Part shown: piece after piece, positions 1-64,000 of the stretch | Position numbering within the stretch: the first letter of the stretch is position 1 | How the letters are laid out: each line of letters starts with the position of its first letter | NCBI GenBank assembly: GCA_030696345.1 | Contig: JAUYSK010000018.1 | Coordinates: 1-64,000, forward strand | Origin: Azonexus sp. | GTDB taxonomy: Bacteria; Pseudomonadota; Gammaproteobacteria; Burkholderiales; Rhodocyclaceae | Length of the DNA stretch: 64,000 bases | Reading direction: 5' to 3' | Program-made: the position numbers and the translations under genes | Notes under the pieces: generated by a model | Databases searched by the model: none | Seen by the model: only the letters and a program-made list of their open reading frames with translations | Told to the model about the DNA's origin: nothing

Positions 1-75
1 GTCTCCACCCTGCTGACGCTGGTGGTGATCCCGGTTCTTTATTTCTCTGCATTCCGGAAGGAACATCACTCATGA
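1..75 (+). CDS. C-terminus of RND-family efflux transporter permease (truncated by window start)
   Basis: Frame 1 reads VSTLLTLVVIPVLYFSAFRKEHHS*, typical of the RND permease C-terminus. Confidence 0.6.
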   Translation, partial: VSTLLTLVVIPVLYFSAFRKEHHS

Positions 76-296
76 CCATCGAACGCATCATCCGCATCAT
101 GGCGGGCTTTTTTGTCCTGCTTTCCCTCGCCCTCGGCTACAACGGCAGCCCCATCTTCGTTTCAGAGTGGTTTCTCGCCTTCACCGCTTTCGTCGGGCTA
201 AACCTGCTGCAGAGTGGCTTCACCGGCTTTTGTCCGCCGGAAAAACTGCTCAGCAAAATGGGCTTCAAGCGCGGCAACGGTTCCTGCGGGGTCTGA
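72..296 (+). CDS. DUF2892/YgaP-like small inner membrane protein
   Basis: 74 aa, MTIERIIRIMAGFFVLLSLALGY...GFTGFCPPEKLLSKMGF, typical DUF2892 pattern; overlaps the upstream stop. Confidence 0.75.
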   Translation: MTIERIIRIMAGFFVLLSLALGYNGSPIFVSEWFLAFTAFVGLNLLQSGFTGFCPPEKLLSKMGFKRGNGSCGV

Positions 297-527
297 GCGA
301 CGCCCGCGTGTGGCGTACCCGGTCCGGCAATCGGGACGAGAAGCCGATAGACAGGCTTGACCGGGTGAATGCCTGCTAAAGATTGGTACGAGACGCTCAG
401 GTTTCGGCGCTATTCGGTAAGTCGGTGCCCATAGCTACCTGATGCCGTTTTCATCAGAAATGACGGGTTACTGAACATCAAGCTGCCTGTCACCTGATCC
501 AGACGTTGGGCAGCAGTTCGGCCATTT

Positions 528-878
528 CTATACGCCTTTTGGATTGGAACCATATTCGTTCTCGCCATCTTGGCTACTGAGGCAAAACATCACCAGATTG
601 ACGATTGGGAACAAAATCCACCAGCCGCTGCGCCCAATGTCATGCATGCGGCGAACGCCAACAGCGATGCTGGGAGTCAGTACGGCGAGGTTATAGATGG
701 AACTCCCAGCTTTGATGAGCGCATCATTCAGGCCAAGTAGGGCGCCTATGAAGGCAATCGCAAAGGCAAGCACAAAAGCGATCAGGCAATTGATCAGGAA
801 AAACATCCAGTATTCCGTGCGGCTGGCCCGTCCCTGAAAGACGGCATATTTGCGCATGACTTCAACGTACCAGTTCAT
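528..878 (-). CDS. DUF805 domain membrane protein
   Basis: MNWYVEVMRKYAVFQGRASRTEYWMFFLIN...VGVRRMHDIGRSGWWIL is the DUF805 signature. Confidence 0.85.
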   Translation of the reverse strand: MNWYVEVMRKYAVFQGRASRTEYWMFFLINCLIAFVLAFAIAFIGALLGLNDALIKAGSSIYNLAVLTPSIAVGVRRMHDIGRSGWWILFPIVNLVMFCLSSQDGENEYGSNPKGV

Positions 879-1013
879 CTTATTTACCCCCCTTGATCAT
901 GGGTGTTATCGCATGTGCCAAGTTGGCACATGTCGCCGCGTATGACATGATGCATGTTTTTTTATGCGCATGGCAACTGCTGTGTGGGCCGTTGCGCTCA
1001 GTGAGAGGGTTTC

Positions 1014-1937
1014 ATGGAAGCAATTCAATCGCTCATATCGAACGTCGAGAAGGTCATTGTTGGCAAGCGTTCGGTCATCGAGCTTGCAGTCGTCTCGCTG
1101 CTTTGTCGTGGTCATGTCCTGTTGGAAGACGTTCCCGGTACTGGCAAGACAATGTTGGCACGGGCGCTTTCCCGCTCCGTCAATGTCGAGATGAAGCGTT
1201 TGCAATGCACGCCGGACCTGCTTCCGTCCGATATCACCGGTGTACCGATCTACAACCAGAAGACATCGGATTTCGAGTTTCGTCCCGGCCCGGTGTTTAC
1301 GCATATTCTGCTTGCCGATGAGATCAACCGGGCAACCCCGCGCGCCCAGTCGGCGCTGCTCGAGTGCATGGAAGAGTTCCGGGTCACTGTTGATGGAATC
1401 AGCTACGACTTGCCCAAGGTTTTCATGGTGCTGGCCACCCAGAATCCGATCGACATGGCCGGCACGCACCCGCTGCCCGAGGCGCAGCTTGATCGCTTTT
1501 TCGTGCGCCTGCATGTCGGTTATCCGAGCCTGGAAGAGGAAGTGCGCATCCTGGCAGCCCAGGCTCAGGCCCATCCGATCGATTCCCTCGCGCCGGTGAT
1601 TGGCGACGCGGAAGTGCTCGCCGCCCGCGAGGCGGTCAAGGCGGTTTACATCAATGCCGATGTGGCGCGTTACATGGCGCAGATTACTGCTGCAACGCGC
1701 ACTCATGGCGATCTGCGGCTGGGTGTCAGCCCGCGCGGCACGCTGGCGCTGGCTAGAGGTTCGCAGGGCATGGCCTTCCTGCGCGGCAAAGGCTTTGTGA
1801 CGCCGGATATCGTCAAAATGATGGCCGGCGCCATTCTCGAACACCGGCTGATCGTTCGGCCGCAGGCGGCTGCAGCGGGGCGCACGGCCAGAGAAATTCT
1901 CAACCAGATTCTTGGCGAACTTCCGCCGCCGGTCTAG
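1014..1937 (+). CDS. MoxR family AAA ATPase
   Basis: Walker A (EDVPGTGKTMLARAL), LLADEINRATPRAQSALLE, ATQNPIDMAGTHPLPEAQLDRF. Confidence 0.95.
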   Translation: MEAIQSLISNVEKVIVGKRSVIELAVVSLLCRGHVLLEDVPGTGKTMLARALSRSVNVEMKRLQCTPDLLPSDITGVPIYNQKTSDFEFRPGPVFTHILLADEINRATPRAQSALLECMEEFRVTVDGISYDLPKVFMVLATQNPIDMAGTHPLPEAQLDRFFVRLHVGYPSLEEEVRILAAQAQAHPIDSLAPVIGDAEVLAAREAVKAVYINADVARYMAQITAATRTHGDLRLGVSPRGTLALARGSQGMAFLRGKGFVTPDIVKMMAGAILEHRLIVRPQAAAAGRTAREILNQILGELPPPV

Positions 1938-1940
1938 GCC

Positions 1941-3227
1941 ATGAATCCAGGCGCTCTTTCAAGCTGGTTTTTGGCGCACCGCAAGGTTTTCATCTTGCTG
2001 GGTCTGACTTTGGTCGCCTATTTTGCGGCGATCAACCGCAATCAGGCATTCCTCTGGGTCATCCCGGCCTTGCTAAGCGCGACATTGATTACTGGTTTCA
2101 CCTGGCCGCGCTGGCTGGTTCAGAAGTTGTCGGTCAGCCGCAGCGGACCAAGTCGCGCTGAAGAAGGTGAGACGATTCAGTTCAGGGTCGTGCTGGAAAA
2201 TCACGGCTGGCTGCCCCGATTCATGGTCGAGGTAGTCGATCATCTGCCATTCGTCGGGCTGGCCGATACATCCATCGGTTCAGGCCAGAAAACACTGGGC
2301 ATGCTGACCTACCTGCCGGCCAGAAAACGCCAGGAATTCGATGTGCCGGTTGTGTGCGAGAAGCGCGGCTATTACCGGCTTGGCCCGGTCGGGCTGGCGT
2401 CCAGCTTCCCGCTTGGCCTGACCGAAGCGAAAGTGTCGCGCAACGAGGGTATCCAGAACCTGACGATTTATCCCGATGTTTTTCCAATCCTGTCGCTGCC
2501 CCTGCATGGCGCGCCCAGTCAGATCCATCGGGGCGGCTATCTACTTCCTGAAGGAGCCGGTGCAGCCGAGTTCTCAGGGCTGCGCGAGTATCGTCGCGGC
2601 GACAATCCGCGTCATGTGCATTGGCCGACCACGGCGCGCCTGAACGAGTTGATGGTGCGCGAGTATGAGCCGCTGGCCTCCGCCTGCCTCTACATCGCGC
2701 TGGATCAGGCAGCCGAATCGAACATCGGCCCGGGCAAGGAATCGGCCTTTGAATACGCCGTCCGCATCGCGGCATCAATGGCACGCTCGGCCTGCACGCA
2801 GAATATCCGTACCCGGATTGCCGGCGAAGGCCGGCGCTCCCTGCGCGGTCTCGGCGGCTCCGGGGATGGCCATTTTCAGGGCATTCTCGACGAACTTGCG
2901 GTTATTGCTTGTGACGGTGCGGTGCCTTACGCACAACTGCTCAACGATATTGGCCCCCAGTGCGCACGCGGGGAGACGGTAGTGGTTTTCCTGTCAGAAC
3001 ACGATTCGCGTCAGTCAGCTACCTTGCAGGCTCTGGCCACGCTCTGTGCCCGACAGGTGCACCTTTTTGCCATCGTTTTCGATCAGCGAAGTTTTGTCCC
3101 GGCTGGTGGCTCGATGTCCGGCCATTACAGCGATCCGCTCAAGACAAGCGGTGCGCTCATGGAACTGGGTGCGTACTGCCTGACTGTTCGCCAAGGTGAT
3201 GATCTGGTCCGGGCGTTCAATTCATGA
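1941..3227 (+). CDS. DUF58 domain-containing protein
   Basis: Follows MoxR; EFSGLREYRRGDNPRHVHWPTTAR is the DUF58 motif. Confidence 0.9.
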   Translation: MNPGALSSWFLAHRKVFILLGLTLVAYFAAINRNQAFLWVIPALLSATLITGFTWPRWLVQKLSVSRSGPSRAEEGETIQFRVVLENHGWLPRFMVEVVDHLPFVGLADTSIGSGQKTLGMLTYLPARKRQEFDVPVVCEKRGYYRLGPVGLASSFPLGLTEAKVSRNEGIQNLTIYPDVFPILSLPLHGAPSQIHRGGYLLPEGAGAAEFSGLREYRRGDNPRHVHWPTTARLNELMVREYEPLASACLYIALDQAAESNIGPGKESAFEYAVRIAASMARSACTQNIRTRIAGEGRRSLRGLGGSGDGHFQGILDELAVIACDGAVPYAQLLNDIGPQCARGETVVVFLSEHDSRQSATLQALATLCARQVHLFAIVFDQRSFVPAGGSMSGHYSDPLKTSGALMELGAYCLTVRQGDDLVRAFNS

Positions 3228-4588
3228 ACGTACCGTTGACTTATTTTCCAGCTTACCTCGGTCTTTTTGCCTCACTGGTCCTGGCCCTGGTTTGCAATAC
3301 CTTTCTGGATATCGAATACGGCAGCTTCGGTTTCGAGGTGGCATTCTGGATGATCGTGTTCGGCTGGACACTGCTCGTCGGCTGGCGCCAGCACGGGGAG
3401 AGCGACGAAAGCGCCAAGCAGAAACAGAAAATCGTGCTGTTGCTTGCCTTTGTCCTGACGCTGCTTATTTTCATCCCAAAATGGGGCTTCCCGCGAGCGG
3501 GCATCTACATGCTGGCAGCGCTGCAGGCGGCGCAAAACTGCGTGACGACGAGCCGTCGCCAGCTGCATCTCGGGCTGCTCGTCTCGGCCGTTATGGTGAT
3601 TTTTGCCGCATCCCATTTTCGTGCCGACTGGACGATGCTCTTTTATCTGATTCCTTACATCGTTGCTGTCGTCTTCACGCTGGTGTCGGAGCAAATCAGT
3701 CGTCGCGCCATGAGTGTCCGCGAATCCAGTCTTGGTCATACGGGGGCTGCCGGGCAGGGCATGGCGATAGCTGCGGCAACCGCCATCATTCTCGGGCTTG
3801 GCGGCCTGTTATATCTGGCTACGCCGCAGGTCACCTGGCCCTACCTTGAGTGGCGCTATGGGCAAAAGACGGATATGGGCTTTGTTGGCGATCCCAAAAA
3901 AAGTGATCAGCCTGCTCAAGGCTCTTCGGCCGGCGGGGATGGTGAGAGCAGTTCAGCCCAAGGCGATGGCTCTGGGCAAGAGGCGTCCGGCGCGCCCGGC
4001 AGCGGCTGGCCGACACCCGGTCAAATGCGGGAAGCAGCCAGGCGTCCCGGCATGCCGGGCTGGCAGTCGTCCAGCATCATGCAAATGGCCGATCTGGACG
4101 AAGCCATCAGTGAAGTGCTGGCGCCCATTGCTCAGGCAATTGAGGACCTCTGGAACAATCTCAAGGCGTGGCTAAAGGAGCATCGAAGCGCTGTGCTGGC
4201 GACACTTTTCTCGTTGATCGCGTTACTGCTCCTGGTGGCGGTTGCACTATTACTCAAGGAAGTGAGGGCAGGAACTTGGCTACGCACGCGCCTCGATTAC
4301 TGGCAACTCGTCAAACTCGGCCGCCATGGCGAAGGCAGCGCTGGCGCAATGCAGTATTACCGGGCGATGGAGCGCCTGTTTGTCGTTTGCAACACCCCGC
4401 GCCCAGCCACGGCCAATACGCGTGAGTTTTTAGGTGAAGCGACGCGCTACCGGGACGAAATTCGCCAGGAAGCAACGGAACTGACCCTTCTGTTTGAGCA
4501 ATCACGATACGGACCCTTTCCGTCCGACAGGCGCCAACTTGAACAAATGCGCGAGCTCTATCGCCGGTTGTTCCAAAGCTTGGGATGA
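3224..4588 (+). CDS. Membrane protein with DUF4129-like C-terminus (transglutaminase-associated family)
   Basis: Third gene of MoxR-DUF58 operon, 4-bp overlap, N-terminal TM helices, C-terminal YYRAMERLF...YRRLF. Confidence 0.65.
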   Translation: MNVPLTYFPAYLGLFASLVLALVCNTFLDIEYGSFGFEVAFWMIVFGWTLLVGWRQHGESDESAKQKQKIVLLLAFVLTLLIFIPKWGFPRAGIYMLAALQAAQNCVTTSRRQLHLGLLVSAVMVIFAASHFRADWTMLFYLIPYIVAVVFTLVSEQISRRAMSVRESSLGHTGAAGQGMAIAAATAIILGLGGLLYLATPQVTWPYLEWRYGQKTDMGFVGDPKKSDQPAQGSSAGGDGESSSAQGDGSGQEASGAPGSGWPTPGQMREAARRPGMPGWQSSSIMQMADLDEAISEVLAPIAQAIEDLWNNLKAWLKEHRSAVLATLFSLIALLLLVAVALLLKEVRAGTWLRTRLDYWQLVKLGRHGEGSAGAMQYYRAMERLFVVCNTPRPATANTREFLGEATRYRDEIRQEATELTLLFEQSRYGPFPSDRRQLEQMRELYRRLFQSLG

Positions 4589-5042
4589 CGGAGATGGAGC
4601 TGCAACGATTGCACCGGCGCTCGTGACAACTTCGGTTCAGTAGAAACACGAATACTTCAACGGAGCGATTGTTCGAAATTTTGTGTTTTCCAGTCGGATG
4701 GTTCGTCATGTATGGTTGCTCAAATCAATATGGCGTCGAAAGGCAAAACCAAACTAGTGACCGGAGTTATCGGTCGCTAAAGGTCTGCTTACCGATACTT
4801 TAGCTGCCGCTCGAGTTGGCCGATTCTCGCCGGCCACGATGACCGCACCTTGCCGGATGCTGAAGTAGAACTTTTCGGCGTCTACGACCGCAACCGCATT
4901 ACTGCATTGCTGCAGTTGAGTCACTTGGCCGTAAATCCCTGCAGAGGATTGAATTCGAATAGCCGCCCCTGGTCCTCCAGCCAGCAACGCCAGTCAAAGC
5001 GTGCTGGGCTAGAATTCAGGCTTCCATATTGAGGAGCACGGC

Positions 5043-5909
5043 ATGAAGATCGGTTTCATTGGCCTCGGCATCATGGGGCGCCCGATGGCGCTCAATCTCA
5101 TCAAGGGTGGCCACTCGGTAACCGTCTGGGCGCGCCGCACCGAATCGATGCAACCCTTGCTCAAGGCTGGCGCTTTAGCCGCTGCCAGTCCGGCCGATGC
5201 GGCGCGGGGCAGCGAGCTGGTGATTTCGATGGTAGCTGATGCGCCGGATGTCGCCGAGGTCATGCGTGGCGTGGCGGCGGGGGCGGCACCGGGTTTGGTC
5301 GCGGTCGACATGAGTACCATTGCGCCAGCGGCGGCACGGCGGATTGGCGAGGATCTGGCGGCTGCGGGCGTTGATTTTCTCGATGCCCCGGTTTCCGGCG
5401 GCGAAGTCGGGGCGATTGCTGGCACGCTTTCAATCATGGTCGGTGGTTCCGAGGCGGCTTTTGCCAGGGCCAAACCGGCTTTCGAGTGCATGGGCAAGAA
5501 TGTTGTGCATGTTGGTGCCGCCGGTGCCGGGCAGGTTACCAAGGCAGCCAATCAGATTGTCACCGGCATGGGTGTGTTGGCGGTCGCAGAGGCCTACGCT
5601 TTTGCCGCCAAAAACGGGGTTGACCGCAGCAAGGTGCGCGAGGCCTTGATGGGTGGCTTCGCCTACTCGAAAATTCTCGAAAACCATGGCCAGCGCATGC
5701 TTGACCGCAATTTCAAGCCGGGTTTCAAGAGCTGGATGCACGAGAAGGATTTGAACATCGTAATGCAGACGGCGCACGAACTCGGGCTCTGTCTGCCGGG
5801 TTCAGCGGCGACGGCGCAGATGTTCAATGCCATGGTCGGTTCCGGGTTGGGCGAGGAAGATTCCATCGCCGTGCTCAAATTGCTCGAACGGCTGTCGGGG
5901 CAGGAATGA
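5043..5909 (+). CDS. NAD(P)-dependent beta-hydroxyacid dehydrogenase (3-hydroxyisobutyrate dehydrogenase / tartronate semialdehyde reductase family)
   Basis: MKIGFIGLGIMGRPMALNL; DAPVSGGEVGA; AANQIVTGM. Confidence 0.9.
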   Translation: MKIGFIGLGIMGRPMALNLIKGGHSVTVWARRTESMQPLLKAGALAAASPADAARGSELVISMVADAPDVAEVMRGVAAGAAPGLVAVDMSTIAPAAARRIGEDLAAAGVDFLDAPVSGGEVGAIAGTLSIMVGGSEAAFARAKPAFECMGKNVVHVGAAGAGQVTKAANQIVTGMGVLAVAEAYAFAAKNGVDRSKVREALMGGFAYSKILENHGQRMLDRNFKPGFKSWMHEKDLNIVMQTAHELGLCLPGSAATAQMFNAMVGSGLGEEDSIAVLKLLERLSGQE

Positions 5910-6760
5910 AGGTTGGGTTCATCGGGCTGGGCGTCATGGGGCGCCCGATGGCTGGGCACATTCAGCGCGCCGGCCATGAACTGTTCGTCTGGGCTCGTCG
6001 TCCGGCCAGCGCCGATGGCCTGGCGGCGACGTTTTGTGCCACGCCGGCTGAGTTGGGTCGGCAGTGCGAGGTGGTGTTTACGGTCATTACCTCAAGCGAT
6101 GACGTCAAGCACGTGGCGCTTGGCGAGAATGGCTTGATCGAAGGCATGGCGCCGGGTTCGGTGCTGGTCGATTGCTCGACCATTGCCCCGGAGGCTGCCC
6201 GAAACATTGCGGCCAGGCTTGGTGAAAAAGGCATTGCCATGCTCGACGCCCCGGTTTCCGGCGGGGCGCAGGGCGCTATCGACGCCACGCTGGCGATCAT
6301 GGCCGGTGGCGAGGCGGCCGTGCTCGAGCGAGTCCGGCCGCTGCTCGATTGCCTGGGCAAGCGTGTCGTCCATGTCGGCCCGAATGGTGCCGGGCAGGTC
6401 GCCAAAGCCTGTAACCAGATGATCATGGTCGCGGCGATTCAGGCGGTTGCCGAGGCGATGCGCCTGGCTGCCGCTTCCGGGGTCGATTGTGCCAGGGTGA
6501 AACAGGCGCTGGCTGGTGGTTCAGCGGCTTCCCGCGTGCTTGATGTGATGGGCGAGCGCATGGTCAGGCGCGATTTTTCGGCCGGCATCGAAGCCCGGCT
6601 GCATCACAAGGATTATGGTCTGGTGCTGGAGGCTGCCCGAAAATGCGGCGTTGCCATGCCCCTGACTGCCGTCGTCGCCCAGCAACTGAATGCCTTGATG
6701 GCGCAGGGCTGGGGGCGGGATGATACGGCGTCGTTGTTGCGCGTGCTTGAGGGTCAATGA
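5906..6760 (+). CDS. NAD(P)-dependent beta-hydroxyacid dehydrogenase, paralog of preceding gene
   Basis: MKVGFIGLGVMGRPMAGHI; DAPVSGGAQGA; overlaps previous gene by 4 bp. Confidence 0.9.
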   Translation: MKVGFIGLGVMGRPMAGHIQRAGHELFVWARRPASADGLAATFCATPAELGRQCEVVFTVITSSDDVKHVALGENGLIEGMAPGSVLVDCSTIAPEAARNIAARLGEKGIAMLDAPVSGGAQGAIDATLAIMAGGEAAVLERVRPLLDCLGKRVVHVGPNGAGQVAKACNQMIMVAAIQAVAEAMRLAAASGVDCARVKQALAGGSAASRVLDVMGERMVRRDFSAGIEARLHHKDYGLVLEAARKCGVAMPLTAVVAQQLNALMAQGWGRDDTASLLRVLEGQ

Positions 6761-7494
6761 CTCAGATCGCGCAACTCTCCGAAGCGGAGATCGAGGAACA
6801 TTTCCACATTGTCGGCACGCGGCCGGTCGCCTTCATGCTGGCGGGGTTTGCACGCGAGGGGCATCAGTTTTCGGTGCAGTTTGGCGGCGAACAATTCATT
6901 ACGACGCTGCTTGCCGCCATGCCGGAGAAAGGCCAGCTGATCCTCGATTGCAGTGGCAGCCCGGAGATCAACTCCCGCTTTCAGGCCAGCCAGCGGAATG
7001 TCTTCATTGGTCGTCCACACGGCATCCACGTGCAATTCACCACCGGCCCGGCCACCGAGATGCTCTACGGTGGCGCCCAGGCGTTCTCGGTGGCGTTGCC
7101 GAAGTATCTGGTGCGGCTGCAACGGCGCGAATTCTTCCGGATCGAGACACCACGTGCCAAGCCCTTGCAGTTTTTCGGCAGGCTGCCGGATGGGGATTTG
7201 TTGAACCTGCCGGCACACGACATTTCGGTGGATGGCATCGGGCTGGCCGGGGCAAGTTTGACCGAAGGCATCTCGAACGGGCTGGTCCTGCCGAATTGTC
7301 ATTTCTCGCTGCCGGAAGACGAGACTGACTTTTTCTTCAGCGCCACGGTTTGTCATCTCACCGAGCAGCCAAGTCGCTCTGCCCTGCGCCAGTGGCGGAT
7401 TGGGCTGCGCTTCAATGACCTGCCGAGCGCTGCCCAAAATCGCCTCCAGCGCTATATCGATAGGATCGAACGTGAACGCCACGAACTTACCTGA
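6757..7494 (+). CDS. ycgR: PilZ-domain flagellar brake protein YcgR-like
   Basis: RLQRREFFRIETPRAKPLQF followed by DISVDGIGLAG (PilZ motifs). Confidence 0.8.
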   Translation: MTQIAQLSEAEIEEHFHIVGTRPVAFMLAGFAREGHQFSVQFGGEQFITTLLAAMPEKGQLILDCSGSPEINSRFQASQRNVFIGRPHGIHVQFTTGPATEMLYGGAQAFSVALPKYLVRLQRREFFRIETPRAKPLQFFGRLPDGDLLNLPAHDISVDGIGLAGASLTEGISNGLVLPNCHFSLPEDETDFFFSATVCHLTEQPSRSALRQWRIGLRFNDLPSAAQNRLQRYIDRIERERHELT

Positions 7495-7509
7495 AGGCGG
7501 GAAAATGAA

Positions 7510-7863
7510 ATGACCCGGAACAGCCAGAAAATCCGTTTTCTCCGGCGGCATATTCCCGAGTTTGAGTGCGTGCCGGGTTGCCACGATTGTTGCGGCCCGA
7601 TTACCGCTTCGAGCGAAGAGATGGCCCGTTTGCCCGAGAAAAGCGAGGCGGAGCGATCAGCGGCGCTGGTCGCCCTGAATTGCCCAAACCTGGGCGAAAA
7701 CGGCTGCCAGGCCTATGCCGAGCGGCCACTGATTTGCCGACTGTTCGGCACCAGTCCGAAGCTGGTTTGCCCGAACGGGAAACGTCCTGAAGTGATGATT
7801 GATCCCCGGATCGAGCAGCAGATTTATCGCTATTTTGCTGAAAACCGGCATGTGCTGCTTTGA
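7510..7863 (+). CDS. YkgJ family cysteine cluster protein
   Basis: CVPGCHDCCGPI...CQAYAERPLICRLFG cysteine cluster. Confidence 0.85.
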   Translation: MTRNSQKIRFLRRHIPEFECVPGCHDCCGPITASSEEMARLPEKSEAERSAALVALNCPNLGENGCQAYAERPLICRLFGTSPKLVCPNGKRPEVMIDPRIEQQIYRYFAENRHVLL

Positions 7864-7887
7864 TCGGCACTACGACTTCGGCTGAAG

Positions 7888-8841
7888 TCAGGGGCACTCG
7901 TCGCAGCGCACTATCTCGACGGTGACGTGCACGATTTCCTCATGAATCGCAAGGGCCTGGCGGATGTCTGGCGGGCTGAGTTCAGCATCGTGGGTCAGTA
8001 CGCTCAAGGCGCAGGCGTAGGCACCCGTGCCAACACGCCAGACGTGGAGATCGGTCAGTTGTGTCTGGCCCGCCGCCGGCAGTTGGGCGATGACTTCGCG
8101 AATTTCTTCGACCACCGGGTGATCCATCTCGCGGTCGAGCAGGACGCGGCCGGTTTGGAGAATCAGGTTTTTCGCCCATAGCCCGACCAGTACGGCACCG
8201 ACCAGACCGGTCGCCGGGTCCAGCCAGTCCCAGCCGTAGAACCAGCCACCGGCGAGGGCGGCAATGGCGAGTACCGAGGTCAGCGCGTCGGTAATGACGT
8301 GGATGTAGGCCGATTTCAGATTGAGGTCGTCGTGATGGTGATGATCGTGGCCGGGCGCATGGTCGTGATGGTGATGATCGTGGGCCTGCCCGAGAATCAG
8401 TGCGCAGATCAGGTTGACTGCGAGGCCGAGCGTGGCGACGGCCATTGCTTCCGGGTAATGGATGGTTTGCGGCGACCACAGGCGTTCCAGCGAACCGAAG
8501 ACCATCATGCCGGCGACGCCGAGCAGGAAGATGGCGCTGGTGTAGCCGGCCAGTATTTCGATTTTCCAGGTGCCGAAAGCGAAGCTCGGGTCGCTGGCGT
8601 ATTTGCGCGCGGCGCCGTAGGCGAAGGCAGAGAGGCCGATGGCCAGGGCGTGCGAGCTCATGTGCCAGCCGTCGGCCAGCACCGCCATCGAGTTGAACCA
8701 CCAGCCGGCGACGATCTCGAGCAGCATGGTGGCGATGGTGATCCACATGACGAGGCGGGTGCCTCGTTCGGCCGCAGCATTGCCGGCGGCGAAGCGGTGG
8801 GCATGGGTCCAGCGGGAAATGTCGTGCTGGCCGTTGCTCAT
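7888..8841 (-). CDS. dmeF: CDF family Co(II)/Ni(II) efflux transporter DmeF
   Basis: Cation diffusion facilitator with His-rich cytoplasmic loop HDHHHHDHAPGHDHHHHDD. Confidence 0.85.
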   Translation of the reverse strand: MSNGQHDISRWTHAHRFAAGNAAAERGTRLVMWITIATMLLEIVAGWWFNSMAVLADGWHMSSHALAIGLSAFAYGAARKYASDPSFAFGTWKIEILAGYTSAIFLLGVAGMMVFGSLERLWSPQTIHYPEAMAVATLGLAVNLICALILGQAHDHHHHDHAPGHDHHHHDDLNLKSAYIHVITDALTSVLAIAALAGGWFYGWDWLDPATGLVGAVLVGLWAKNLILQTGRVLLDREMDHPVVEEIREVIAQLPAAGQTQLTDLHVWRVGTGAYACALSVLTHDAELSPPDIRQALAIHEEIVHVTVEIVRCDECP

Positions 8842-9467
8842 TGCTGGCCGTAACTGGCGAATTTTTCCTGCACGGCGGCCATCTCGTCGGCCGAGAGCAG
8901 AACGGGTTCGCCGAGCTGGCAGGCGCGCCAGTATTGCTCACAGAGTTCTTCCAGTTCGATGGCCAGGGCCAGCGCTTCGTCGAGGTCGCGCCCGGTGACG
9001 AGCAGGCCGTGGTTGGCGAGCAGGCAGCCCGTGCGCTCCTGCATGGCGGTCAATGCTGCGGTGGACAGCCCTTCCGAGCCAAAAATAGCGTAGTCGGCGC
9101 AGCGGATGGTATCGCCGCCAAAACGGGCAATCATGTAATGGAAAGGTGGAATGTCGCGGCGCAGGCAGGCCAGGCTGACGGCGAATGGCGAGTGGGCATG
9201 GAGCACGGCACCAACCTCCGACCGGCTGGCGTAAAGGTCGCGGTGGAAACGCCATTCCGAGGAGGGCTTGCGCTTGCCCTGATGTGTGCCGTCGAGCGCC
9301 ATTAGCGGGATGTCGTCGCTGCCGAGTTGGCCGTAAGGCATGCCGGTGGGCGTGATGTAGAAGCCCTCGCCATGACGCACGCTGACATTGCCGGCGGTGC
9401 CGCGATTCAGCCCGGCCGGTTGCATGGCCTGGGCAGTGGCAATCAGTTGCGCGCGTTGGTCAGCCAT
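8838..9467 (-). CDS. Class II aldolase (candidate 5-methylthioribulose-1-phosphate/5-deoxyribulose-1-phosphate aldolase, Ald2-like)
   Basis: MADQRAQLIATAQAMQPAGLNRGTAGNVSVR...GVGAVLHAHSPFAV-like class II aldolase motifs; 8-nt overlap with mtnA; annotated start trimmed from longer ORF. Confidence 0.8.
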   Translation of the reverse strand: MADQRAQLIATAQAMQPAGLNRGTAGNVSVRHGEGFYITPTGMPYGQLGSDDIPLMALDGTHQGKRKPSSEWRFHRDLYASRSEVGAVLHAHSPFAVSLACLRRDIPPFHYMIARFGGDTIRCADYAIFGSEGLSTAALTAMQERTGCLLANHGLLVTGRDLDEALALAIELEELCEQYWRACQLGEPVLLSADEMAAVQEKFASYGQQ

Positions 9468-10548
9468 GAGCCGCCTCCGGGTACAAGCCCAGCAAGCCTT
9501 CGCTGCTGGCCGGGCAAACGCCACGTTCGGTGATGATGGCGGTGACCAGCCGGGCAGGCGTGACGTCGAAGGCCGGGTTGGTGACAGCTTCCTTGGCGGG
9601 CAATTGATGCAGGGCAGACGGCACGCCGCGGGCGTCGAGGCCGTGGACGAGGCGGAATTCATCGCCGTCGCGTTCCTCGATCGGAATGTTCTCGCCGTCC
9701 GGGCAGGCGAAATCGAGGGTCGAGCGCGGCGCAGCGACGTAAAAGGGAATGCCGTTGTCGCCACCGGCCAGCGCCTTCAGATAGGTGCCAACCTTGTTGG
9801 CGACGTCGCCATTGGCGGCAATGCGGTCGGCGCCGACGATGACTGCATCGACCTTACCCTCGCGCATCAGGATGCCGGCGGCGTTGTCGGCAATGACGGT
9901 GTGCGGCACGCCGTGCTGGGCCAGTTCCCAGGCGGTGAGCAGGCCCTGGTTGCGCGGCCGGGTTTCGGATACCCAGACATGCACCGACAAACCTGCGTCG
10001 TGGGCGGCATAGACCGGCGATAGCGCCGTGCCCCAATCCACCGTGGCCAGCCAGCCGGCGTTGCAGTGCGTCATGATGTTGAGCGCCGGGCCGTGGCGGT
10101 GGCTGATCTGGCGGAAAAGGCTGAGGCCGTGCTGGCCGATGGCGGCGTTCTGCGCCACGTCTTCCTCGGCGATGGCGGCGGCCTCCAGCCAGGCGGCAGC
10201 GCAGCGCTGTTCGGCTGGCAGCGGGTCAAGCACGGACTCCATCCGGGCCAGCGCCCAGTGCAGGTTTACGGCGGTGGGGCGGGTTGACCGCAGCAATGCC
10301 GCCGCAGCTTGTAAATGCACGTTGGAAGCGTCTGTCGCCAGCGCAATCGCCAGGCCATAGGCGGCGGTGACGCCGATCAGCGGCGCGCCACGCACCTGCA
10401 TGGCGCGAATGGCGTGAGCCGCTTCGTCCAGTGTGCTGACGCGAACCCAGTGCAGCGCGTGCGGCAGCCGGGTCTGGTCGATGATGTCGATGACGCGCCG
10501 CTCGGGATGGGCGCGCAGGGTGCGGGTGGGGATGCCGTCGATGTTCAT
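9460..10548 (-). CDS. mtnA: S-methyl-5-thioribose-1-phosphate isomerase
   Basis: MQVRGAPLIGVTAAYG; THCNAGWLATVDWGTALSP; VWVSETRPRNQGLLTAWEL; GADRIAANGDVANKVGTY. Confidence 0.95.
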   Translation of the reverse strand: MNIDGIPTRTLRAHPERRVIDIIDQTRLPHALHWVRVSTLDEAAHAIRAMQVRGAPLIGVTAAYGLAIALATDASNVHLQAAAALLRSTRPTAVNLHWALARMESVLDPLPAEQRCAAAWLEAAAIAEEDVAQNAAIGQHGLSLFRQISHRHGPALNIMTHCNAGWLATVDWGTALSPVYAAHDAGLSVHVWVSETRPRNQGLLTAWELAQHGVPHTVIADNAAGILMREGKVDAVIVGADRIAANGDVANKVGTYLKALAGGDNGIPFYVAAPRSTLDFACPDGENIPIEERDGDEFRLVHGLDARGVPSALHQLPAKEAVTNPAFDVTPARLVTAIITERGVCPASSEGLLGLYPEAAHG

Positions 10549-10551
10549 GGT

Positions 10552-10932
10552 TCAGACAGGAGTTGTATGGGTGCGGAGCCAGTGGGCGTAATCGGCTTCG
10601 GTTATCTCACTGGCGGCGAGCGCCAGCATGGTCAGGGTTGCGTCCTGCGGGGTGGCGGTCATGCGGTGGCCGTTCAGCCGCAGAAACATACCGGCACCGA
10701 GAAAGCCGGCGCGTTTGTTGCCGTCGATGAACGGATGGTTCTTGGCCAGACCGAAAGCGTAAGCCGCCGCACAATCGAAGACATCCGGCGTGCCATAGGC
10801 GGCGAGGTTTTCGGGGCGGGCCAGCGCGGAATCGAGCAGGCCTTCGTCGCGGATGCCTTGCGCGCCGCCATGGAGCACCAGGCTTTCACCGTGCAGGAGC
10901 AGCAGGGCCCGCCGGTTAATCCAGGTAAACAT
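10552..10932 (-). CDS. doc: Fic/Doc family type II toxin (death-on-curing)
   Basis: HGGAQGIRDEGLLDSALARPEN...HPFIDGNKRAG (Fic motif variant); ORF trimmed to MFTWINRR. Confidence 0.9.
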   Translation of the reverse strand: MFTWINRRALLLLHGESLVLHGGAQGIRDEGLLDSALARPENLAAYGTPDVFDCAAAYAFGLAKNHPFIDGNKRAGFLGAGMFLRLNGHRMTATPQDATLTMLALAASEITEADYAHWLRTHTTPV

Positions 10933-10933
10933 G

Positions 10934-11158
10934 CTACTTGGCGAGTTCGTGGAAGGTGTCGCGGTATTCGCGCATGAAATCGCGGCCAGCTTCGACCTGG
11001 CGGGCAACCTCGGGATCGTAGGGCGTCATCGAAAAACCTTCGGGAGACTCCACGAGGTAAACCGTGTCGCCCTTGTCGACATGCAGCATGGCGAGCGCTT
11101 CCTTGGGCAGCACAACCCCCACCGAATTGCCGATCTGGGTCAGTTTGAGGGCGAACAT
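10934..11158 (-). CDS. AbrB/MazE-type antitoxin of the Doc module
   Basis: MFALKLTQIGNSVGVVLPKEALAMLHVDKGDTVYLVE (SpoVT-AbrB fold) immediately upstream of doc. Confidence 0.9.
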   Translation of the reverse strand: MFALKLTQIGNSVGVVLPKEALAMLHVDKGDTVYLVESPEGFSMTPYDPEVARQVEAGRDFMREYRDTFHELAK

Positions 11159-11275
11159 GGAGGTCTCCGGGTGGCGTTATAACGGATGTAATACTAAACC
11201 TTTTTTGCGCCGGATGCTTGTTCGCACGCCAGCCTTGGCGCATGATTTTGCCCTTCCTTGGCCGTTGACCGCAGC

Positions 11276-12439
11276 ATGCAAACTCCGATCCGTATTGACT
11301 CCCGTTTCCCGCACATGGGAACCACCATTTTCACCGTAATGTCGCGGCTGGCTGCCGAGTGCGGCGCGGTCAACCTGTCGCAAGGGTTCCCGGATTTTCA
11401 GGCGGAACCGGCGCTGTTCGACGCCATGTATCGCCACATGCAGGCTGGGCGCAATCAGTATCCGCCGATGGCCGGCTTGCCGGAATTGCGCCAGGCCATC
11501 GTGGACAAGGTGGATGCCCTCTATGGCACGCGCTTCGATGTTGAGTCGGAAGTGACGGTGACGGCCGGGGCGACGCAGGCAATCTTTACCGCCATCGCTG
11601 CCTTTGTCCGGCCGGGCGACGAGGTGATCGTCTTCGAACCGGTCTATGACTCCTATGTGCCGGCCATCGAAACTGTCGGCGGCACGGCGGTCTATGCCCA
11701 GTTGAAATTCCCCGATTACGCGCCGGACTGGGCGCAGGTGAAGGGGCTGATCAACGAGCGGACGCGGATGATCATCGTCAATTCGCCGCACAACCCGACC
11801 GGCAGCCTGCTGACTGCGCTCGATCTGGAAAAACTGGCTGAGTTGGTGCGCGGCACGAACATCGTCGTCCTCTCCGACGAAGTCTACGAACACATCCTGT
11901 TCGATGGCGAAAAGCACGCCAGCCTGTGTGGTCATGCCGAGCTGGCGCCGCGCAGCATCATCGTTTCCAGCTTCGGCAAGACTTATCACATCACCGGCTG
12001 GAAAATTGGCTATGTAGTCGGCCCGGCGGCGCTGATGGCTGAGTTTCGCAAGGTGCATCAGTTCAATGTGTTCACCGTGCATGCACCGTCGCAGCTGGCG
12101 ATTGCCGAGTACATGCAGGACGCGTCGCGCCATCTCGGGCTCGCAGCCTTCTATGAAGAAAAGCGCGATTTCTTCCGCAACTTGATGGCCGCAACGCCAT
12201 TCAAGTTGCTGCCTTGTCGTGGCACCTACTTTCAGCTGGCCAGCTATGCCGGGCTTTCCGATCTGCCTGACCGCGCCTTTGCCGAATGGATGACGCGCGA
12301 GGTCGGCGTGGCGGTCATTCCTGTCTCGGTGTTCTATGCCAATGGGCGCGACGATCAGGTGGTTCGTTTCTGCTTTGCCAAGAAAGAGGAAACCTTGCTG
12401 GCGGCGGCGGAGCGCCTTCGCAAAGCATTTGTGAAGTAA
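11276..12439 (+). CDS. PLP-dependent methionine aminotransferase (YbdL-like)
   Basis: MQTPIRIDSRFPHMGTTIFTVMSRLAAECGAVNLSQGFPDF; SSFGKTYHITGWKIGY PLP lysine motif. Confidence 0.85.
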   Translation: MQTPIRIDSRFPHMGTTIFTVMSRLAAECGAVNLSQGFPDFQAEPALFDAMYRHMQAGRNQYPPMAGLPELRQAIVDKVDALYGTRFDVESEVTVTAGATQAIFTAIAAFVRPGDEVIVFEPVYDSYVPAIETVGGTAVYAQLKFPDYAPDWAQVKGLINERTRMIIVNSPHNPTGSLLTALDLEKLAELVRGTNIVVLSDEVYEHILFDGEKHASLCGHAELAPRSIIVSSFGKTYHITGWKIGYVVGPAALMAEFRKVHQFNVFTVHAPSQLAIAEYMQDASRHLGLAAFYEEKRDFFRNLMAATPFKLLPCRGTYFQLASYAGLSDLPDRAFAEWMTREVGVAVIPVSVFYANGRDDQVVRFCFAKKEETLLAAAERLRKAFVK

Positions 12440-12525
12440 TGTGAAGTTATGAATTTGGGCTTGACGTTGCCCCGGGCTGGCGCAAATAATCCGGCCAACA
12501 AATAACTTTCACCAAAGGAGACGCT

Positions 12526-12954
12526 ATGGGAATGCTTCAGGAATTCAAGGAATTCGCGGTCAAGGGCAATGCGATGGACCTCGCCGTCGGCGTCATCATT
12601 GGCGGCGCTTTCGGCAAGATCGTTGATTCGGTCGTCGGTGATCTGATCATGCCTCTCGTCAGCCGCGTCGTCGGCAAGGTGGATTTTTCCAACATGTTCG
12701 TCGTGCTGGGTGACAACCCGAACAACCTGGTGGTCTTGGCCGAATTGAAGAAAGCGGGCATCCCGGTCTTCGCCTACGGCTCCTTCCTGACGATCATGGT
12801 CAATTTTGTCATTCTGGCTTTCATCATTTTCATGATGATCAAGCAGATGAACCGTTTGCGCCCGGCCCAAGCGCCAGCCCCGGAGCCGGAAGCACCGGTG
12901 ACCGCAGAAGATGTGTTGTTGCTGCGTGAAATCCGCGATTCGCTGAAGAAATAA
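12526..12954 (+). CDS. mscL: Large-conductance mechanosensitive channel
   Basis: [44 protein letters not shown]. Confidence 0.97.
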
Positions 12955-12967
12955 GCGCTTCTCTGAC

Positions 12968-13003
12968 ACAACAAAAATGCCGCATTCGCGGCATTTTTGT
13001 TGT
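12968..13003. terminator. Bidirectional intrinsic terminator between convergent mscL and glnE
   Basis: Perfect 16-bp stem ACAACAAAAATGCCGC-ATTC-GCGGCATTTTTGTTGT. Confidence 0.9.
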
Positions 13004-13016
13004 CCGGAATGTTTGT

Positions 13017-15725
13017 TCAGTCAGCGAAAACCGCCTTCCAGAGCACGTTGACCGCAGCAATGTGGTTCTCCACCATTTCCAGCGGGATGCGTGCCTTGGG
13101 CGTGGCCGAAAGTCGCTTGGCGTGCTGCAGGCGGCGGTATTCGCGGTAGGCGTTGCCGGCTGCTTCGGCTTGTTTCGTGTCGATCAGGCCAAGTTCGCCG
13201 GCCATGCGCAGTAGCGCAATATTGCCCAGGTTGCCGGTCAGGCTGGGGTGCTGGCAGGCATGGCCAAGGACCAGATACTGCACGATGAACTCGACATCGA
13301 CGATGCCGCCCGGGTCGTGCTTGATGCCGAACTCGGTCTCGCTGTTCGAGGCGTGCGCATCGGTCATCTTCTTGCGCATGGCGACGACTTCCTCTTTTAG
13401 CTTGACCAGGTCGCGCGGCTGGCAGAGGATTTCGCAACGAATTTTCTCGAAACGCTCACCGACGGCCGGGTCGCCGGCACAGAAACGCGCCCGGGTCAGT
13501 GCCTGATGTTCCCAGACCCAGGCGTTTTTCAACTGGTAGTCACGGAAGGAATCGACCGAAACTGCAAGCAGACCGGAGTCGCCATTCGGACGCAGGCGCA
13601 GGTCGGTTTCAAACAGGATGCCGGCGGAGGTCTGGCTCGATAGCCAGGTATTCAGACGCTGGCCGAGGCGGGTGTAGTTTTCCGGCGCATCCTGATCGTC
13701 GTCCTCATAGAGATAGACCAGATCGAGGTCGGAGGCGTAGCCGAGTTCCTTGCCACCCATCTTGCCGTAGCCGATGACGGCAAATTTTGGCGTCGGGCAA
13801 TGCCGGCTCTTGATCGTTCCCCAGCACAATGGCAGCGTTTCCTGAACGATGGTGTCGGCCAGTTCTGTCAGGTGGTCGGAAAGGCGCTCGATGGTTTGCA
13901 GGCCGGAAATATCCTGGGCCAGCAGCCGGAAAACCTGGCCGTGATGCACCTCGCGCAGGATGTCCATTTCGCGTTCGGTGTCGCCGGCATGGTCGGCCAG
14001 GTTGCGCCGCAGGTTGGCGCGGAAGCCGGGCCAGTCGGTAGCGATTTCGTAGAGGCGGGGATCAAGAAGTTCGTCGAGCAGCAGCGGGTAGCGGTTCAGG
14101 TAATCGGCCGCCCAGTTCGAGACGCAGATCATGTCGGCAACCCGGCGCAGTGCCATCGGGTATTGTTGCAGCAACGCCAGATAGGAGCCGCGACGGGCAA
14201 TGTTTTCGAGGAAGCTCAGGCCGCGAACCAGCGTCGTATCCGGATCGGCGGTGGCGCCGGCGGCTTCGATCAGGCGTGGGGCGACGGCATCGAAGCGCGA
14301 GCGATTGGTGCTCGGCAGTTGCAGATAACGGTTCGAGACGCGCAACTCGCCGAGGCGGGCAATCGCTTCTTTCGGCTTGCGAAAACCGAGATTGCCGAAA
14401 CCTTCGATGGCGGTATCTTCATCGATCTGGCCCATCCACAGGCCGGTCAGCGGATGTTCGCCGGCCTCGGGGTCGGAGAAAACTGCTTCGAAGTGGCGGC
14501 TGACTTTCTCGCGATGGCCGTTGAGTACGCTCAGCATCGCCGGCCAGTCGGGGAAGTTCATGCTGCGGGCAATACTCTCCTGTTCGACAGCGTCCACCGG
14601 CAGCATGTGGGTCTGTTTGTCCTCGACGTACTGCAGGCGGTGTTCGAGGCGACGCAGGAAAACATAAGCAGCATGCAGTTCGTGTTCGCTTTCGGCCGGT
14701 AGCAGCTTGCGTTCAACCAGGAGCCTGAGCACCGACAGCGTCGGACGAATCTGCAAGGACGGGTCGCGGCCGCCGCGAATCAGCTGGAAGACCTGGGCCA
14801 TGAATTCAATTTCACGAATGCCGCCGGGGCCGAGCTTGACGTGGTCAACCATGTCCTTGCGCGCCACTTCGCGGCGAATCTGCGCGTGCAGGTCGCGCAT
14901 GGCGTTGATCGCACCGAAATCGAGATATTTGCGGAAGACAAAGGGCCGGGAGATCCTCCGCAGTGCCGCCATCCAATTGCCGAGCGAGGCGCCGTCGGCA
15001 TTGGCGCCGGCATTCATGATCCGTGATTTGATCCAGGCGTACCGTTCCCACTCGCGGCCCTGGGTAATGAAGTAATTTTCCAGCGCGTCGAGCGAGCAGA
15101 CCAGCGGGCCGGAGTCGCCGTTCGGCCGCAGACGCATGTCGACACGGAAGACCTGGCCATCGGCCGTCAGGTCGCCGAGGGCCGAAATGACCCGCTTGCC
15201 GAGTCGGGTGAAGAAATCATAGTTCTCGATGACTTTCTTGCCGTTGGTGTCGCCTTCTTCCGGGTAAACGAAGATGTAATCGACGTCGGAAGAGACATTC
15301 AGCTCGCGCCCACCGAGCTTGCCCATGCCGATGATCAGCAGGCGCTGCGGCTGGCCGGCCCTGTCGAGCGGTTCGCCGTAAGTGGCGACGAGCTGGCGAT
15401 GGTAATAGTCGAGGGCGAAGTTGGTGGTGATGTCGGCGAGCAGCGTCATGCTCTCGACGACTTCATCGAGCGGGGCAAGGCCGCAGAGGTCGCGCAGGGC
15501 GATGTGGGCCATGGCGCGATGGCGGAGCCGGCGCAGGGCGGTCTTGACCGCATCGTCATCGGCAAAAGCCTGCTTCAGCGGCGCCAGCAGGAGATCTTCG
15601 GAAATCGGCTGCCGCCAGGTAGCGTTCAGTTCCGGGATCAATACCGGGTGGGTCTGCAGCAGGTTGGCGAGGTAGCGGCTGTGGTCGAGCGCGGTTTGCC
15701 AGCGGGGGTCGAGTGTGTTGTCCAT
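13017..15725 (-). CDS. glnE: Bifunctional glutamine synthetase adenylyltransferase/deadenylyltransferase
   Basis: Two nucleotidyltransferase halves: GMGKLGGRELNVSSDVDYIFVY and GYGKMGGKELGYASDLDLVYLY. Confidence 0.97.
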   Translation of the reverse strand: MDNTLDPRWQTALDHSRYLANLLQTHPVLIPELNATWRQPISEDLLLAPLKQAFADDDAVKTALRRLRHRAMAHIALRDLCGLAPLDEVVESMTLLADITTNFALDYYHRQLVATYGEPLDRAGQPQRLLIIGMGKLGGRELNVSSDVDYIFVYPEEGDTNGKKVIENYDFFTRLGKRVISALGDLTADGQVFRVDMRLRPNGDSGPLVCSLDALENYFITQGREWERYAWIKSRIMNAGANADGASLGNWMAALRRISRPFVFRKYLDFGAINAMRDLHAQIRREVARKDMVDHVKLGPGGIREIEFMAQVFQLIRGGRDPSLQIRPTLSVLRLLVERKLLPAESEHELHAAYVFLRRLEHRLQYVEDKQTHMLPVDAVEQESIARSMNFPDWPAMLSVLNGHREKVSRHFEAVFSDPEAGEHPLTGLWMGQIDEDTAIEGFGNLGFRKPKEAIARLGELRVSNRYLQLPSTNRSRFDAVAPRLIEAAGATADPDTTLVRGLSFLENIARRGSYLALLQQYPMALRRVADMICVSNWAADYLNRYPLLLDELLDPRLYEIATDWPGFRANLRRNLADHAGDTEREMDILREVHHGQVFRLLAQDISGLQTIERLSDHLTELADTIVQETLPLCWGTIKSRHCPTPKFAVIGYGKMGGKELGYASDLDLVYLYEDDDQDAPENYTRLGQRLNTWLSSQTSAGILFETDLRLRPNGDSGLLAVSVDSFRDYQLKNAWVWEHQALTRARFCAGDPAVGERFEKIRCEILCQPRDLVKLKEEVVAMRKKMTDAHASNSETEFGIKHDPGGIVDVEFIVQYLVLGHACQHPSLTGNLGNIALLRMAGELGLIDTKQAEAAGNAYREYRRLQHAKRLSATPKARIPLEMVENHIAAVNVLWKAVFAD

Positions 15726-15827
15726 GATTGCTCAATCGGCGCTTAGGCCGAAAAGGATAGAATGCCGGTTTTGGCGAATTTTTGATTGTAGTGACCAACT
15801 CCCCTTCTTGGCAAAACGGTTTTGCAC

Positions 15828-18800
15828 GTGAGTAAGGCGCAGGACCGTACGCTGGTCCGCCGGGCGCTCTATCACCGGCTGCATTGGCTATGGCCGATTC
15901 TGGCCAGGCCGGCGGTCAGGCGCAGCCTGCGCCTGCTTGGTTGGGGCATGCTTGCCACCTGGCTGGCTTTTGCGGCGCTAGTGCTGGTCCTGCGTTATGC
16001 CATTCTGCCGACCGTCGGTGATTATCAGGCGGAGATCGAACAGGCGGCGTCGCAGGCGATCGGCCAGACCGTCAAAATTGGCCGGATCGAAGCGCGCTGG
16101 CAGGGGCTGAATCCTGATCTGATCCTTGATGATGTACAGATTCTTGACCGTCAGGGAGCGCCGTCATTTACCCTGGCCCGGGTGGAAAGCGTGTTGTCAT
16201 GGCAGAGTCTGTGGCGTTGGCGTTTGACCCTGTCATTGCTGGCTTTTGATGGACCGGTGCTGCACGTTCGCCGCGACGCCAGTGGCAAGATTACCGTGGC
16301 CGGGCTGGAAGCCGAAGGCGAGACCGACCCGGCCTTTGCCGAATGGGTGCTTGAGCAGAAGCGCATCCGCATCAGCAACGCGACCATTGTCTGGGACGAC
16401 CGACTGCGCAAAGCGCCGCCGCTGGTGCTTGAAGATCTGCAATTCGGGCTGGACAACAGCGGACGCCGGCATCGTTTTGGCCTGTCGGCCGCGCCGCCGG
16501 CCGAGCTGGCGGCGCGGATCGACATTCGTGGCGAGGTCAAGGGTGATCTCGGCGAAGCGCTGGAAAGTCTGGCCGGCAAGGTATTTGTCCAGCTTGATTA
16601 TGCCGATCTGGCCGCCTGGCGGACCTGGGTCGACTATCCGGTGCGCTTGCCGCAAGGGCGCGGCGCCCTCCGTGTCTGGGGCGATCTGGAAGAGGGCGGC
16701 GGCCAGCTGACGGCGGATGTGGCGCTCGAAGAATTGCGCATCGGCCTTGGCCGCAAGCTGCCCGAACTTGATCTGGCCAACCTGCGCGGTCGCCTTGAAG
16801 GGCGCTACAAGCCGGGCGAATGGGCCGTGATCGGGCACAAGCTGGAATTGCTTACAGCGCAGGGCATTCGCATCGCCCCGACTGATTTCAAGGTCGAGTG
16901 GCGACAGAATCCGCAAACCGCTGCGGTCAGCGGCAATGCCAGCGCCAGCTTTCTCGATCTGGTGGCGCTCGGCAACCTGGCAGCCTATATGCCACTCGAC
17001 GCCCGCAGCCGGGAGTTGTTGCAGAAGCATCAGCCGCAAGGGCGAATTTCCGAATTGCGTGCCAGCTGGGGGCTGGAAGGTGAGACCCTGAAGCGTTACT
17101 CGCTGAAGGCCGGGTTTGCCCAGCTGGGGATTTCGGCCGGCGGCTACTTCCCCGGCGCCAGCGGCCTTTCCGGCAATATCGACCTGACCGAGAAAGGTGG
17201 CGAACTGGCCCTTGATGCGGGCGAGTCCAGCCTTTCGCTGCCGGCTGTCTTCCCCGAGCCGGATATCGCGCTTGATAGCCTGAAGGCACGGGTTAACTGG
17301 AAAGCCGCAGGCGACGGCGTCGATATCAAGCTGGAAAAACTCGATTTCGCTGGCCCGGATGCGGCCGGTGCGGCGCGCGGCACCTATCGCTTTGCCGGCG
17401 ACGGGCCCGGTGAAATTGACCTGGTAGGGACCGTTGACCGTGGCGATGCCAGGGCCGTCTGGCGTTACATGCCGCATGCCGTCAATGCCGAGGCGCGTTC
17501 CTGGCTAAAGCGCGGCCTGGTTTCTGGGCGTGGCTACGATGGGCGCCTGGTGCTGAAGGGAAATCTGAAGGATTTTCCATTCCGTGATGGCAAGAGTGGC
17601 CAGTTCGTCGTCACCGCCAAGGTGGTGGACGGCAAGGTGGACTACGTGCCGGGCTGGCCGGTCATCGAAAAAATCGATGCTGACATGACTTTTGGCATCG
17701 GGATGAAGCTGTCTGCCAGCAAGGGCAGCATTCTCGGGGCGTCACTGTCGGCGGTGACGGTCGATATTCCGGATTTTGAATCGTACGAAGAAATGCTGCT
17801 GGTCAAGGGTGTCGCTCAGGGGCCAACCAGCGAGTTTTTTAAATTCCTCGACCAGAGTCCGGTTGGCGACTCGATTGACCGCTTTACCGAGGGCATGACG
17901 GCGCTCGGCAACGGCCGCCTTGATCTGGAGCTGGATATTCCGCTGCGCCACGCGCTGGACACCAAGGTGCGGGGCGACTACCGATTCCAGAACAACCAGT
18001 TGCAGGTTATTCCGGCACTACCCGTACTGACCCAGGTTAACGGGCGGCTGCAGCTGACCGAAAAGTCGGTGCTGGCACAGGATATTTCCGGCAAGGCCTT
18101 TGGCGGCCCGCTCAAGGTGCAGGTCAGGAATGTTGGTGACAAGGTGGGCGTGCTGGCCACCGGCACGGCCAATATCGCCAGTGTGAGCAGCCACTTCGGC
18201 TGGCCGCTGATCAATCATTTGAGTGGTAGCGCAGCCTGGAAGGCCGACATCAACATTCGCCGGCGCAATGCGGAAGTTGTCGTCGAGTCGGACCTGCTCG
18301 GCATCAGTTCACCGTTACCCGAGCCGCTGAACAAGAACGCGATGACGCCGCTACCCTTGCGCATCGAGCGCACCGCTCCTGACTCAAGCCGGGAACAGTA
18401 CAAAATTACCCTGGGAAAAATTGGCCAGGGTCTGGTGATTCGTCGGCAGGAAAATTGGGAGCGGGCGGTACTCGCGGTGGGCGATGTTGAGCCACGCCTG
18501 CCGGAGAAGGGACTGGCAGTGCGGGTATCGACACCGAAAATCGATGCCGATGCCTGGAAGAACTTCCTGCCCGAAGAGTCCGCTGCAGGGGGGGACGGCA
18601 ATGGTGGTGGCCTGGTACTTAGTCTGGTGTCCTTGAAAACGCCGCAACTGCATTTGATGGGGCGCGATTACAGCCAGGTTGAAACGATGCTGCGGCCGCG
18701 CGATGGTGGCTGGCAGATCGGATTGAATACCCGCGAGGCACTTGGCGAGGTTTTCTGGCGCAGCGCTGGCGAAGGCTGGGTCGAAGGCAATTTCAAGCGG

Positions 18801-19721
18801 CTGGTTATCCGGCCGGCAGCAGAGGTGGGCGAAGGCAGTACGAGCCTGATCAACTCTTTGCCCGGCATGAGTCTGGTCGTTGATGATTTCTATCTTGGTG
18901 ACAAGTCGTTAGGCAAGCTGGAACTGAAGGCGCGAAATGACAAGGGTGCCTGGCGACTTGACCTGCTGAACCTGCAGAATTCCGATGGCGGACTGAAAGG
19001 CAAGGCAACCTGGCTCAATGTCGGCCGCCATCAGACGCGACTGGATTTCGAGCTGACGGCAAAGGATGTCGGCAAGATGCTCGAACGTTTGGGCTACGTC
19101 GACGCCGTGCGCCGTGGTACGGCGAAGATGAGTGGCGAAATGCATTGGAATGGCCCGCTCACCGGCATTCATTACCCCTCGCTGACCGGTCAAATGACGG
19201 TCAATGCCGAAAAGGGCCAGTTCAACAAACTGGAGCCCGGCGTTGGCAAGCTGCTCGGCCTGATTTCGCTGCAATCGCTGCCGCGCCGGCTGACCTTGGA
19301 TTTTCGCGATATCTTCAGTGATGGTCTGGCTTTCGACAGTATCGACGGCAAGCTGTCGGTGACCAAAGGCGTCATGCGGACGGCCGAGCCGCTGCGTATC
19401 AAGGGGCCGGCGGCTTATATCGAAATGCAGGGTGAAACCGACCTGAAGGCCGAGACGCAGGATTTGCAGGTGGTCGTTCGGCCCGAGATTGGCAGTATTG
19501 CCGCCGTTGGCGTGGCGCTGATCAATCCGGTGGCGGGGGCGGCTGCGCTGCTCGCGGGTACCGTGATGCAAAATCCGCTCAACCGCTTGTTCGCCTATCG
19601 CTATCATGTCACCGGAAGCTGGAGTGACCCGAAGGTCGACAAGGCGGGTCAGTCCTCGCAGGAGATCAAGCCATTACCGGAAGTCAAACCCGCCGCGACG
19701 GGAGAGGAAAGCAAGCCTTGA
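15828..19721 (+). CDS. yhdP: YhdP family protein (AsmA-like, DUF3971, phospholipid transport)
   Basis: ~1297 aa, single N-terminal TM, C-terminal AsmA-like region ('LKAETQDLQVVVRPEIGSIAAVGVALINPVAGAA'). Confidence 0.85.
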   Translation: MSKAQDRTLVRRALYHRLHWLWPILARPAVRRSLRLLGWGMLATWLAFAALVLVLRYAILPTVGDYQAEIEQAASQAIGQTVKIGRIEARWQGLNPDLILDDVQILDRQGAPSFTLARVESVLSWQSLWRWRLTLSLLAFDGPVLHVRRDASGKITVAGLEAEGETDPAFAEWVLEQKRIRISNATIVWDDRLRKAPPLVLEDLQFGLDNSGRRHRFGLSAAPPAELAARIDIRGEVKGDLGEALESLAGKVFVQLDYADLAAWRTWVDYPVRLPQGRGALRVWGDLEEGGGQLTADVALEELRIGLGRKLPELDLANLRGRLEGRYKPGEWAVIGHKLELLTAQGIRIAPTDFKVEWRQNPQTAAVSGNASASFLDLVALGNLAAYMPLDARSRELLQKHQPQGRISELRASWGLEGETLKRYSLKAGFAQLGISAGGYFPGASGLSGNIDLTEKGGELALDAGESSLSLPAVFPEPDIALDSLKARVNWKAAGDGVDIKLEKLDFAGPDAAGAARGTYRFAGDGPGEIDLVGTVDRGDARAVWRYMPHAVNAEARSWLKRGLVSGRGYDGRLVLKGNLKDFPFRDGKSGQFVVTAKVVDGKVDYVPGWPVIEKIDADMTFGIGMKLSASKGSILGASLSAVTVDIPDFESYEEMLLVKGVAQGPTSEFFKFLDQSPVGDSIDRFTEGMTALGNGRLDLELDIPLRHALDTKVRGDYRFQNNQLQVIPALPVLTQVNGRLQLTEKSVLAQDISGKAFGGPLKVQVRNVGDKVGVLATGTANIASVSSHFGWPLINHLSGSAAWKADINIRRRNAEVVVESDLLGISSPLPEPLNKNAMTPLPLRIERTAPDSSREQYKITLGKIGQGLVIRRQENWERAVLAVGDVEPRLPEKGLAVRVSTPKIDADAWKNFLPEESAAGGDGNGGGLVLSLVSLKTPQLHLMGRDYSQVETMLRPRDGGWQIGLNTREALGEVFWRSAGEGWVEGNFKRLVIRPAAEVGEGSTSLINSLPGMSLVVDDFYLGDKSLGKLELKARNDKGAWRLDLLNLQNSDGGLKGKATWLNVGRHQTRLDFELTAKDVGKMLERLGYVDAVRRGTAKMSGEMHWNGPLTGIHYPSLTGQMTVNAEKGQFNKLEPGVGKLLGLISLQSLPRRLTLDFRDIFSDGLAFDSIDGKLSVTKGVMRTAEPLRIKGPAAYIEMQGETDLKAETQDLQVVVRPEIGSIAAVGVALINPVAGAAALLAGTVMQNPLNRLFAYRYHVTGSWSDPKVDKAGQSSQEIKPLPEVKPAATGEESKP

Positions 19722-20527
19722 GCAAGCAAAACTGCCGCATGGCCGCATTGCAGATGGTGTCGGGGCCGCGTGTCGCCGACAATCTGGCAAGCGCCGGCAA
19801 GCTGGTCGAAGAAGCTGTGGCGCAAGGCGCCCAGCTTGTGGCGCTGCCGGAATATTTTCCGATCATCGGGGCGGCCGATGCCGACCGGGTGCGGGCGCGT
19901 GAAGATTTCGGCCATGGGCCGATTCAGGACTGGCTGGCTGAAACGGCCCAGCGGCATGGCCTCTGGCTTTTTGCCGGTTCCATCCCGTTGACCGCAGCAA
20001 GCCCCGACAAGATGCGTAATTCCAGTCTGGTCTATAACCCGGCCGGGGAATGCGTCGAGCGCTACGACAAGATGCACCTGTTCGGTTTCCGCAAAGGTGA
20101 CGAGTCTTACGACGAAGCGGCTTTCATCGAGCCGGGCGAGGAACTGGTTGCCGTCGATACCCCGTTTGGGCGCGTTGCCCTTTCGATCTGCTATGACCTG
20201 CGTTTTCCCGAGCTGTACCGGGCGCTGGCACCCGTCGATCTGATCCTGATGCCGGCTGCTTTCACCGATACCACTGGTCGCGCCCACTGGGAAATCCTGC
20301 TGCGCGCCCGGGCGATCGAGAACCAATGCTATATGCTGGCGGTCGGACAGGGTGGAAAACACGAAAATGGCCGGATGACGCACGGCAACAGCATGATCGT
20401 CGACCCTTGGGGTGAAATCCTCGACCGCAAGATGAAAGGGCCGGGCGTCGTCATCGCCGATCTCGACCATGCCCGCATAGCCGAAATCCGCGAGAGCCTG
20501 CCGGCACTCGCCCACCGAATTCTCTGA
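19718..20527 (+). CDS. Carbon-nitrogen hydrolase (Nit family, deaminated glutathione amidase-like)
   Basis: [35 protein letters not shown] catalytic triad regions. Confidence 0.9.
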
Positions 20528-20537
20528 CGGAGTTTCA

Positions 20538-21983
20538 ATGAATCCAAACAGCGCCCTGGCGCAAGCCGAATCCCTTCTGCTCTCGCCCTTCTCGCTGACC
20601 GAAGGCGACCTGTCGCGGACCTTCGGCCAGATTCTGAGTCACCAGGTCGATTACGCCGATCTCTATTTTCAGTATTCCCGTTCCGAGGCCTGGAGCCTGG
20701 ACGAAGGTATCGTCAAGTCGGGCAGCTTCAATATCGACCAGGGCGTCGGCGTGCGCGCCATTTCCGGCGAGAAGACGGCTTTTGCCTACTCCGACGACAT
20801 CAGCTCGCGGGCGCTGGGCGACGCGGCCAATGCCGTGCGGGCGATTGCCACGGCTGGCCAGAATGGCATTTTGCCGGCTTTTCAGGCGTCCACCGCAGCA
20901 CGGTCGCTGTATGTGCCGCATGACCCGATTGCCTCGCTGCCGGCCGAAGCCAAGGTCAAATTGCTGGAACGGCTGGAGGGCTTTGCCCGGGCGCTTGATC
21001 CGCGTGTGCTGCAGGTCATGGCCTCGCTGGCCGGCGAATATGAAGTGATTCTGGTGGCCGGTTCCGATGGCCGCTTGGCCGCCGATATCCGGCCGCTGGT
21101 TCGTTGCTCGGTGTCGGTTATCGTTGAAGAAAACGGCAAGCGCGAGCAGGGTGGCGCCGGCGGTGGCGGGCGTTTTGACTTCGCTTATTTCGATGATGAG
21201 GTTCTGCAACGCTACGCCAAGGAAGCGGTGCATCAGGCAATTACCAATCTCAATGCCGAAGCCGCACCGGCCGGACAGATGACGGTTGTGCTCGGCGCCG
21301 GCTGGCCGGGCATCCTGTTGCATGAGGCGGTCGGTCACGGGCTGGAAGGCGACTTCAACCGCAAGGGCAGTTCGGCGTTCTCCGGCCGGGTTGGCCAGCG
21401 CGTCGCAGCGAAGGGCGTCACCGTCATCGACGACGGCACCATCGCCGACCGCCGCGGCTCATTGAATATTGACGACGAAGGCAATACCACCCAGCGTACG
21501 GTGCTGATCGAGGACGGCATCCTCAAGGGTTACCTGCAGGACAGCCTGAATGCGCGCCTGATGGGCGTTGCCCCGACCGGAAACGGTCGGCGGGAGTCCT
21601 TTGCCCACCTGCCGATTCCGCGCATGACCAACACCATGATGCTGGCTGGCGAGCACGATCCGCAAGAGATCATCAAGTCGGTCAAGAAGGGCATCTATGC
21701 GGCCAACTTCGGTGGCGGCCAGGTCGATATCACCAGTGGCAAGTTCGTCTTTTCGATGAGCGAGGCCTACCTGATCGAAGACGGTAAGGTGACCCGCCCG
21801 ATCAAGGGCGCAACGCTAATCGGCAACGGTCCGGATGCGATGACCCGCATCTCGATGATCGGCAACGACCTCAAGCTTGACCCCGGTGTTGGCACTTGCG
21901 GCAAGGATGGCCAGAGCGTGCCGGTCGGCGTCGGTCAGCCGACCTTGCGTATTGATGGACTGACAGTGGGCGGAACGGCATAA
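20538..21983 (+). CDS. tldD: Metalloprotease TldD
   Basis: [52 protein letters not shown]. Confidence 0.97.
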
Positions 21984-22011
21984 TGTCGCCAACATTTGAA
22001 GGGGTATTGTG

Positions 22012-22635
22012 ATGCGTGGATTTTTCTTTCTGGCTGGGCTGCTGATGTCTGCTTCAGTGTTTGCGCAGTCGCCGGCCAATGTGCAGGACCGTTTGAAGGC
22101 CATTGCGGCTGATCCGGTGGCTTTGCGGACGGCAATTGATGGCGGCAAGAAGATCACCTTTTTCTGTGCCAACTGCCACGGTGAGGACGGCAACAGCAAA
22201 TTGCCGGACGTCCCGAATCTGGCCGGCCAGAATCCGGCCTACCTGCTGGAGCAGATTCGCAAGTTCGGTTCCGGTGAGCGCAAGGACGCGTTCATGCAGG
22301 GGTTGATCAAGGTGCTCAAGGATGAAGAGCGCATTCAGGTTGCCACCTACTATGCCAGCATGACGGTGCCACCATCGCGTGCCGATGCCGCACTGGTGCC
22401 GCAGGGCAAGGAGCTGTTTGGCAAGCTTTGTGTTCGCTGTCATGGCGAGCAGGCTCGCGGCAATGAAGCCATTGCCCGTCTGGCCGGCCAGAAATCAACC
22501 TACCTGCAAACGACGATTACCCGTTACCGTGACAAGACCGGCGTCCGCAACAACCAGTTGATGAGCATTGCGACAGCGACGCTGAAGAATGAGGAAATCG
22601 TTGCTGTTGCCAATTACCTGACGCAGTTGCCCTGA
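22012..22635 (+). CDS. Di-haem cytochrome c4-like protein
   Basis: Signal peptide, two CXXCH motifs (CANCH, CVRCH), class I cytochrome c duplication. Confidence 0.9.
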   Translation: MRGFFFLAGLLMSASVFAQSPANVQDRLKAIAADPVALRTAIDGGKKITFFCANCHGEDGNSKLPDVPNLAGQNPAYLLEQIRKFGSGERKDAFMQGLIKVLKDEERIQVATYYASMTVPPSRADAALVPQGKELFGKLCVRCHGEQARGNEAIARLAGQKSTYLQTTITRYRDKTGVRNNQLMSIATATLKNEEIVAVANYLTQLP

Positions 22636-22809
22636 GTCAGGCTGATCTGCCACTGCTTTTCGGCGGTGGCGGGTCAACTCAAGGCATTGCCGCCACAGTT
22701 CGGTAAAGCTGTCTGGCTGATTGATGTGCCGGGACTGAATGTCCAGCGCGGTCTTGAAGGCGAATCTTCCCTGTGCTTCCGGTAGAATGCCGGGTTTCAG
22801 CAATTTTCA

Positions 22810-23901
22810 ATGGGGCAGGCCATGACGCCGCAAAGCAAACCGAATACCGACGACCTTCGCATCAAGGAAATCAAGGAACTGGTGCCACCGGCGCACGTTT
22901 TTCGCGAATATCCGGTATCCACCCGCGCCGCACAGACCACCTACACGGCCCGGCAGGCCATCCACCGTATCCTGCATGGTGCCGATGACCGTTTGCTGGT
23001 CGTCATCGGCCCCTGCTCCATCCACGACTACGAACTGGCGATGGACTACGCCAGAAAGCTGGCCAAGGAAGCCGACAAGTACGCCGAGGATCTGGTCGTG
23101 GTCATGCGCGTCTATTTCGAGAAGCCCCGCACGACAGTGGGCTGGAAAGGCCTGATCAACGATCCTCGCCTCGACAACACTTTCCGCATCAACGAAGGCA
23201 TCCGCCTGGCCCGCCGCATCCTGCTCGAAGTCAACGAGCTTGATTTGCCTTGCGCTACCGAATTCCTCGACACCATTACGCCGCAATACACCGCCGACCT
23301 GATCGCCTGGGGGGCTATTGGCGCCCGCACCACCGAATCGCAGGTGCATCGCGAGCTGGCTTCCGGCCTCTCCTGCCCGGTCGGTTTCAAGAACGGCACC
23401 GATGGCAACATGCGCATCGCCGTCGATGCCATCCGTTCGGCCAATTCGCCGCACCATTTCCTGTCGGTGACCAAGTCAGGTCACACCGCCATCGTCTCGA
23501 CCCTCGGTAACGAGGATTGCCACGTCATCCTGCGTGGCGGCAAGGAACCGAACTTCGATCCGGTCAGCGTCGATGCCGCCTGTGGCGAAATCGCCAAGGC
23601 CGGCCTTGCTGCCCGCCTCATGGTCGATTTCTCGCACGGCAACAGCCGCAAACAGTTCAAGCTGCAAATGGAAGTCAGCGACAGCGTTGCCGCCCAACTG
23701 GCCGCCGGCGAAGATCGCATCGTCGGCGTCATGGTCGAGTCCCATCTGGTTGAAGGCCGCCAGGATCTCTCCCCGGAAAAGGAGCTGACCTACGGCCAGA
23801 GCATCACCGATGCCTGCATCAACTGGGAGGACAGCCTGAAGGTGCTGGAACAACTGGCCGCCGCCGTGCGGGCGCGCCGGGTGGCAGAGGCGGCGGAGTA
23901 G
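22810..23901 (+). CDS. aroG: 3-deoxy-7-phosphoheptulonate (DAHP) synthase, class I
   Basis: VVIGPCSIHDYELAMDYA; RVYFEKPRTTVGWKGLINDP; LMVDFSHGNSRKQ. Confidence 0.95.
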   Translation: MGQAMTPQSKPNTDDLRIKEIKELVPPAHVFREYPVSTRAAQTTYTARQAIHRILHGADDRLLVVIGPCSIHDYELAMDYARKLAKEADKYAEDLVVVMRVYFEKPRTTVGWKGLINDPRLDNTFRINEGIRLARRILLEVNELDLPCATEFLDTITPQYTADLIAWGAIGARTTESQVHRELASGLSCPVGFKNGTDGNMRIAVDAIRSANSPHHFLSVTKSGHTAIVSTLGNEDCHVILRGGKEPNFDPVSVDAACGEIAKAGLAARLMVDFSHGNSRKQFKLQMEVSDSVAAQLAAGEDRIVGVMVESHLVEGRQDLSPEKELTYGQSITDACINWEDSLKVLEQLAAAVRARRVAEAAE

Positions 23902-23930
23902 TTTTTCCAGCAGTTCGGTGCAACAAAAGT

Positions 23931-23957
23931 GGAGGGAGAATTTATCCCTCCTTTTTT
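23931..23957 (+). terminator. Intrinsic terminator after DAHP synthase
   Basis: GGAGGGA-gaattta-TCCCTCC-TTTTTT. Confidence 0.85.
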
Positions 23958-23965
23958 GTGCCCGA

Positions 23966-25255
23966 TCAGGTCGTTTTTTCGGTTGTGAAGAAGTAGGACA
24001 GACGTTGTCGTGGATTGATCCAGCGCAGCACTTCCGGCGGCAGGCTGGAAGGGCGCAGGGCCTCTTCGATTTTCAGGCCTTCCACTTGGGCGAGGTCGAT
24101 GGTCGGCGCTTCGCGTTTATCCATTTCCGGGCTGTAGATCAGGACGGTGGGCCGCAGGCTTTCCTTTCCCGGCGCAACGACCAAGCCCAGCGATTCATCG
24201 TTGAGCCTGATCAGCGTGCCTGGGGGGTAAACGCCGAGCAGTCGGATCAGCATGTTGAGCAGGCGCTGATCGAATTTTGCCGACTCCACCTTGAACAGCC
24301 GGGCGAGTGCTTCCGAGGGCATCAGCCCCTCGCGCTCTGGTGATTCCGGTGAGCATAGGCGGTCGTAGCGATTGACCAGTGCTGCAATGCGGGCAGCGGG
24401 TCCGGCCGTTGTCTTGCCGGTCGGCCAGCCGCTGCCGTCGATGTATTCATGGTGGTCGGCAATGACCGACATGGCGGTGGCACCAAAAGCGCCGGACAGT
24501 TTCGCCAGTTCAAGCCCATAGGCGCCGTGCTCCCGGTAGAACGCCTCCTCGTGTTTGGCGCGTACCTTGGCTTTGAGCAGGTGGGGTGGAACCTTGATCT
24601 TGCCGATGTCGTGCGCCAGTGTCCCGAGGGCGACTTCAGCCAGTTGCGCCTCGGTCAGGCCGGCCACCTTGCCAAGAACCATGGCCAGGGTCATCACATT
24701 GAGTGCATGGAACTGCGGCCCGTCGCCTTCCTTGTCGCCGAGCAGATGGAGCAGAACCTCTTGCCCCTGACTTATCTGGCTGGCCGTGGTCTTCGAGAGA
24801 TTCAATAACTGCTCGCCGGCCTGCTTCGGTGAGCGACCCATGCCCAGCATGGCTTCCCGGGTAACTTTTGCAGCCTGTTCCCAGGCGCGGTCAGCGCGCG
24901 CTGCGGCATCCTTTTGTTTCTGAAGCCGTTCGTGCTTCTCCTTGTTCTGGCGCACCATCTCTTTGGCCAGTTCGGACTCCTGCGCGGATTCTGGTTCCTG
25001 CATGTGTGCCATGGGTGTCGGTGGCACGGCGCCCTCGACGAATGGTGCAGGCTGGGCCGAGCTTTTTTCCGGGTGATAATAGAGCTTCCCGTGAATGGGC
25101 AGGGCGCGAATGGTCGCAACCTGCTTATCGTCGCTAATCTTGAAACGATTGTAGAGGAAGGGGTGGTCGTCCCAGGAAACGTCCATCCAGACAAACATGC
25201 CAATGACGACCTGAGAAGGGTCAATGGCGATCGGCTTTTCCGGTTTCTTCCACAT
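23966..25255 (-). CDS. HD-GYP domain cyclic-di-GMP phosphodiesterase with DUF3391 N-terminus
   Basis: TLAHDIGKIKVPPHLL (HD), YREHGAYGLELAK, DHHEYIDGSGWPTG (GYP variant). Confidence 0.9.
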   Translation of the reverse strand: MWKKPEKPIAIDPSQVVIGMFVWMDVSWDDHPFLYNRFKISDDKQVATIRALPIHGKLYYHPEKSSAQPAPFVEGAVPPTPMAHMQEPESAQESELAKEMVRQNKEKHERLQKQKDAAARADRAWEQAAKVTREAMLGMGRSPKQAGEQLLNLSKTTASQISQGQEVLLHLLGDKEGDGPQFHALNVMTLAMVLGKVAGLTEAQLAEVALGTLAHDIGKIKVPPHLLKAKVRAKHEEAFYREHGAYGLELAKLSGAFGATAMSVIADHHEYIDGSGWPTGKTTAGPAARIAALVNRYDRLCSPESPEREGLMPSEALARLFKVESAKFDQRLLNMLIRLLGVYPPGTLIRLNDESLGLVVAPGKESLRPTVLIYSPEMDKREAPTIDLAQVEGLKIEEALRPSSLPPEVLRWINPRQRLSYFFTTEKTT

Positions 25256-25429
25256 ATTTCGCTTCGCGACGCCATCAAGGATATTTGTCAGCGATTATGA
25301 ACGAGCGTATGTGGCGTGACAATGAAGGCGTCGTATTTGCTACGCGAAAACAGGCCTGATCCCCGGAATAAACCGGGATAGCACCGCCCTGGCATCGTCT
25401 GATGCATCAATTCCGGGCAGTCGGGCACC

Positions 25430-25534
25430 TCAGTGGTGCTTGATTTTTGTCCTGGCCCAGGTCCAGATGGCTTCGCCGATATACGGAAGTATGGCAACAC
25501 ACCCTAGTGCTGCAAGCGTTTCAGGCTCTAGCAT
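25430..25534 (-). CDS. Putative 34-aa single-TM small protein downstream of norB
   Basis: MLEPETLAALGCVAILPYIGEAIWTWARTKIKHH* with AGGGTGG ~6-7 nt upstream of ATG; below the ORF-track length cut-off. Confidence 0.4.
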   Translation of the reverse strand: MLEPETLAALGCVAILPYIGEAIWTWARTKIKHH

Positions 25535-25681
25535 TTTGGTCCACCCTGATTTCGATATTGATCACAGTGCTCCACATGCATTTCCCGTGCCAAAGATGAG
25601 TTTGCCAAGACTTTTGCGGCAGACGTAAAAAAGCGCAGGTCTTTCGACCCGCGCCCTAAGTGCTACCTGGAGGAAACAGTT

Positions 25682-27076
<1,395 letters not shown>

Positions 27077-27505
27077 TCAGCCCTGGCTGTTAGGCGGCCA
27101 GTTATTGGTGTTGATCGAATTGACGTGTTTCAGGAAGGCCACGATGGCATTCAGTTGCTCGTCAGTGAAGTTGAACTGGGGCATGCTGCGGCGACCCGGG
27201 ATGCCGTCTTTCGGACGAGCCTGGATGAACGCCTTGGTGCCTTCTTCGCCGTAACGGACAATGACATTGCCCAGTTCCGGTGCGAAGTAGGCGCCTTCAC
27301 CCAACAGGGTGTGGCAACCGATACAGTTATTGACTTCCCAGAGCTTCTTGCCCTCGGCGATTTGCGGCGTGATATTCGCCCGCATGTCGCGTTTGGGAAG
27401 TTGCGTGTGGGTGTCGTAAGACAACGCCAGGAACAACAGGAAGAAAAATACAGTCCCCCCGTAAAAAATGTTCCGCGCCATCGATTTGGTGAACGCGCCG
27501 CTCAT
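27077..27505 (-). CDS. norC: Nitric oxide reductase cytochrome c subunit
   Basis: N-terminal TM anchor plus CIGCHTLLGEGAYFAPEL. Confidence 0.95.
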   Translation of the reverse strand: MSGAFTKSMARNIFYGGTVFFFLLFLALSYDTHTQLPKRDMRANITPQIAEGKKLWEVNNCIGCHTLLGEGAYFAPELGNVIVRYGEEGTKAFIQARPKDGIPGRRSMPQFNFTDEQLNAIVAFLKHVNSINTNNWPPNSQG

Positions 27506-27568
27506 TGTTTTCCCCCTTTGGAAATAGTTTGGCCGGCCGATGTTAGGCGGCAGGGCTGGCAGGGGGCT

Positions 27569-27582
27569 TTGATGTTCGTTAA
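27569..27582. promoter_or_regulatory. Candidate FNR/Dnr-type box upstream of norCB
   Basis: TTGAT-gttc-GTTAA, one perfect and one 3/5 half-site versus TTGATnnnnATCAA, ~64 bp upstream of norC start. Confidence 0.4.
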
Positions 27583-27664
27583 AAAATGAAAATGGCCGAA
27601 AAATAGTGGTCGACCGCAGCAGTCAAAATTTAGCCGTCGGAAAGATGCTGCAGCAGGCTGTTGC

Positions 27665-28777
27665 TCAAGGAGCGGGCTGGCTGGGCACGGGGGCCAACAG
27701 CGGTCCTGGCAGGGATGAGCGGTTGGGCCCGAAAAGGCTTCTGGTTCGTAGCTGGCTGGCCAGTGCCTGGGATTGATCCCGGCGTTTTTCGCTGTATTCG
27801 AGTAGTGACTCGATCTTTGCTGCTGATGGCGAGGCTGGGCTGAGCTTCAGTTGCGAGAGTTCGTCGAAGCCTTGTTCGTAGGGCTGGTAAATTTCATGTT
27901 CGATACGTTCGGCCAGTCCGCGGATTGAATCGGCATTCAGGCGATCCTGGCGGATGATCTCTTGCCAGTTGGATTGAATCCTGGCCTCGCGTTCAAAGAA
28001 CTCCTTTATTTCCTCGCGGGCCGCCACTTCCTCGCTCCAGCGGTAGCTCGGGGCCGGGATGTGCGTCGCCAGTCCGGCGATGGTGATCGCCAGCACCAGG
28101 CCGCCGGCCAGTCGTCCCTGCCATGACCAGGGGGTGGCGTCGTGCAGCGGGCGGCCAAGCAGCATGCCGAGCAGGGCGCCGGAAAGCAGGCCGCCGATGT
28201 GGGCGCTGTTGTCGATGCCGGGAACCATCAGACCAAGAACGATGCTGATGCAGGTAAAGGCGCTGGCCGTCCGGAACAGCCAGCGGAATTCCTTCGGGTC
28301 GAAATTTGCTCGTTCCAGCCAGAGATAAATCAGCAGTGCGCCATAAATCCCGAAAATGGCCCCGGAGGCGCCGCCGGAAACGGCCTCATTGCCCTGCATG
28401 ACGAGCGATAAAAGGTTGCCGCAAAGGCCGCTGGCAAGGTAGATGACGAAAAATCGCAGATGCCCGAACATGCGCTCGACCAGCTGGCCGGCATCCCACA
28501 GCGCCCACATGTTCATGGCGATATGGATCAGGCCGAAATGCAGGAACATGGCGCTGCCCAGCCGCCACCACTGGCCATCCTGCGTCGCCGGGCCGAAGTT
28601 GGCGCCCCAGGCCAGCTGGATGCCGTTATTCGAATGCCAAAGTCCGGCTCCAGCACCCAGCATGGCCAGAAAGACCAGCACATTGATGCCGACAAGCCAC
28701 TGCGTCACCGGTATGCGCGCAGTTTTCGCATGCAGCTGGTCGTAGATGCTGGTGGGCAGGGGGGCGGCGTCTGACAT
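27665..28777 (-). CDS. Rhomboid family intramembrane serine protease
   Basis: HFGLIHIAMNMWALWDAG; SGGASGAIFGIYGALL (GxSG); AHIGGLLSGALLG. Confidence 0.92.
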   Translation of the reverse strand: MSDAAPLPTSIYDQLHAKTARIPVTQWLVGINVLVFLAMLGAGAGLWHSNNGIQLAWGANFGPATQDGQWWRLGSAMFLHFGLIHIAMNMWALWDAGQLVERMFGHLRFFVIYLASGLCGNLLSLVMQGNEAVSGGASGAIFGIYGALLIYLWLERANFDPKEFRWLFRTASAFTCISIVLGLMVPGIDNSAHIGGLLSGALLGMLLGRPLHDATPWSWQGRLAGGLVLAITIAGLATHIPAPSYRWSEEVAAREEIKEFFEREARIQSNWQEIIRQDRLNADSIRGLAERIEHEIYQPYEQGFDELSQLKLSPASPSAAKIESLLEYSEKRRDQSQALASQLRTRSLFGPNRSSLPGPLLAPVPSQPAP

Positions 28778-28914
28778 AAGTTTGGATTCGTTGAGGCGCA
28801 ATGATAACGGCCGGGCAGTCTTTCCGGGCATTGCGTGCACATCTTCTGACGGGCAAGCCCCCTGTGCTCTTCGCGTTATTCGCGAAAACGTCACCAGCCC
28901 ATCCGCTCAACCCT

Positions 28915-30252
28915 TTATCGGAATTTCTGCTTGAAGCTGACCGGGTCCAGCCCGTGTCGGGCCAGCAGCTTGTAGAACTCGGTACGGTTGCGCTGTGCCA
29001 CCCGAGCGGCTTGGGAAACGTTGCCGGCCGTACTCTGCAGCAGACGGATCAGATAATTGCGTTCAAATTCGCGGCGTGCGTCATCAAACGCCGCCAGGTC
29101 ATCTTCCTCGAAATCCCGCATGACGCGGCGGATGGCGGCTTCGGGAATGACCGGGGTGAGACTCAACTCAGCAACCTGTTCCAGCACATTCTTCAACTGT
29201 CGCACGTTTCCCGGCCAACGGCCTTCCGTCAGGGCTGCCAGCGACTCCGGGGCGAGGGTCAGGTTTTTTTCCGGACGAATGCGGGCGAGGAAATGCTTGG
29301 CCAGCAAGGGAATGTCTTCGCTGCGATCACTCAGGGGCGGGATGAGTAATGTCATGCCGCTGAGCAAGTAAAAAAGATCGCTGCGAAACGCGCCTTCAGC
29401 CACTGCGGTATCCAGCGGTCTGGGGCTTGAGGCAATTACCTGAACGTCGGGGACGCTACGTTGCTGCGACGCAGATTTCAGTCGCTGCAACGGGTCATGC
29501 GCCTGCATTTGGGCAAAGAGAACCGAAAACAAGCGGGCCTGCGCGATCGGTGACAACGCACCGATATCCTGCAGGTAAAGGATGCCGCCTGCAGCCTGGG
29601 CATAGGCGCCGTCCGGATTATCCTGGGTCAGCAGTTCTTCCTGCTCGCTGGCCGGGAAGTCAGTGCATGAAATGCTGACGAAAGCCTGGTCAACGCGCTG
29701 CCCGGCCTGCTGAATGGCGCGGGCCAGCGTGGCCTTGCCCGAGCCGCCGGGGCCGACAAACAGTGCTGTCCGGCTCTCCTCGCTGATTTTCAGCGCCTGC
29801 CGTAACAGGTCTTCCATGCGAACGCTGGCGGTGATCAGCTCCTTGCGCCATTGTGCCGAGCTTTGCGCCGGATCGAGCGCTGGTGAAAGACGGATCGCAT
29901 CGGCGACCCGGCGGATCAGTTCCTGGCCATCGAAAGGTTTGGTCAGAAAGCCGAAGACGCCGCGGCGGGTAGCTGATACCGCATCGGGAATCGTGCCGTG
30001 GGCGGTCAGGATGATGACCGGCATGGTGGGCGCCTCGACTTGCAGGTGATCGAACAGGGCCAGGCCATCCATTTCGCCCATCCGCAAATCGGTCAGAACC
30101 ATTTGCGGACGATTCTTCCGAAAACAGACCAGCGCCGCTTCGGCCGATTCGGCCTGGGTGACCTGATAGCCGGCCGAACTCAGGCGCAGGCCGATCAGGT
30201 GCAGCATGTCCAGATCGTCGTCGACAACGAGAACGTGCGCGCCGCTGGCCAT
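28915..30252 (-). CDS. glrR: Sigma-54-associated response regulator GlrR/QseF-like
   Basis: Receiver (VVDDDLDMLHLIGLRL), AAA+ central domain, C-terminal HTH (AGNVSQAARVAQRNRTEFYKLL); AAA+ GAFTGA loop looks degenerate (NPDGAYAQA). Confidence 0.85.
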   Translation of the reverse strand: MASGAHVLVVDDDLDMLHLIGLRLSSAGYQVTQAESAEAALVCFRKNRPQMVLTDLRMGEMDGLALFDHLQVEAPTMPVIILTAHGTIPDAVSATRRGVFGFLTKPFDGQELIRRVADAIRLSPALDPAQSSAQWRKELITASVRMEDLLRQALKISEESRTALFVGPGGSGKATLARAIQQAGQRVDQAFVSISCTDFPASEQEELLTQDNPDGAYAQAAGGILYLQDIGALSPIAQARLFSVLFAQMQAHDPLQRLKSASQQRSVPDVQVIASSPRPLDTAVAEGAFRSDLFYLLSGMTLLIPPLSDRSEDIPLLAKHFLARIRPEKNLTLAPESLAALTEGRWPGNVRQLKNVLEQVAELSLTPVIPEAAIRRVMRDFEEDDLAAFDDARREFERNYLIRLLQSTAGNVSQAARVAQRNRTEFYKLLARHGLDPVSFKQKFR

Positions 30253-30582
30253 TTACTTGGTTTTGTTCCGGTTGCGTAGTTCGCGGTCGATGGCCAGCAG
30301 TCCATCGAGTTTTTTCTGCAACTCTTCGTTCTGCTTCTGGTTTTCCTTGAGGGTGGTTTCAAGCCGGCGTTTGTCGGCCAGGCACTGGCGTTGTTTTTCG
30401 GCCATTTGCCGCTCCAGGTCGGCAATCTTCTGGACATCGGTAGTTGATCGAGCGGTGGCGACGGGCTCTGCCGATGTGTCCGGTGGAATCTCACGGTAAG
30501 TGGTGCATGCGGCGCCAGAAAGAACGACGGAAAGGCAGGTGGCGAGTCGTAACAGTAGTTTCGGCTTGTGTTGTTCAGGCAT
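30253..30582 (-). CDS. QseG-like small outer-membrane lipoprotein with coiled coil
   Basis: Lipobox-like LSGAAC, coiled coil KIADLERQMAEKQRQCLADKRRLETTLKENQKQNEELQ, between glrR and glrK. Confidence 0.65.
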   Translation of the reverse strand: MPEQHKPKLLLRLATCLSVVLSGAACTTYREIPPDTSAEPVATARSTTDVQKIADLERQMAEKQRQCLADKRRLETTLKENQKQNEELQKKLDGLLAIDRELRNRNKTK

Positions 30583-32035
30583 TTTTTTGAACTCTTAGGA
30601 ATGGAGCGCTTAAGGGCAGCGTGACGCGAAAATGCGCGCCTTCCGATGATGGTTGCAAGCTTAGTTCACCGCGATGGGCCAGCACGAATTCGCGGGCGAT
30701 CGCCAGGCCGAGGCCGATGCCCGCCACCTGCCGCGAGGCGGCACTGCGGTAGAAGGGTTCGAAGATCTGCGTTGCATCCTGTGCGGTAACGCCGGGGCCC
30801 TGATCCTGCACGTCAAGTGTGGCTTGGGTTGCGTCATGGGTCAGCGTTATGTCGATACGGCCGCCATCGGGCGAGAATTTGACGGCGTTTGACAGCAGGT
30901 TATGAATGATCGTCGTCAGCGCTTCGTGACCAGCAAGAATTTCGGTTTCGGCCAGGGCGCAGTTGAACTGGATGTGGCGTTCGCCGGCAATCAGCCGGCT
31001 GGTTTTCAGTACCTGTTCGATCAACTGGTCGTAGCGCAAGGTTTCAAAGCCGATGCGTTCAGCGGCGTGGCCGGCTTGCTGCAACCGCAGCAGGCCTTCG
31101 ATCAGGCTCTGCAGGCGGCGGGAATTGCTTTGCAGAATGCCGACGATATGGCGCTGGTCCGGGGTCAGCGGTCCCGGCACTTCTTCGGCCAGCAGCGAGG
31201 CGCCTTCATGCATCGCGGCCAGCGGCGTCTTCAGTTCATGCGAAACGTGGCGCAGCACCTGGGCCCGGCCTTCTTCCAGCGAGAGCAGGCGACGCCGCAG
31301 CCACTCCAGCCAGCGCCCAAGCCAGCGCAGGTCACCGGGGCCATCAAGTTCTATGCGCTGCTGCAGGTCGCCCTTGCCAAGGCGAATGAGGGCCTTTTCA
31401 AAGCGACCGATCAGGCGTGCCAGCAGCGTTCGCATCGCCCACAGGCAACACATGGCGATCAAGACTGCGACGCCTGCCGCAACGAAGAGGCGCGTACGAA
31501 GGGTGTCGGACTCCTTGAGGAATTGCTCCTGTTCGAGATGGAGGATGGCGTCGGCTTCATCGAGCGTCTTTTCCGATCGCACTTTTATGTCATCGATGAC
31601 GGCTTTCAGGGGCTGGGCATTTCCGCTGTCCAGCAGGGTTGCGTAGGCTGAGTCCTCTGCAGCAGTCTGGGCGCGCAGCTCCGCCAGAAGTGCTTCTGGC
31701 AGTGGCGGCAGGCGCGAAAATTTATCAACATTGCCGCGCCATTCGGTACGAACCTGGGCGTAATCCTTGAGCGATTCCGCATCCTTCAGGACGTCATGTC
31801 GGCGCAGGCTGCGCTCCATGTGCAGCAGGTCTTCGGCCAGTTCGCCGCTCAGTCGCGAAGAGATCGAAACATGCTCGATGGCCGATCGATAGTGGCCGTT
31901 CAGTACCCCGAGGGCGATGAAAACATAAGTCGCAGCGACCAGCAACGGTGCGGCAAACAGGATGTGGCCGAAGGTAACGAGCTGCAGGAAAGAGCGCGGA
32001 TAGCGTTTCATGGTCGCCATCGTATGCCAGACCAC
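30575..32035 (-). CDS. glrK: Sensor histidine kinase GlrK/QseE-like
   Basis: Two TM, HAMP, HVSHELKTPLAAMHEGASLL, HATPase N/G boxes; likely true start near 32011. Confidence 0.88.
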   Translation of the reverse strand: MVWHTMATMKRYPRSFLQLVTFGHILFAAPLLVAATYVFIALGVLNGHYRSAIEHVSISSRLSGELAEDLLHMERSLRRHDVLKDAESLKDYAQVRTEWRGNVDKFSRLPPLPEALLAELRAQTAAEDSAYATLLDSGNAQPLKAVIDDIKVRSEKTLDEADAILHLEQEQFLKESDTLRTRLFVAAGVAVLIAMCCLWAMRTLLARLIGRFEKALIRLGKGDLQQRIELDGPGDLRWLGRWLEWLRRRLLSLEEGRAQVLRHVSHELKTPLAAMHEGASLLAEEVPGPLTPDQRHIVGILQSNSRRLQSLIEGLLRLQQAGHAAERIGFETLRYDQLIEQVLKTSRLIAGERHIQFNCALAETEILAGHEALTTIIHNLLSNAVKFSPDGGRIDITLTHDATQATLDVQDQGPGVTAQDATQIFEPFYRSAASRQVAGIGLGLAIAREFVLAHRGELSLQPSSEGAHFRVTLPLSAPFLRVQKNA

Positions 32036-32048
32036 CCGCCAGCAAAAG

Positions 32049-32066
32049 TGTCGGGGGTGGACGACA
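32049..32066. promoter_or_regulatory. Candidate GlrR binding site TGTC-N10-GACA
   Basis: TGTC GGGGGTGGAC GACA between divergent glrK and the cytochrome c gene. Confidence 0.5.
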
Positions 32067-32169
32067 GCTGTCAGGGCGGATCAAAACACCGAGTATCCGT
32101 CCTGCGTGTCCGGCCAGGGGCAACGCAAAAATGTCAGTCAAACCCTTGAATTAATTCCGGAGGTTCATC

Positions 32170-32598
32170 ATGAATCGAAAAACAATGCGTTTGCGGGCCT
32201 TGCTATGGCTCCCGATCGCCCTGGCCAGCACCTTCGCTGTTGCTCAGACCACGCCAGCAGCGCCACCCGCGGGACGCCTGCTGGCTTCCAACTGTTTCCA
32301 GTGCCACGGCTATGACGGCAAATCGAGTATCGGCTTCGAGCGACTGTCAGGCGAATCGTCCTCGGAAATATACAAGGAGCTGGTCGAGATGCGGAGCAAG
32401 TCCAAGCCCGACATCATGGACGCTCACGCTCGTGGCTACACCGATGCGCAAGTCCGCTTGATTGCCGACTATTTGTCAAAACAGAAATCGACTTCCAGTA
32501 AGACAAATACCACTACCTCCACGACGTCGACGTCAGCTACCACCAGCACCACGAGTTCGACATCCGACAAAAAATCGACCAAGCACAAGGAGTCGTAA
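32170..32598 (+). CDS. Mono-haem c-type cytochrome (FccA-like) with Ser/Thr-rich C-terminal tail
   Basis: Signal peptide; NCFQCHGYDGKSS; tail KQKSTSSKTNTTTSTTSTSATTSTTSSTSDKKSTKHKES. Confidence 0.85.
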   Translation: MNRKTMRLRALLWLPIALASTFAVAQTTPAAPPAGRLLASNCFQCHGYDGKSSIGFERLSGESSSEIYKELVEMRSKSKPDIMDAHARGYTDAQVRLIADYLSKQKSTSSKTNTTTSTTSTSATTSTTSSTSDKKSTKHKES

Positions 32599-32600
32599 TC

Positions 32601-33905
32601 ATGAATCGTCGTGATTTTTTCCGTCTGGCCAGCATGGCCGGCGTCGGAGCCTCGATGGCCTCCCTGTCGGGCCTGGCTCGTGCAGCAACACCGGCCCAAC
32701 TGGGCACGGTCCCGACCAACATCGGCATCAATGGACGCGTTGTCGTCATTGGTGGCGGCATGGGTGGTGCAACCGTTGCCAAGTATCTGCGTCTCTGGGG
32801 CGGCACCGGTGTTTCGGTCACCCTGGTCGAGCGTGAGACTGCCTATTCGTCGAATATCCTCAGCAATCTGGTCCTCAACGGCCAGCGCACGATGACCTCG
32901 CTGCAGTTTGGCTACAGCAACCTTGCCACGCGTTATGGCGTGAAGCTGGTCAAGGGCGATGTCGTGGGCATCGACCAGGCTGGCCACAGTGTCGCGCTGG
33001 CTGATGGTAGCCGCTTGCCCTACGACCGTCTGGTGGTCGCCCCGGGTGTCGATTTCGACATCATCCCGGGTCTGGAGACTGCAGCCGCCCAAGCCAAGGT
33101 GCCGCATGCCTGGAAGGCCGGCCCGCAAACCACCCAGCTGCGCAACATGCTGCTCACCATGAAAGACAGCGAGCGCTTCGTCATGACCATCCCGGCCAAG
33201 CCCTATCGCTGCCCGCCAGGACCGTACGAGCGGGCCTGCGTTGTGGCTGACTGGCTGAAAAAGAACGGCCGCCCGAACGCCAAGGTCATCGTGCTTGACG
33301 CCAATCCGAGCATCACCGCCGAGCCACTCGCCTTCGGCAATGCCTTCAACGTTCTCTACAAGGGGATGGTCGAGTATTACCCGGGCGTCAGCATCAACAG
33401 TATCGACGCCAGCACCATGTCGCTTAATACCAGCCTGGGCAACATTTCCGGCAAGGTCATCAATGCCATTCCAGCCCATCGCGCCGGCAAGGTGATTGTC
33501 GACAACGCGCTGGCCAATGTCGGTGGACGCTGGGCCGGGGTCGATGTGCTGACCTATCAGTCCACCGCTGCCCCGGGCATTCACGTCATTGGTGATGCTT
33601 CGGCAACGACGCAGCCCAAGGCTGGCCATATCGCCAACCAGGAAGCCAAGATCTGTGCCGATGCCATCGTTCGCCTGCTCTCCGGTCGTAGTCCTGATCC
33701 GTCGCCGCTTACCAACTCGGCTTGCTATTCGCCGATCACGTCGGATACGGCGTCCTGGTTAAGTGCTGTCTTTGGCTACGATCAGGCCACGGGCACGATG
33801 CTGCCGGTGCCTGGCGCTACGGTTGAAGCGCCATCACGCTCGACTGACAACTACAAGGAAATGTTCAAGTGGTTTAACACCTTGATGGAAGACAGCTTCG
33901 CCTAA
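32601..33905 (+). CDS. Tat-exported FAD oxidoreductase, flavocytochrome c sulfide dehydrogenase flavoprotein family (FccB-like)
   Basis: MNRRDFFRLASMAGVGAS Tat signal; GRVVVIGGGMGGATVAKYLRLWG; GRWAGVDVLTYQSTAAPGIHVIGDAS. Confidence 0.85.
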   Translation: MNRRDFFRLASMAGVGASMASLSGLARAATPAQLGTVPTNIGINGRVVVIGGGMGGATVAKYLRLWGGTGVSVTLVERETAYSSNILSNLVLNGQRTMTSLQFGYSNLATRYGVKLVKGDVVGIDQAGHSVALADGSRLPYDRLVVAPGVDFDIIPGLETAAAQAKVPHAWKAGPQTTQLRNMLLTMKDSERFVMTIPAKPYRCPPGPYERACVVADWLKKNGRPNAKVIVLDANPSITAEPLAFGNAFNVLYKGMVEYYPGVSINSIDASTMSLNTSLGNISGKVINAIPAHRAGKVIVDNALANVGGRWAGVDVLTYQSTAAPGIHVIGDASATTQPKAGHIANQEAKICADAIVRLLSGRSPDPSPLTNSACYSPITSDTASWLSAVFGYDQATGTMLPVPGATVEAPSRSTDNYKEMFKWFNTLMEDSFA

Positions 33906-33933
33906 ATCAGGCTGGCCGGGTTCCTGGCTGCAT

Positions 33934-33952
33934 GCCGGGGCCCGGCTTTTTT
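33934..33952 (+). terminator. Intrinsic terminator between the FccB-like gene and gspG
   Basis: GCCGG-ggc-CCGGC-TTTTTT. Confidence 0.7.
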
Positions 33953-33964
33953 CAAGGAGGATCG

Positions 33965-34399
33965 ATGCTCTACAAACCTGAAATTTCAAGACTGGCCGCA
34001 GGCTTCACCCTGCTCGAACTGCTTGTCGTCGTCGCCATCATCGGCTTGTTGGCGGCCTACGTCGGCCCGCGCTACGTGGCGCAACTGAATAAATCGGAAA
34101 TGACAGCCGCCAGGACGCAGATCGAGGCGATCGCGCGGGCACTGGAATCCTACCGGCTCGACAACGGCAGCTATCCCTCGCCGGAAACCGGCCTGCGCGC
34201 CTTGCGCGACCGCCCCAGCAACCAGCCGCGCTGGAATGGTCCCTATTTGCAGAAAGATGTGCCCGTTGACCCGTGGGGCAACGCCTACGTCTATCGCCTG
34301 ACCAACGCTGCCAGCATTGGTCGTGACTTTGAACTGTTCTCGCTGGGCCGTGATGGTCGCCCCGGTGGCAATGGCGAAAACGCCGACATCCGGTTCTGA
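33965..34399 (+). CDS. gspG: Type II secretion major pseudopilin GspG-like
   Basis: GFTLLELLVVVAIIGLLAAYVGPRY; DPWGNAYVYR. Confidence 0.92.
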   Translation: MLYKPEISRLAAGFTLLELLVVVAIIGLLAAYVGPRYVAQLNKSEMTAARTQIEAIARALESYRLDNGSYPSPETGLRALRDRPSNQPRWNGPYLQKDVPVDPWGNAYVYRLTNAASIGRDFELFSLGRDGRPGGNGENADIRF

Positions 34400-34406
34400 G
34401 TCCCGC

Positions 34407-35618
34407 ATGAATTTCGCCATCCGAGCCATTGGTCCGAACGGTGTGGAAACCCTCCACATCGAAGCGGCCAGCCAGGAGGAAGCCTGTCGGCACCTCGCGG
34501 CTCGGGATTTTCGCCCGCTTTCGGTCAAGGCCGCCGACCAGCCGGCCTGGCAGCAATGGATTGCCCGCAGCGCCAGCCAGCCGGCGTTCGATCTGCCGCT
34601 GTTCAGTCAGGAACTGCTGGCCCTGCTGGAAGCCGGGCTGACACTGACCGAATCGCTGGCCGCCTTGCATGAAAAGGAACGCCGGCCCTCAGTCGCCAAT
34701 GTGCTGGCCGCCTTGCGCGGTCGACTGGCCGAAGGGCAACGTTTTGCAGCCGCACTGGCTGCCCAGCCAGAGATTTTTCCGCCACTTTATTGCGGCCTGA
34801 TGCGGGCGGCCGAACGCACGGCCAGCCTCGACAATTCGCTGGCCCGGTACATCGAATATCGCAGCCGTATCGATCAGGTCCGGCGCCATGTCACGCAGGC
34901 AATGATCTACCCCGCCATCCTCTGCGGCGTCGGGATGCTGGTCAGTCTTTTTCTGCTCGGTTACGTCGTGCCCAGCTTTTCCAGCGTCTATCAGAGTTCG
35001 GGCCGGGATATTCCGTTTGCCTCGCAACTGCTGCTGCAGTGGGGGCGTTTCGTTGCTGATAATGCCCGTACGCTGGGGGGGCTGGGCCTGTTCGTCGGCG
35101 CTGCCATGATCTGGCTTATCCGCAAACCGCAGTCTAGAAGAGCCTTGAGCGCCGGCCTGTCCGGCTTGCTGCTGCGCCTGCCGAAAATTGGCGAGCAATT
35201 GCGCACTTTTGAACTGGCCCGGCTCTATCTCGCTTTGGGCACGCTGCTCGAAGGCGGCCTGCCGATTTTGCCGGCCCTTGAACTCTGTGATGGCCTGGTT
35301 TCAGCCCGGACTCAATTAGCCCTGCAGCAGGCGGCCCGCCGCATCGGCGAGGGGCAGCCCGCCTCAAGCGCCTTTGAGGAAGCCGGTTTGTGCACCCCGG
35401 TTGCCCTGCGCCTGATGCGGGTCGGCGAACGTACTGGCCAGCAGGGCGACATGCTGGCCCGCGCCGCCCGTTTCCACGACGGCGAGATCGAGCGCTTCAT
35501 TGCCCGCTTCACGCGCAGCTTCGAGCCCTTGCTGATGGCCGCCATCGGCATCGTCATCGGGGGCATCGTCGTTCTGCTGTACATGCCGATTTTTGACCTT
35601 GCCGGGAGTTTTCAATGA
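34407..35618 (+). CDS. gspF: Type II secretion inner membrane protein GspF-like
   Basis: Duplicated T2SSF domains, EPLLMAAIGIVIGGIVVLLYMPIFDLAGSF. Confidence 0.92.
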   Translation: MNFAIRAIGPNGVETLHIEAASQEEACRHLAARDFRPLSVKAADQPAWQQWIARSASQPAFDLPLFSQELLALLEAGLTLTESLAALHEKERRPSVANVLAALRGRLAEGQRFAAALAAQPEIFPPLYCGLMRAAERTASLDNSLARYIEYRSRIDQVRRHVTQAMIYPAILCGVGMLVSLFLLGYVVPSFSSVYQSSGRDIPFASQLLLQWGRFVADNARTLGGLGLFVGAAMIWLIRKPQSRRALSAGLSGLLLRLPKIGEQLRTFELARLYLALGTLLEGGLPILPALELCDGLVSARTQLALQQAARRIGEGQPASSAFEEAGLCTPVALRLMRVGERTGQQGDMLARAARFHDGEIERFIARFTRSFEPLLMAAIGIVIGGIVVLLYMPIFDLAGSFQ

Positions 35619-37198
35619 CCGCCAGACTGCCTGTTGAAAGCCCGGCCGAGTGGGTCGGCGATTACCCGCCGGCAACGCTGCCCCAACTGCATCGCCTGAT
35701 CCCCGCTTTCGACCGTTTGCCGCTGGCCGATGCGCTGGCTCGGCAATGTGTGCTTTTTCGCGAGAATGCTACGGTGGACCGCCTTTTTGGGGTGATTTCC
35801 GACCCGCTCGATAGCAACCTGCAGCGCTGGGCCGAAGCCCGCGCCGATGGTCCGGTCATCTGGCACCTAGCCAGCGTCGATGATCTCGCCGCCTGGCTGA
35901 ACAAGCAGGCCGAGGGAACGCGGCTGCTGGCGCCTTCCGATGCGACGGAACACATACAGTCAGGTGACCAACGGGCCGAAAAGACCCTGTCGGTCACCCA
36001 GAGCAGTCAGCAGACCAGCCCGGTCGTTCGCCTGCTCAATGCAACGCTGCACGACGCGCTCCGCCTCGGGGCAAGCGATATTCACCTGGAGTCGAGCGGC
36101 GCCGGGCTGGATATTCGCTACCGCATCGACGGCGTGCTCGAACATATTCGCAGCGTCCGAGGTTCCGACGTTGCGCCGCAGGTTATTTCGCGGCTCAAGG
36201 TGCTGGCCGAACTGGATATTGCCGAAACCCGCATCCCGCAGGATGGCCGGCTGGCGGTGCGGCTCAATGAGGGTGCCCGGCGGATCGACCTGCGTGTTTC
36301 GATCATGCCCAGCATGCACGGCGAAGATGGCGTGCTACGTATCCTCGACAAGAGCCATCTGATGCAGGGCGACCAGGCCCTGACGCTGGAAGGCTTGGGT
36401 TTTGCCGGCAGCGACATACAAAAACTGCGCGATCTCGCGGCTGAGCCCTACGGCATGCTGTTGGCCAGCGGCCCGACCGGTAGTGGCAAGACCACCTCGC
36501 TCTATGCCGTGCTGTCGGAAATCCATGATGGCCGGGAAAAGATCATCACCATCGAAGATCCGGTCGAATACCAGTTGCCCGGCGTGCTGCAGATACCGGT
36601 CAACGAGAAAAAAGGCCTGAATTTCGCCCGTGGCCTGCGCTCCATCCTGCGCCATGACCCGGACACCATCATGGTCGGCGAAATCCGTGACCGCGAAACG
36701 GCCGAAATTGCCATCCAGTCGGCTCTCACCGGCCATCGCGTGCTATCGACGCTGCACGCCAACCACGTCTTCGATGTCTTCGGCCGCTTCAGCCACATGG
36801 GGATCGATTCCTATCTGCTGACTTCGGCGATCAGCGGCGTATTCGCCCAGCGCCTGGTGCGCAAGCTCTGCCCGGTCTGTGCCCGGGCGCATGTGCCGAC
36901 GCCGCAGCAGAAACATGAATTGAAAATTTCCGGCGACAGTTCGACCCACGGTTTCAAGCAGGCCGTCGGTTGCGAATCCTGTCGCGGTACCGGCTATCGG
37001 GGGCGCAGTGCCATTGTCGAGATCCTGGCCCTCGACGACGTGCTGCGTTCCCTGATAGCCCTGCGGGCCCCGATCAACGAAATTCGCACTGCCGCCCGTC
37101 AGCAGGGCGTGCGCAGCCTGCGCGAAGCGGCGCTCGATCTGGCGCAGCAAGGCCTGACCACACTCGACGAGGTGCGCCGTGTCACGGCCCGCCATTAA
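35615..37198 (+). CDS. gspE: Type II secretion ATPase GspE-like
   Basis: GPTGSGKTTSLYAVL, ASDIHLE, IITIEDPVEYQLPGVLQ, CPVC and CESCRGTGY zinc motif. Confidence 0.95.
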   Translation: MTARLPVESPAEWVGDYPPATLPQLHRLIPAFDRLPLADALARQCVLFRENATVDRLFGVISDPLDSNLQRWAEARADGPVIWHLASVDDLAAWLNKQAEGTRLLAPSDATEHIQSGDQRAEKTLSVTQSSQQTSPVVRLLNATLHDALRLGASDIHLESSGAGLDIRYRIDGVLEHIRSVRGSDVAPQVISRLKVLAELDIAETRIPQDGRLAVRLNEGARRIDLRVSIMPSMHGEDGVLRILDKSHLMQGDQALTLEGLGFAGSDIQKLRDLAAEPYGMLLASGPTGSGKTTSLYAVLSEIHDGREKIITIEDPVEYQLPGVLQIPVNEKKGLNFARGLRSILRHDPDTIMVGEIRDRETAEIAIQSALTGHRVLSTLHANHVFDVFGRFSHMGIDSYLLTSAISGVFAQRLVRKLCPVCARAHVPTPQQKHELKISGDSSTHGFKQAVGCESCRGTGYRGRSAIVEILALDDVLRSLIALRAPINEIRTAARQQGVRSLREAALDLAQQGLTTLDEVRRVTARH

Positions 37199-37940
37199 GG
37201 GCTGGGCCTTGCCCCGGCTGACCAAGATGCGCTGCCATCTTGATCTCGGGCGCGCCGCCCTTTCGCTGCAAATCGCCAGGGCGACCACCCGGCGCGCCCT
37301 GGCGATGCCGCTGAAGCCGTCGATTCCGGATGAGGCCACACTGGCCGCCTTGCTGTCTAACATTCAGTCGCTGTGCGCAGACCTTCCCGCCGGCGTGCAA
37401 CTGGACATCACGCTGAGCGACGCGCTGGCCCGCTGCTGGATCGTCGAACGCCCCGCCGGCCTGGCTTCGCCGGAGGAAATCGACGCCATGGCCTGCGATC
37501 AGATGGGGCAACTCTATGGCGATGCGCCGGCTGCCATCGCGCAATGGGCCATCCGGCTTGATACGGCACCCTTTGCCAGCCACTGGCCGGCCATCGCCTT
37601 GCCCAGAGCCTTGCTCGATTTGCTGACCGGCCTGGCCGGTGAGCGTGACTGGCAGATTGGCCGGGTCGAAACGCGGTTTGTTCGCAGCTTCAATGCTTTG
37701 CGCAGCAACCCGTTCAGCCGCGCGAAGTCAGCGATCTATTGCCTCGATACCGCCGATGGCCTGACCGTCGGCATTCGCCACGCCCAGCAATGGCAGGCGC
37801 TGCGCGCCCATCCGCCGCTGGCCATGATCGGGGCCGAATTGCCAACCTTGTTGCGGCGCGATTGTCGGGCCACCGGCTTGAAGCTTGAGGATTGCCAGGT
37901 GCATACCTTGCGCTGGCAGGATCGCGGGGCGTTGCAATGA
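37179..37940 (+). CDS. Hypothetical protein in secretion operon (positional PilM/GspL-N analogue)
   Basis: Overlaps gspE; position G-F-E-[this]-N-O-P-D; no strong motif visible. Confidence 0.5.
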   Translation: MSRPAIKGWALPRLTKMRCHLDLGRAALSLQIARATTRRALAMPLKPSIPDEATLAALLSNIQSLCADLPAGVQLDITLSDALARCWIVERPAGLASPEEIDAMACDQMGQLYGDAPAAIAQWAIRLDTAPFASHWPAIALPRALLDLLTGLAGERDWQIGRVETRFVRSFNALRSNPFSRAKSAIYCLDTADGLTVGIRHAQQWQALRAHPPLAMIGAELPTLLRRDCRATGLKLEDCQVHTLRWQDRGALQ

Positions 37941-38422
37941 CCCTGCGCATCGACTTCGCCCCACCCGCGCCGCGTCAGGCATCGCTTCGCCTTGGTGTCT
38001 GGAGCGTCATGCTGGCAGTCGTGCTTGGCACGGCGTGGATGATGAGCAGTGAAACTGAAGCTCGCTTGCCGAACAACCTGGCCGCGATGCCGGCCGAGGA
38101 AGAAATCCGGGCGATCAATCAGGCGATTGATGATCTGAACTTCCCGTGGCTGTCGGTCCTGACGCTGCTCGAAAGCAGTGTTGATGACAGCCTGCGTATC
38201 ACCCAGGTCGATGCCGAAGCGCGTGATGCGCGCCTGACGCTGCAGGGTGAGGCGCGCGACAGCCGGGCTGTGCTTGACCTGCCCGGGCGGCTGCGCAGTA
38301 ATCCGCTGGTGGCCGATGTCCGAGTGGTCAGCCAAAGCCCGGTAGCGGGTGAGGCAGGCGCTTTCCCGATTCGCTTTGCGCTCGAAGTGAGCCTGTCGCC
38401 GACCGAAGGTGGCCGCCCATGA
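37937..38422 (+). CDS. PilN-like membrane protein of secretion operon
   Basis: MTLRIDFAPP... single N-terminal TM, ferredoxin-like periplasmic part; 4-bp overlaps. Confidence 0.55.
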   Translation: MTLRIDFAPPAPRQASLRLGVWSVMLAVVLGTAWMMSSETEARLPNNLAAMPAEEEIRAINQAIDDLNFPWLSVLTLLESSVDDSLRITQVDAEARDARLTLQGEARDSRAVLDLPGRLRSNPLVADVRVVSQSPVAGEAGAFPIRFALEVSLSPTEGGRP

Positions 38423-38934
38423 AACCTTCAGTCAGTTACGGTCTGCTTGATCTCCGCCTGATATTTGCCCGTCAGCCGGTCCTCGCCATGCTGCTCGGCG
38501 CACTGGTCTTTCTCACTCTCTGGCAAGTGTTGTCGGCAGCCCCGGCAACGCCTCGCGCCATCGATCCGAACATGGACCCGGCGCGCATTCTGGCGGCACA
38601 GCGCAGCTTCCAGAGTGTGCTGATTCCGCCGGCCAGCCTGCCGGCAGCGCAGCAGGTCGTACTTGATGCGGCGGCCGCTCGCCAACTGGTCGTTGGCAGG
38701 GTGGACTACGCGCAGGAGGCAGATTCCGTCAGCGGTTTGACGCTGGCTACCATGCGCCTGCCGGTCAGCGGTCGCTATGCAGATATCCGGGCCTTTATCG
38801 ACAACGCCCTGGCGGCCCAGCCGGCGATGTCGATTCGCCACCTGAGCCTGCAGCGTGAAACTTCAGCCGAGACGGAATTTGTCGTCACGGCAACGCTGAC
38901 TGCCCAATTCCTTGTTGGAGGAGCCTTGCGATGA
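38419..38934 (+). CDS. PilO/GspM-like membrane protein of secretion operon
   Basis: Single TM, GRYADIRAFIDNALAAQPAMSIRHLSLQR typical of PilO/GspM C-terminal fold. Confidence 0.55.
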   Translation: MKPSVSYGLLDLRLIFARQPVLAMLLGALVFLTLWQVLSAAPATPRAIDPNMDPARILAAQRSFQSVLIPPASLPAAQQVVLDAAAARQLVVGRVDYAQEADSVSGLTLATMRLPVSGRYADIRAFIDNALAAQPAMSIRHLSLQRETSAETEFVVTATLTAQFLVGGALR

Positions 38935-39422
38935 AAACACCCCTGATGTTCCTGCTGGGTGCGGTAATGGCCATGAGCATGGTGCTGGTCAGTGGCCGTT
39001 CGGTCGTGGCCAGTCCCGGCTTGCCGATGCTGACCGAGGCGAGCGGGCAGGTGCCGATCCGCGCCTTGCGGCGCCTGGGCAAGGACGCCGAGGCGAGCAG
39101 TGCCGCCGTCCGCGATCCATTCGTTTCCCGTCCGCCGCCCGCCGTACTCAACGAGACGCCGGCCGTCGCCGCCCTGCCGGCAGCCGCTCCCGCCCGCCCG
39201 GCGTTTCCGGCCTTCCGGATTCTCGGCAAACAGGAGGATGACGAAGGCTGGGCGGTATTTGTCAGCTCGCAGGAAAAGCCCGACCTGGTCTGGGTCGTGC
39301 GCGAAGGCGAAGCGCTCGGCGAAAGTTTTCGCATCAGCAAACTGGCACCGCCGCTGCTCATCATCAAGAGCACTCGGAATGGCCAGAGCCGGACCTTCAA
39401 TATTGGAAAAGACGAAGAATGA
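38931..39422 (+). CDS. PilP/GspC-like periplasmic protein of secretion operon
   Basis: N-terminal TM/signal, proline-rich linker, small C-terminal domain (FRILGKQEDDEGWAVFV...); precedes secretin. Confidence 0.5.
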   Translation: MKTPLMFLLGAVMAMSMVLVSGRSVVASPGLPMLTEASGQVPIRALRRLGKDAEASSAAVRDPFVSRPPPAVLNETPAVAALPAAAPARPAFPAFRILGKQEDDEGWAVFVSSQEKPDLVWVVREGEALGESFRISKLAPPLLIIKSTRNGQSRTFNIGKDEE

Positions 39423-41029
39423 ACAACAATTCCGCAATGCACAGGATAGTACGAGGGACCAGCGCGCTATGCCTGATTGCCTTGCTGGCGGCTTGCGCCA
39501 CAACTTCACCGGCCTTGCGCGAAAGTCAGGATCTGTCGGCACAGGGCCGTCTGGACGAGGCACTGGTGCGCTTGGAGGGCGCGCTGCGGGAGAGTCCGAC
39601 CAACCCCGAGCTGCGACTGGCTGTGGCCCAGACGCGCGAAAAGCTGATGGCCCGTCAAGTCAGGCAGTTGCAGGAACAGGCGGCGCAGGACAGCAAGCGC
39701 GCGGTTGAGGAGGCGCCACGCCCGGTCGTCGCCGAAAAGCCCGCAGCGGTCGGGCTCGACAAGGTTATCAATGTTGATTTCAAGGGCGCGACGCTGAATC
39801 AGGTCTGCCAGGTGCTGTACCGCACGGCCGGCCTCAATTTCGTTTTCGACAAGGAGGTGACGACCGATCAGCCGATCAGCATCACTCTGCGCCGGACATC
39901 GGTGCGCGACGTGCTGGCGCTGATCCTGATGTCGCAGCAGCTTGAACAGCGCAACATCAATCCCGATACGGTAATGATTTACCCGAATACCCCGAACAAG
40001 GCCCGCGAATATCAATCGCTGTCGGTCCGCAGTTTCTATCTGACCAACATCGATGCCAAGACTGCTGCCGCCACGCTGCGCACCATCCTCAAGGCGCGCG
40101 ATCTGGTCAGCGATGAAAAGCAGAACGTCGTGGTCATGCGCGATACGCCCGAAGCCATCCGCATGGCCGAGAAGCTGCTGGCAGTGCACGACATGCCGGA
40201 GCCGGAAGTCATGCTCGAGGTTGAAGTGTTGGAGGTCAAACGCAGCCGCTTGCAGGAGCTTGGCCTGCTCTGGCCGAGTTCCCTGATGCTGACGCCATTG
40301 GCCTCGACGACAGGTGGTACGGTGACTTTGAAGGATTTGATCAACACGACTTCGGCCAGCCTGGCGGCGGCAGTGCCCACCTTCGGGATCAATGCCATGG
40401 CACAGTCCGGTGATACCAACCTGCTCGCCAATCCGCGTATCCGGACGCGCAACCGGGAAGTCGCCAAGATCATGATCGGCGAGCGGGTGCCCAATATCAC
40501 GACGACTTCGACGGCGACCGGCTTCGTTGCCGAATCGGTGCAGTACATCGATATTGGCCTGAAGCTCGATGTCCAGCCGACCATTTATCTCGACAACGAA
40601 GTCGCCATCCGGATTTCGCTGGAAGTCAGCAATATTGTCAGTCTGGTGCAAACCAAGTCGGGCACGCAGGCTTACCAGATAGGCACGCGAAATGCCTCGA
40701 CCGTGCTCCGCCTGAAGGATGGCGAGAATCAGGTGCTGGCTGGCCTGATCAGCGATGAAGAGCGTTCCAGCGGCAACAAGGTGCCTGGTCTGGGCGATTT
40801 GCCGGTCATTGGCCGCCTGTTCGGCACAAAACGGGACGAGGGCCAGAAGACTGAACTGGTGCTGTCGATCACGCCACGCCTGATTCGCAACAACAAGCGT
40901 CCGACTATTGATCAGACCGAATTCAGCATCGGACCGGAAACCGCGTTGCGGCCGACATCGCCCGACATGTCCTACTTCACGGAGGTGGTGCCGGCACCGA
41001 CGGCGCCGCCCGCTACTGTCCGCCAGTGA
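39419..41029 (+). CDS. gspD: Secretin GspD/PilQ family
   Basis: Lipobox LLAAC, STN/N0-like domain, VMLEVEVLEVKRSRLQELG, secretin core DTNLLANPRIRTRNREVAKIMIGERVP...VPGLGDLPVIGRLFGTK. Confidence 0.95.
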   Translation: MNNNSAMHRIVRGTSALCLIALLAACATTSPALRESQDLSAQGRLDEALVRLEGALRESPTNPELRLAVAQTREKLMARQVRQLQEQAAQDSKRAVEEAPRPVVAEKPAAVGLDKVINVDFKGATLNQVCQVLYRTAGLNFVFDKEVTTDQPISITLRRTSVRDVLALILMSQQLEQRNINPDTVMIYPNTPNKAREYQSLSVRSFYLTNIDAKTAAATLRTILKARDLVSDEKQNVVVMRDTPEAIRMAEKLLAVHDMPEPEVMLEVEVLEVKRSRLQELGLLWPSSLMLTPLASTTGGTVTLKDLINTTSASLAAAVPTFGINAMAQSGDTNLLANPRIRTRNREVAKIMIGERVPNITTTSTATGFVAESVQYIDIGLKLDVQPTIYLDNEVAIRISLEVSNIVSLVQTKSGTQAYQIGTRNASTVLRLKDGENQVLAGLISDEERSSGNKVPGLGDLPVIGRLFGTKRDEGQKTELVLSITPRLIRNNKRPTIDQTEFSIGPETALRPTSPDMSYFTEVVPAPTAPPATVRQ

Positions 41030-41499
41030 AACGTCGGGGCGGCTTCACGCTGATTGAGATGATGGTGACGCTGGCCATCATCGCGGTGCTGGCGACACTG
41101 GTGGTGCCGGTGGCGCAAATCGCCGTGCAGCGCAGCCGGGAGCAGGATTTGCGGCTTGCCCTGCGGGAAATTCGCAATGCCATCGACGCCTACAAGCGGG
41201 CCAGTGACGAAGGCCGGCTGCCGCGTGACAGCAATTCGAACGGCTACCCGGCGTCCTTGCAGGTACTGGTCGATGGTGTCGGTGACGACAAGCATCCCAA
41301 GCGTCAGAAAATCCGCTTTTTAAGGCGTCTACCGCGGGATCCGATGTTTCCTGATACGGCGGTCGATGCTGCGCAGACTTGGGGGCTGCGCAGCTACGCC
41401 AGCGAGGCCGGCGAGCCTCGCGAGGGCACCGATGTTTATGACGTCTATTCCCGCTCACTTCAGCTGGGCCTGAACAGCGTGCCCTACAAATCATGGTGA
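41026..41499 (+). CDS. Type II secretion pseudopilin
   Basis: RRGGFTLIEMMVTLAIIAVLATLVVP. Confidence 0.9.
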   Translation: MKRRGGFTLIEMMVTLAIIAVLATLVVPVAQIAVQRSREQDLRLALREIRNAIDAYKRASDEGRLPRDSNSNGYPASLQVLVDGVGDDKHPKRQKIRFLRRLPRDPMFPDTAVDAAQTWGLRSYASEAGEPREGTDVYDVYSRSLQLGLNSVPYKSW

Positions 41500-41867
41500 T
41501 GGCGCGCGGTTTTACGCTGATCGAATTGCTGGTCGTGCTGGCCATCGTCGCCTTGCTCGCGACGCTGGCCATGCCGCGCTACAGCCAGTATGTCGAACGC
41601 AATCGCGAGGCCGTGCTGGCAGAAAACCTGCGCCTGACCCGCGATGCGCTGGAGCAGTTTCAGGCCGACCGGGGGCGTTATCCGGAGTCGCTCGATGAAC
41701 TGGTTTCCCGGCGTTACCTGAAAAGTCTCCCCTTCGATCCCATCATCGAAAGCAATCGGCATTGGCAGGTCAGCGAGCCGCTGCCACCCGCCACGGGAAA
41801 GGTCGCCGACATCCACAGCGCAGCGCCCGGGCTGGCCCGCGACGGCCGGCGCTACGGCGCCTGGTAA
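41493..41867 (+). CDS. Type II secretion pseudopilin
   Basis: ARGFTLIELLVVLAIVALLATLAMPRYSQYVERNREAVLAENLR. Confidence 0.9.
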   Translation: MVMARGFTLIELLVVLAIVALLATLAMPRYSQYVERNREAVLAENLRLTRDALEQFQADRGRYPESLDELVSRRYLKSLPFDPIIESNRHWQVSEPLPPATGKVADIHSAAPGLARDGRRYGAW

Positions 41868-41870
41868 GCT

Positions 41871-42356
41871 ATGCGGCGAGAAGTCTCTCAACAACAGGGA
41901 ATGATTTATCTCGCCCTGCTGCTCTCCATCGCCCTGATCGGCGGGCTGTCGGCGGTTGGGCTGAAAGTGGCGCAAACGGTCCAGCTACGCAACGCTGAGG
42001 CGGATTTGCTGGGGATCGGCGTTGAGTTTCGCAACGCCTTGCAGTCCTATGCCGAGGTAACCCCAAACGGTCTGCCGCCGACGCCGGATTCGCTCAACGA
42101 ACTGCTCCGCGACCCGCGTTTTCCCGGCATGCGACGCCACCTTCGCCGCATCTATCATGATCCGCTCACCGGGAAAGCCGAGTGGGGCATCATTCGCGGG
42201 CCGGATCGCCGTATCGTCGGCATCCATAGCCTGAGTAGCGGTGCCTGCTTCAAGCTCGAGAATTTTCCGGCAGGTCTGGAATCCTTGAGTGGCACCACCC
42301 GGCACAGCGATTGGGTCTTTTCGCTGGCGAGCATTCCCGTGCCGGTCGCACGCTAA
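41871..42356 (+). CDS. Atypical pseudopilin-like protein (no Glu+5)
   Basis: REVSQQQGMIYLALLLSIALIGGLSAVGLKVAQTVQLRNAEADLLGIGVEFRNALQSY; downstream (D)PLTGKAEWGII. Confidence 0.7.
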   Translation: MRREVSQQQGMIYLALLLSIALIGGLSAVGLKVAQTVQLRNAEADLLGIGVEFRNALQSYAEVTPNGLPPTPDSLNELLRDPRFPGMRRHLRRIYHDPLTGKAEWGIIRGPDRRIVGIHSLSSGACFKLENFPAGLESLSGTTRHSDWVFSLASIPVPVAR

Positions 42357-42430
42357 TCGCCGAGTGCCGGCAATGGCTGCCGGACGCGCCGGGGCGGTAT
42401 ACTCGGGCTTCCTCAAGTTGAAAGCATTTC

Positions 42431-43639
42431 ATGGCCGCTAACGCCGACAACGCCAGCATGGCGCTATTTTGTGATTTCGAGAACGTCGCCCTCGGCGTCC
42501 GCGATGCCCAGTACGAGAAGTTCGACATCAAGCCCGTGCTGGAGCGCCTGCTCGCCAAGGGCAGCATCGTCGTCAAGAAGGCTTATTGCGACTGGGATCG
42601 CTACAAGGCTTTCAAATCGGGCATGCACGAGGCCAATTTCGAACTGATCGAAATCCCGCACGTCCGCCAGTCCGGCAAGAATTCAGCGGACATCCGCCTC
42701 GTCGTCGATGCGCTTGACCTCTGCTACACCAAGTCGCATGTCGATACCTTCGTCATCATCAGCGGCGACTCCGATTTCTCGCCGCTGGTTTCCAAGCTGC
42801 GCGAGAACGCCAAACGGGTGATTGGGGTTGGCGTCAAGCAATCCTGCTCCGACCTGCTGATCGCCAATTGCGACGAATTCATCTATTACGACGACTTGGT
42901 GCGCGACCGCGAAGGCCAGCGTGGCGGCGCCCGTCGCGAGAACCGCGAGAACATTCGCCGGACGCCGGAAGAAGAGAGCAGCCGGCGGGTCAAGATGGAA
43001 GAGCGCAAGGCCAAGGCCATCGAACTGGCCGTGGCGACCTTCGCCGACCTGAGCGCCGACCGGGGCGATACCGAACGGATCTGGGCATCGGTGCTGAAGG
43101 AAGTCATCAAACGCCGCAATCCGGGCTTCAACGAAAGCTATTTCGGCTTCCGCAGCTTCGGCAACCTGCTCGAAGAAGCGGCCAATCGCGGCCTGATCGG
43201 CTTCGGCCGGGACGACAAGTCCGGCGCCTACGTAACACGGGTTCAGGCGCGTGCAGCTCAGTCAGAAGAGGTTGCGGTCGATACTGCTGCGGTCGACGCC
43301 GTCAGCGAGGCAAAACCAGAAGTACCGGTCGAGTCGCCGGCTCCGCTGGCCCAAAACCCGCGGCGCCGCGGCGGGCGGCGTTCGCGCAAGGATGTTGGCG
43401 AAAGGGTCGTCGAGGTGGTAGCGCCTGATTTGCCGCCGGCCGAGCCAGTCGCCAGCCCGTTGCCGGAAGTTTCAAACGAAGAGGCAGTCCCGGCCAAAAC
43501 CCCACGTCGTCGCGGCGGTCGCCAGCCCCGCAAGGAGCAGGCTGCTGCGCCGATCGCCGAAGTTGTTGTCCAGCCATCGGTGGTCGAGCCAAAACCGCGT
43601 AAGCCGCGCAGTCGCAAACCCAAGGTGGCTGCTGAATAA
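42431..43639 (+). CDS. NYN domain (LabA/DUF88) RNase-like protein with OST-HTH/LOTUS-like domain and basic repeat tail
   Basis: MALFCDFENVALGV; VDALDLCYTKSHVDTFVIISGDSDFSPLVSKLRENAKRVIGVG; tail with RRRGGRRSRKD/RRRGGRQPRKE/RKPRSRKPK. Confidence 0.9.
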   Translation: MAANADNASMALFCDFENVALGVRDAQYEKFDIKPVLERLLAKGSIVVKKAYCDWDRYKAFKSGMHEANFELIEIPHVRQSGKNSADIRLVVDALDLCYTKSHVDTFVIISGDSDFSPLVSKLRENAKRVIGVGVKQSCSDLLIANCDEFIYYDDLVRDREGQRGGARRENRENIRRTPEEESSRRVKMEERKAKAIELAVATFADLSADRGDTERIWASVLKEVIKRRNPGFNESYFGFRSFGNLLEEAANRGLIGFGRDDKSGAYVTRVQARAAQSEEVAVDTAAVDAVSEAKPEVPVESPAPLAQNPRRRGGRRSRKDVGERVVEVVAPDLPPAEPVASPLPEVSNEEAVPAKTPRRRGGRQPRKEQAAAPIAEVVVQPSVVEPKPRKPRSRKPKVAAE

Positions 43640-43645
43640 GCAGGC

Positions 43646-43672
43646 TTGAGGGCGAATCGATTTCGCCCTCAA
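43646..43672. terminator. 11-bp inverted repeat downstream of NYN gene, likely transcription end
   Basis: TTGAGGGCGAA-tcgat-TTCGCCCTCAA. Confidence 0.5.
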
Positions 43673-43688
43673 ATGCGCCGGGTGTGGC

Positions 43689-44198
43689 CTAGATAACCGC
43701 CAGCAGCTTGGTGCGCAGCGACTCGGCTTCGCGCTTGCCTTCGCGCGACATCACGATGGCGTGATACCACTCATCGTAATACTGGCGCAACGTGGCGTGG
43801 CTGTCGGCATTCTCGATCTTGCTGAGTAGCGCACTGGTGCCGAGCGCGCCGACGAAGGCATTCAGTGTGTTGGTCATGAAATTGCGGGCTTGCTGCAAAT
43901 GTATCGCATCGGGCGTTTCCGGCAGTTCCCTGAAGGCAGTGATTGAGGCTAGCGGCGCTTGTGGCGTGGTGGACTTGCCGTTGGCGTCCTGGACACGAAC
44001 GACATCGATAAAAGCGTCTTCTTCCAGCATGCCCAGCGTGTGCTGCAGGTCATCGGCTTGCAGCATGCTGCGCAATTCATCGACCGTGCGCTTGCCGTCG
44101 ATCATGATCAATACCCGCCGCTGACGTGGCGTCAGGCCGCCCGCTTTGGTGGTGATTTCATCCTGCCCCTTCGGGGTCTTGGCGAATATAACGCCCAT
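43689..44198 (-). CDS. Conserved hypothetical protein
   Basis: 169 aa ORF with good coding character (MGVIFAKTPKGQDEITTKAGGLTPRQRRVLIMIDGKRTVDELRSML). Confidence 0.7.
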   Translation of the reverse strand: MGVIFAKTPKGQDEITTKAGGLTPRQRRVLIMIDGKRTVDELRSMLQADDLQHTLGMLEEDAFIDVVRVQDANGKSTTPQAPLASITAFRELPETPDAIHLQQARNFMTNTLNAFVGALGTSALLSKIENADSHATLRQYYDEWYHAIVMSREGKREAESLRTKLLAVI

Positions 44199-44250
44199 GG
44201 CTTGTCTCCATTGGTTGTGCGTTTTTGTCAGGTATTGTACAGAAAAAAGA

Positions 44251-44270
44251 AAACCCGCCGGAGCGGGTTT
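44251..44270. terminator. Intrinsic terminator between panD and the hypothetical gene
   Basis: AAACCCGC-cgga-GCGGGTTT flanked by A/T runs. Confidence 0.8.
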
Positions 44271-44294
44271 TTGATATTTGGCTTGCCGAGAGAA

Positions 44295-44666
44295 TCAGGC
44301 GGCGGCTTGGGTCGGAATCTTGTGGCCGCGACGCGTGATGCGGTTTTGTGAATCGACGTAGATCAGTTCCGGCTCGTACTTGGCCAGTTCGATTTCGTTA
44401 TAGACCGCAAACGTCGCGATGATCAGGATGTCGCCAGGCGCGGCGCGGCGGGCAGCCGAACCATTGACCGAAATAACGCCCGATCCGCGTTCGGCGCGAA
44501 TGGCGTAGGTGGTGAAACGCTCGCCGTTGTTTACGTTCCAGATGTCGATCTGTTCGTATTCCTTGATGTTGGCTGCATCGAGCAGATCTTCATCAATGGC
44601 GCAGGAACCCTCGTAATGCAGGTCGGCGTGGGTGGTCGTCACGCGGTGCAACTTGGATTTCAGCAT
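44295..44666 (-). CDS. panD: Aspartate 1-decarboxylase
   Basis: [34 protein letters not shown] (self-cleavage GS). Confidence 0.97.
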
Positions 44667-44768
44667 CGTTCTCTGCATGGTTTCACTCATCCAGAAGGTT
44701 AGGGGAAGCGCATTGTAACGGCTAATTCACGGCTGTCAACGCGTGTAATTATGGATAACGAGAGCGCG

Positions 44769-46416
<1,648 letters not shown>

Positions 46417-46652
46417 TCAAGTCCTGAATACAAAGTAGACGGCGCCTAGGATACACAGAGCCGCCCAGAGATAGTCAAGCTTCAGTGGCTGGTTCATGTA
46501 AAAAATGACGAAAGGCACGAAGACAATGAGGGTGATGACTTCCTGCAGAATCTTGAGCTGGCCAAGGTTCATCTCGGTAATGCCGATGCGGTTTGCCGGC
46601 ACCTGCAGCAGGTATTCGAACAGTGCGATACCCCAGGAAATCAGGGCGGCGA
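46417..46652 (-). pseudogene. C-terminal portion of split DUF486 (DMT-type membrane) gene
   Basis: Reverse strand reads IAALISWGIALFEYLLQVPANRIGITEMNLGQLKILQEVITLIVFVPFVIFYMNQPLKLDYLWAALCILGAVYFVFRT*; abruptly joins IS3 sequence at ~46652. Confidence 0.85.
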
Positions 46653-47068
46653 TCCACCGACAAGGTCTGGCGCCAGATGAACCGTGAAGGGCTTGAAGTG
46701 GCCCGCTGCACGGTAGAGCGACTGATGAAACGCTTGCGTTTGGCGGGGGGGCGGCGAGGCAAAGTGGTTCGGAGCACCATTCCTGACAAAGCCATTCCCT
46801 GTCCGCTGGACCGGGTCAATTGTCAGTTCAGAGCGGACCGTCCCAAACAGTTGTGGGTGTCGGATTTCACCTATGTCACCACTTGGCAAGGCTGGCTGTA
46901 CCTGGCGTTTGTCATCGACGTCTTCGCCCGGCGTATTGTCGGATGGCGGGTCAGCCGTTTGATGCGTACAGATTTTGTACTCAATGCCTTGGAGCAGGCG
47001 TTGTATGCCCGACAGCCTGAACTCTCGGACGCCCTGATACATGACAGCGACCGAGGATCGCAGCCCGA
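46653..47068 (+). mobile_element. IS3-family OrfB transposase remnant, truncated at both ends
   Basis: STDKVWRQMNREGLEVARCTVERLMKRLRL...QLWVSDFTYVTTWQGWLYLAFVIDVFARRIVGWRVSRLMRTDFVLNALEQALYARQP...IHDSDRGSQ. Confidence 0.9.
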
Positions 47069-47537
47069 ATTCAAGCAGTTGCTGCACGAAGACTATCGCC
47101 GGCTGCTGATTCCGGTCGATTTCTCGCCGCTTTCGGTGCAGGCGATTTGTTTTGCACGAAAACTCGCCCCAGCTGCCGACATTCTTCTCTTGTACGCCTT
47201 CGAGGCGCCCTTTGAAGGCAAACTGGCACTTACCGGCGACAAGGATAGCGTGATGCAGTGCTATCGGGGAGCCGCTCGCGAAAATGCCATGCACCGTATG
47301 CGTCACCTTGCGCAAAAGGCTGGACTCGAGATCGGCGACTACACGTAGCTTGTAGTGCATGGAGACCCTTCGCAACAGATCGTGGAACACGAACAGGAAT
47401 ACGACAGCGATCTCATCGTGATGGGCAAACGGGTATGGGCATTACCGAGGCGTTGCTGCTTGGCAGCGTAACCACGCATGTCTTGGCCGAGTCGCAGGGA
47501 GATGTGCTGGTTATCTGCGGGTCGCGACAAGCGTGAG
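47069..47537 (+). pseudogene. Universal stress protein (UspA) pseudogene fused to the IS3 remnant
   Basis: PEFKQLLHEDYRRLLIPVDFSPLSVQAICFARKL... in-frame TAG after IGDYT, continues LVVHGDPSQQIVEHEQEYDSDLIVMGKR, frameshift, then GMGITEALLLGSVTTHVLAESQGDVLVICGSRQA*. Confidence 0.85.
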
Positions 47538-47625
47538 CGATTGATGCAGTATTCGGTATCCTTTTCCTCATTGTCGCGGTGCTGCCAGGAGGTGTTCGGC
47601 CTGGCGATTAGGGAGAGATGCAAAC

Positions 47626-48336
47626 GTGAAGGTGGACAGCAAGGACTCGCTACTGACAGGGCGCGGCCGTAACATTGGGCGCATGATCCTGATCGGTTTC
47701 TTCACCGTCGCCCTGCTGTGGGTGACGTGGCTGGTATTCGATTTTCTGCTCGGCATTCTCGCCAATGCCGGTCGGCCTTTGCCGCGTGCGGCAGCAAGTG
47801 CCGTTGCGCCGGCCTCGGAAACGCTGTCTGCCTGGCTGCTTGATTCAGTTTTTCAGCAGTTGGTGGCGGTGTTGCTGACCTTGGCCATACTATATTGCAT
47901 CGGCTTGCTGTCCTCGGTCGTCTTGGGGCGCAAGCTGATCAAGGCGCTGAAATCCCTGCTCGCGCGTTTGCCATTGGTGCAGACGATCTATAGCGGCACC
48001 AGACGTTTTTTGCCTAAGGTGCGCAAGCCACCGGTTTCCGAGCAGCGCGTGGTGCTGATCAGTTTTCCGACACCGGAAATGAAGGCGGTAGGCTTCGTCA
48101 CCAAAATACTGCATGACAGCGATGCCGGGCGTGAACCTGTGGCAGTTTATGTGCCCATATTGCCCAACCCGACTTCCCGCTATATCGAGATCGTGCCGGC
48201 CGATGAATTGGTGCAGACCGAATGGAGCATCGAAGAGGCGATGAGCTTTGTGATGACCGGCGGAGTGAATTCGCCGGACAAGGTGCGTTATCAGGCACCT
48301 GAACAACAAGTCGGCACAGGGGAGGCGGCGCTATGA
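47626..48336 (+). CDS. DUF502 domain-containing membrane protein
   Basis: LPLVQTIYSGTRRFLPKVRKPPVSEQRVVLISFPTPEMKAVGFVT. Confidence 0.85.
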   Translation: MKVDSKDSLLTGRGRNIGRMILIGFFTVALLWVTWLVFDFLLGILANAGRPLPRAAASAVAPASETLSAWLLDSVFQQLVAVLLTLAILYCIGLLSSVVLGRKLIKALKSLLARLPLVQTIYSGTRRFLPKVRKPPVSEQRVVLISFPTPEMKAVGFVTKILHDSDAGREPVAVYVPILPNPTSRYIEIVPADELVQTEWSIEEAMSFVMTGGVNSPDKVRYQAPEQQVGTGEAAL

Positions 48337-48803
48337 TCCGTCTCCCCTGGCTGCGCATCCTGCTGTTCGCCTGCCTTTGGTGGATTTTGGCCGAAGGCCG
48401 CGTTGACGGCTGGCTGCTTGGCTGTCTTGCCGTCATTGCTGCGACGTGGACGAGCATGGTGCTGCATCCGCCGGCGGCGCCTAGGTTGCACCTTGGCGCA
48501 CTGCCGGCTTTTCTTGTCTATTTCCTCATCAACTCTGTGCGTGGCGGCGGGCAAGTTGCGTTTATGGCACTGCGTGGGCGTCGGGCGCTGCAGCCAGTAT
48601 TCCTTGAATTGCCAGTGAATTTGCCGGTGGGCGCACCACAAGTGCTGCTGATCACCGTGCTCAGCCTGATGCCAGGTACGGTAGGCGTCGAACTGGCCGA
48701 TGACCGGCTGCGCCTGCACGTGCTTCATCAGGACCTGCCGGTCGTCGCCGAAGCGAAAGCGCTGGAGCGGCACATTGCCGCCCTGTTCGGAGTCGGCATA
48801 TGA
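48333..48803 (+). CDS. mnhE: Mrp/Mnh Na+/H+ antiporter subunit E
   Basis: MRxL...LLWWILAEG; QVLLITVLSLMPGTVGVELADDRLRLHVLHQD. Confidence 0.9.
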   Translation: MIRLPWLRILLFACLWWILAEGRVDGWLLGCLAVIAATWTSMVLHPPAAPRLHLGALPAFLVYFLINSVRGGGQVAFMALRGRRALQPVFLELPVNLPVGAPQVLLITVLSLMPGTVGVELADDRLRLHVLHQDLPVVAEAKALERHIAALFGVGI

Positions 48804-49066
48804 ATGGTTTCGATCTCGCCATCGCCTTGTTCTTGCTCGGTAATCTGATCGTTGCCCTGCTCGTGGCGGCACGTGGGCCGACTTCGGCCGATCGCATGTT
48901 GATGGCGTTACTGTTCGGCTCTACCGGCACGGGTATCCTCGTTTTGCTGGCGCAGGCAATGCACATTCCGGCGCTCGTCGATGTCGCGTTGGTGCTGGCG
49001 CTCCTCGCAGCCATCGGCGGGGTAGCCTTCGCCAAGCGCGCCTGGCAGGGGGATGGACATGACTGA
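48800..49066 (+). CDS. mnhF: Mrp/Mnh antiporter subunit F
   Basis: RGPTSADRMLMALLFGSTGTGILVLLA. Confidence 0.88.
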   Translation: MNGFDLAIALFLLGNLIVALLVAARGPTSADRMLMALLFGSTGTGILVLLAQAMHIPALVDVALVLALLAAIGGVAFAKRAWQGDGHD

Positions 49067-49373
49067 ACTGATCATGCCCTGGATCAGCGGTGCCCTGCTG
49101 ATCGTCGGCGCCTTCTTCTATGCTGCCGGAACCTTGGGCTTGTTGCGTTTTCCCGATGTCTACAGTCGCCTGCATGCATTGGCCAAGGCCGATAACCTTG
49201 GCCTCGGTTTCGTCCTGCTCGGACTCGCCTTGCAGGCGGAGAGCGTTGCCGCCGGTCTGAAGCTCCTGCTCATCTGGCCGCTGGCCCTGGCAGCGAGCGC
49301 TGGCGTCAGTTACGCCATCGCGCGCCGCGCCGACCGTCTCGGCGTCAAACCCTGGCGCAAGGGTTCGCCATGA
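49053..49373 (+). CDS. mnhG: Mrp/Mnh antiporter subunit G
   Basis: GAFFYAAGTLGLLRFPDVYSRLHALAKADNLGLGFVLLGLAL. Confidence 0.92.
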   Translation: MDMTELIMPWISGALLIVGAFFYAAGTLGLLRFPDVYSRLHALAKADNLGLGFVLLGLALQAESVAAGLKLLLIWPLALAASAGVSYAIARRADRLGVKPWRKGSP

Positions 49374-49612
49374 GCCTGGTATTCGATCTGCTGCTGGCGG
49401 CGGCACTGTTGTGGAGTGGTGGGCGCTGCCTGTCCGTTGATCGGCTTGATCGTGCCATCGTCTTGTTCATCGCTTTCGGCCTGCTCATGGCACTGGCCTG
49501 GGCGCGACTCGCCGCGCCGGACATCGGACTTGCCGAGGCCGCCATCGGCGCCGGGCTGACCGGGGCGCTCCTGCTCGATGCCTATGGCGTGGTGAAGCGG
49601 AGGAAAGCATGA
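49370..49612 (+). CDS. DUF4040/MbhD-type subunit (MnhA C-terminal equivalent)
   Basis: LDRAIVLFIAFGLLMALAWARLAAPDIGLAEAAIGAGLTGALLLDA. Confidence 0.88.
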   Translation: MSLVFDLLLAAALLWSGGRCLSVDRLDRAIVLFIAFGLLMALAWARLAAPDIGLAEAAIGAGLTGALLLDAYGVVKRRKA

Positions 49613-49613
49613 A
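49609..49613 (+). repeat. Target site duplication (left copy) of MITE
   Basis: ATGAA immediately outside left TIR. Confidence 0.85.
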
Positions 49614-49847
49614 CCTAGATTCCTCAGTTGACCGCTTGCGATGTCCCGGAAAGTCTCATGAATACAAGCCCCGTGCTCTCGGATACACTCACCCAAGAGG
49701 TGAGTCTGCTACGGGCCTGCTAGCGCATCCGGGCGGGCGCCTGGCTTTGTCGCTCCTTCTTGCAGGCATGAGCCTGCCGCGTCGTCGCTTCGCGCCATGC
49801 ATCCCGCCCGAACGCACCAGCAGGCCCGTCCAACTGAGGAATCTAGG
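49614..49847. mobile_element. 234-bp MITE with IS1380-like (ISEcp1-type) terminal inverted repeats
   Basis: TIR-L CCTAGATTCCTCAGTTG (49614-49630), TIR-R CAACTGAGGAATCTAGG (49831-49847), perfect 17-bp inverted repeat; flanked by ATGAA/ATGAA; no transposase ORF. Confidence 0.88.
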
Positions 49848-49852
49848 ATGAA
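49848..49852 (+). repeat. Target site duplication (right copy) of MITE, contains the mnhB start codon
   Basis: ATGAA immediately outside right TIR. Confidence 0.85.
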
Positions 49853-50516
49853 GCGCTTCGTTGTCGGCTTGGGCGCCCTGGCTTTCGCCGCGCTGCTGAT
49901 TGGCGCGCTGCTGGAACCCCTCATGGCAAACACGCCCGGCGGCGTCGATCTGCGCGTCGCCGTTGCTGCCCACATGACGGCTAGCGGCGTCGACCATCCC
50001 GTCACTGCCGTGTTGCTCAACTTTCGCGGCTACGACACGCTGCTCGAAATTGCCGTGCTACTGCTGGCGCTGATCGTCATCCTCGCCATCGGCATTGATC
50101 CCGAATGTGACCGCCCTCGCGCTGCCAATCCGGTCCTCCAGGCCATGGCGCGGTTGGCGGCGCCCTTGATGGTCGTCGTCGCCGTTTATCTGCTCTGGGC
50201 TGGTGCATTTCGTCCGGGCGGGGCTTTCCAGGCCGGTGCGGTACTGGCCGCCGCCGCCGTACTGCTGCACCTGACCGGGCTTTTGCCGAGTTGGCAGCTT
50301 CCAGGGCTCAAGCTGCGCTGGGGGCTGACGGCGGGCTTTCTGATCTTTCTTGCTGTCGCGGCCGCCCTGATTCCGCAGGGTGCCTTGCTGCAGTACCCGC
50401 CGGCGCAGGCTGGCAAGTTGATCCTGCTGATCGAAGCGGGACTGACCGTCTCGCTCGGCCTGATTCTCGCCGGGCTGTTCCTCTTCCTCTCGCGCGATCC
50501 TGGAGACGACGCGTGA
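49848..50516 (+). CDS. mnhB: Mrp/Mnh antiporter subunit B with N-terminal MbhE-like part
   Basis: MKRFVVGLGALAFAALLIGALLEPL...; GAFRPGGAFQAGAVLAAAAVLLHLTG (MnhB). Confidence 0.9.
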   Translation: MKRFVVGLGALAFAALLIGALLEPLMANTPGGVDLRVAVAAHMTASGVDHPVTAVLLNFRGYDTLLEIAVLLLALIVILAIGIDPECDRPRAANPVLQAMARLAAPLMVVVAVYLLWAGAFRPGGAFQAGAVLAAAAVLLHLTGLLPSWQLPGLKLRWGLTAGFLIFLAVAAALIPQGALLQYPPAQAGKLILLIEAGLTVSLGLILAGLFLFLSRDPGDDA

Positions 50517-50812
50517 GCAGCGGCCTCCTGTTCGCCTGCGTCGGCGCAATCCTTTTCGCCATGGGCGTCGCCGGCGTGGTCCTGATCGCTCACTTGCTGC
50601 GGCGCATACTCGCCTTCAATGTCATGGGCAGCGGTGCTTTTCTCATTCTGGTGGGTCTCGCCCAGCGCTACGATTTCTCCGACCCTGTACCGCAGGCGAT
50701 GGTGCTGACCGGCATCGTCGTCGCTGTCGCCGCCACGGCCCTGGCGCTCGCACTGGTGCGACGGCTCCATGCGCTGACCGGCAAACTTGAACTGCCGACG
50801 GACGGAACATGA
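50513..50812 (+). CDS. mnhC: Mrp/Mnh antiporter subunit C (NuoK-like)
   Basis: GTG start: VSSGLLFACVGAILFAMGVAGVVLIAHLLRRILAFNVMGSGAFLILVGLAQR...DPVPQAMVLTGIVVAVAATALALAL. Confidence 0.92.
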   Translation: MSSGLLFACVGAILFAMGVAGVVLIAHLLRRILAFNVMGSGAFLILVGLAQRYDFSDPVPQAMVLTGIVVAVAATALALALVRRLHALTGKLELPTDGT

Positions 50813-52233
50813 TCTGGCTGATTCTCCTGCCGCTCCTCTGGGCCAGCCTGGCCTTTATTTCCGGCGAGGGGCGGGGCAAGTGGCTGGCCATTGGCGGATT
50901 GTCCGGGCAGACCTGGCTCGCTTTCGATCTGGCGCAAACAGTTGGTGCTGGCGGAGTGGCAGTTGAGCACCTCGTTGGTGGCTGGGGCGCACCGCTGGGC
51001 ATCGACCTCGCCGCCGACGGTCTATCCGCCGCCATGCTGGTGCTGACCCAGTGCGTCGCGCTGCCTCTGGCGGTTTATGCCGGTGCCTATTACAAGCGCG
51101 GTGAAGTGGCGGGTGCATATTTCTGGCCGCTCGCCGGATTCCTCATTGCCGGTCTCAATGCGCTGTTCCTCTCGGCCGATCTGTTCAACATCTACGTCAC
51201 GCTCGAACTGGTTGGTCTCGCTGCGGTTGGTCTGGTCGCCGCCGGCGGCGGGGCGCAGCAGGTGGCGGCAGCCTTGCGTTATCTGTTTGCCACGCTGCTC
51301 GGCTCCGGCCTCTATCTGCTCGGTGTGGCCTTGGTCTACGGGGGCTACGGCACGGTATCGATAAGCGTACTGACGCCGCTGGTGACGAGCGAAGCGCCAC
51401 GCCTCATGTGGATTGCCGGCGGGCTCATGCTGATCGGCCTGATGCTCAAGACCGCGCTGTGGCCCTTCCACTTCTGGCTACCACCAGCGCACGGCGGCGC
51501 ACCGGCGCCGGTTTCGGCACTGCTCTCCGCGCTGGTCGTCAAGGCGTCGTTCTATCTGGTCCTGCGGTTGTGGATCGGCCCGTTCGCGCCGCTCGTCGCA
51601 GCGGCCGAATGGCTGGCCTGGGGGCCGGCGGTACTCGGGACGCTGGCGATTCTTTGGGGGTCGTGGCAGGCGATTCGCGCCGAGCGACTCAAGATGCTCA
51701 TCGCCTATTCTACCGTGGCGCAACTGGGCTACCTGTTTCTCATTTTTCCGCTACTGACCGGGGCTGATGCTGTTCAGGCCGGGGTGATGCAGGCTTTCGC
51801 CCACGGTTTTGCCAAGGCGGGGTTGTTCGTCGCCGCCGGCGTATTCATCAAGGCGACCGGGCAGGATACGGTGGCTGGCCTGGCCGGTACTGTAGACCGC
51901 TTGCCCATTACGTTGTTCGCCTTCGGGCTTTCCGGCATGACGCTGATGGGCCTGCCGCCCTCATCCGGCTTCCTGGCCAAATGGCTGTTGATCGAGACGG
52001 CGCTCGACCGGGGCTATTGGTGGCTGGTCCTAGTGGTGCTGGCCGGCGGCTTGCTGGCGGCGGTCTATGTGTTCCGCGTGTTGCGCCAGGCGTTCTTGCA
52101 GGCACCGGCGAACACCTCTCTCGCGGCGGTGCCGCGTACCCTGGAATGGACGGCCTTCGTGCTGGCAGCAGTGAGCGTGCTGCTGGGGCTGCGCGGCGTC
52201 GAACTGATGCAATTGGTCGGGGTGATGAGATGA
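50809..52233 (+). CDS. mnhD: Mrp/Mnh antiporter subunit D (proton-conducting membrane transporter)
   Basis: DLFNIYVTLELVGLAAVGLVA; LWPFHFWLPPAHGGAPAPVSALLSALVVKASFYLVLR. Confidence 0.93.
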   Translation: MIWLILLPLLWASLAFISGEGRGKWLAIGGLSGQTWLAFDLAQTVGAGGVAVEHLVGGWGAPLGIDLAADGLSAAMLVLTQCVALPLAVYAGAYYKRGEVAGAYFWPLAGFLIAGLNALFLSADLFNIYVTLELVGLAAVGLVAAGGGAQQVAAALRYLFATLLGSGLYLLGVALVYGGYGTVSISVLTPLVTSEAPRLMWIAGGLMLIGLMLKTALWPFHFWLPPAHGGAPAPVSALLSALVVKASFYLVLRLWIGPFAPLVAAAEWLAWGPAVLGTLAILWGSWQAIRAERLKMLIAYSTVAQLGYLFLIFPLLTGADAVQAGVMQAFAHGFAKAGLFVAAGVFIKATGQDTVAGLAGTVDRLPITLFAFGLSGMTLMGLPPSSGFLAKWLLIETALDRGYWWLVLVVLAGGLLAAVYVFRVLRQAFLQAPANTSLAAVPRTLEWTAFVLAAVSVLLGLRGVELMQLVGVMR

Positions 52234-53744
52234 CAATGAATGAATGGCTGCCGCTGGCCGTGCTCGCCTCCTCTCTGCTGCCGGGGCTGGTCATCTTCAC
52301 TTTGCCCGAAGGCTGGACTGCCGTGCGTACGACGCTCAACCTGTTTGGCGCCGTCGCCAAACTCGTTCTGGTCGTGGTGCTCCTGGCTGGCGTATCGGCC
52401 GGAGAGGAATACGGCGTGCGCTTCGCTGTGCTGCCGGGGCTCGACCTCGCCTTCAAGGCTGACGCGCTGGGGCTGCTGTTCATCAGCCTTTCTGCGGTGC
52501 TATGGCTGTTCACGACCTTCTATGCGATTGGCTACCTCGAAGGCGCGCCGCATCGCAGCCGCTTCTTCGGCTTCTTCAGCCTGTGTGTGACGGCGACCAT
52601 GGGCATCGCCATGGCAGCCAACCTGTTCACCTTTTTCATCTTCTATGAACTGCTGACGCTGTCGACCTTCCCGCTCGTCGTTCATCGCGGCACCGACAAG
52701 GCCATGAAGGGCGGCACAACTTATCTCGTCTACACGCTGATCGGCGGTACGGCACTGCTGACCGGCATCGTCTGGCTACACCACCTGCTTGGCCATACCG
52801 AATTTGCCCACACCGGCATTGTCGCCGCGCTCGGGCCGGAATACGCCGGGCAGTTGAAGATGATTTTTTTGCTGCTGATTGCCGGGGTCGGCGTCAAGGC
52901 AGCGCTGGTGCCGCTGCATGGCTGGCTACCGCAGGCAATGGTCGCGCCTGCCCCGGTGTCGGCGCTGCTGCACGCCGTGGCCGTGGTCAAGGCCGGGGCC
53001 TTCGGCATCGTGCGCGTCGTCTATGAGGTCTATGGTGTCGAGTTCGCGCAATCGCTGAATCTGCTAACGCCGCTGGCCGTTTTTGCCGCCGTCACCATCA
53101 TCTGGGGCAGCTTCCGGGCGCTGTTCCAGGACGATCTGAAAAAACGGCTGGCCTATTCCACCGTCAGCCAGGTCTCGTACATCGTGCTGGGGGTGGCGTT
53201 GTTCGGCCCGCTCGGCACCATCGGCGGGCTTGTCCATCTGGTGCATCAGGGCATCATGAAGATCACGCTGTTTTTCTGTGCCGGCAACTACGCGGAAACT
53301 CTGGGCATTCACAAGGTCAGCGAGATGAATGGCGCCGGGCGACGTATGCCGCTGACCACGCTTGCTTTTTCGATTGGTGCCTTAGGCATGATGGGTGCGC
53401 CGCTCACGGCAGGGGCTGTCAGCAAGGCCTGGCTTTCCGATGGCGCGACAGCGGCCGGTATGGACTGGGCGATCTGGGTGCTGTGGATGTCCAGCCTGCT
53501 CAATGCCGCCTATTTCCTGCCCATTCTCTGGAGGGCGTGGTTCCGACCGATATCGGCGGCCTGGCCGGAAGAGCACATCCCGGCGCGCGGCTGGCGTGAG
53601 ACGGCTTGGCTGCTGTTGTTGCCTCCCTTGGTAACGGCGATAATGACGTTGGCCGCCGGTATGCTGGCCGAGGCGCCGGGCAGCCCCCTCGAATGGGCGA
53701 AGCTGATCGCCGAACGCGAATATCAGGAAGTGAAGTTGCCATGA
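52230..53744 (+). CDS. Second proton-conducting membrane transporter subunit (MnhA-N/MnhD-like)
   Basis: TFFIFYELLTLSTFPLVVHRG; ALVPLHGWLPQAMVAPAPVSALLHAVAVVKAGAFGIVRVVYEVYG. Confidence 0.93.
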   Translation: MTMNEWLPLAVLASSLLPGLVIFTLPEGWTAVRTTLNLFGAVAKLVLVVVLLAGVSAGEEYGVRFAVLPGLDLAFKADALGLLFISLSAVLWLFTTFYAIGYLEGAPHRSRFFGFFSLCVTATMGIAMAANLFTFFIFYELLTLSTFPLVVHRGTDKAMKGGTTYLVYTLIGGTALLTGIVWLHHLLGHTEFAHTGIVAALGPEYAGQLKMIFLLLIAGVGVKAALVPLHGWLPQAMVAPAPVSALLHAVAVVKAGAFGIVRVVYEVYGVEFAQSLNLLTPLAVFAAVTIIWGSFRALFQDDLKKRLAYSTVSQVSYIVLGVALFGPLGTIGGLVHLVHQGIMKITLFFCAGNYAETLGIHKVSEMNGAGRRMPLTTLAFSIGALGMMGAPLTAGAVSKAWLSDGATAAGMDWAIWVLWMSSLLNAAYFLPILWRAWFRPISAAWPEEHIPARGWRETAWLLLLPPLVTAIMTLAAGMLAEAPGSPLEWAKLIAEREYQEVKLP

Positions 53745-54592
53745 ATTTGAAAGCCTTGTTGGTGTTGCAGCCCGGACTCCTGATTCGATCCGGCACCCTT
53801 GTCTTGGGGGTGCTGATCACGCTGCTGGTGGGCTATATTCACATCGTGACCGGCCCGGCTTACGAGTTCCACGTTTTCTTTATCTTGCCGGTCCTGGTGG
53901 TCAGCTGGTTCAACGGCCAGCGGTTTGGCTACGGGCTGGCAGTGCTGGCTGTGGTCGAGTGGTTCATCGCCGACCGGTCATTGGCAGGCGATCAAGCAGA
54001 CGTCCTGCCCCTGCTTTTCAACAGCGCCATGCGTCTGACCATTTTCCTTTATGGCGCCTGGCTGCTCGGTGAAATGCGTCGTGTCCTGCTGCGCGAGTCG
54101 CGCATGGCAAGCGAGGACGCGCTGACGCAACTCCCCAACCGTCGCGAGTTCCATGAGCGCGGTCAACAGGCGTTCGCCCAGGCGCAGCGTCAAGGGGCGC
54201 CTTGCACCGCCGTGTTCATCGATCTCGATCGCTTCAAGGAGGTCAACGACACGCTGGGGCACGCCATCGGCGACACGCTGCTTATTGAGGTCTCGAGAAT
54301 TATTCGCGAACATGTCCGTGCCAGCGATATTCCTGGCCGTCTGGGTGGAGACGAGTTCGCTCTCCTGCTGCCGAACATGAATACTCAGGCAGCCTCCGGC
54401 TATGTCGAAAAATTGCGCCAGCGCCTGCTCGCAGTGACCAAAGAGAAAAACTGGCCGGTCACTTTCAGCATCGGCGTTGCCAGTTACCAAGTCGTGCCAC
54501 ATGATTTCGACACTCTGATCAAGCAAGCAGATGCGTTGATGTACGAGGTCAAGCGCAGTGGCCGTGATCGTGTCTTGCAACAGGAGTTTTGA
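53741..54592 (+). CDS. Membrane GGDEF diguanylate cyclase
   Basis: DALTQLPNRREFHERGQ; RLGGDEFALLLPN; 4-bp overlap with Mrp subunit gene. Confidence 0.93.
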   Translation: MNLKALLVLQPGLLIRSGTLVLGVLITLLVGYIHIVTGPAYEFHVFFILPVLVVSWFNGQRFGYGLAVLAVVEWFIADRSLAGDQADVLPLLFNSAMRLTIFLYGAWLLGEMRRVLLRESRMASEDALTQLPNRREFHERGQQAFAQAQRQGAPCTAVFIDLDRFKEVNDTLGHAIGDTLLIEVSRIIREHVRASDIPGRLGGDEFALLLPNMNTQAASGYVEKLRQRLLAVTKEKNWPVTFSIGVASYQVVPHDFDTLIKQADALMYEVKRSGRDRVLQQEF

Positions 54593-54595
54593 CAA

Positions 54596-55117
54596 ATGAA
54601 CTGGCGACGGCTGATTCCCGGCCGTAAGGCGCTGCTTGCCAATCGCTGGCTGCAGTGGCTTGCGCCTTGGCTCGACCATCCGAAACTCTGGCACTGGTCG
54701 CGGCGAGGAGTAGCCATGGGGGTTGCCTTGGGTGTTTTTTTCGGCCTGCTGGTTCCGCTTGCCCAGATTCCGGTAACTGCTGCCGCCGCGATCGTATTGC
54801 GCGCCAATCTACCTGTGGCAGCAGCGAGTACGCTGATTACCAATCCGCTAACTTTCGCGCCACTCTATTACTCGGCCTATCGATTGGGCGGCTGGGTAAT
54901 CGGCGAAATAGCCATTCCGGCCGAAGATGCGGCGGCCACGAGTTGGCCAGAGGAAGATAAAAGCGCCCTGCAACGCATCAAGGCGCTTGGCAAGCCGCTG
55001 CTGGTCGGCTTGTCGATCATGGCTTGCCTGGCCGGAGTGATGACGTATTTGCTAGTCGATATTATTTGGCGCTGGCGAACGCGAAAGCGCTGGCGCAGTC
55101 GCGGCAAAGAATGCTGA
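54596..55117 (+). CDS. DUF2062 domain-containing membrane protein
   Basis: RRGVAMGVALGVFFGLLVPLAQIPVTAAAAIVLRANLPVAAASTLITNPLTFAPLYYSAYRLG. Confidence 0.92.
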   Translation: MNWRRLIPGRKALLANRWLQWLAPWLDHPKLWHWSRRGVAMGVALGVFFGLLVPLAQIPVTAAAAIVLRANLPVAAASTLITNPLTFAPLYYSAYRLGGWVIGEIAIPAEDAAATSWPEEDKSALQRIKALGKPLLVGLSIMACLAGVMTYLLVDIIWRWRTRKRWRSRGKEC

Positions 55118-55255
55118 TCGCCGACCCGAAATCATGCAGTGCGTTGTAGCTACGAGGGTCAAAATTTCAATTGGCAATAGGGTGAGAAATTTGAGAATTC
55201 AAGACGGATATTTCCGTCTAACCCTTGATGCCACCATTCATGAAGGAGAACATCC

Positions 55256-56104
55256 GTGAATTCCGGTTCGAGCATTGAGCAAGATACCATCGTCGTTGCC
55301 ACTGATCTCAGCGCTGCAGCCAATATGGCGAGCGAGCAGGCCGCTCGCCTCGCACAACGCCTTGCAGCGCGGATCGTCCTTCTGCACATTTCTACGGGTA
55401 CGGGCGGAAATTCCGTTGAGGCCGAGTTGCTGTTTCAGCAGGCGCAAAGGTTGCGGGATAGCCTGCGACTCGAAGTCGAGGTGGAAGTTCGCCACGGCGA
55501 AGCAGCCGATGAAATCGTCGACTACCTTACTGCCTGCTCTGCACACCTCGTCGTAGTAGGCGAGCATGCCAAGGGTTGGCTGGCAGACATCTTTGTCGGG
55601 AGTACCGCATTGCGGGTATTGCATGAGGCGAATAGCCCCACGCTTCTTGCTCGCAGACCACTTACAGAGGATCGCCTGAAAATCCTCATCGCCAATGATT
55701 TCTCTGACAACTCCTTACGTGCTGCGAGAAACGCGTATTCACTCTTTCCATCTTCCGAATTCACGCTGCTGCACGCCTACCCTCAGCGAAAATTTGGCAT
55801 CATGCGGCTGGATGGCGAGCCTGAGCAAAAAATTGCGGATAGCCAAAATGCCTTGCTGGCGACGATTGCGGAAAAGGAAGAGGCTTTTCGTCACAAGCTG
55901 GAATTACCTGCGGACGCCAAGGTGTTTTGGAACGTAACTGGTGAAAACCCGGTGATGGCTATTCTGGAACACATCAAGAAAACCTCTCCGGATGTTTTGG
56001 TGATGGGAAAGCACAGCGGAAACGTTGTCGAAGAACGCTTGCTCGGTAGCGTGCCTCAGAAACTCCTCTATAACGCAAAGTGCAACATCCTCCTCGTGCC
56101 TTGA
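55256..56104 (+). CDS. Tandem universal stress protein
   Basis: TIVVATDLSAAANMASEQAARLAQ (first Usp), RLKILIANDFSDNSLRAARNAY...PDVLVMGKHSGNVVEERLLGSVPQKLLYNAKCNILLVP (second Usp). Confidence 0.9.
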   Translation: MNSGSSIEQDTIVVATDLSAAANMASEQAARLAQRLAARIVLLHISTGTGGNSVEAELLFQQAQRLRDSLRLEVEVEVRHGEAADEIVDYLTACSAHLVVVGEHAKGWLADIFVGSTALRVLHEANSPTLLARRPLTEDRLKILIANDFSDNSLRAARNAYSLFPSSEFTLLHAYPQRKFGIMRLDGEPEQKIADSQNALLATIAEKEEAFRHKLELPADAKVFWNVTGENPVMAILEHIKKTSPDVLVMGKHSGNVVEERLLGSVPQKLLYNAKCNILLVP

Positions 56105-56506
56105 TCAAACCCGGCGAGGGGCTGGTCTGTTTTTTTTAGTATGCAACAGGGACATAGAAACTTGGATGGGCGATGATTTTCTATCCGGTGTACTCTCGTC
56201 CGCTTAGCGAAGAAAAGCAGCCCCTTAGCACACTAAGGGCGGATGACGGCTTTGGCCGACTTGAGACAGATGTATGGCAGATTAGAGCCGCTTATGGAAG
56301 GAATGAAACCAGTATTGACTTGCCATCCTTGCCAAGCTGACCACAGTCATTCACTCCACTAAACGCTATGAAAGCGAATTTTGTTCAGCCCGAAACGCAC
56401 TTGACAGAAGATGGCAAGATACTTTTCCATCAAGTTACGATGGCACTTGATTTGCGCTAGACATCGTAAAACAGGGGATTTGGGAGACTCGTCAAGTGAT
56501 GCGCCC

Positions 56507-56597
56507 TGCATACCATGAAAGTCATGAAGACATTCGATAGCGCCAGCAGCACCACCGTCTGCCAGAGGACGGGGATGTTGAATCCGAACAGGCTCAC
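56507..56597 (-). pseudogene. N-terminal portion of split DUF486 gene
   Basis: Reverse strand from GTG overlapping folK stop: VSLFGFNIPVLWQTVVLLALSNVFMTF, then frameshifted (A)WYA, matching DUF486 N-terminus. Confidence 0.75.
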
Positions 56598-57070
56598 AGC
56601 CGGGCGATACCCTGATTGGCGACGGCCGGCAGCCAGGCGGAAATATGGCCGCGCCCGGGGATGGTCAGGTTGGGGGCGATTTCCGCCAGCGGGTAAAGGA
56701 CAAAGGCGCGCAGGTGCAGGCGCGGGTGCGGCAGGGTCAGGCGCGGCAGATCAAGCAACTGGTCGTTGAAGAGCAGCAGGTCGAGATCGAGGGCTCGTGG
56801 CCCGTTCTTTTCAGCGCGGATGCGGCCAAAGCGTTGTTCGACATCAAGCAGCGCATCAAGCAGTGCTTCCGGCGCCAGCGTGGTTTCCAGCTCGACAACG
56901 GCATTGACGAAATCAGGCTGGTTGATTATCCCGACCGGGGCCGTGCGATAGAGCGAGGAGCAATGGACGACGCGGCTTTCCGGCAGGTTGGAAAGGGCGC
57001 CAAAGGCAGCGCGGATCGTGTTTGCCGGGTCGCCGAGATTCGCCCCGAGAGCGATGTAGGCCTTGTTCAT
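56594..57070 (-). CDS. folK: 2-amino-4-hydroxy-6-hydroxymethyldihydropteridine diphosphokinase
   Basis: MNKAYIALGANLGDPANTI; GPRALDLDLLLF; LPHPRLHLRAFVLYPLAEIAP. Confidence 0.97.
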   Translation of the reverse strand: MNKAYIALGANLGDPANTIRAAFGALSNLPESRVVHCSSLYRTAPVGIINQPDFVNAVVELETTLAPEALLDALLDVEQRFGRIRAEKNGPRALDLDLLLFNDQLLDLPRLTLPHPRLHLRAFVLYPLAEIAPNLTIPGRGHISAWLPAVANQGIARL

Positions 57071-58392
57071 TCGGCGACTTCGGTCGGCTTCTTGCGACGA
57101 CGGCGACGTTTCTTGTCGCCTGCCTGTTCCGGCATCAGCATTTCGGCGCGTTCTTCGCCATCGACGCTCTGGAAGCGGGTCCACCACTCGGCCAGTTCCA
57201 GATCGATTTCACCGGATTCGGCACGCAATACGAGAAAGTCGTAGCCGGCACGGAAGCGCGGCTGTTCGAGCAGCGAGTAGGGACGCTTGCCGGCGCGGGC
57301 TTCGAAGCGCGGCTGAAGGGCCCAGATGTCCTTGATGTCGCCGGCGATGCGCCGGGTGATGGCAAGCTTCTCGCCCTGGACGTCGAGCACGGTATCCATT
57401 GCCTGATAAAGCGCCGGAATCTTCGACTCACCCTTGGCTTTCATCTTTTCCCAATGCGCCAGCACTTCGTGCCAGAGCAGCGTGGCAAAGAGGAAGCCGG
57501 GGGAAATTCCCTTGTTCTGACGGACGCGGTTGTCGGTGTTGGCCAGCGACAGCATGACGAACTTCTCGCCCATTGGCTGTTCAAGGATGACGTCGAGCAG
57601 CGGCAACAGGCCGTGGTGCAGGCCTTCGTCACGCAACTGGGTGATGCATTTGACGGCGTGGCCGGAGGTCAGCAGCTTGAGCATTTCGTCGAACAGGCGG
57701 GCCGGCGGCACGTTTTCGAGCAGCACGGCCATTTCGCGGATCGGCTTGCTCGCCGCCGGGTCGATCAACAGTCCAAGCTTGGCGGCGAGGCGGACGGCGC
57801 GCAGCATGCGGACTGGATCTTCGCGATAGCGGGCGCGCGGCTCGCCGATCATGCGCAGGGTTTTCTGCTTGAGATCGCCGACGCCGTGGTGGTAGTCGAT
57901 TACCGCTTCGGTGATCGGGTCGTAATACAGCGCATTGGCGGTGAAATCGCGGCGGGCGGCATCTTCCGCCTGGCTGCCGAAAACGTTGTCGTGCAGCACG
58001 CGGCCATGTTCGTCGGTCTTCGTGTCGGCGCTCAGCGTGCCTCGGAAGGTGGTCACCTCCAGCGTTTCCTGGCCCATCATCACATGCACGATCTGGAAAC
58101 GGCGGCCGATGATGCGTGAACGGCGGAAGGCGCGGCGTACTTCTTCCGGTGTGGCATCAGTGGCGATGTCGAAATCCTTCGGCTCGGCGCCGATCAGCAG
58201 ATCGCGCACGGCACCGCCGACGACGAATGCCTTGTGGCCTTGCTGCTGCAGGGTTTCGCAGACGCGACGGCTGCCGATGCTGATGCGGTCGCGGGTGATG
58301 CCGTGGGTGGAGACGGGGATGACTGCTGGTTCGTGGTGGCTGGCCGTAGCCTTCTTGCCGCCAAAAACGCGGGAAATGAGTTTGCGGATCAC
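57067..58392 (-). CDS. pcnB: Polynucleotide adenylyltransferase
   Basis: AFVVGGAVRDLLIGAEPKDFDIATDATPEEVRRAFRRSRIIGRRFQIVHV. Confidence 0.97.
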   Translation of the reverse strand: MIRKLISRVFGGKKATASHHEPAVIPVSTHGITRDRISIGSRRVCETLQQQGHKAFVVGGAVRDLLIGAEPKDFDIATDATPEEVRRAFRRSRIIGRRFQIVHVMMGQETLEVTTFRGTLSADTKTDEHGRVLHDNVFGSQAEDAARRDFTANALYYDPITEAVIDYHHGVGDLKQKTLRMIGEPRARYREDPVRMLRAVRLAAKLGLLIDPAASKPIREMAVLLENVPPARLFDEMLKLLTSGHAVKCITQLRDEGLHHGLLPLLDVILEQPMGEKFVMLSLANTDNRVRQNKGISPGFLFATLLWHEVLAHWEKMKAKGESKIPALYQAMDTVLDVQGEKLAITRRIAGDIKDIWALQPRFEARAGKRPYSLLEQPRFRAGYDFLVLRAESGEIDLELAEWWTRFQSVDGEERAEMLMPEQAGDKKRRRRRKKPTEVAE

Positions 58393-58441
58393 GTATTACC
58401 GTTCAAGAGCGTCGCGAAGACGCTGCGGAAAAATGCGAATT

Positions 58442-59110
58442 CTACCGCAAAGTGATGATTTTCCAGCCCATTTCAGCGCTGTGCTGACGTAGTTTGTCAT
58501 CCGGATCAACGGCAATCGGCGTCTTGACCTTGCCCATCAGCGGCAGGTCGTTGTGCGAGTCGCTGTAGAAAAAGCTGTCCTCGAAACTGCCCCACCACAG
58601 ACCGAGCGATTCCAGCCAGCTTTCAACGCGTTCGATCTTGCCTTCGCGGAAGGACGGCGTGCCGCGCGGGCCACCGGAAAATGCTCCGTTTTGCATGTCC
58701 ACCGCAGCAGTCGTGCCGATCAGGTGTGGAATGCCGAATTCGCGGGCAATCGGGCCGGTGACGAAGCAATTGGTGGCGGTGACGATGGCGCACAGGTCGT
58801 GGCTGGCCAGGTGCTGATTGACCAGGGCGCGGGCCTGTTCGCCGATGATCGGGCGGATGTGGCGGGCCATGAATTCAGTGTGCCAGGCATCGAGCTCTGC
58901 ACGCGGATGGCGGGTCAGCGGGGCGAGCTGGAAGATCAGGAATTCGTAGATGTCCAGCGTGCCGGCCTTGTATTGCTCGTAGAACTCGATGTTCTTCGCT
59001 TCCTGCAGTTCGCGGTCGACGACGCCCTTGCTGATCAGGAATTGCGCCCATTCGAAATCGGAGTCGCCGATCAGCAGGGTGTTGTCGAGGTCGAAAAGAG
59101 CGAGGTTCAT
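58442..59110 (-). CDS. HAD-IB family hydrolase (SerB-like phosphatase)
   Basis: MNLALFDLDNTLLIGDSDFEW; SYSDSHNDLPLMGKV-type motif FFYSDSHNDLPLM. Confidence 0.92.
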   Translation of the reverse strand: MNLALFDLDNTLLIGDSDFEWAQFLISKGVVDRELQEAKNIEFYEQYKAGTLDIYEFLIFQLAPLTRHPRAELDAWHTEFMARHIRPIIGEQARALVNQHLASHDLCAIVTATNCFVTGPIAREFGIPHLIGTTAAVDMQNGAFSGGPRGTPSFREGKIERVESWLESLGLWWGSFEDSFFYSDSHNDLPLMGKVKTPIAVDPDDKLRQHSAEMGWKIITLR

Positions 59111-59760
59111 GCGTTGGCTTCCAGGTTGAGCAGTTCGCGCAGCAGCGGCAGGGTGACGGCGCGTTTGTGTTCGAGAGTGTAACGGTCGAGGGCGACGATG
59201 AAGGCCGACAACGTGCGCATGTCGCGCGGCGCGTGGCGCATCAGGTAATCGATGCTTTCCGGGCCGAGCTTGAGGGCGCGCTCCTTGGCCTGGGCGGCGA
59301 GGGCGGCAGCCTTTTCGGCATCGGAGAGCGGCAACAACCGGTAGATCAGTCCGGAGCCGAGGCGGGTCCGCAGGTCTTCGCGCAGCGCCAGATGCACCGG
59401 CGGCTGCGGTGCTGCGGTCAACAGCCTGCCACCGGCCATTTTCAGACGATTGAAATGATTGAACAGGGCGATCTGGCCGGCATCGTTCAGCGCATCGACA
59501 TGATCGACTGCCAGTTGTTCGGCCTCCGGGGCGGAGAAAAGCGCCGGATCAAGTGCTGCATCGATGTAAGCGAAACCGCTGGCCAGCAGCAGATGCGAGC
59601 ACCCCGAGCCGGCTTCGCCCCACAGGCAGAAGGAGAGGTCGGCGGGCGTGCCGGCCAGCCAGCCGGTCAGCGCGGCAATCGTTTCGGCATTGCCGCCGGG
59701 CACGAAGTTATCCAGCGTGGGCGGGCTTTCCGGCAGCAAATCTAGAATCAGCTGGCGCAT
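59107..59760 (-). CDS. hda: DnaA regulatory inactivator Hda
   Basis: MRQLILDLLPESPPTLDNFVPGGNAETIAAL; GEAGSGCSHLL; DHVDALNDAGQIALFNHFNRL; FIVALDRYTLEHKRAVTLPLLRELL. Confidence 0.9.
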   Translation of the reverse strand: MRQLILDLLPESPPTLDNFVPGGNAETIAALTGWLAGTPADLSFCLWGEAGSGCSHLLLASGFAYIDAALDPALFSAPEAEQLAVDHVDALNDAGQIALFNHFNRLKMAGGRLLTAAPQPPVHLALREDLRTRLGSGLIYRLLPLSDAEKAAALAAQAKERALKLGPESIDYLMRHAPRDMRTLSAFIVALDRYTLEHKRAVTLPLLRELLNLEANA

Positions 59761-60147
59761 CAGTGCATCGGAATGAATCAGGGGCCGCGATTTTAGCATT
59801 TGTGGGGAATGCGGACGGCCGGCTTGAAACTGGCGGTATACGTGAGTACGGCGGGAATAGTCAGTGAGATTCATGACTTTGGGGATCAGTCTAGGTGATG
59901 CTATTCGCAGAGGGTGGTTTCTGAGTGGCCGCTCCTTTCATCGCTGCATCTCTCCCGGCATCAGGCAGTGCTTGGGGGCCTTTCGGAGGAATTCTCTGCG
60001 AATCGTGACGCCTGCCGGGCCAAAAGAGGCGATTGACTGCGGTGCCCCCGGCGTCGGTCATGGCCCCGGAGGCACGTTGGATTTCCCATCCTTGCGACAA
60101 CCGGGGGTGAGTTCCCGGCAGGATGGCGACAATCGCTGTCTTGGGCG

Positions 60148-61719
60148 TCAGGCGTGAACGACGCCGAAAATCATGTAGTAGATCATTGCGGCCAGTACGG
60201 CTGAGACCGGAACGGTGATGATCCAGGCAGCGGCAATCTTGAACAAGGCGGAGCGCTTGACCAGTTCGTGCCGATACACCCTGCGCATCTGCTTGCGTTC
60301 GTTTTTAGAAAAGCCTGTGCCGGCTGCCTGGGTCTTCAAGTCGTTCAGCAGCGCCTGTTTTTCCCGGACATTGGCCTGGGTAAACCGGGTCAGGAAGGCA
60401 TCGACGACCTCCTTATCGGCCCCGGGATGATGGTCACGGATTTCGTCAATCATCTGGGAGTAGCTTTTCTTGATGAATTCACGCAGGAAGCCGACGCCGA
60501 ACACCCCGCCCAGCGCGATGTGTGTCGAACTGACCGGCAAACCCAGTTGCGAGGCGATGATGACGGTCACAGCGGCTGACATGGCGATGCAGAAGGCCCG
60601 CATCTGGTCCAGTTCGGTAATCTCGCCGCCGACCGTGCGAATCAGTTTCGGGCCGTAGAGCGCCAAGCCAAGGGCGATGCCAATAGCACCCACCAACATC
60701 ACCCAGAGCGGAATGCCCGCCTTGCTGGATACGCTGCCCTGAGAGACCGTATCGGCAATGGCAGCAAGCGGGCCAATGGCATTGGCGACATCATTGGCAC
60801 CATGCGCAAAACTGAGCAGGGCGGCAGCAAAGATCAGCGGTACGGTGAACAGTGAGTTGATGCCCTCCTTGCTGTTGGGCAGTTTCGCGGCGCGCGAACG
60901 AACGGATGCACGCATGCCGTACCAGGTGGCGCCACCAATGGCTGCACCGATCAGGCTGGCCGTTAGAAAATCGACCTTCCACAACTTGTTCAGACCCTTG
61001 AGGATCAGGTAGGTGGTAAATGCAAAGGACATTAGCCCGATCAGGAGCGGCACGGTGCGCTGGGCGGCAGCGACCATGTCTGTCTGATAAGTGATGGAAC
61101 GCTTGATCCAGAAAAGAAAACCCGCCGCCACCAGGCCACCCATGACTGGTGAAATGACCCAGCTGGCGGCAATGCCGCCCAATGTCTCCCAGTTGGCGGC
61201 GGCCATGCCACCCGCTGCCACCCCTGCACCGAGAACCGCGCCGACGATGGAGTGTGTGGTGGAAACCGGCGCGCCTACTGCGGTTGCAAAATTCAGCCAC
61301 AGTGCAGCGGCCAGCAAGGCGGCTGTCATCATCCAGATGAAACGGTTACTGTCGGCAATGGCTGTCTGGTTGATGATGCCGCCGCGTATCGTTGAGACCA
61401 CATCGCCACCGGCGATCAGTGCGCCCAGCACTTCGAAAATCGCGGCAATGATGATGGCACCGGTCATCGTGATGGCACGCGAACCGACGGCCGGGCCAAC
61501 GTTGTTGGCGACATCGTTGGCACCGATGTTCATTGCCATGTAGCCGCCAATCATCGCCGCCGCCACCAGCATGATGCCCTGTGGCCCGGTGATGCCGATG
61601 CCCAGTGCAGTGTAGATCATGATGCAGACGACAAAGGTCAGACCCAGCCCGAAGCGGAAGAACTCGCGTTGTCCGCTTCGCGTAGCTTTTTCGATATCAG
61701 CAAAATCCTTGAATTCCAT
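60148..61719 (-). CDS. PiT family inorganic phosphate transporter
   Basis: MAMNIGANDVANNVGPAVGSRAITM and FAHGANDVANAIGPLAA duplicated PiT signatures. Confidence 0.95.
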   Translation of the reverse strand: MEFKDFADIEKATRSGQREFFRFGLGLTFVVCIMIYTALGIGITGPQGIMLVAAAMIGGYMAMNIGANDVANNVGPAVGSRAITMTGAIIIAAIFEVLGALIAGGDVVSTIRGGIINQTAIADSNRFIWMMTAALLAAALWLNFATAVGAPVSTTHSIVGAVLGAGVAAGGMAAANWETLGGIAASWVISPVMGGLVAAGFLFWIKRSITYQTDMVAAAQRTVPLLIGLMSFAFTTYLILKGLNKLWKVDFLTASLIGAAIGGATWYGMRASVRSRAAKLPNSKEGINSLFTVPLIFAAALLSFAHGANDVANAIGPLAAIADTVSQGSVSSKAGIPLWVMLVGAIGIALGLALYGPKLIRTVGGEITELDQMRAFCIAMSAAVTVIIASQLGLPVSSTHIALGGVFGVGFLREFIKKSYSQMIDEIRDHHPGADKEVVDAFLTRFTQANVREKQALLNDLKTQAAGTGFSKNERKQMRRVYRHELVKRSALFKIAAAWIITVPVSAVLAAMIYYMIFGVVHA

Positions 61720-61743
61720 ACCCGCCCCGTCGCATTGTTATCA

Positions 61744-61794
61744 ATGTCACCATTTTGTCGCGAATTTGTAACCTAACTGTCATTTTACAGTAAC
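61744..61794. promoter_or_regulatory. Tandem Pho-box-like array: five 7-bp units at 11-bp period
   Basis: ATGTCAC-catt-TTGTCGC-gaat-TTGTAAC-ctaa-CTGTCAT-ttta-CAGTAAC, upstream of pit. Confidence 0.55.
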
Positions 61795-62051
61795 AATCTA
61801 TCCGCACCGACGGGTTTTCGGAATGAAAAGAATGCAGGCCGGAGGCTCTTGCAGATACTGTGTATGCCAGAGCTACCAAGGCAATCAAGAAAAATGGCTG
61901 GCCGCTTCCATGGCAGAGGATCAAACATGAATGGGACTGAAAACTCGGGCCGCTGCTGGATTTTGAACACAACGTGCGTAATCAGCATGCTGCTGACCAG
62001 CGAATCGCAGCGCGCTGACTAGCTCTAATCGCTGCGAAGCTGTCCGTGGGG

Positions 62052-62072
62052 AAAAAGCCGACTGGCTTTTTT
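62052..62072. terminator. Intrinsic terminator-like hairpin
   Basis: AAAAAGCC-gact-GGCTTTTTT. Confidence 0.7.
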
Positions 62073-62081
62073 GGTCAGATG

Positions 62082-62222
62082 CTGTTGAAAAACTTGCCTT
62101 CTGGCGAAAAGGGAGGCTCGGCCAAAAAATCGACCTTCAAAACCGCTCTATATTCGACGATCTAACATTCAGGGAAGGTTTTGACATACCTTGGGAAAAT
62201 GCCGTTTTGAGTTTTTCAACAG
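62082..62222. mobile_element. ~141-bp MITE-like element or IS remnant with 13-bp terminal inverted repeats
   Basis: CTGTTGAAAAACT (62082-62094) and AGTTTTTCAACAG (62210-62222). Confidence 0.6.
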
Positions 62223-62254
62223 TATCGTCACTACGACCATTCGGTAGTGCCCCA

Positions 62255-62305
62255 AGATAAAAATTGGCGCATGACAGGCTGACTTGTCTGCGCCCATTTT
62301 GTTTT
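62255..62305 (-). terminator. Intrinsic terminator downstream of tyrS
   Basis: Minus strand GGCGCA-GACA-agtcagcc-TGTC-a-TGCGCC followed by aaTTTTT. Confidence 0.65.
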
Positions 62306-62315
62306 TGGTCTGGAT

Positions 62316-63590
<1,275 letters not shown>

Positions 63591-63659
63591 GGTGTTGCTC
63601 TCCACAAGACGGGGATGCCCGGCGCCGGGCGTCAGGAAACGCTAAAGGCCGGCATTTTA

Positions 63660-64000
63660 TCAGAGGCGGGCCGGCATCCCGCCAAACTGCACCCGCTTGG
63701 ACGGTGCCGGGCACATTTCAATTTTGGTCGTTTTTTCCGGTTGACCGTGGGAGTCCGCTTGATGGCGGGAGACGGGGGCATCTGAATTCAAACGTACTTG
63801 CATCGGGCCGGTCGGCGCGCCCGGCGCTTGCTGACTGGCAAAATCCGCCAGACGACGCTCGCTCTCGGCCAGCCGGGCCGGCGCAATGTGGTGTTCGGCC
63901 AGTGCCTCGGCGGCGCCAGCCAGGGCGCGATAGACCTGGCGCGGATCGTAGCTGACCAGCACGAGATCGACGCCGGCTGCCAGCGCCTCGCCGGCGACGC
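63660..64000 (-). CDS. C-terminus of glycoside hydrolase family 3 / NagZ-like protein (truncated by window end)
   Basis: Reverse frame GEALAAGVDLVLVSYDPRQVYRALAGAAEALAEHHIAPARLAESERRLADF resembles GH3 C-terminal part. Confidence 0.4.
   Translation of the reverse strand, partial: VAGEALAAGVDLVLVSYDPRQVYRALAGAAEALAEHHIAPARLAESERRLADFASQQAPGAPTGPMQVRLNSDAPVSRHQADSHGQPEKTTKIEMCPAPSKRVQFGGMPARL

Follow-up and report, generated by a model that had tools for sequence, protein, structure and literature searches.

The gene cluster at positions 33,965-42,356 of the window (the whole 64,000-nucleotide stretch of Azonexus sp. DNA that was analysed) is best explained as a complete exporter resembling a type II secretion system (T2SS) of the 'unorthodox T2SS' lineage, which would form one transcription unit with a flavocytochrome c carrying a twin-arginine (Tat) motif, a reading to which we assign a probability of about 0.6. 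This reading builds on the components, their order, their lineage, the adjacency of both groups of genes and, in four relatives, a start/stop overlap between fccB and gspG, all of which were established by sequence comparison and structure modelling. The machine very probably serves secretion rather than pilus formation, and the flavocytochrome pair (FccAB) is its leading, although tentative, cargo candidate. The 'unorthodox T2SS' gene order was already known; what is newly seen is the FccAB-type pair heading the operon in Rhodocyclales.

Organization of the locus

A compact hybrid operon had been proposed by the first-pass annotation, and its eleven ORFs, their order (gspG-F-E-M-N-O-P-D followed by three pseudopilin genes) and their overlaps were all confirmed on the forward strand, most gene junctions in the gspG-to-p3 block overlapping by 4-20 bp (Table 1). 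The same 11-gene order was seen again on one strand in ca. 60 named betaproteobacterial loci, so that the arrangement is not due to chance. The unit begins upstream of gspG, at position 32,170, the cytochrome c and the fccB-type flavoprotein being counted in.

Table 1. Features of the secretion locus and its surroundings in the window
Feature	Positions	Strand	Evidence
Response regulator, NtrC-type AAA+ and Fis HTH, without GAFTGA	28915..30252	-	Pfam; motif search
Small lipoprotein between regulator and kinase	30253..30582	-	ORF; conserved neighbourhood; Pfam
Sensor histidine kinase (HAMP, HisKA, HATPase_c)	30575..32035	-	Pfam; conserved neighbour
Monoheme c-type cytochrome, FccA-like, first gene of proposed operon	32170..32598	+	Pfam Cytochrom_C; CxxCH; fccB adjacency
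FccB-like flavocytochrome c sulfide dehydrogenase flavoprotein, twin-arginine motif	32601..33905	+	PDB matches; FCSD domains
fccB-gspG spacer with terminator-like hairpin (33934-33946 plus T6)	33906..33964	+	Sequence; relatives
gspG, major pseudopilin	33965..34399	+	T2SSG 5.4e-36; TIGR01710 154.5 bits, over cut-off; start codon with AAGGAGG
gspF, inner-membrane platform protein	34407..35618	+	T2SSF 1e-43; best NCBIfam model GspF; tree
gspE, assembly ATPase	35615..37198	+	T2SSE 5.8e-123; nearest solved structures GspE (4pht 2.7e-101); tree
M, putative cytoplasmic actin-like GspL/PilM domain	37179..37940	+	AlphaFold2 model; Foldseek; fusion to N in relatives
N, PilN-like, putative periplasmic half of split GspL	37937..38422	+	Pfam PilN
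O, GspM (subtype b)/PilO-like	38419..38934	+	Family-wide T2SSM_b and PilO matches
P, bitopic GspC/PilP-like, HR-like beta domain	38931..39422	+	Model; Foldseek; DPF motif and conserved core
D, secretin with lipobox LAAC (Cys26), TPR, N0, N1, secretin domain	39419..41029	+	Pfam; lipobox pattern
p1, pseudopilin with Glu5	41026..41499	+	N_methyl 2.4e-9; GspG model 51 bits
p2, pseudopilin with Glu5	41493..41867	+	N_methyl 5.9e-7
p3, GspK-like tip pseudopilin without Glu5 (G|MIYLALLL)	41871..42356	+	Same feature in homologues

Core components and phylogeny

GspD, GspE, GspF and GspG of T2SS type are all four present according to Pfam and NCBIfam models (E-values of 1e-36 to 1e-123 for Pfam T2SSG, T2SSF, T2SSE and Secretin), in agreement with the T2SS-like pseudopilin and ATPase first proposed. 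GspG exceeds the NCBIfam cut-off of 88.85 bits, whereas the scores of GspE, GspF and GspD all lie under the equivalog cut-offs (268 vs 424 bits for GspF). In both the ATPase tree and the platform-protein tree, these systems formed a clade of their own (support 100/100 in both), set apart from MSHA, T4aP and the sampled orthodox T2SS, whose references came from Gammaproteobacteria sensu GTDB only. The window's ATPase and platform protein were monophyletic with the Ralstonia and Cupriavidus copies and did not fall within the T2SS clade, the references forming another one. The idea of a lineage-specific subtype is borne out by these trees, but the suggested MSHA resemblance is not: an MSHA identity was rejected because both proteins lie outside the MSHA clade and the secretin, at 109 bits, falls short of the MshL cut-off of 250. 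A T4aP identity was likewise rejected, on model scores and on the position of both proteins outside the PilB/PilC clade. Separate MshL-bearing loci are present in the Azonexus sp. genome. The GspL model TIGR01709 found no match in this genome, so that no orthodox T2SS was detected that could do the job.

Inner platform, secretin and pseudopilins

Because Pfam matched nothing in the single M, O and P sequences, family-wide scans and structural models were used. The AlphaFold2 model of M (pLDDT 90, pTM 0.86) matched PilM (2e-10) and the cytoplasmic domain of EpsL (2.5e-9) in Foldseek searches, N matched Pfam PilN over the gathering score (7.2e-5), and M and N are one GspL-like ORF in L038, L040, L050 and L055 (Ralstonia, Cupriavidus and two MAGs). 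On this evidence from sequence and fold, M+N is predicted to be a GspL split in two, a one-protein GspL occurring only in some relatives. In the O family, 14 of 24 members matched T2SSM_b (best 1.1e-5) and five matched PilO, the window copy alone matching neither. The top Foldseek matches of the P model were PilP, GspB, the PulC HR domain, the GspC HR domain and LspC, all with E > 0.001, and its DPF motif and core are conserved. O and P are thus assigned at family and fold level, as a T2SSM_b-like and an HR-like protein, respectively, with strong single-sequence matches for neither. A PilMNOP-like platform, as had been proposed, is supported, the PilMNOP naming being retained here merely as a label. 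GspL, GspM and GspK, all three of which had been reported as lacking, have putative equivalents in M+N, O and p3; the parts called missing thus seem mostly to be present in diverged form.

The secretin is compact, without N2/N3, and the lipobox pattern was found in 79 of 82 relatives. Besides GspG there are three minor pseudopilins (p1, p2 and p3), as compared with the four (GspH, I, J and K) of the orthodox T2SS. The absence of Glu5, shared with the homologues listed (G|FTYLxLL), identifies p3 as a putative GspK-like protein.

A flavocytochrome c pair at the head of the proposed operon

In each of the 12 Rhodocyclales loci that extend far enough (secretins 54-100% identical), the cytC-fccB pair lies directly upstream of gspG and is read in the same direction, and no report of such a pair heading this operon in the Rhodocyclales clade was found in the literature. 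The cytochrome has a single CxxCH motif in all relatives. FccB matches PDB entry 5n1t (5.5e-82) as well as 3vrd and 1fcd, and carries FCSD_central and FCSD-flav_bind domains; an RR motif was read in 11 of 12 rows, and the redox Cys pair is present in all linked relatives. With these FCSD domains and the redox-active Cys pair, the product of 32601-33905 is predicted to be a flavocytochrome c sulfide dehydrogenase flavoprotein. A Ser/Thr-rich tail in the window's cytochrome was rejected as a surface signal since it is not conserved. Among 200 family genomes, seven of the eight with a secretin at least 57% identical have an FccB at least 68% identical ca. 7 kb away, the exception being G456 (secretin 59% identical, without FccB).

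A response regulator gene neighbours the operon divergently in 11/11 relatives with upstream sequence. A sigma-54 promoter under this regulator was rejected, as none of 12 loci has a site 5' of cytC and GAFTGA is missing from the regulator; sigma-54 matches in the window are fewer than expected by chance. It could be that the T2SS-like exporter handles other cargo and that a periplasmic FccAB is only co-regulated with it, for instance if the divergent two-component system makes both respond to one redox or sulfur signal, a serious although still doubtful alternative. Related cytC-fccB pairs (ca. 56% identical) stand alone in other genomes, with no T2SS nearby (L132-L135), and five family genomes have an FccB 60-67% identical and no secretin over the threshold, so that FccAB does not always depend on the machine. 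A terminator-like hairpin separates fccB from gspG in Azonexaceae, where transcription may therefore be attenuated, and hairpins differing in sequence occupy the same place in seven relatives. Moreover, T2SS cargo is often encoded elsewhere, which favours other cargo, and we know of no testable T2SS cargo signal, which counts against FccAB as cargo. Against mere co-regulation, however, the two groups of genes stay adjacent in several genera whose secretins are 54-80% identical, and in four species (L044, L045, L046 and L048) the gspG ATG even overlaps the fccB stop (ATGA).

PEP-CTERM neighbourhoods and distribution

In Oxalobacteraceae the machine is flanked by PEP-CTERM genes, not by FccAB: a PEP-CTERM gene was found within 1.5 kb downstream, on the same strand, at 31 of 44 loci, and upstream at 28 of 42. 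A second copy of the system in the Azonexus sp. genome has a neighbourhood that also suggests a PEP-CTERM link. From these neighbourhoods it could be proposed that PEP-CTERM (exosortase-sorted) proteins are exported by the system. Of 300 genomes, 71 have both exosortase and secretin (odds ratio 7.05, p 4.7e-14, kinship ignored; by families 27/6/4/13, p 1.2e-4), but 38 genomes have only the secretin and 40 only the exosortase, PEP-CTERM neighbours were found in 0/11 and 0/12 cases at FccAB-linked loci, and G284 has an FccAB-linked system and no exosortase. This route is quite unlikely as an explanation of the locus, and it was rejected as the role of the window's copy, which has no PEP-CTERM neighbour, also in view of the missing exosortase in G284. 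Conversely, the PEP-CTERM neighbours elsewhere in the clade imply that FccAB cargo is not general. Within the type IV filament superfamily, these systems might make up a separate branch of dedicated exporters, with one cargo class per lineage (a surface flavocytochrome c here, PEP-CTERM/exosortase-sorted proteins in Oxalobacteraceae), a generalization that we consider rather unlikely. How exosortase-sorted proteins cross the outer membrane was a question posed in 2006 (PMC1569441), and the PEP-CTERM genes beside the machine point to a candidate answer.

A strict restriction to Betaproteobacteria, suggested at first, was dropped when a second sample added two class members (G542 and G546); the occurrence of the gene order on alphaproteobacterial plasmids also counts against it.

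The least probable alternative is that the genes build a surface filament, a short type IV pilus-like fibre that FccAB may feed or decorate. The PilMNO-like platform and a secretin without N2/N3 would fit it, but the curated cut-off makes the major subunit a GspG rather than a type IV pilin, none of the eleven genes encodes a PilT-type retraction ATPase, and neither the ATPase nor the platform protein groups with the T4aP or MSHA clades.

Proposed mechanism and significance

In the T2SS-like exporter that we favour, the GspE-type ATPase, coupled via the GspL-like M+N to the GspF platform, would add GspG subunits beneath a p1-p2-p3 tip, the growing pseudopilus acting as a piston in the periplasm, while the prepilins would be cleaved by a peptidase encoded elsewhere. 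The GspM-like O and the GspC-like HR domain of P would link the platform with the secretin ring, which would reach the outer membrane and, being a TPR lipoprotein, may dispense with a separate pilotin. Folded periplasmic cargo would be pushed out via this ring. The candidate cargo, the FccB flavoprotein and its monoheme cytochrome, would come to lie on or outside the outer membrane, resulting in a flavocytochrome that oxidises sulfide or sulfur compounds at or beyond it.

Ever since the Ralstonia genomes appeared, the 'unorthodox T2SS' has been described with neither cargo nor role assigned to it. The conserved enzyme pair heading the operon, translationally coupled in some species, provides a concrete cargo candidate in cultivable bacteria, among them Sulfurisoma sediminicola BSN1 (L044).

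Comparison with known systems

The gene order had been considered possibly new. The 'unorthodox T2SS' of R. solanacearum, however, spans ca. 10 kb and has seven core gsp-type genes, gspE and gspD being separated by four hypothetical ones (Li et al. 2016, PMC5080846; PMC6428702), and the 'smaller gsp cluster' of C. metallidurans CH34, Rmet_4704-4713, has seven gsp-type and four hypothetical genes (PMC2864759), so that the locus falls largely within an already described subtype, the outcome named beforehand as speaking against novelty. This order (gspG-F-E, four small genes, gspD, three pseudopilins) is found in the window, L050, L055, L119 and ca. 60 more loci. While R. solanacearum was compared by its published description, Ralstonia sp. 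L050 has exactly the window's order and homologues of all parts, differing in its fused M+N and in a secretin with a C-terminal cohesin domain; FccAB was not found at this locus. L119, on the CH34 megaplasmid, shares the 11-gene order and is more diverged (secretin 40% identical).

With GspD, E, F and G and putative equivalents of GspC, L and M, the window's system is expected to work as the orthodox T2SS does. It differs from the latter in belonging to a separate clade, in its split GspL, in having only three minor pseudopilins and not four, in its compact secretin, which lacks N2/N3, and in a gene order other than gspC-O. MSHA belongs to the same superfamily and shares the PilMNOP-like platform and the lack of a peptidase of its own in the locus, but its ATPases and platform proteins group in a different clade, and the window's secretin is under the MshL cut-off.

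The window's FccB aligns over its full length with the FccAB structures 1fcd, 3vrd and 5n1t and keeps the redox Cys pair; unlike them, its partner is monoheme and is encoded with a secretion system. In the PDB alignment, the position that we take to be the FAD-linking Cys of 5n1t is Ser/Asn here.

The Xcm pathway of Pseudomonas putida GB-1 is a 'Novel Gsp-related pathway' reported to be required for secretion of a Mn-oxidising factor (de Vrind et al. 2003, cited in PMC4509608). Set beside the window by description, it is a precedent for redox-enzyme secretion, which sulfide oxidation at the cell surface would match if the flavocytochrome is exported. PP3483 is presumably the Xcm ATPase. As a lead only, one T2SS-E query in Table 2 of Haft et al. 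2006 matches P. putida PP3483, RSp0148 and Daro_3223.

Core genes and lineage of the operon

In its 3.96-Mb genome, allied most closely among named taxa to Dechloromonas and other Azonexaceae/Rhodocyclales, the window corresponds to contig C26. The eleven ORFs claimed by the first-pass annotation were borne out, all on a single strand and with 4-base overlaps at most junctions. Searches with Pfam and NCBIfam recognised GspG (above the curated NCBIfam cut-off), GspF, GspE, the secretin and two pseudopilins with Glu5; the third, p3, has a prepilin-like N-terminus and, in the homologues compared, no Glu5, a trait shared with GspK. The secretin is short, with a lipobox, TPR, N0, N1 and secretin domain. 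Of 82 relatives, 79 show the lipobox pattern, and the remaining three have a Cys in that region. HxcQ and similar lipoprotein secretins function without a pilotin, which may explain the absence of one here. The window's secretin lacks the C-terminal cohesin domain (1e-10 to 2e-12) borne by Burkholderiales and Sulfuricella copies.

GspE and GspF trees were built with references for the orthodox T2SS (loci with GspL), MSHA (MshL) and T4aP (PilB), drawn from class Gammaproteobacteria sensu GTDB only, so that placement is relative to these. In both, the window and all unorthodox systems formed a single clade (support 100/100), orthodox T2SS and T4aP were distinct clades, and MSHA was also distinct except for L013, a long-branched locus of the window's genome. 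The gene order is kept in Rhodocyclales, Oxalobacteraceae, Comamonadaceae, Burkholderiaceae and Sulfuricella; of 300 genomes from the order, 109 gave a secretin match at E <= 1e-60, and two same-class genomes beyond the order (G542, G546) also turned up.

The window's genome holds a second unorthodox T2SS, rearranged, on contig C18, whose parts enclose a 3794-residue haemagglutinin-like protein, a TpsB-like partner and PEP-CTERM proteins. Two MshL-bearing (MSHA-like) loci are present as well, and its GspE/PilB-type ATPases number seven in total, including a T4aP ATPase on C16.

Identity of the four small genes

As single window sequences, N matched PilN in Pfam, and M, O and P had no match there. 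An AlphaFold2 model of M, made from an alignment of 25 M proteins (pLDDT 90, pTM 0.86), retrieved from the PDB, as its top matches, PilM (2e-10) and cytoplasmic GspL/EpsL domains (1yf5, 2.5e-9; 4pht_X). Target-length-normalised scores were 0.51-0.54 for GspL chains and 0.30-0.41 for PilM, which places M, as modelled, nearer to cyto-GspL in size and fold. M and N are one ORF of 412-444 residues in four loci, including Ralstonia and Cupriavidus, which is the GspL arrangement; the fusion apparently arose more than once. Of the 24 O-family members, 14 hit T2SSM_b in Pfam (1.1e-5 at best) and five hit PilO. P lacks a lipobox; its model shows a single N-terminal helix and a C-terminal beta domain. 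The structures closest to this domain (PilP, GspB, PulC HR, GspC HR, LspC) form a consistent list, every E being > 0.001.

Coordinates of features in the compared loci and genomes
Feature	Location	Remark
M-N fused ORF	L038:7715-8950, L040:7757-8998, L050:7430-8761 (Ralstonia), L055:7498-8829 (Cupriavidus)	GspL-like
Cohesin-bearing secretins	L050:9950-12277, L052:9629-12067	
PEP-CTERM genes flanking both sides	L067-L114 (Oxalobacteraceae), e.g. L108:13392-13937, L108:1286-1900	
Second system of the window's genome (G000)	C18:46824-52837 + C18:88150-91781 (L174, L175, L115)	two parts ~36 kb apart
MshL-bearing loci of G000	C11:126733, C25:51258	
Secretin copies of G351	C77:12296-13897, C158:2800-4371	
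Genes beside Paraburkholderia plasmid system	L118:15732-24864	
Aliiroseovarius crassostreae plasmid system	L176:8195-17415	peptidase-F-E-four hypothetical genes-secretin-pseudopilins-GspG

Function and candidate cargo

Genes, order, lineage and FccAB linkage are confirmed, and a role in secretion, not as a pilus, is likely. Upstream of gspG on the same strand lie two genes, one for a monoheme cytochrome c, the other for a flavoprotein of the FccB type that bears a twin-arginine motif, with a lipoprotein and a two-component system divergent from them, an arrangement present in 12/12 Rhodocyclales loci with enough upstream sequence (secretins 54 to 100% identical). A survey of 200 genomes from the family found eight whose secretin is at least 57% identical, seven of them with an FccB at least 68% identical ~7 kb away. 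G351 has two close secretin copies (79-80%), with FccB near one only. In four species, the start of gspG and the stop of fccB share bases, as ATGA. The Azonexaceae gap is mostly 52-65 bases (153 in L037), and every such spacer has a hairpin, of differing sequence (z -2.0 to -6.1), which might tune enzyme versus machine levels; the window's resembles a terminator, a pattern at about chance frequency in the region.

Most simply, the machine would be a T2SS-like exporter expressed together with FccAB as candidate cargo: having a twin-arginine motif, FccB would be present in the periplasm in folded form, as suits a T2SS substrate. That FccAB is periplasmic and merely co-regulated with the machine is a serious rival, since related cytC-fccB pairs occur without it.

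In Oxalobacteraceae, a PEP-CTERM gene lies downstream of p3 in 31/44 loci and another upstream of gspG in 28/42; S8-type peptidase ORFs and nuclease-like ORFs are further recurrent upstream neighbours. Exosortase and secretin co-occur across genomes with an odds ratio of 7.05 (discordant genomes 38 and 40), uncorrected for phylogeny. In the PEP-CTERM profile of Haft et al. (2006), a T2SS-E protein was the 34th best match, and its homologues include RSp0148 and Daro_3223. The flanking genes make the unorthodox T2SS a candidate outer-membrane route for exosortase-sorted proteins, and these links, together with the lineage-specific neighbours, suggest that one exporter type may serve different cargo in different lineages. 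The Paraburkholderia plasmid system has as neighbours another gspG, a lytic transglycosylase and several large hypothetical proteins in a row; these, of which the first bears PKD-like domains, are possible surface cargo.

Comparison with known systems

Two 'unorthodox' T2SS of seven core genes apiece were described in R. solanacearum, and in one of them four hypothetical genes separate gspE from gspD (Li et al. 2016, PMC5080846). A 'smaller gsp cluster' has been published for C. metallidurans (PMC2864759), and the gene order was confirmed on its megaplasmid (L119). PulDEFG or gspDHEFG clusters are mentioned in Dechloromonas aromatica and Ramlibacter papers, and Denise et al. (2019) maintain a 'generic' class for systems of this kind. 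The cytC-fccB pair is a new element beside this already described system. Plasmids of the alphaproteobacterium Aliiroseovarius carry the same architecture with four small genes between E and the secretin, the plasmid copy having its own prepilin peptidase. No functional study of the lineage was found in the literature searched; the P. putida Xcm pathway offers the nearest lead to a function.
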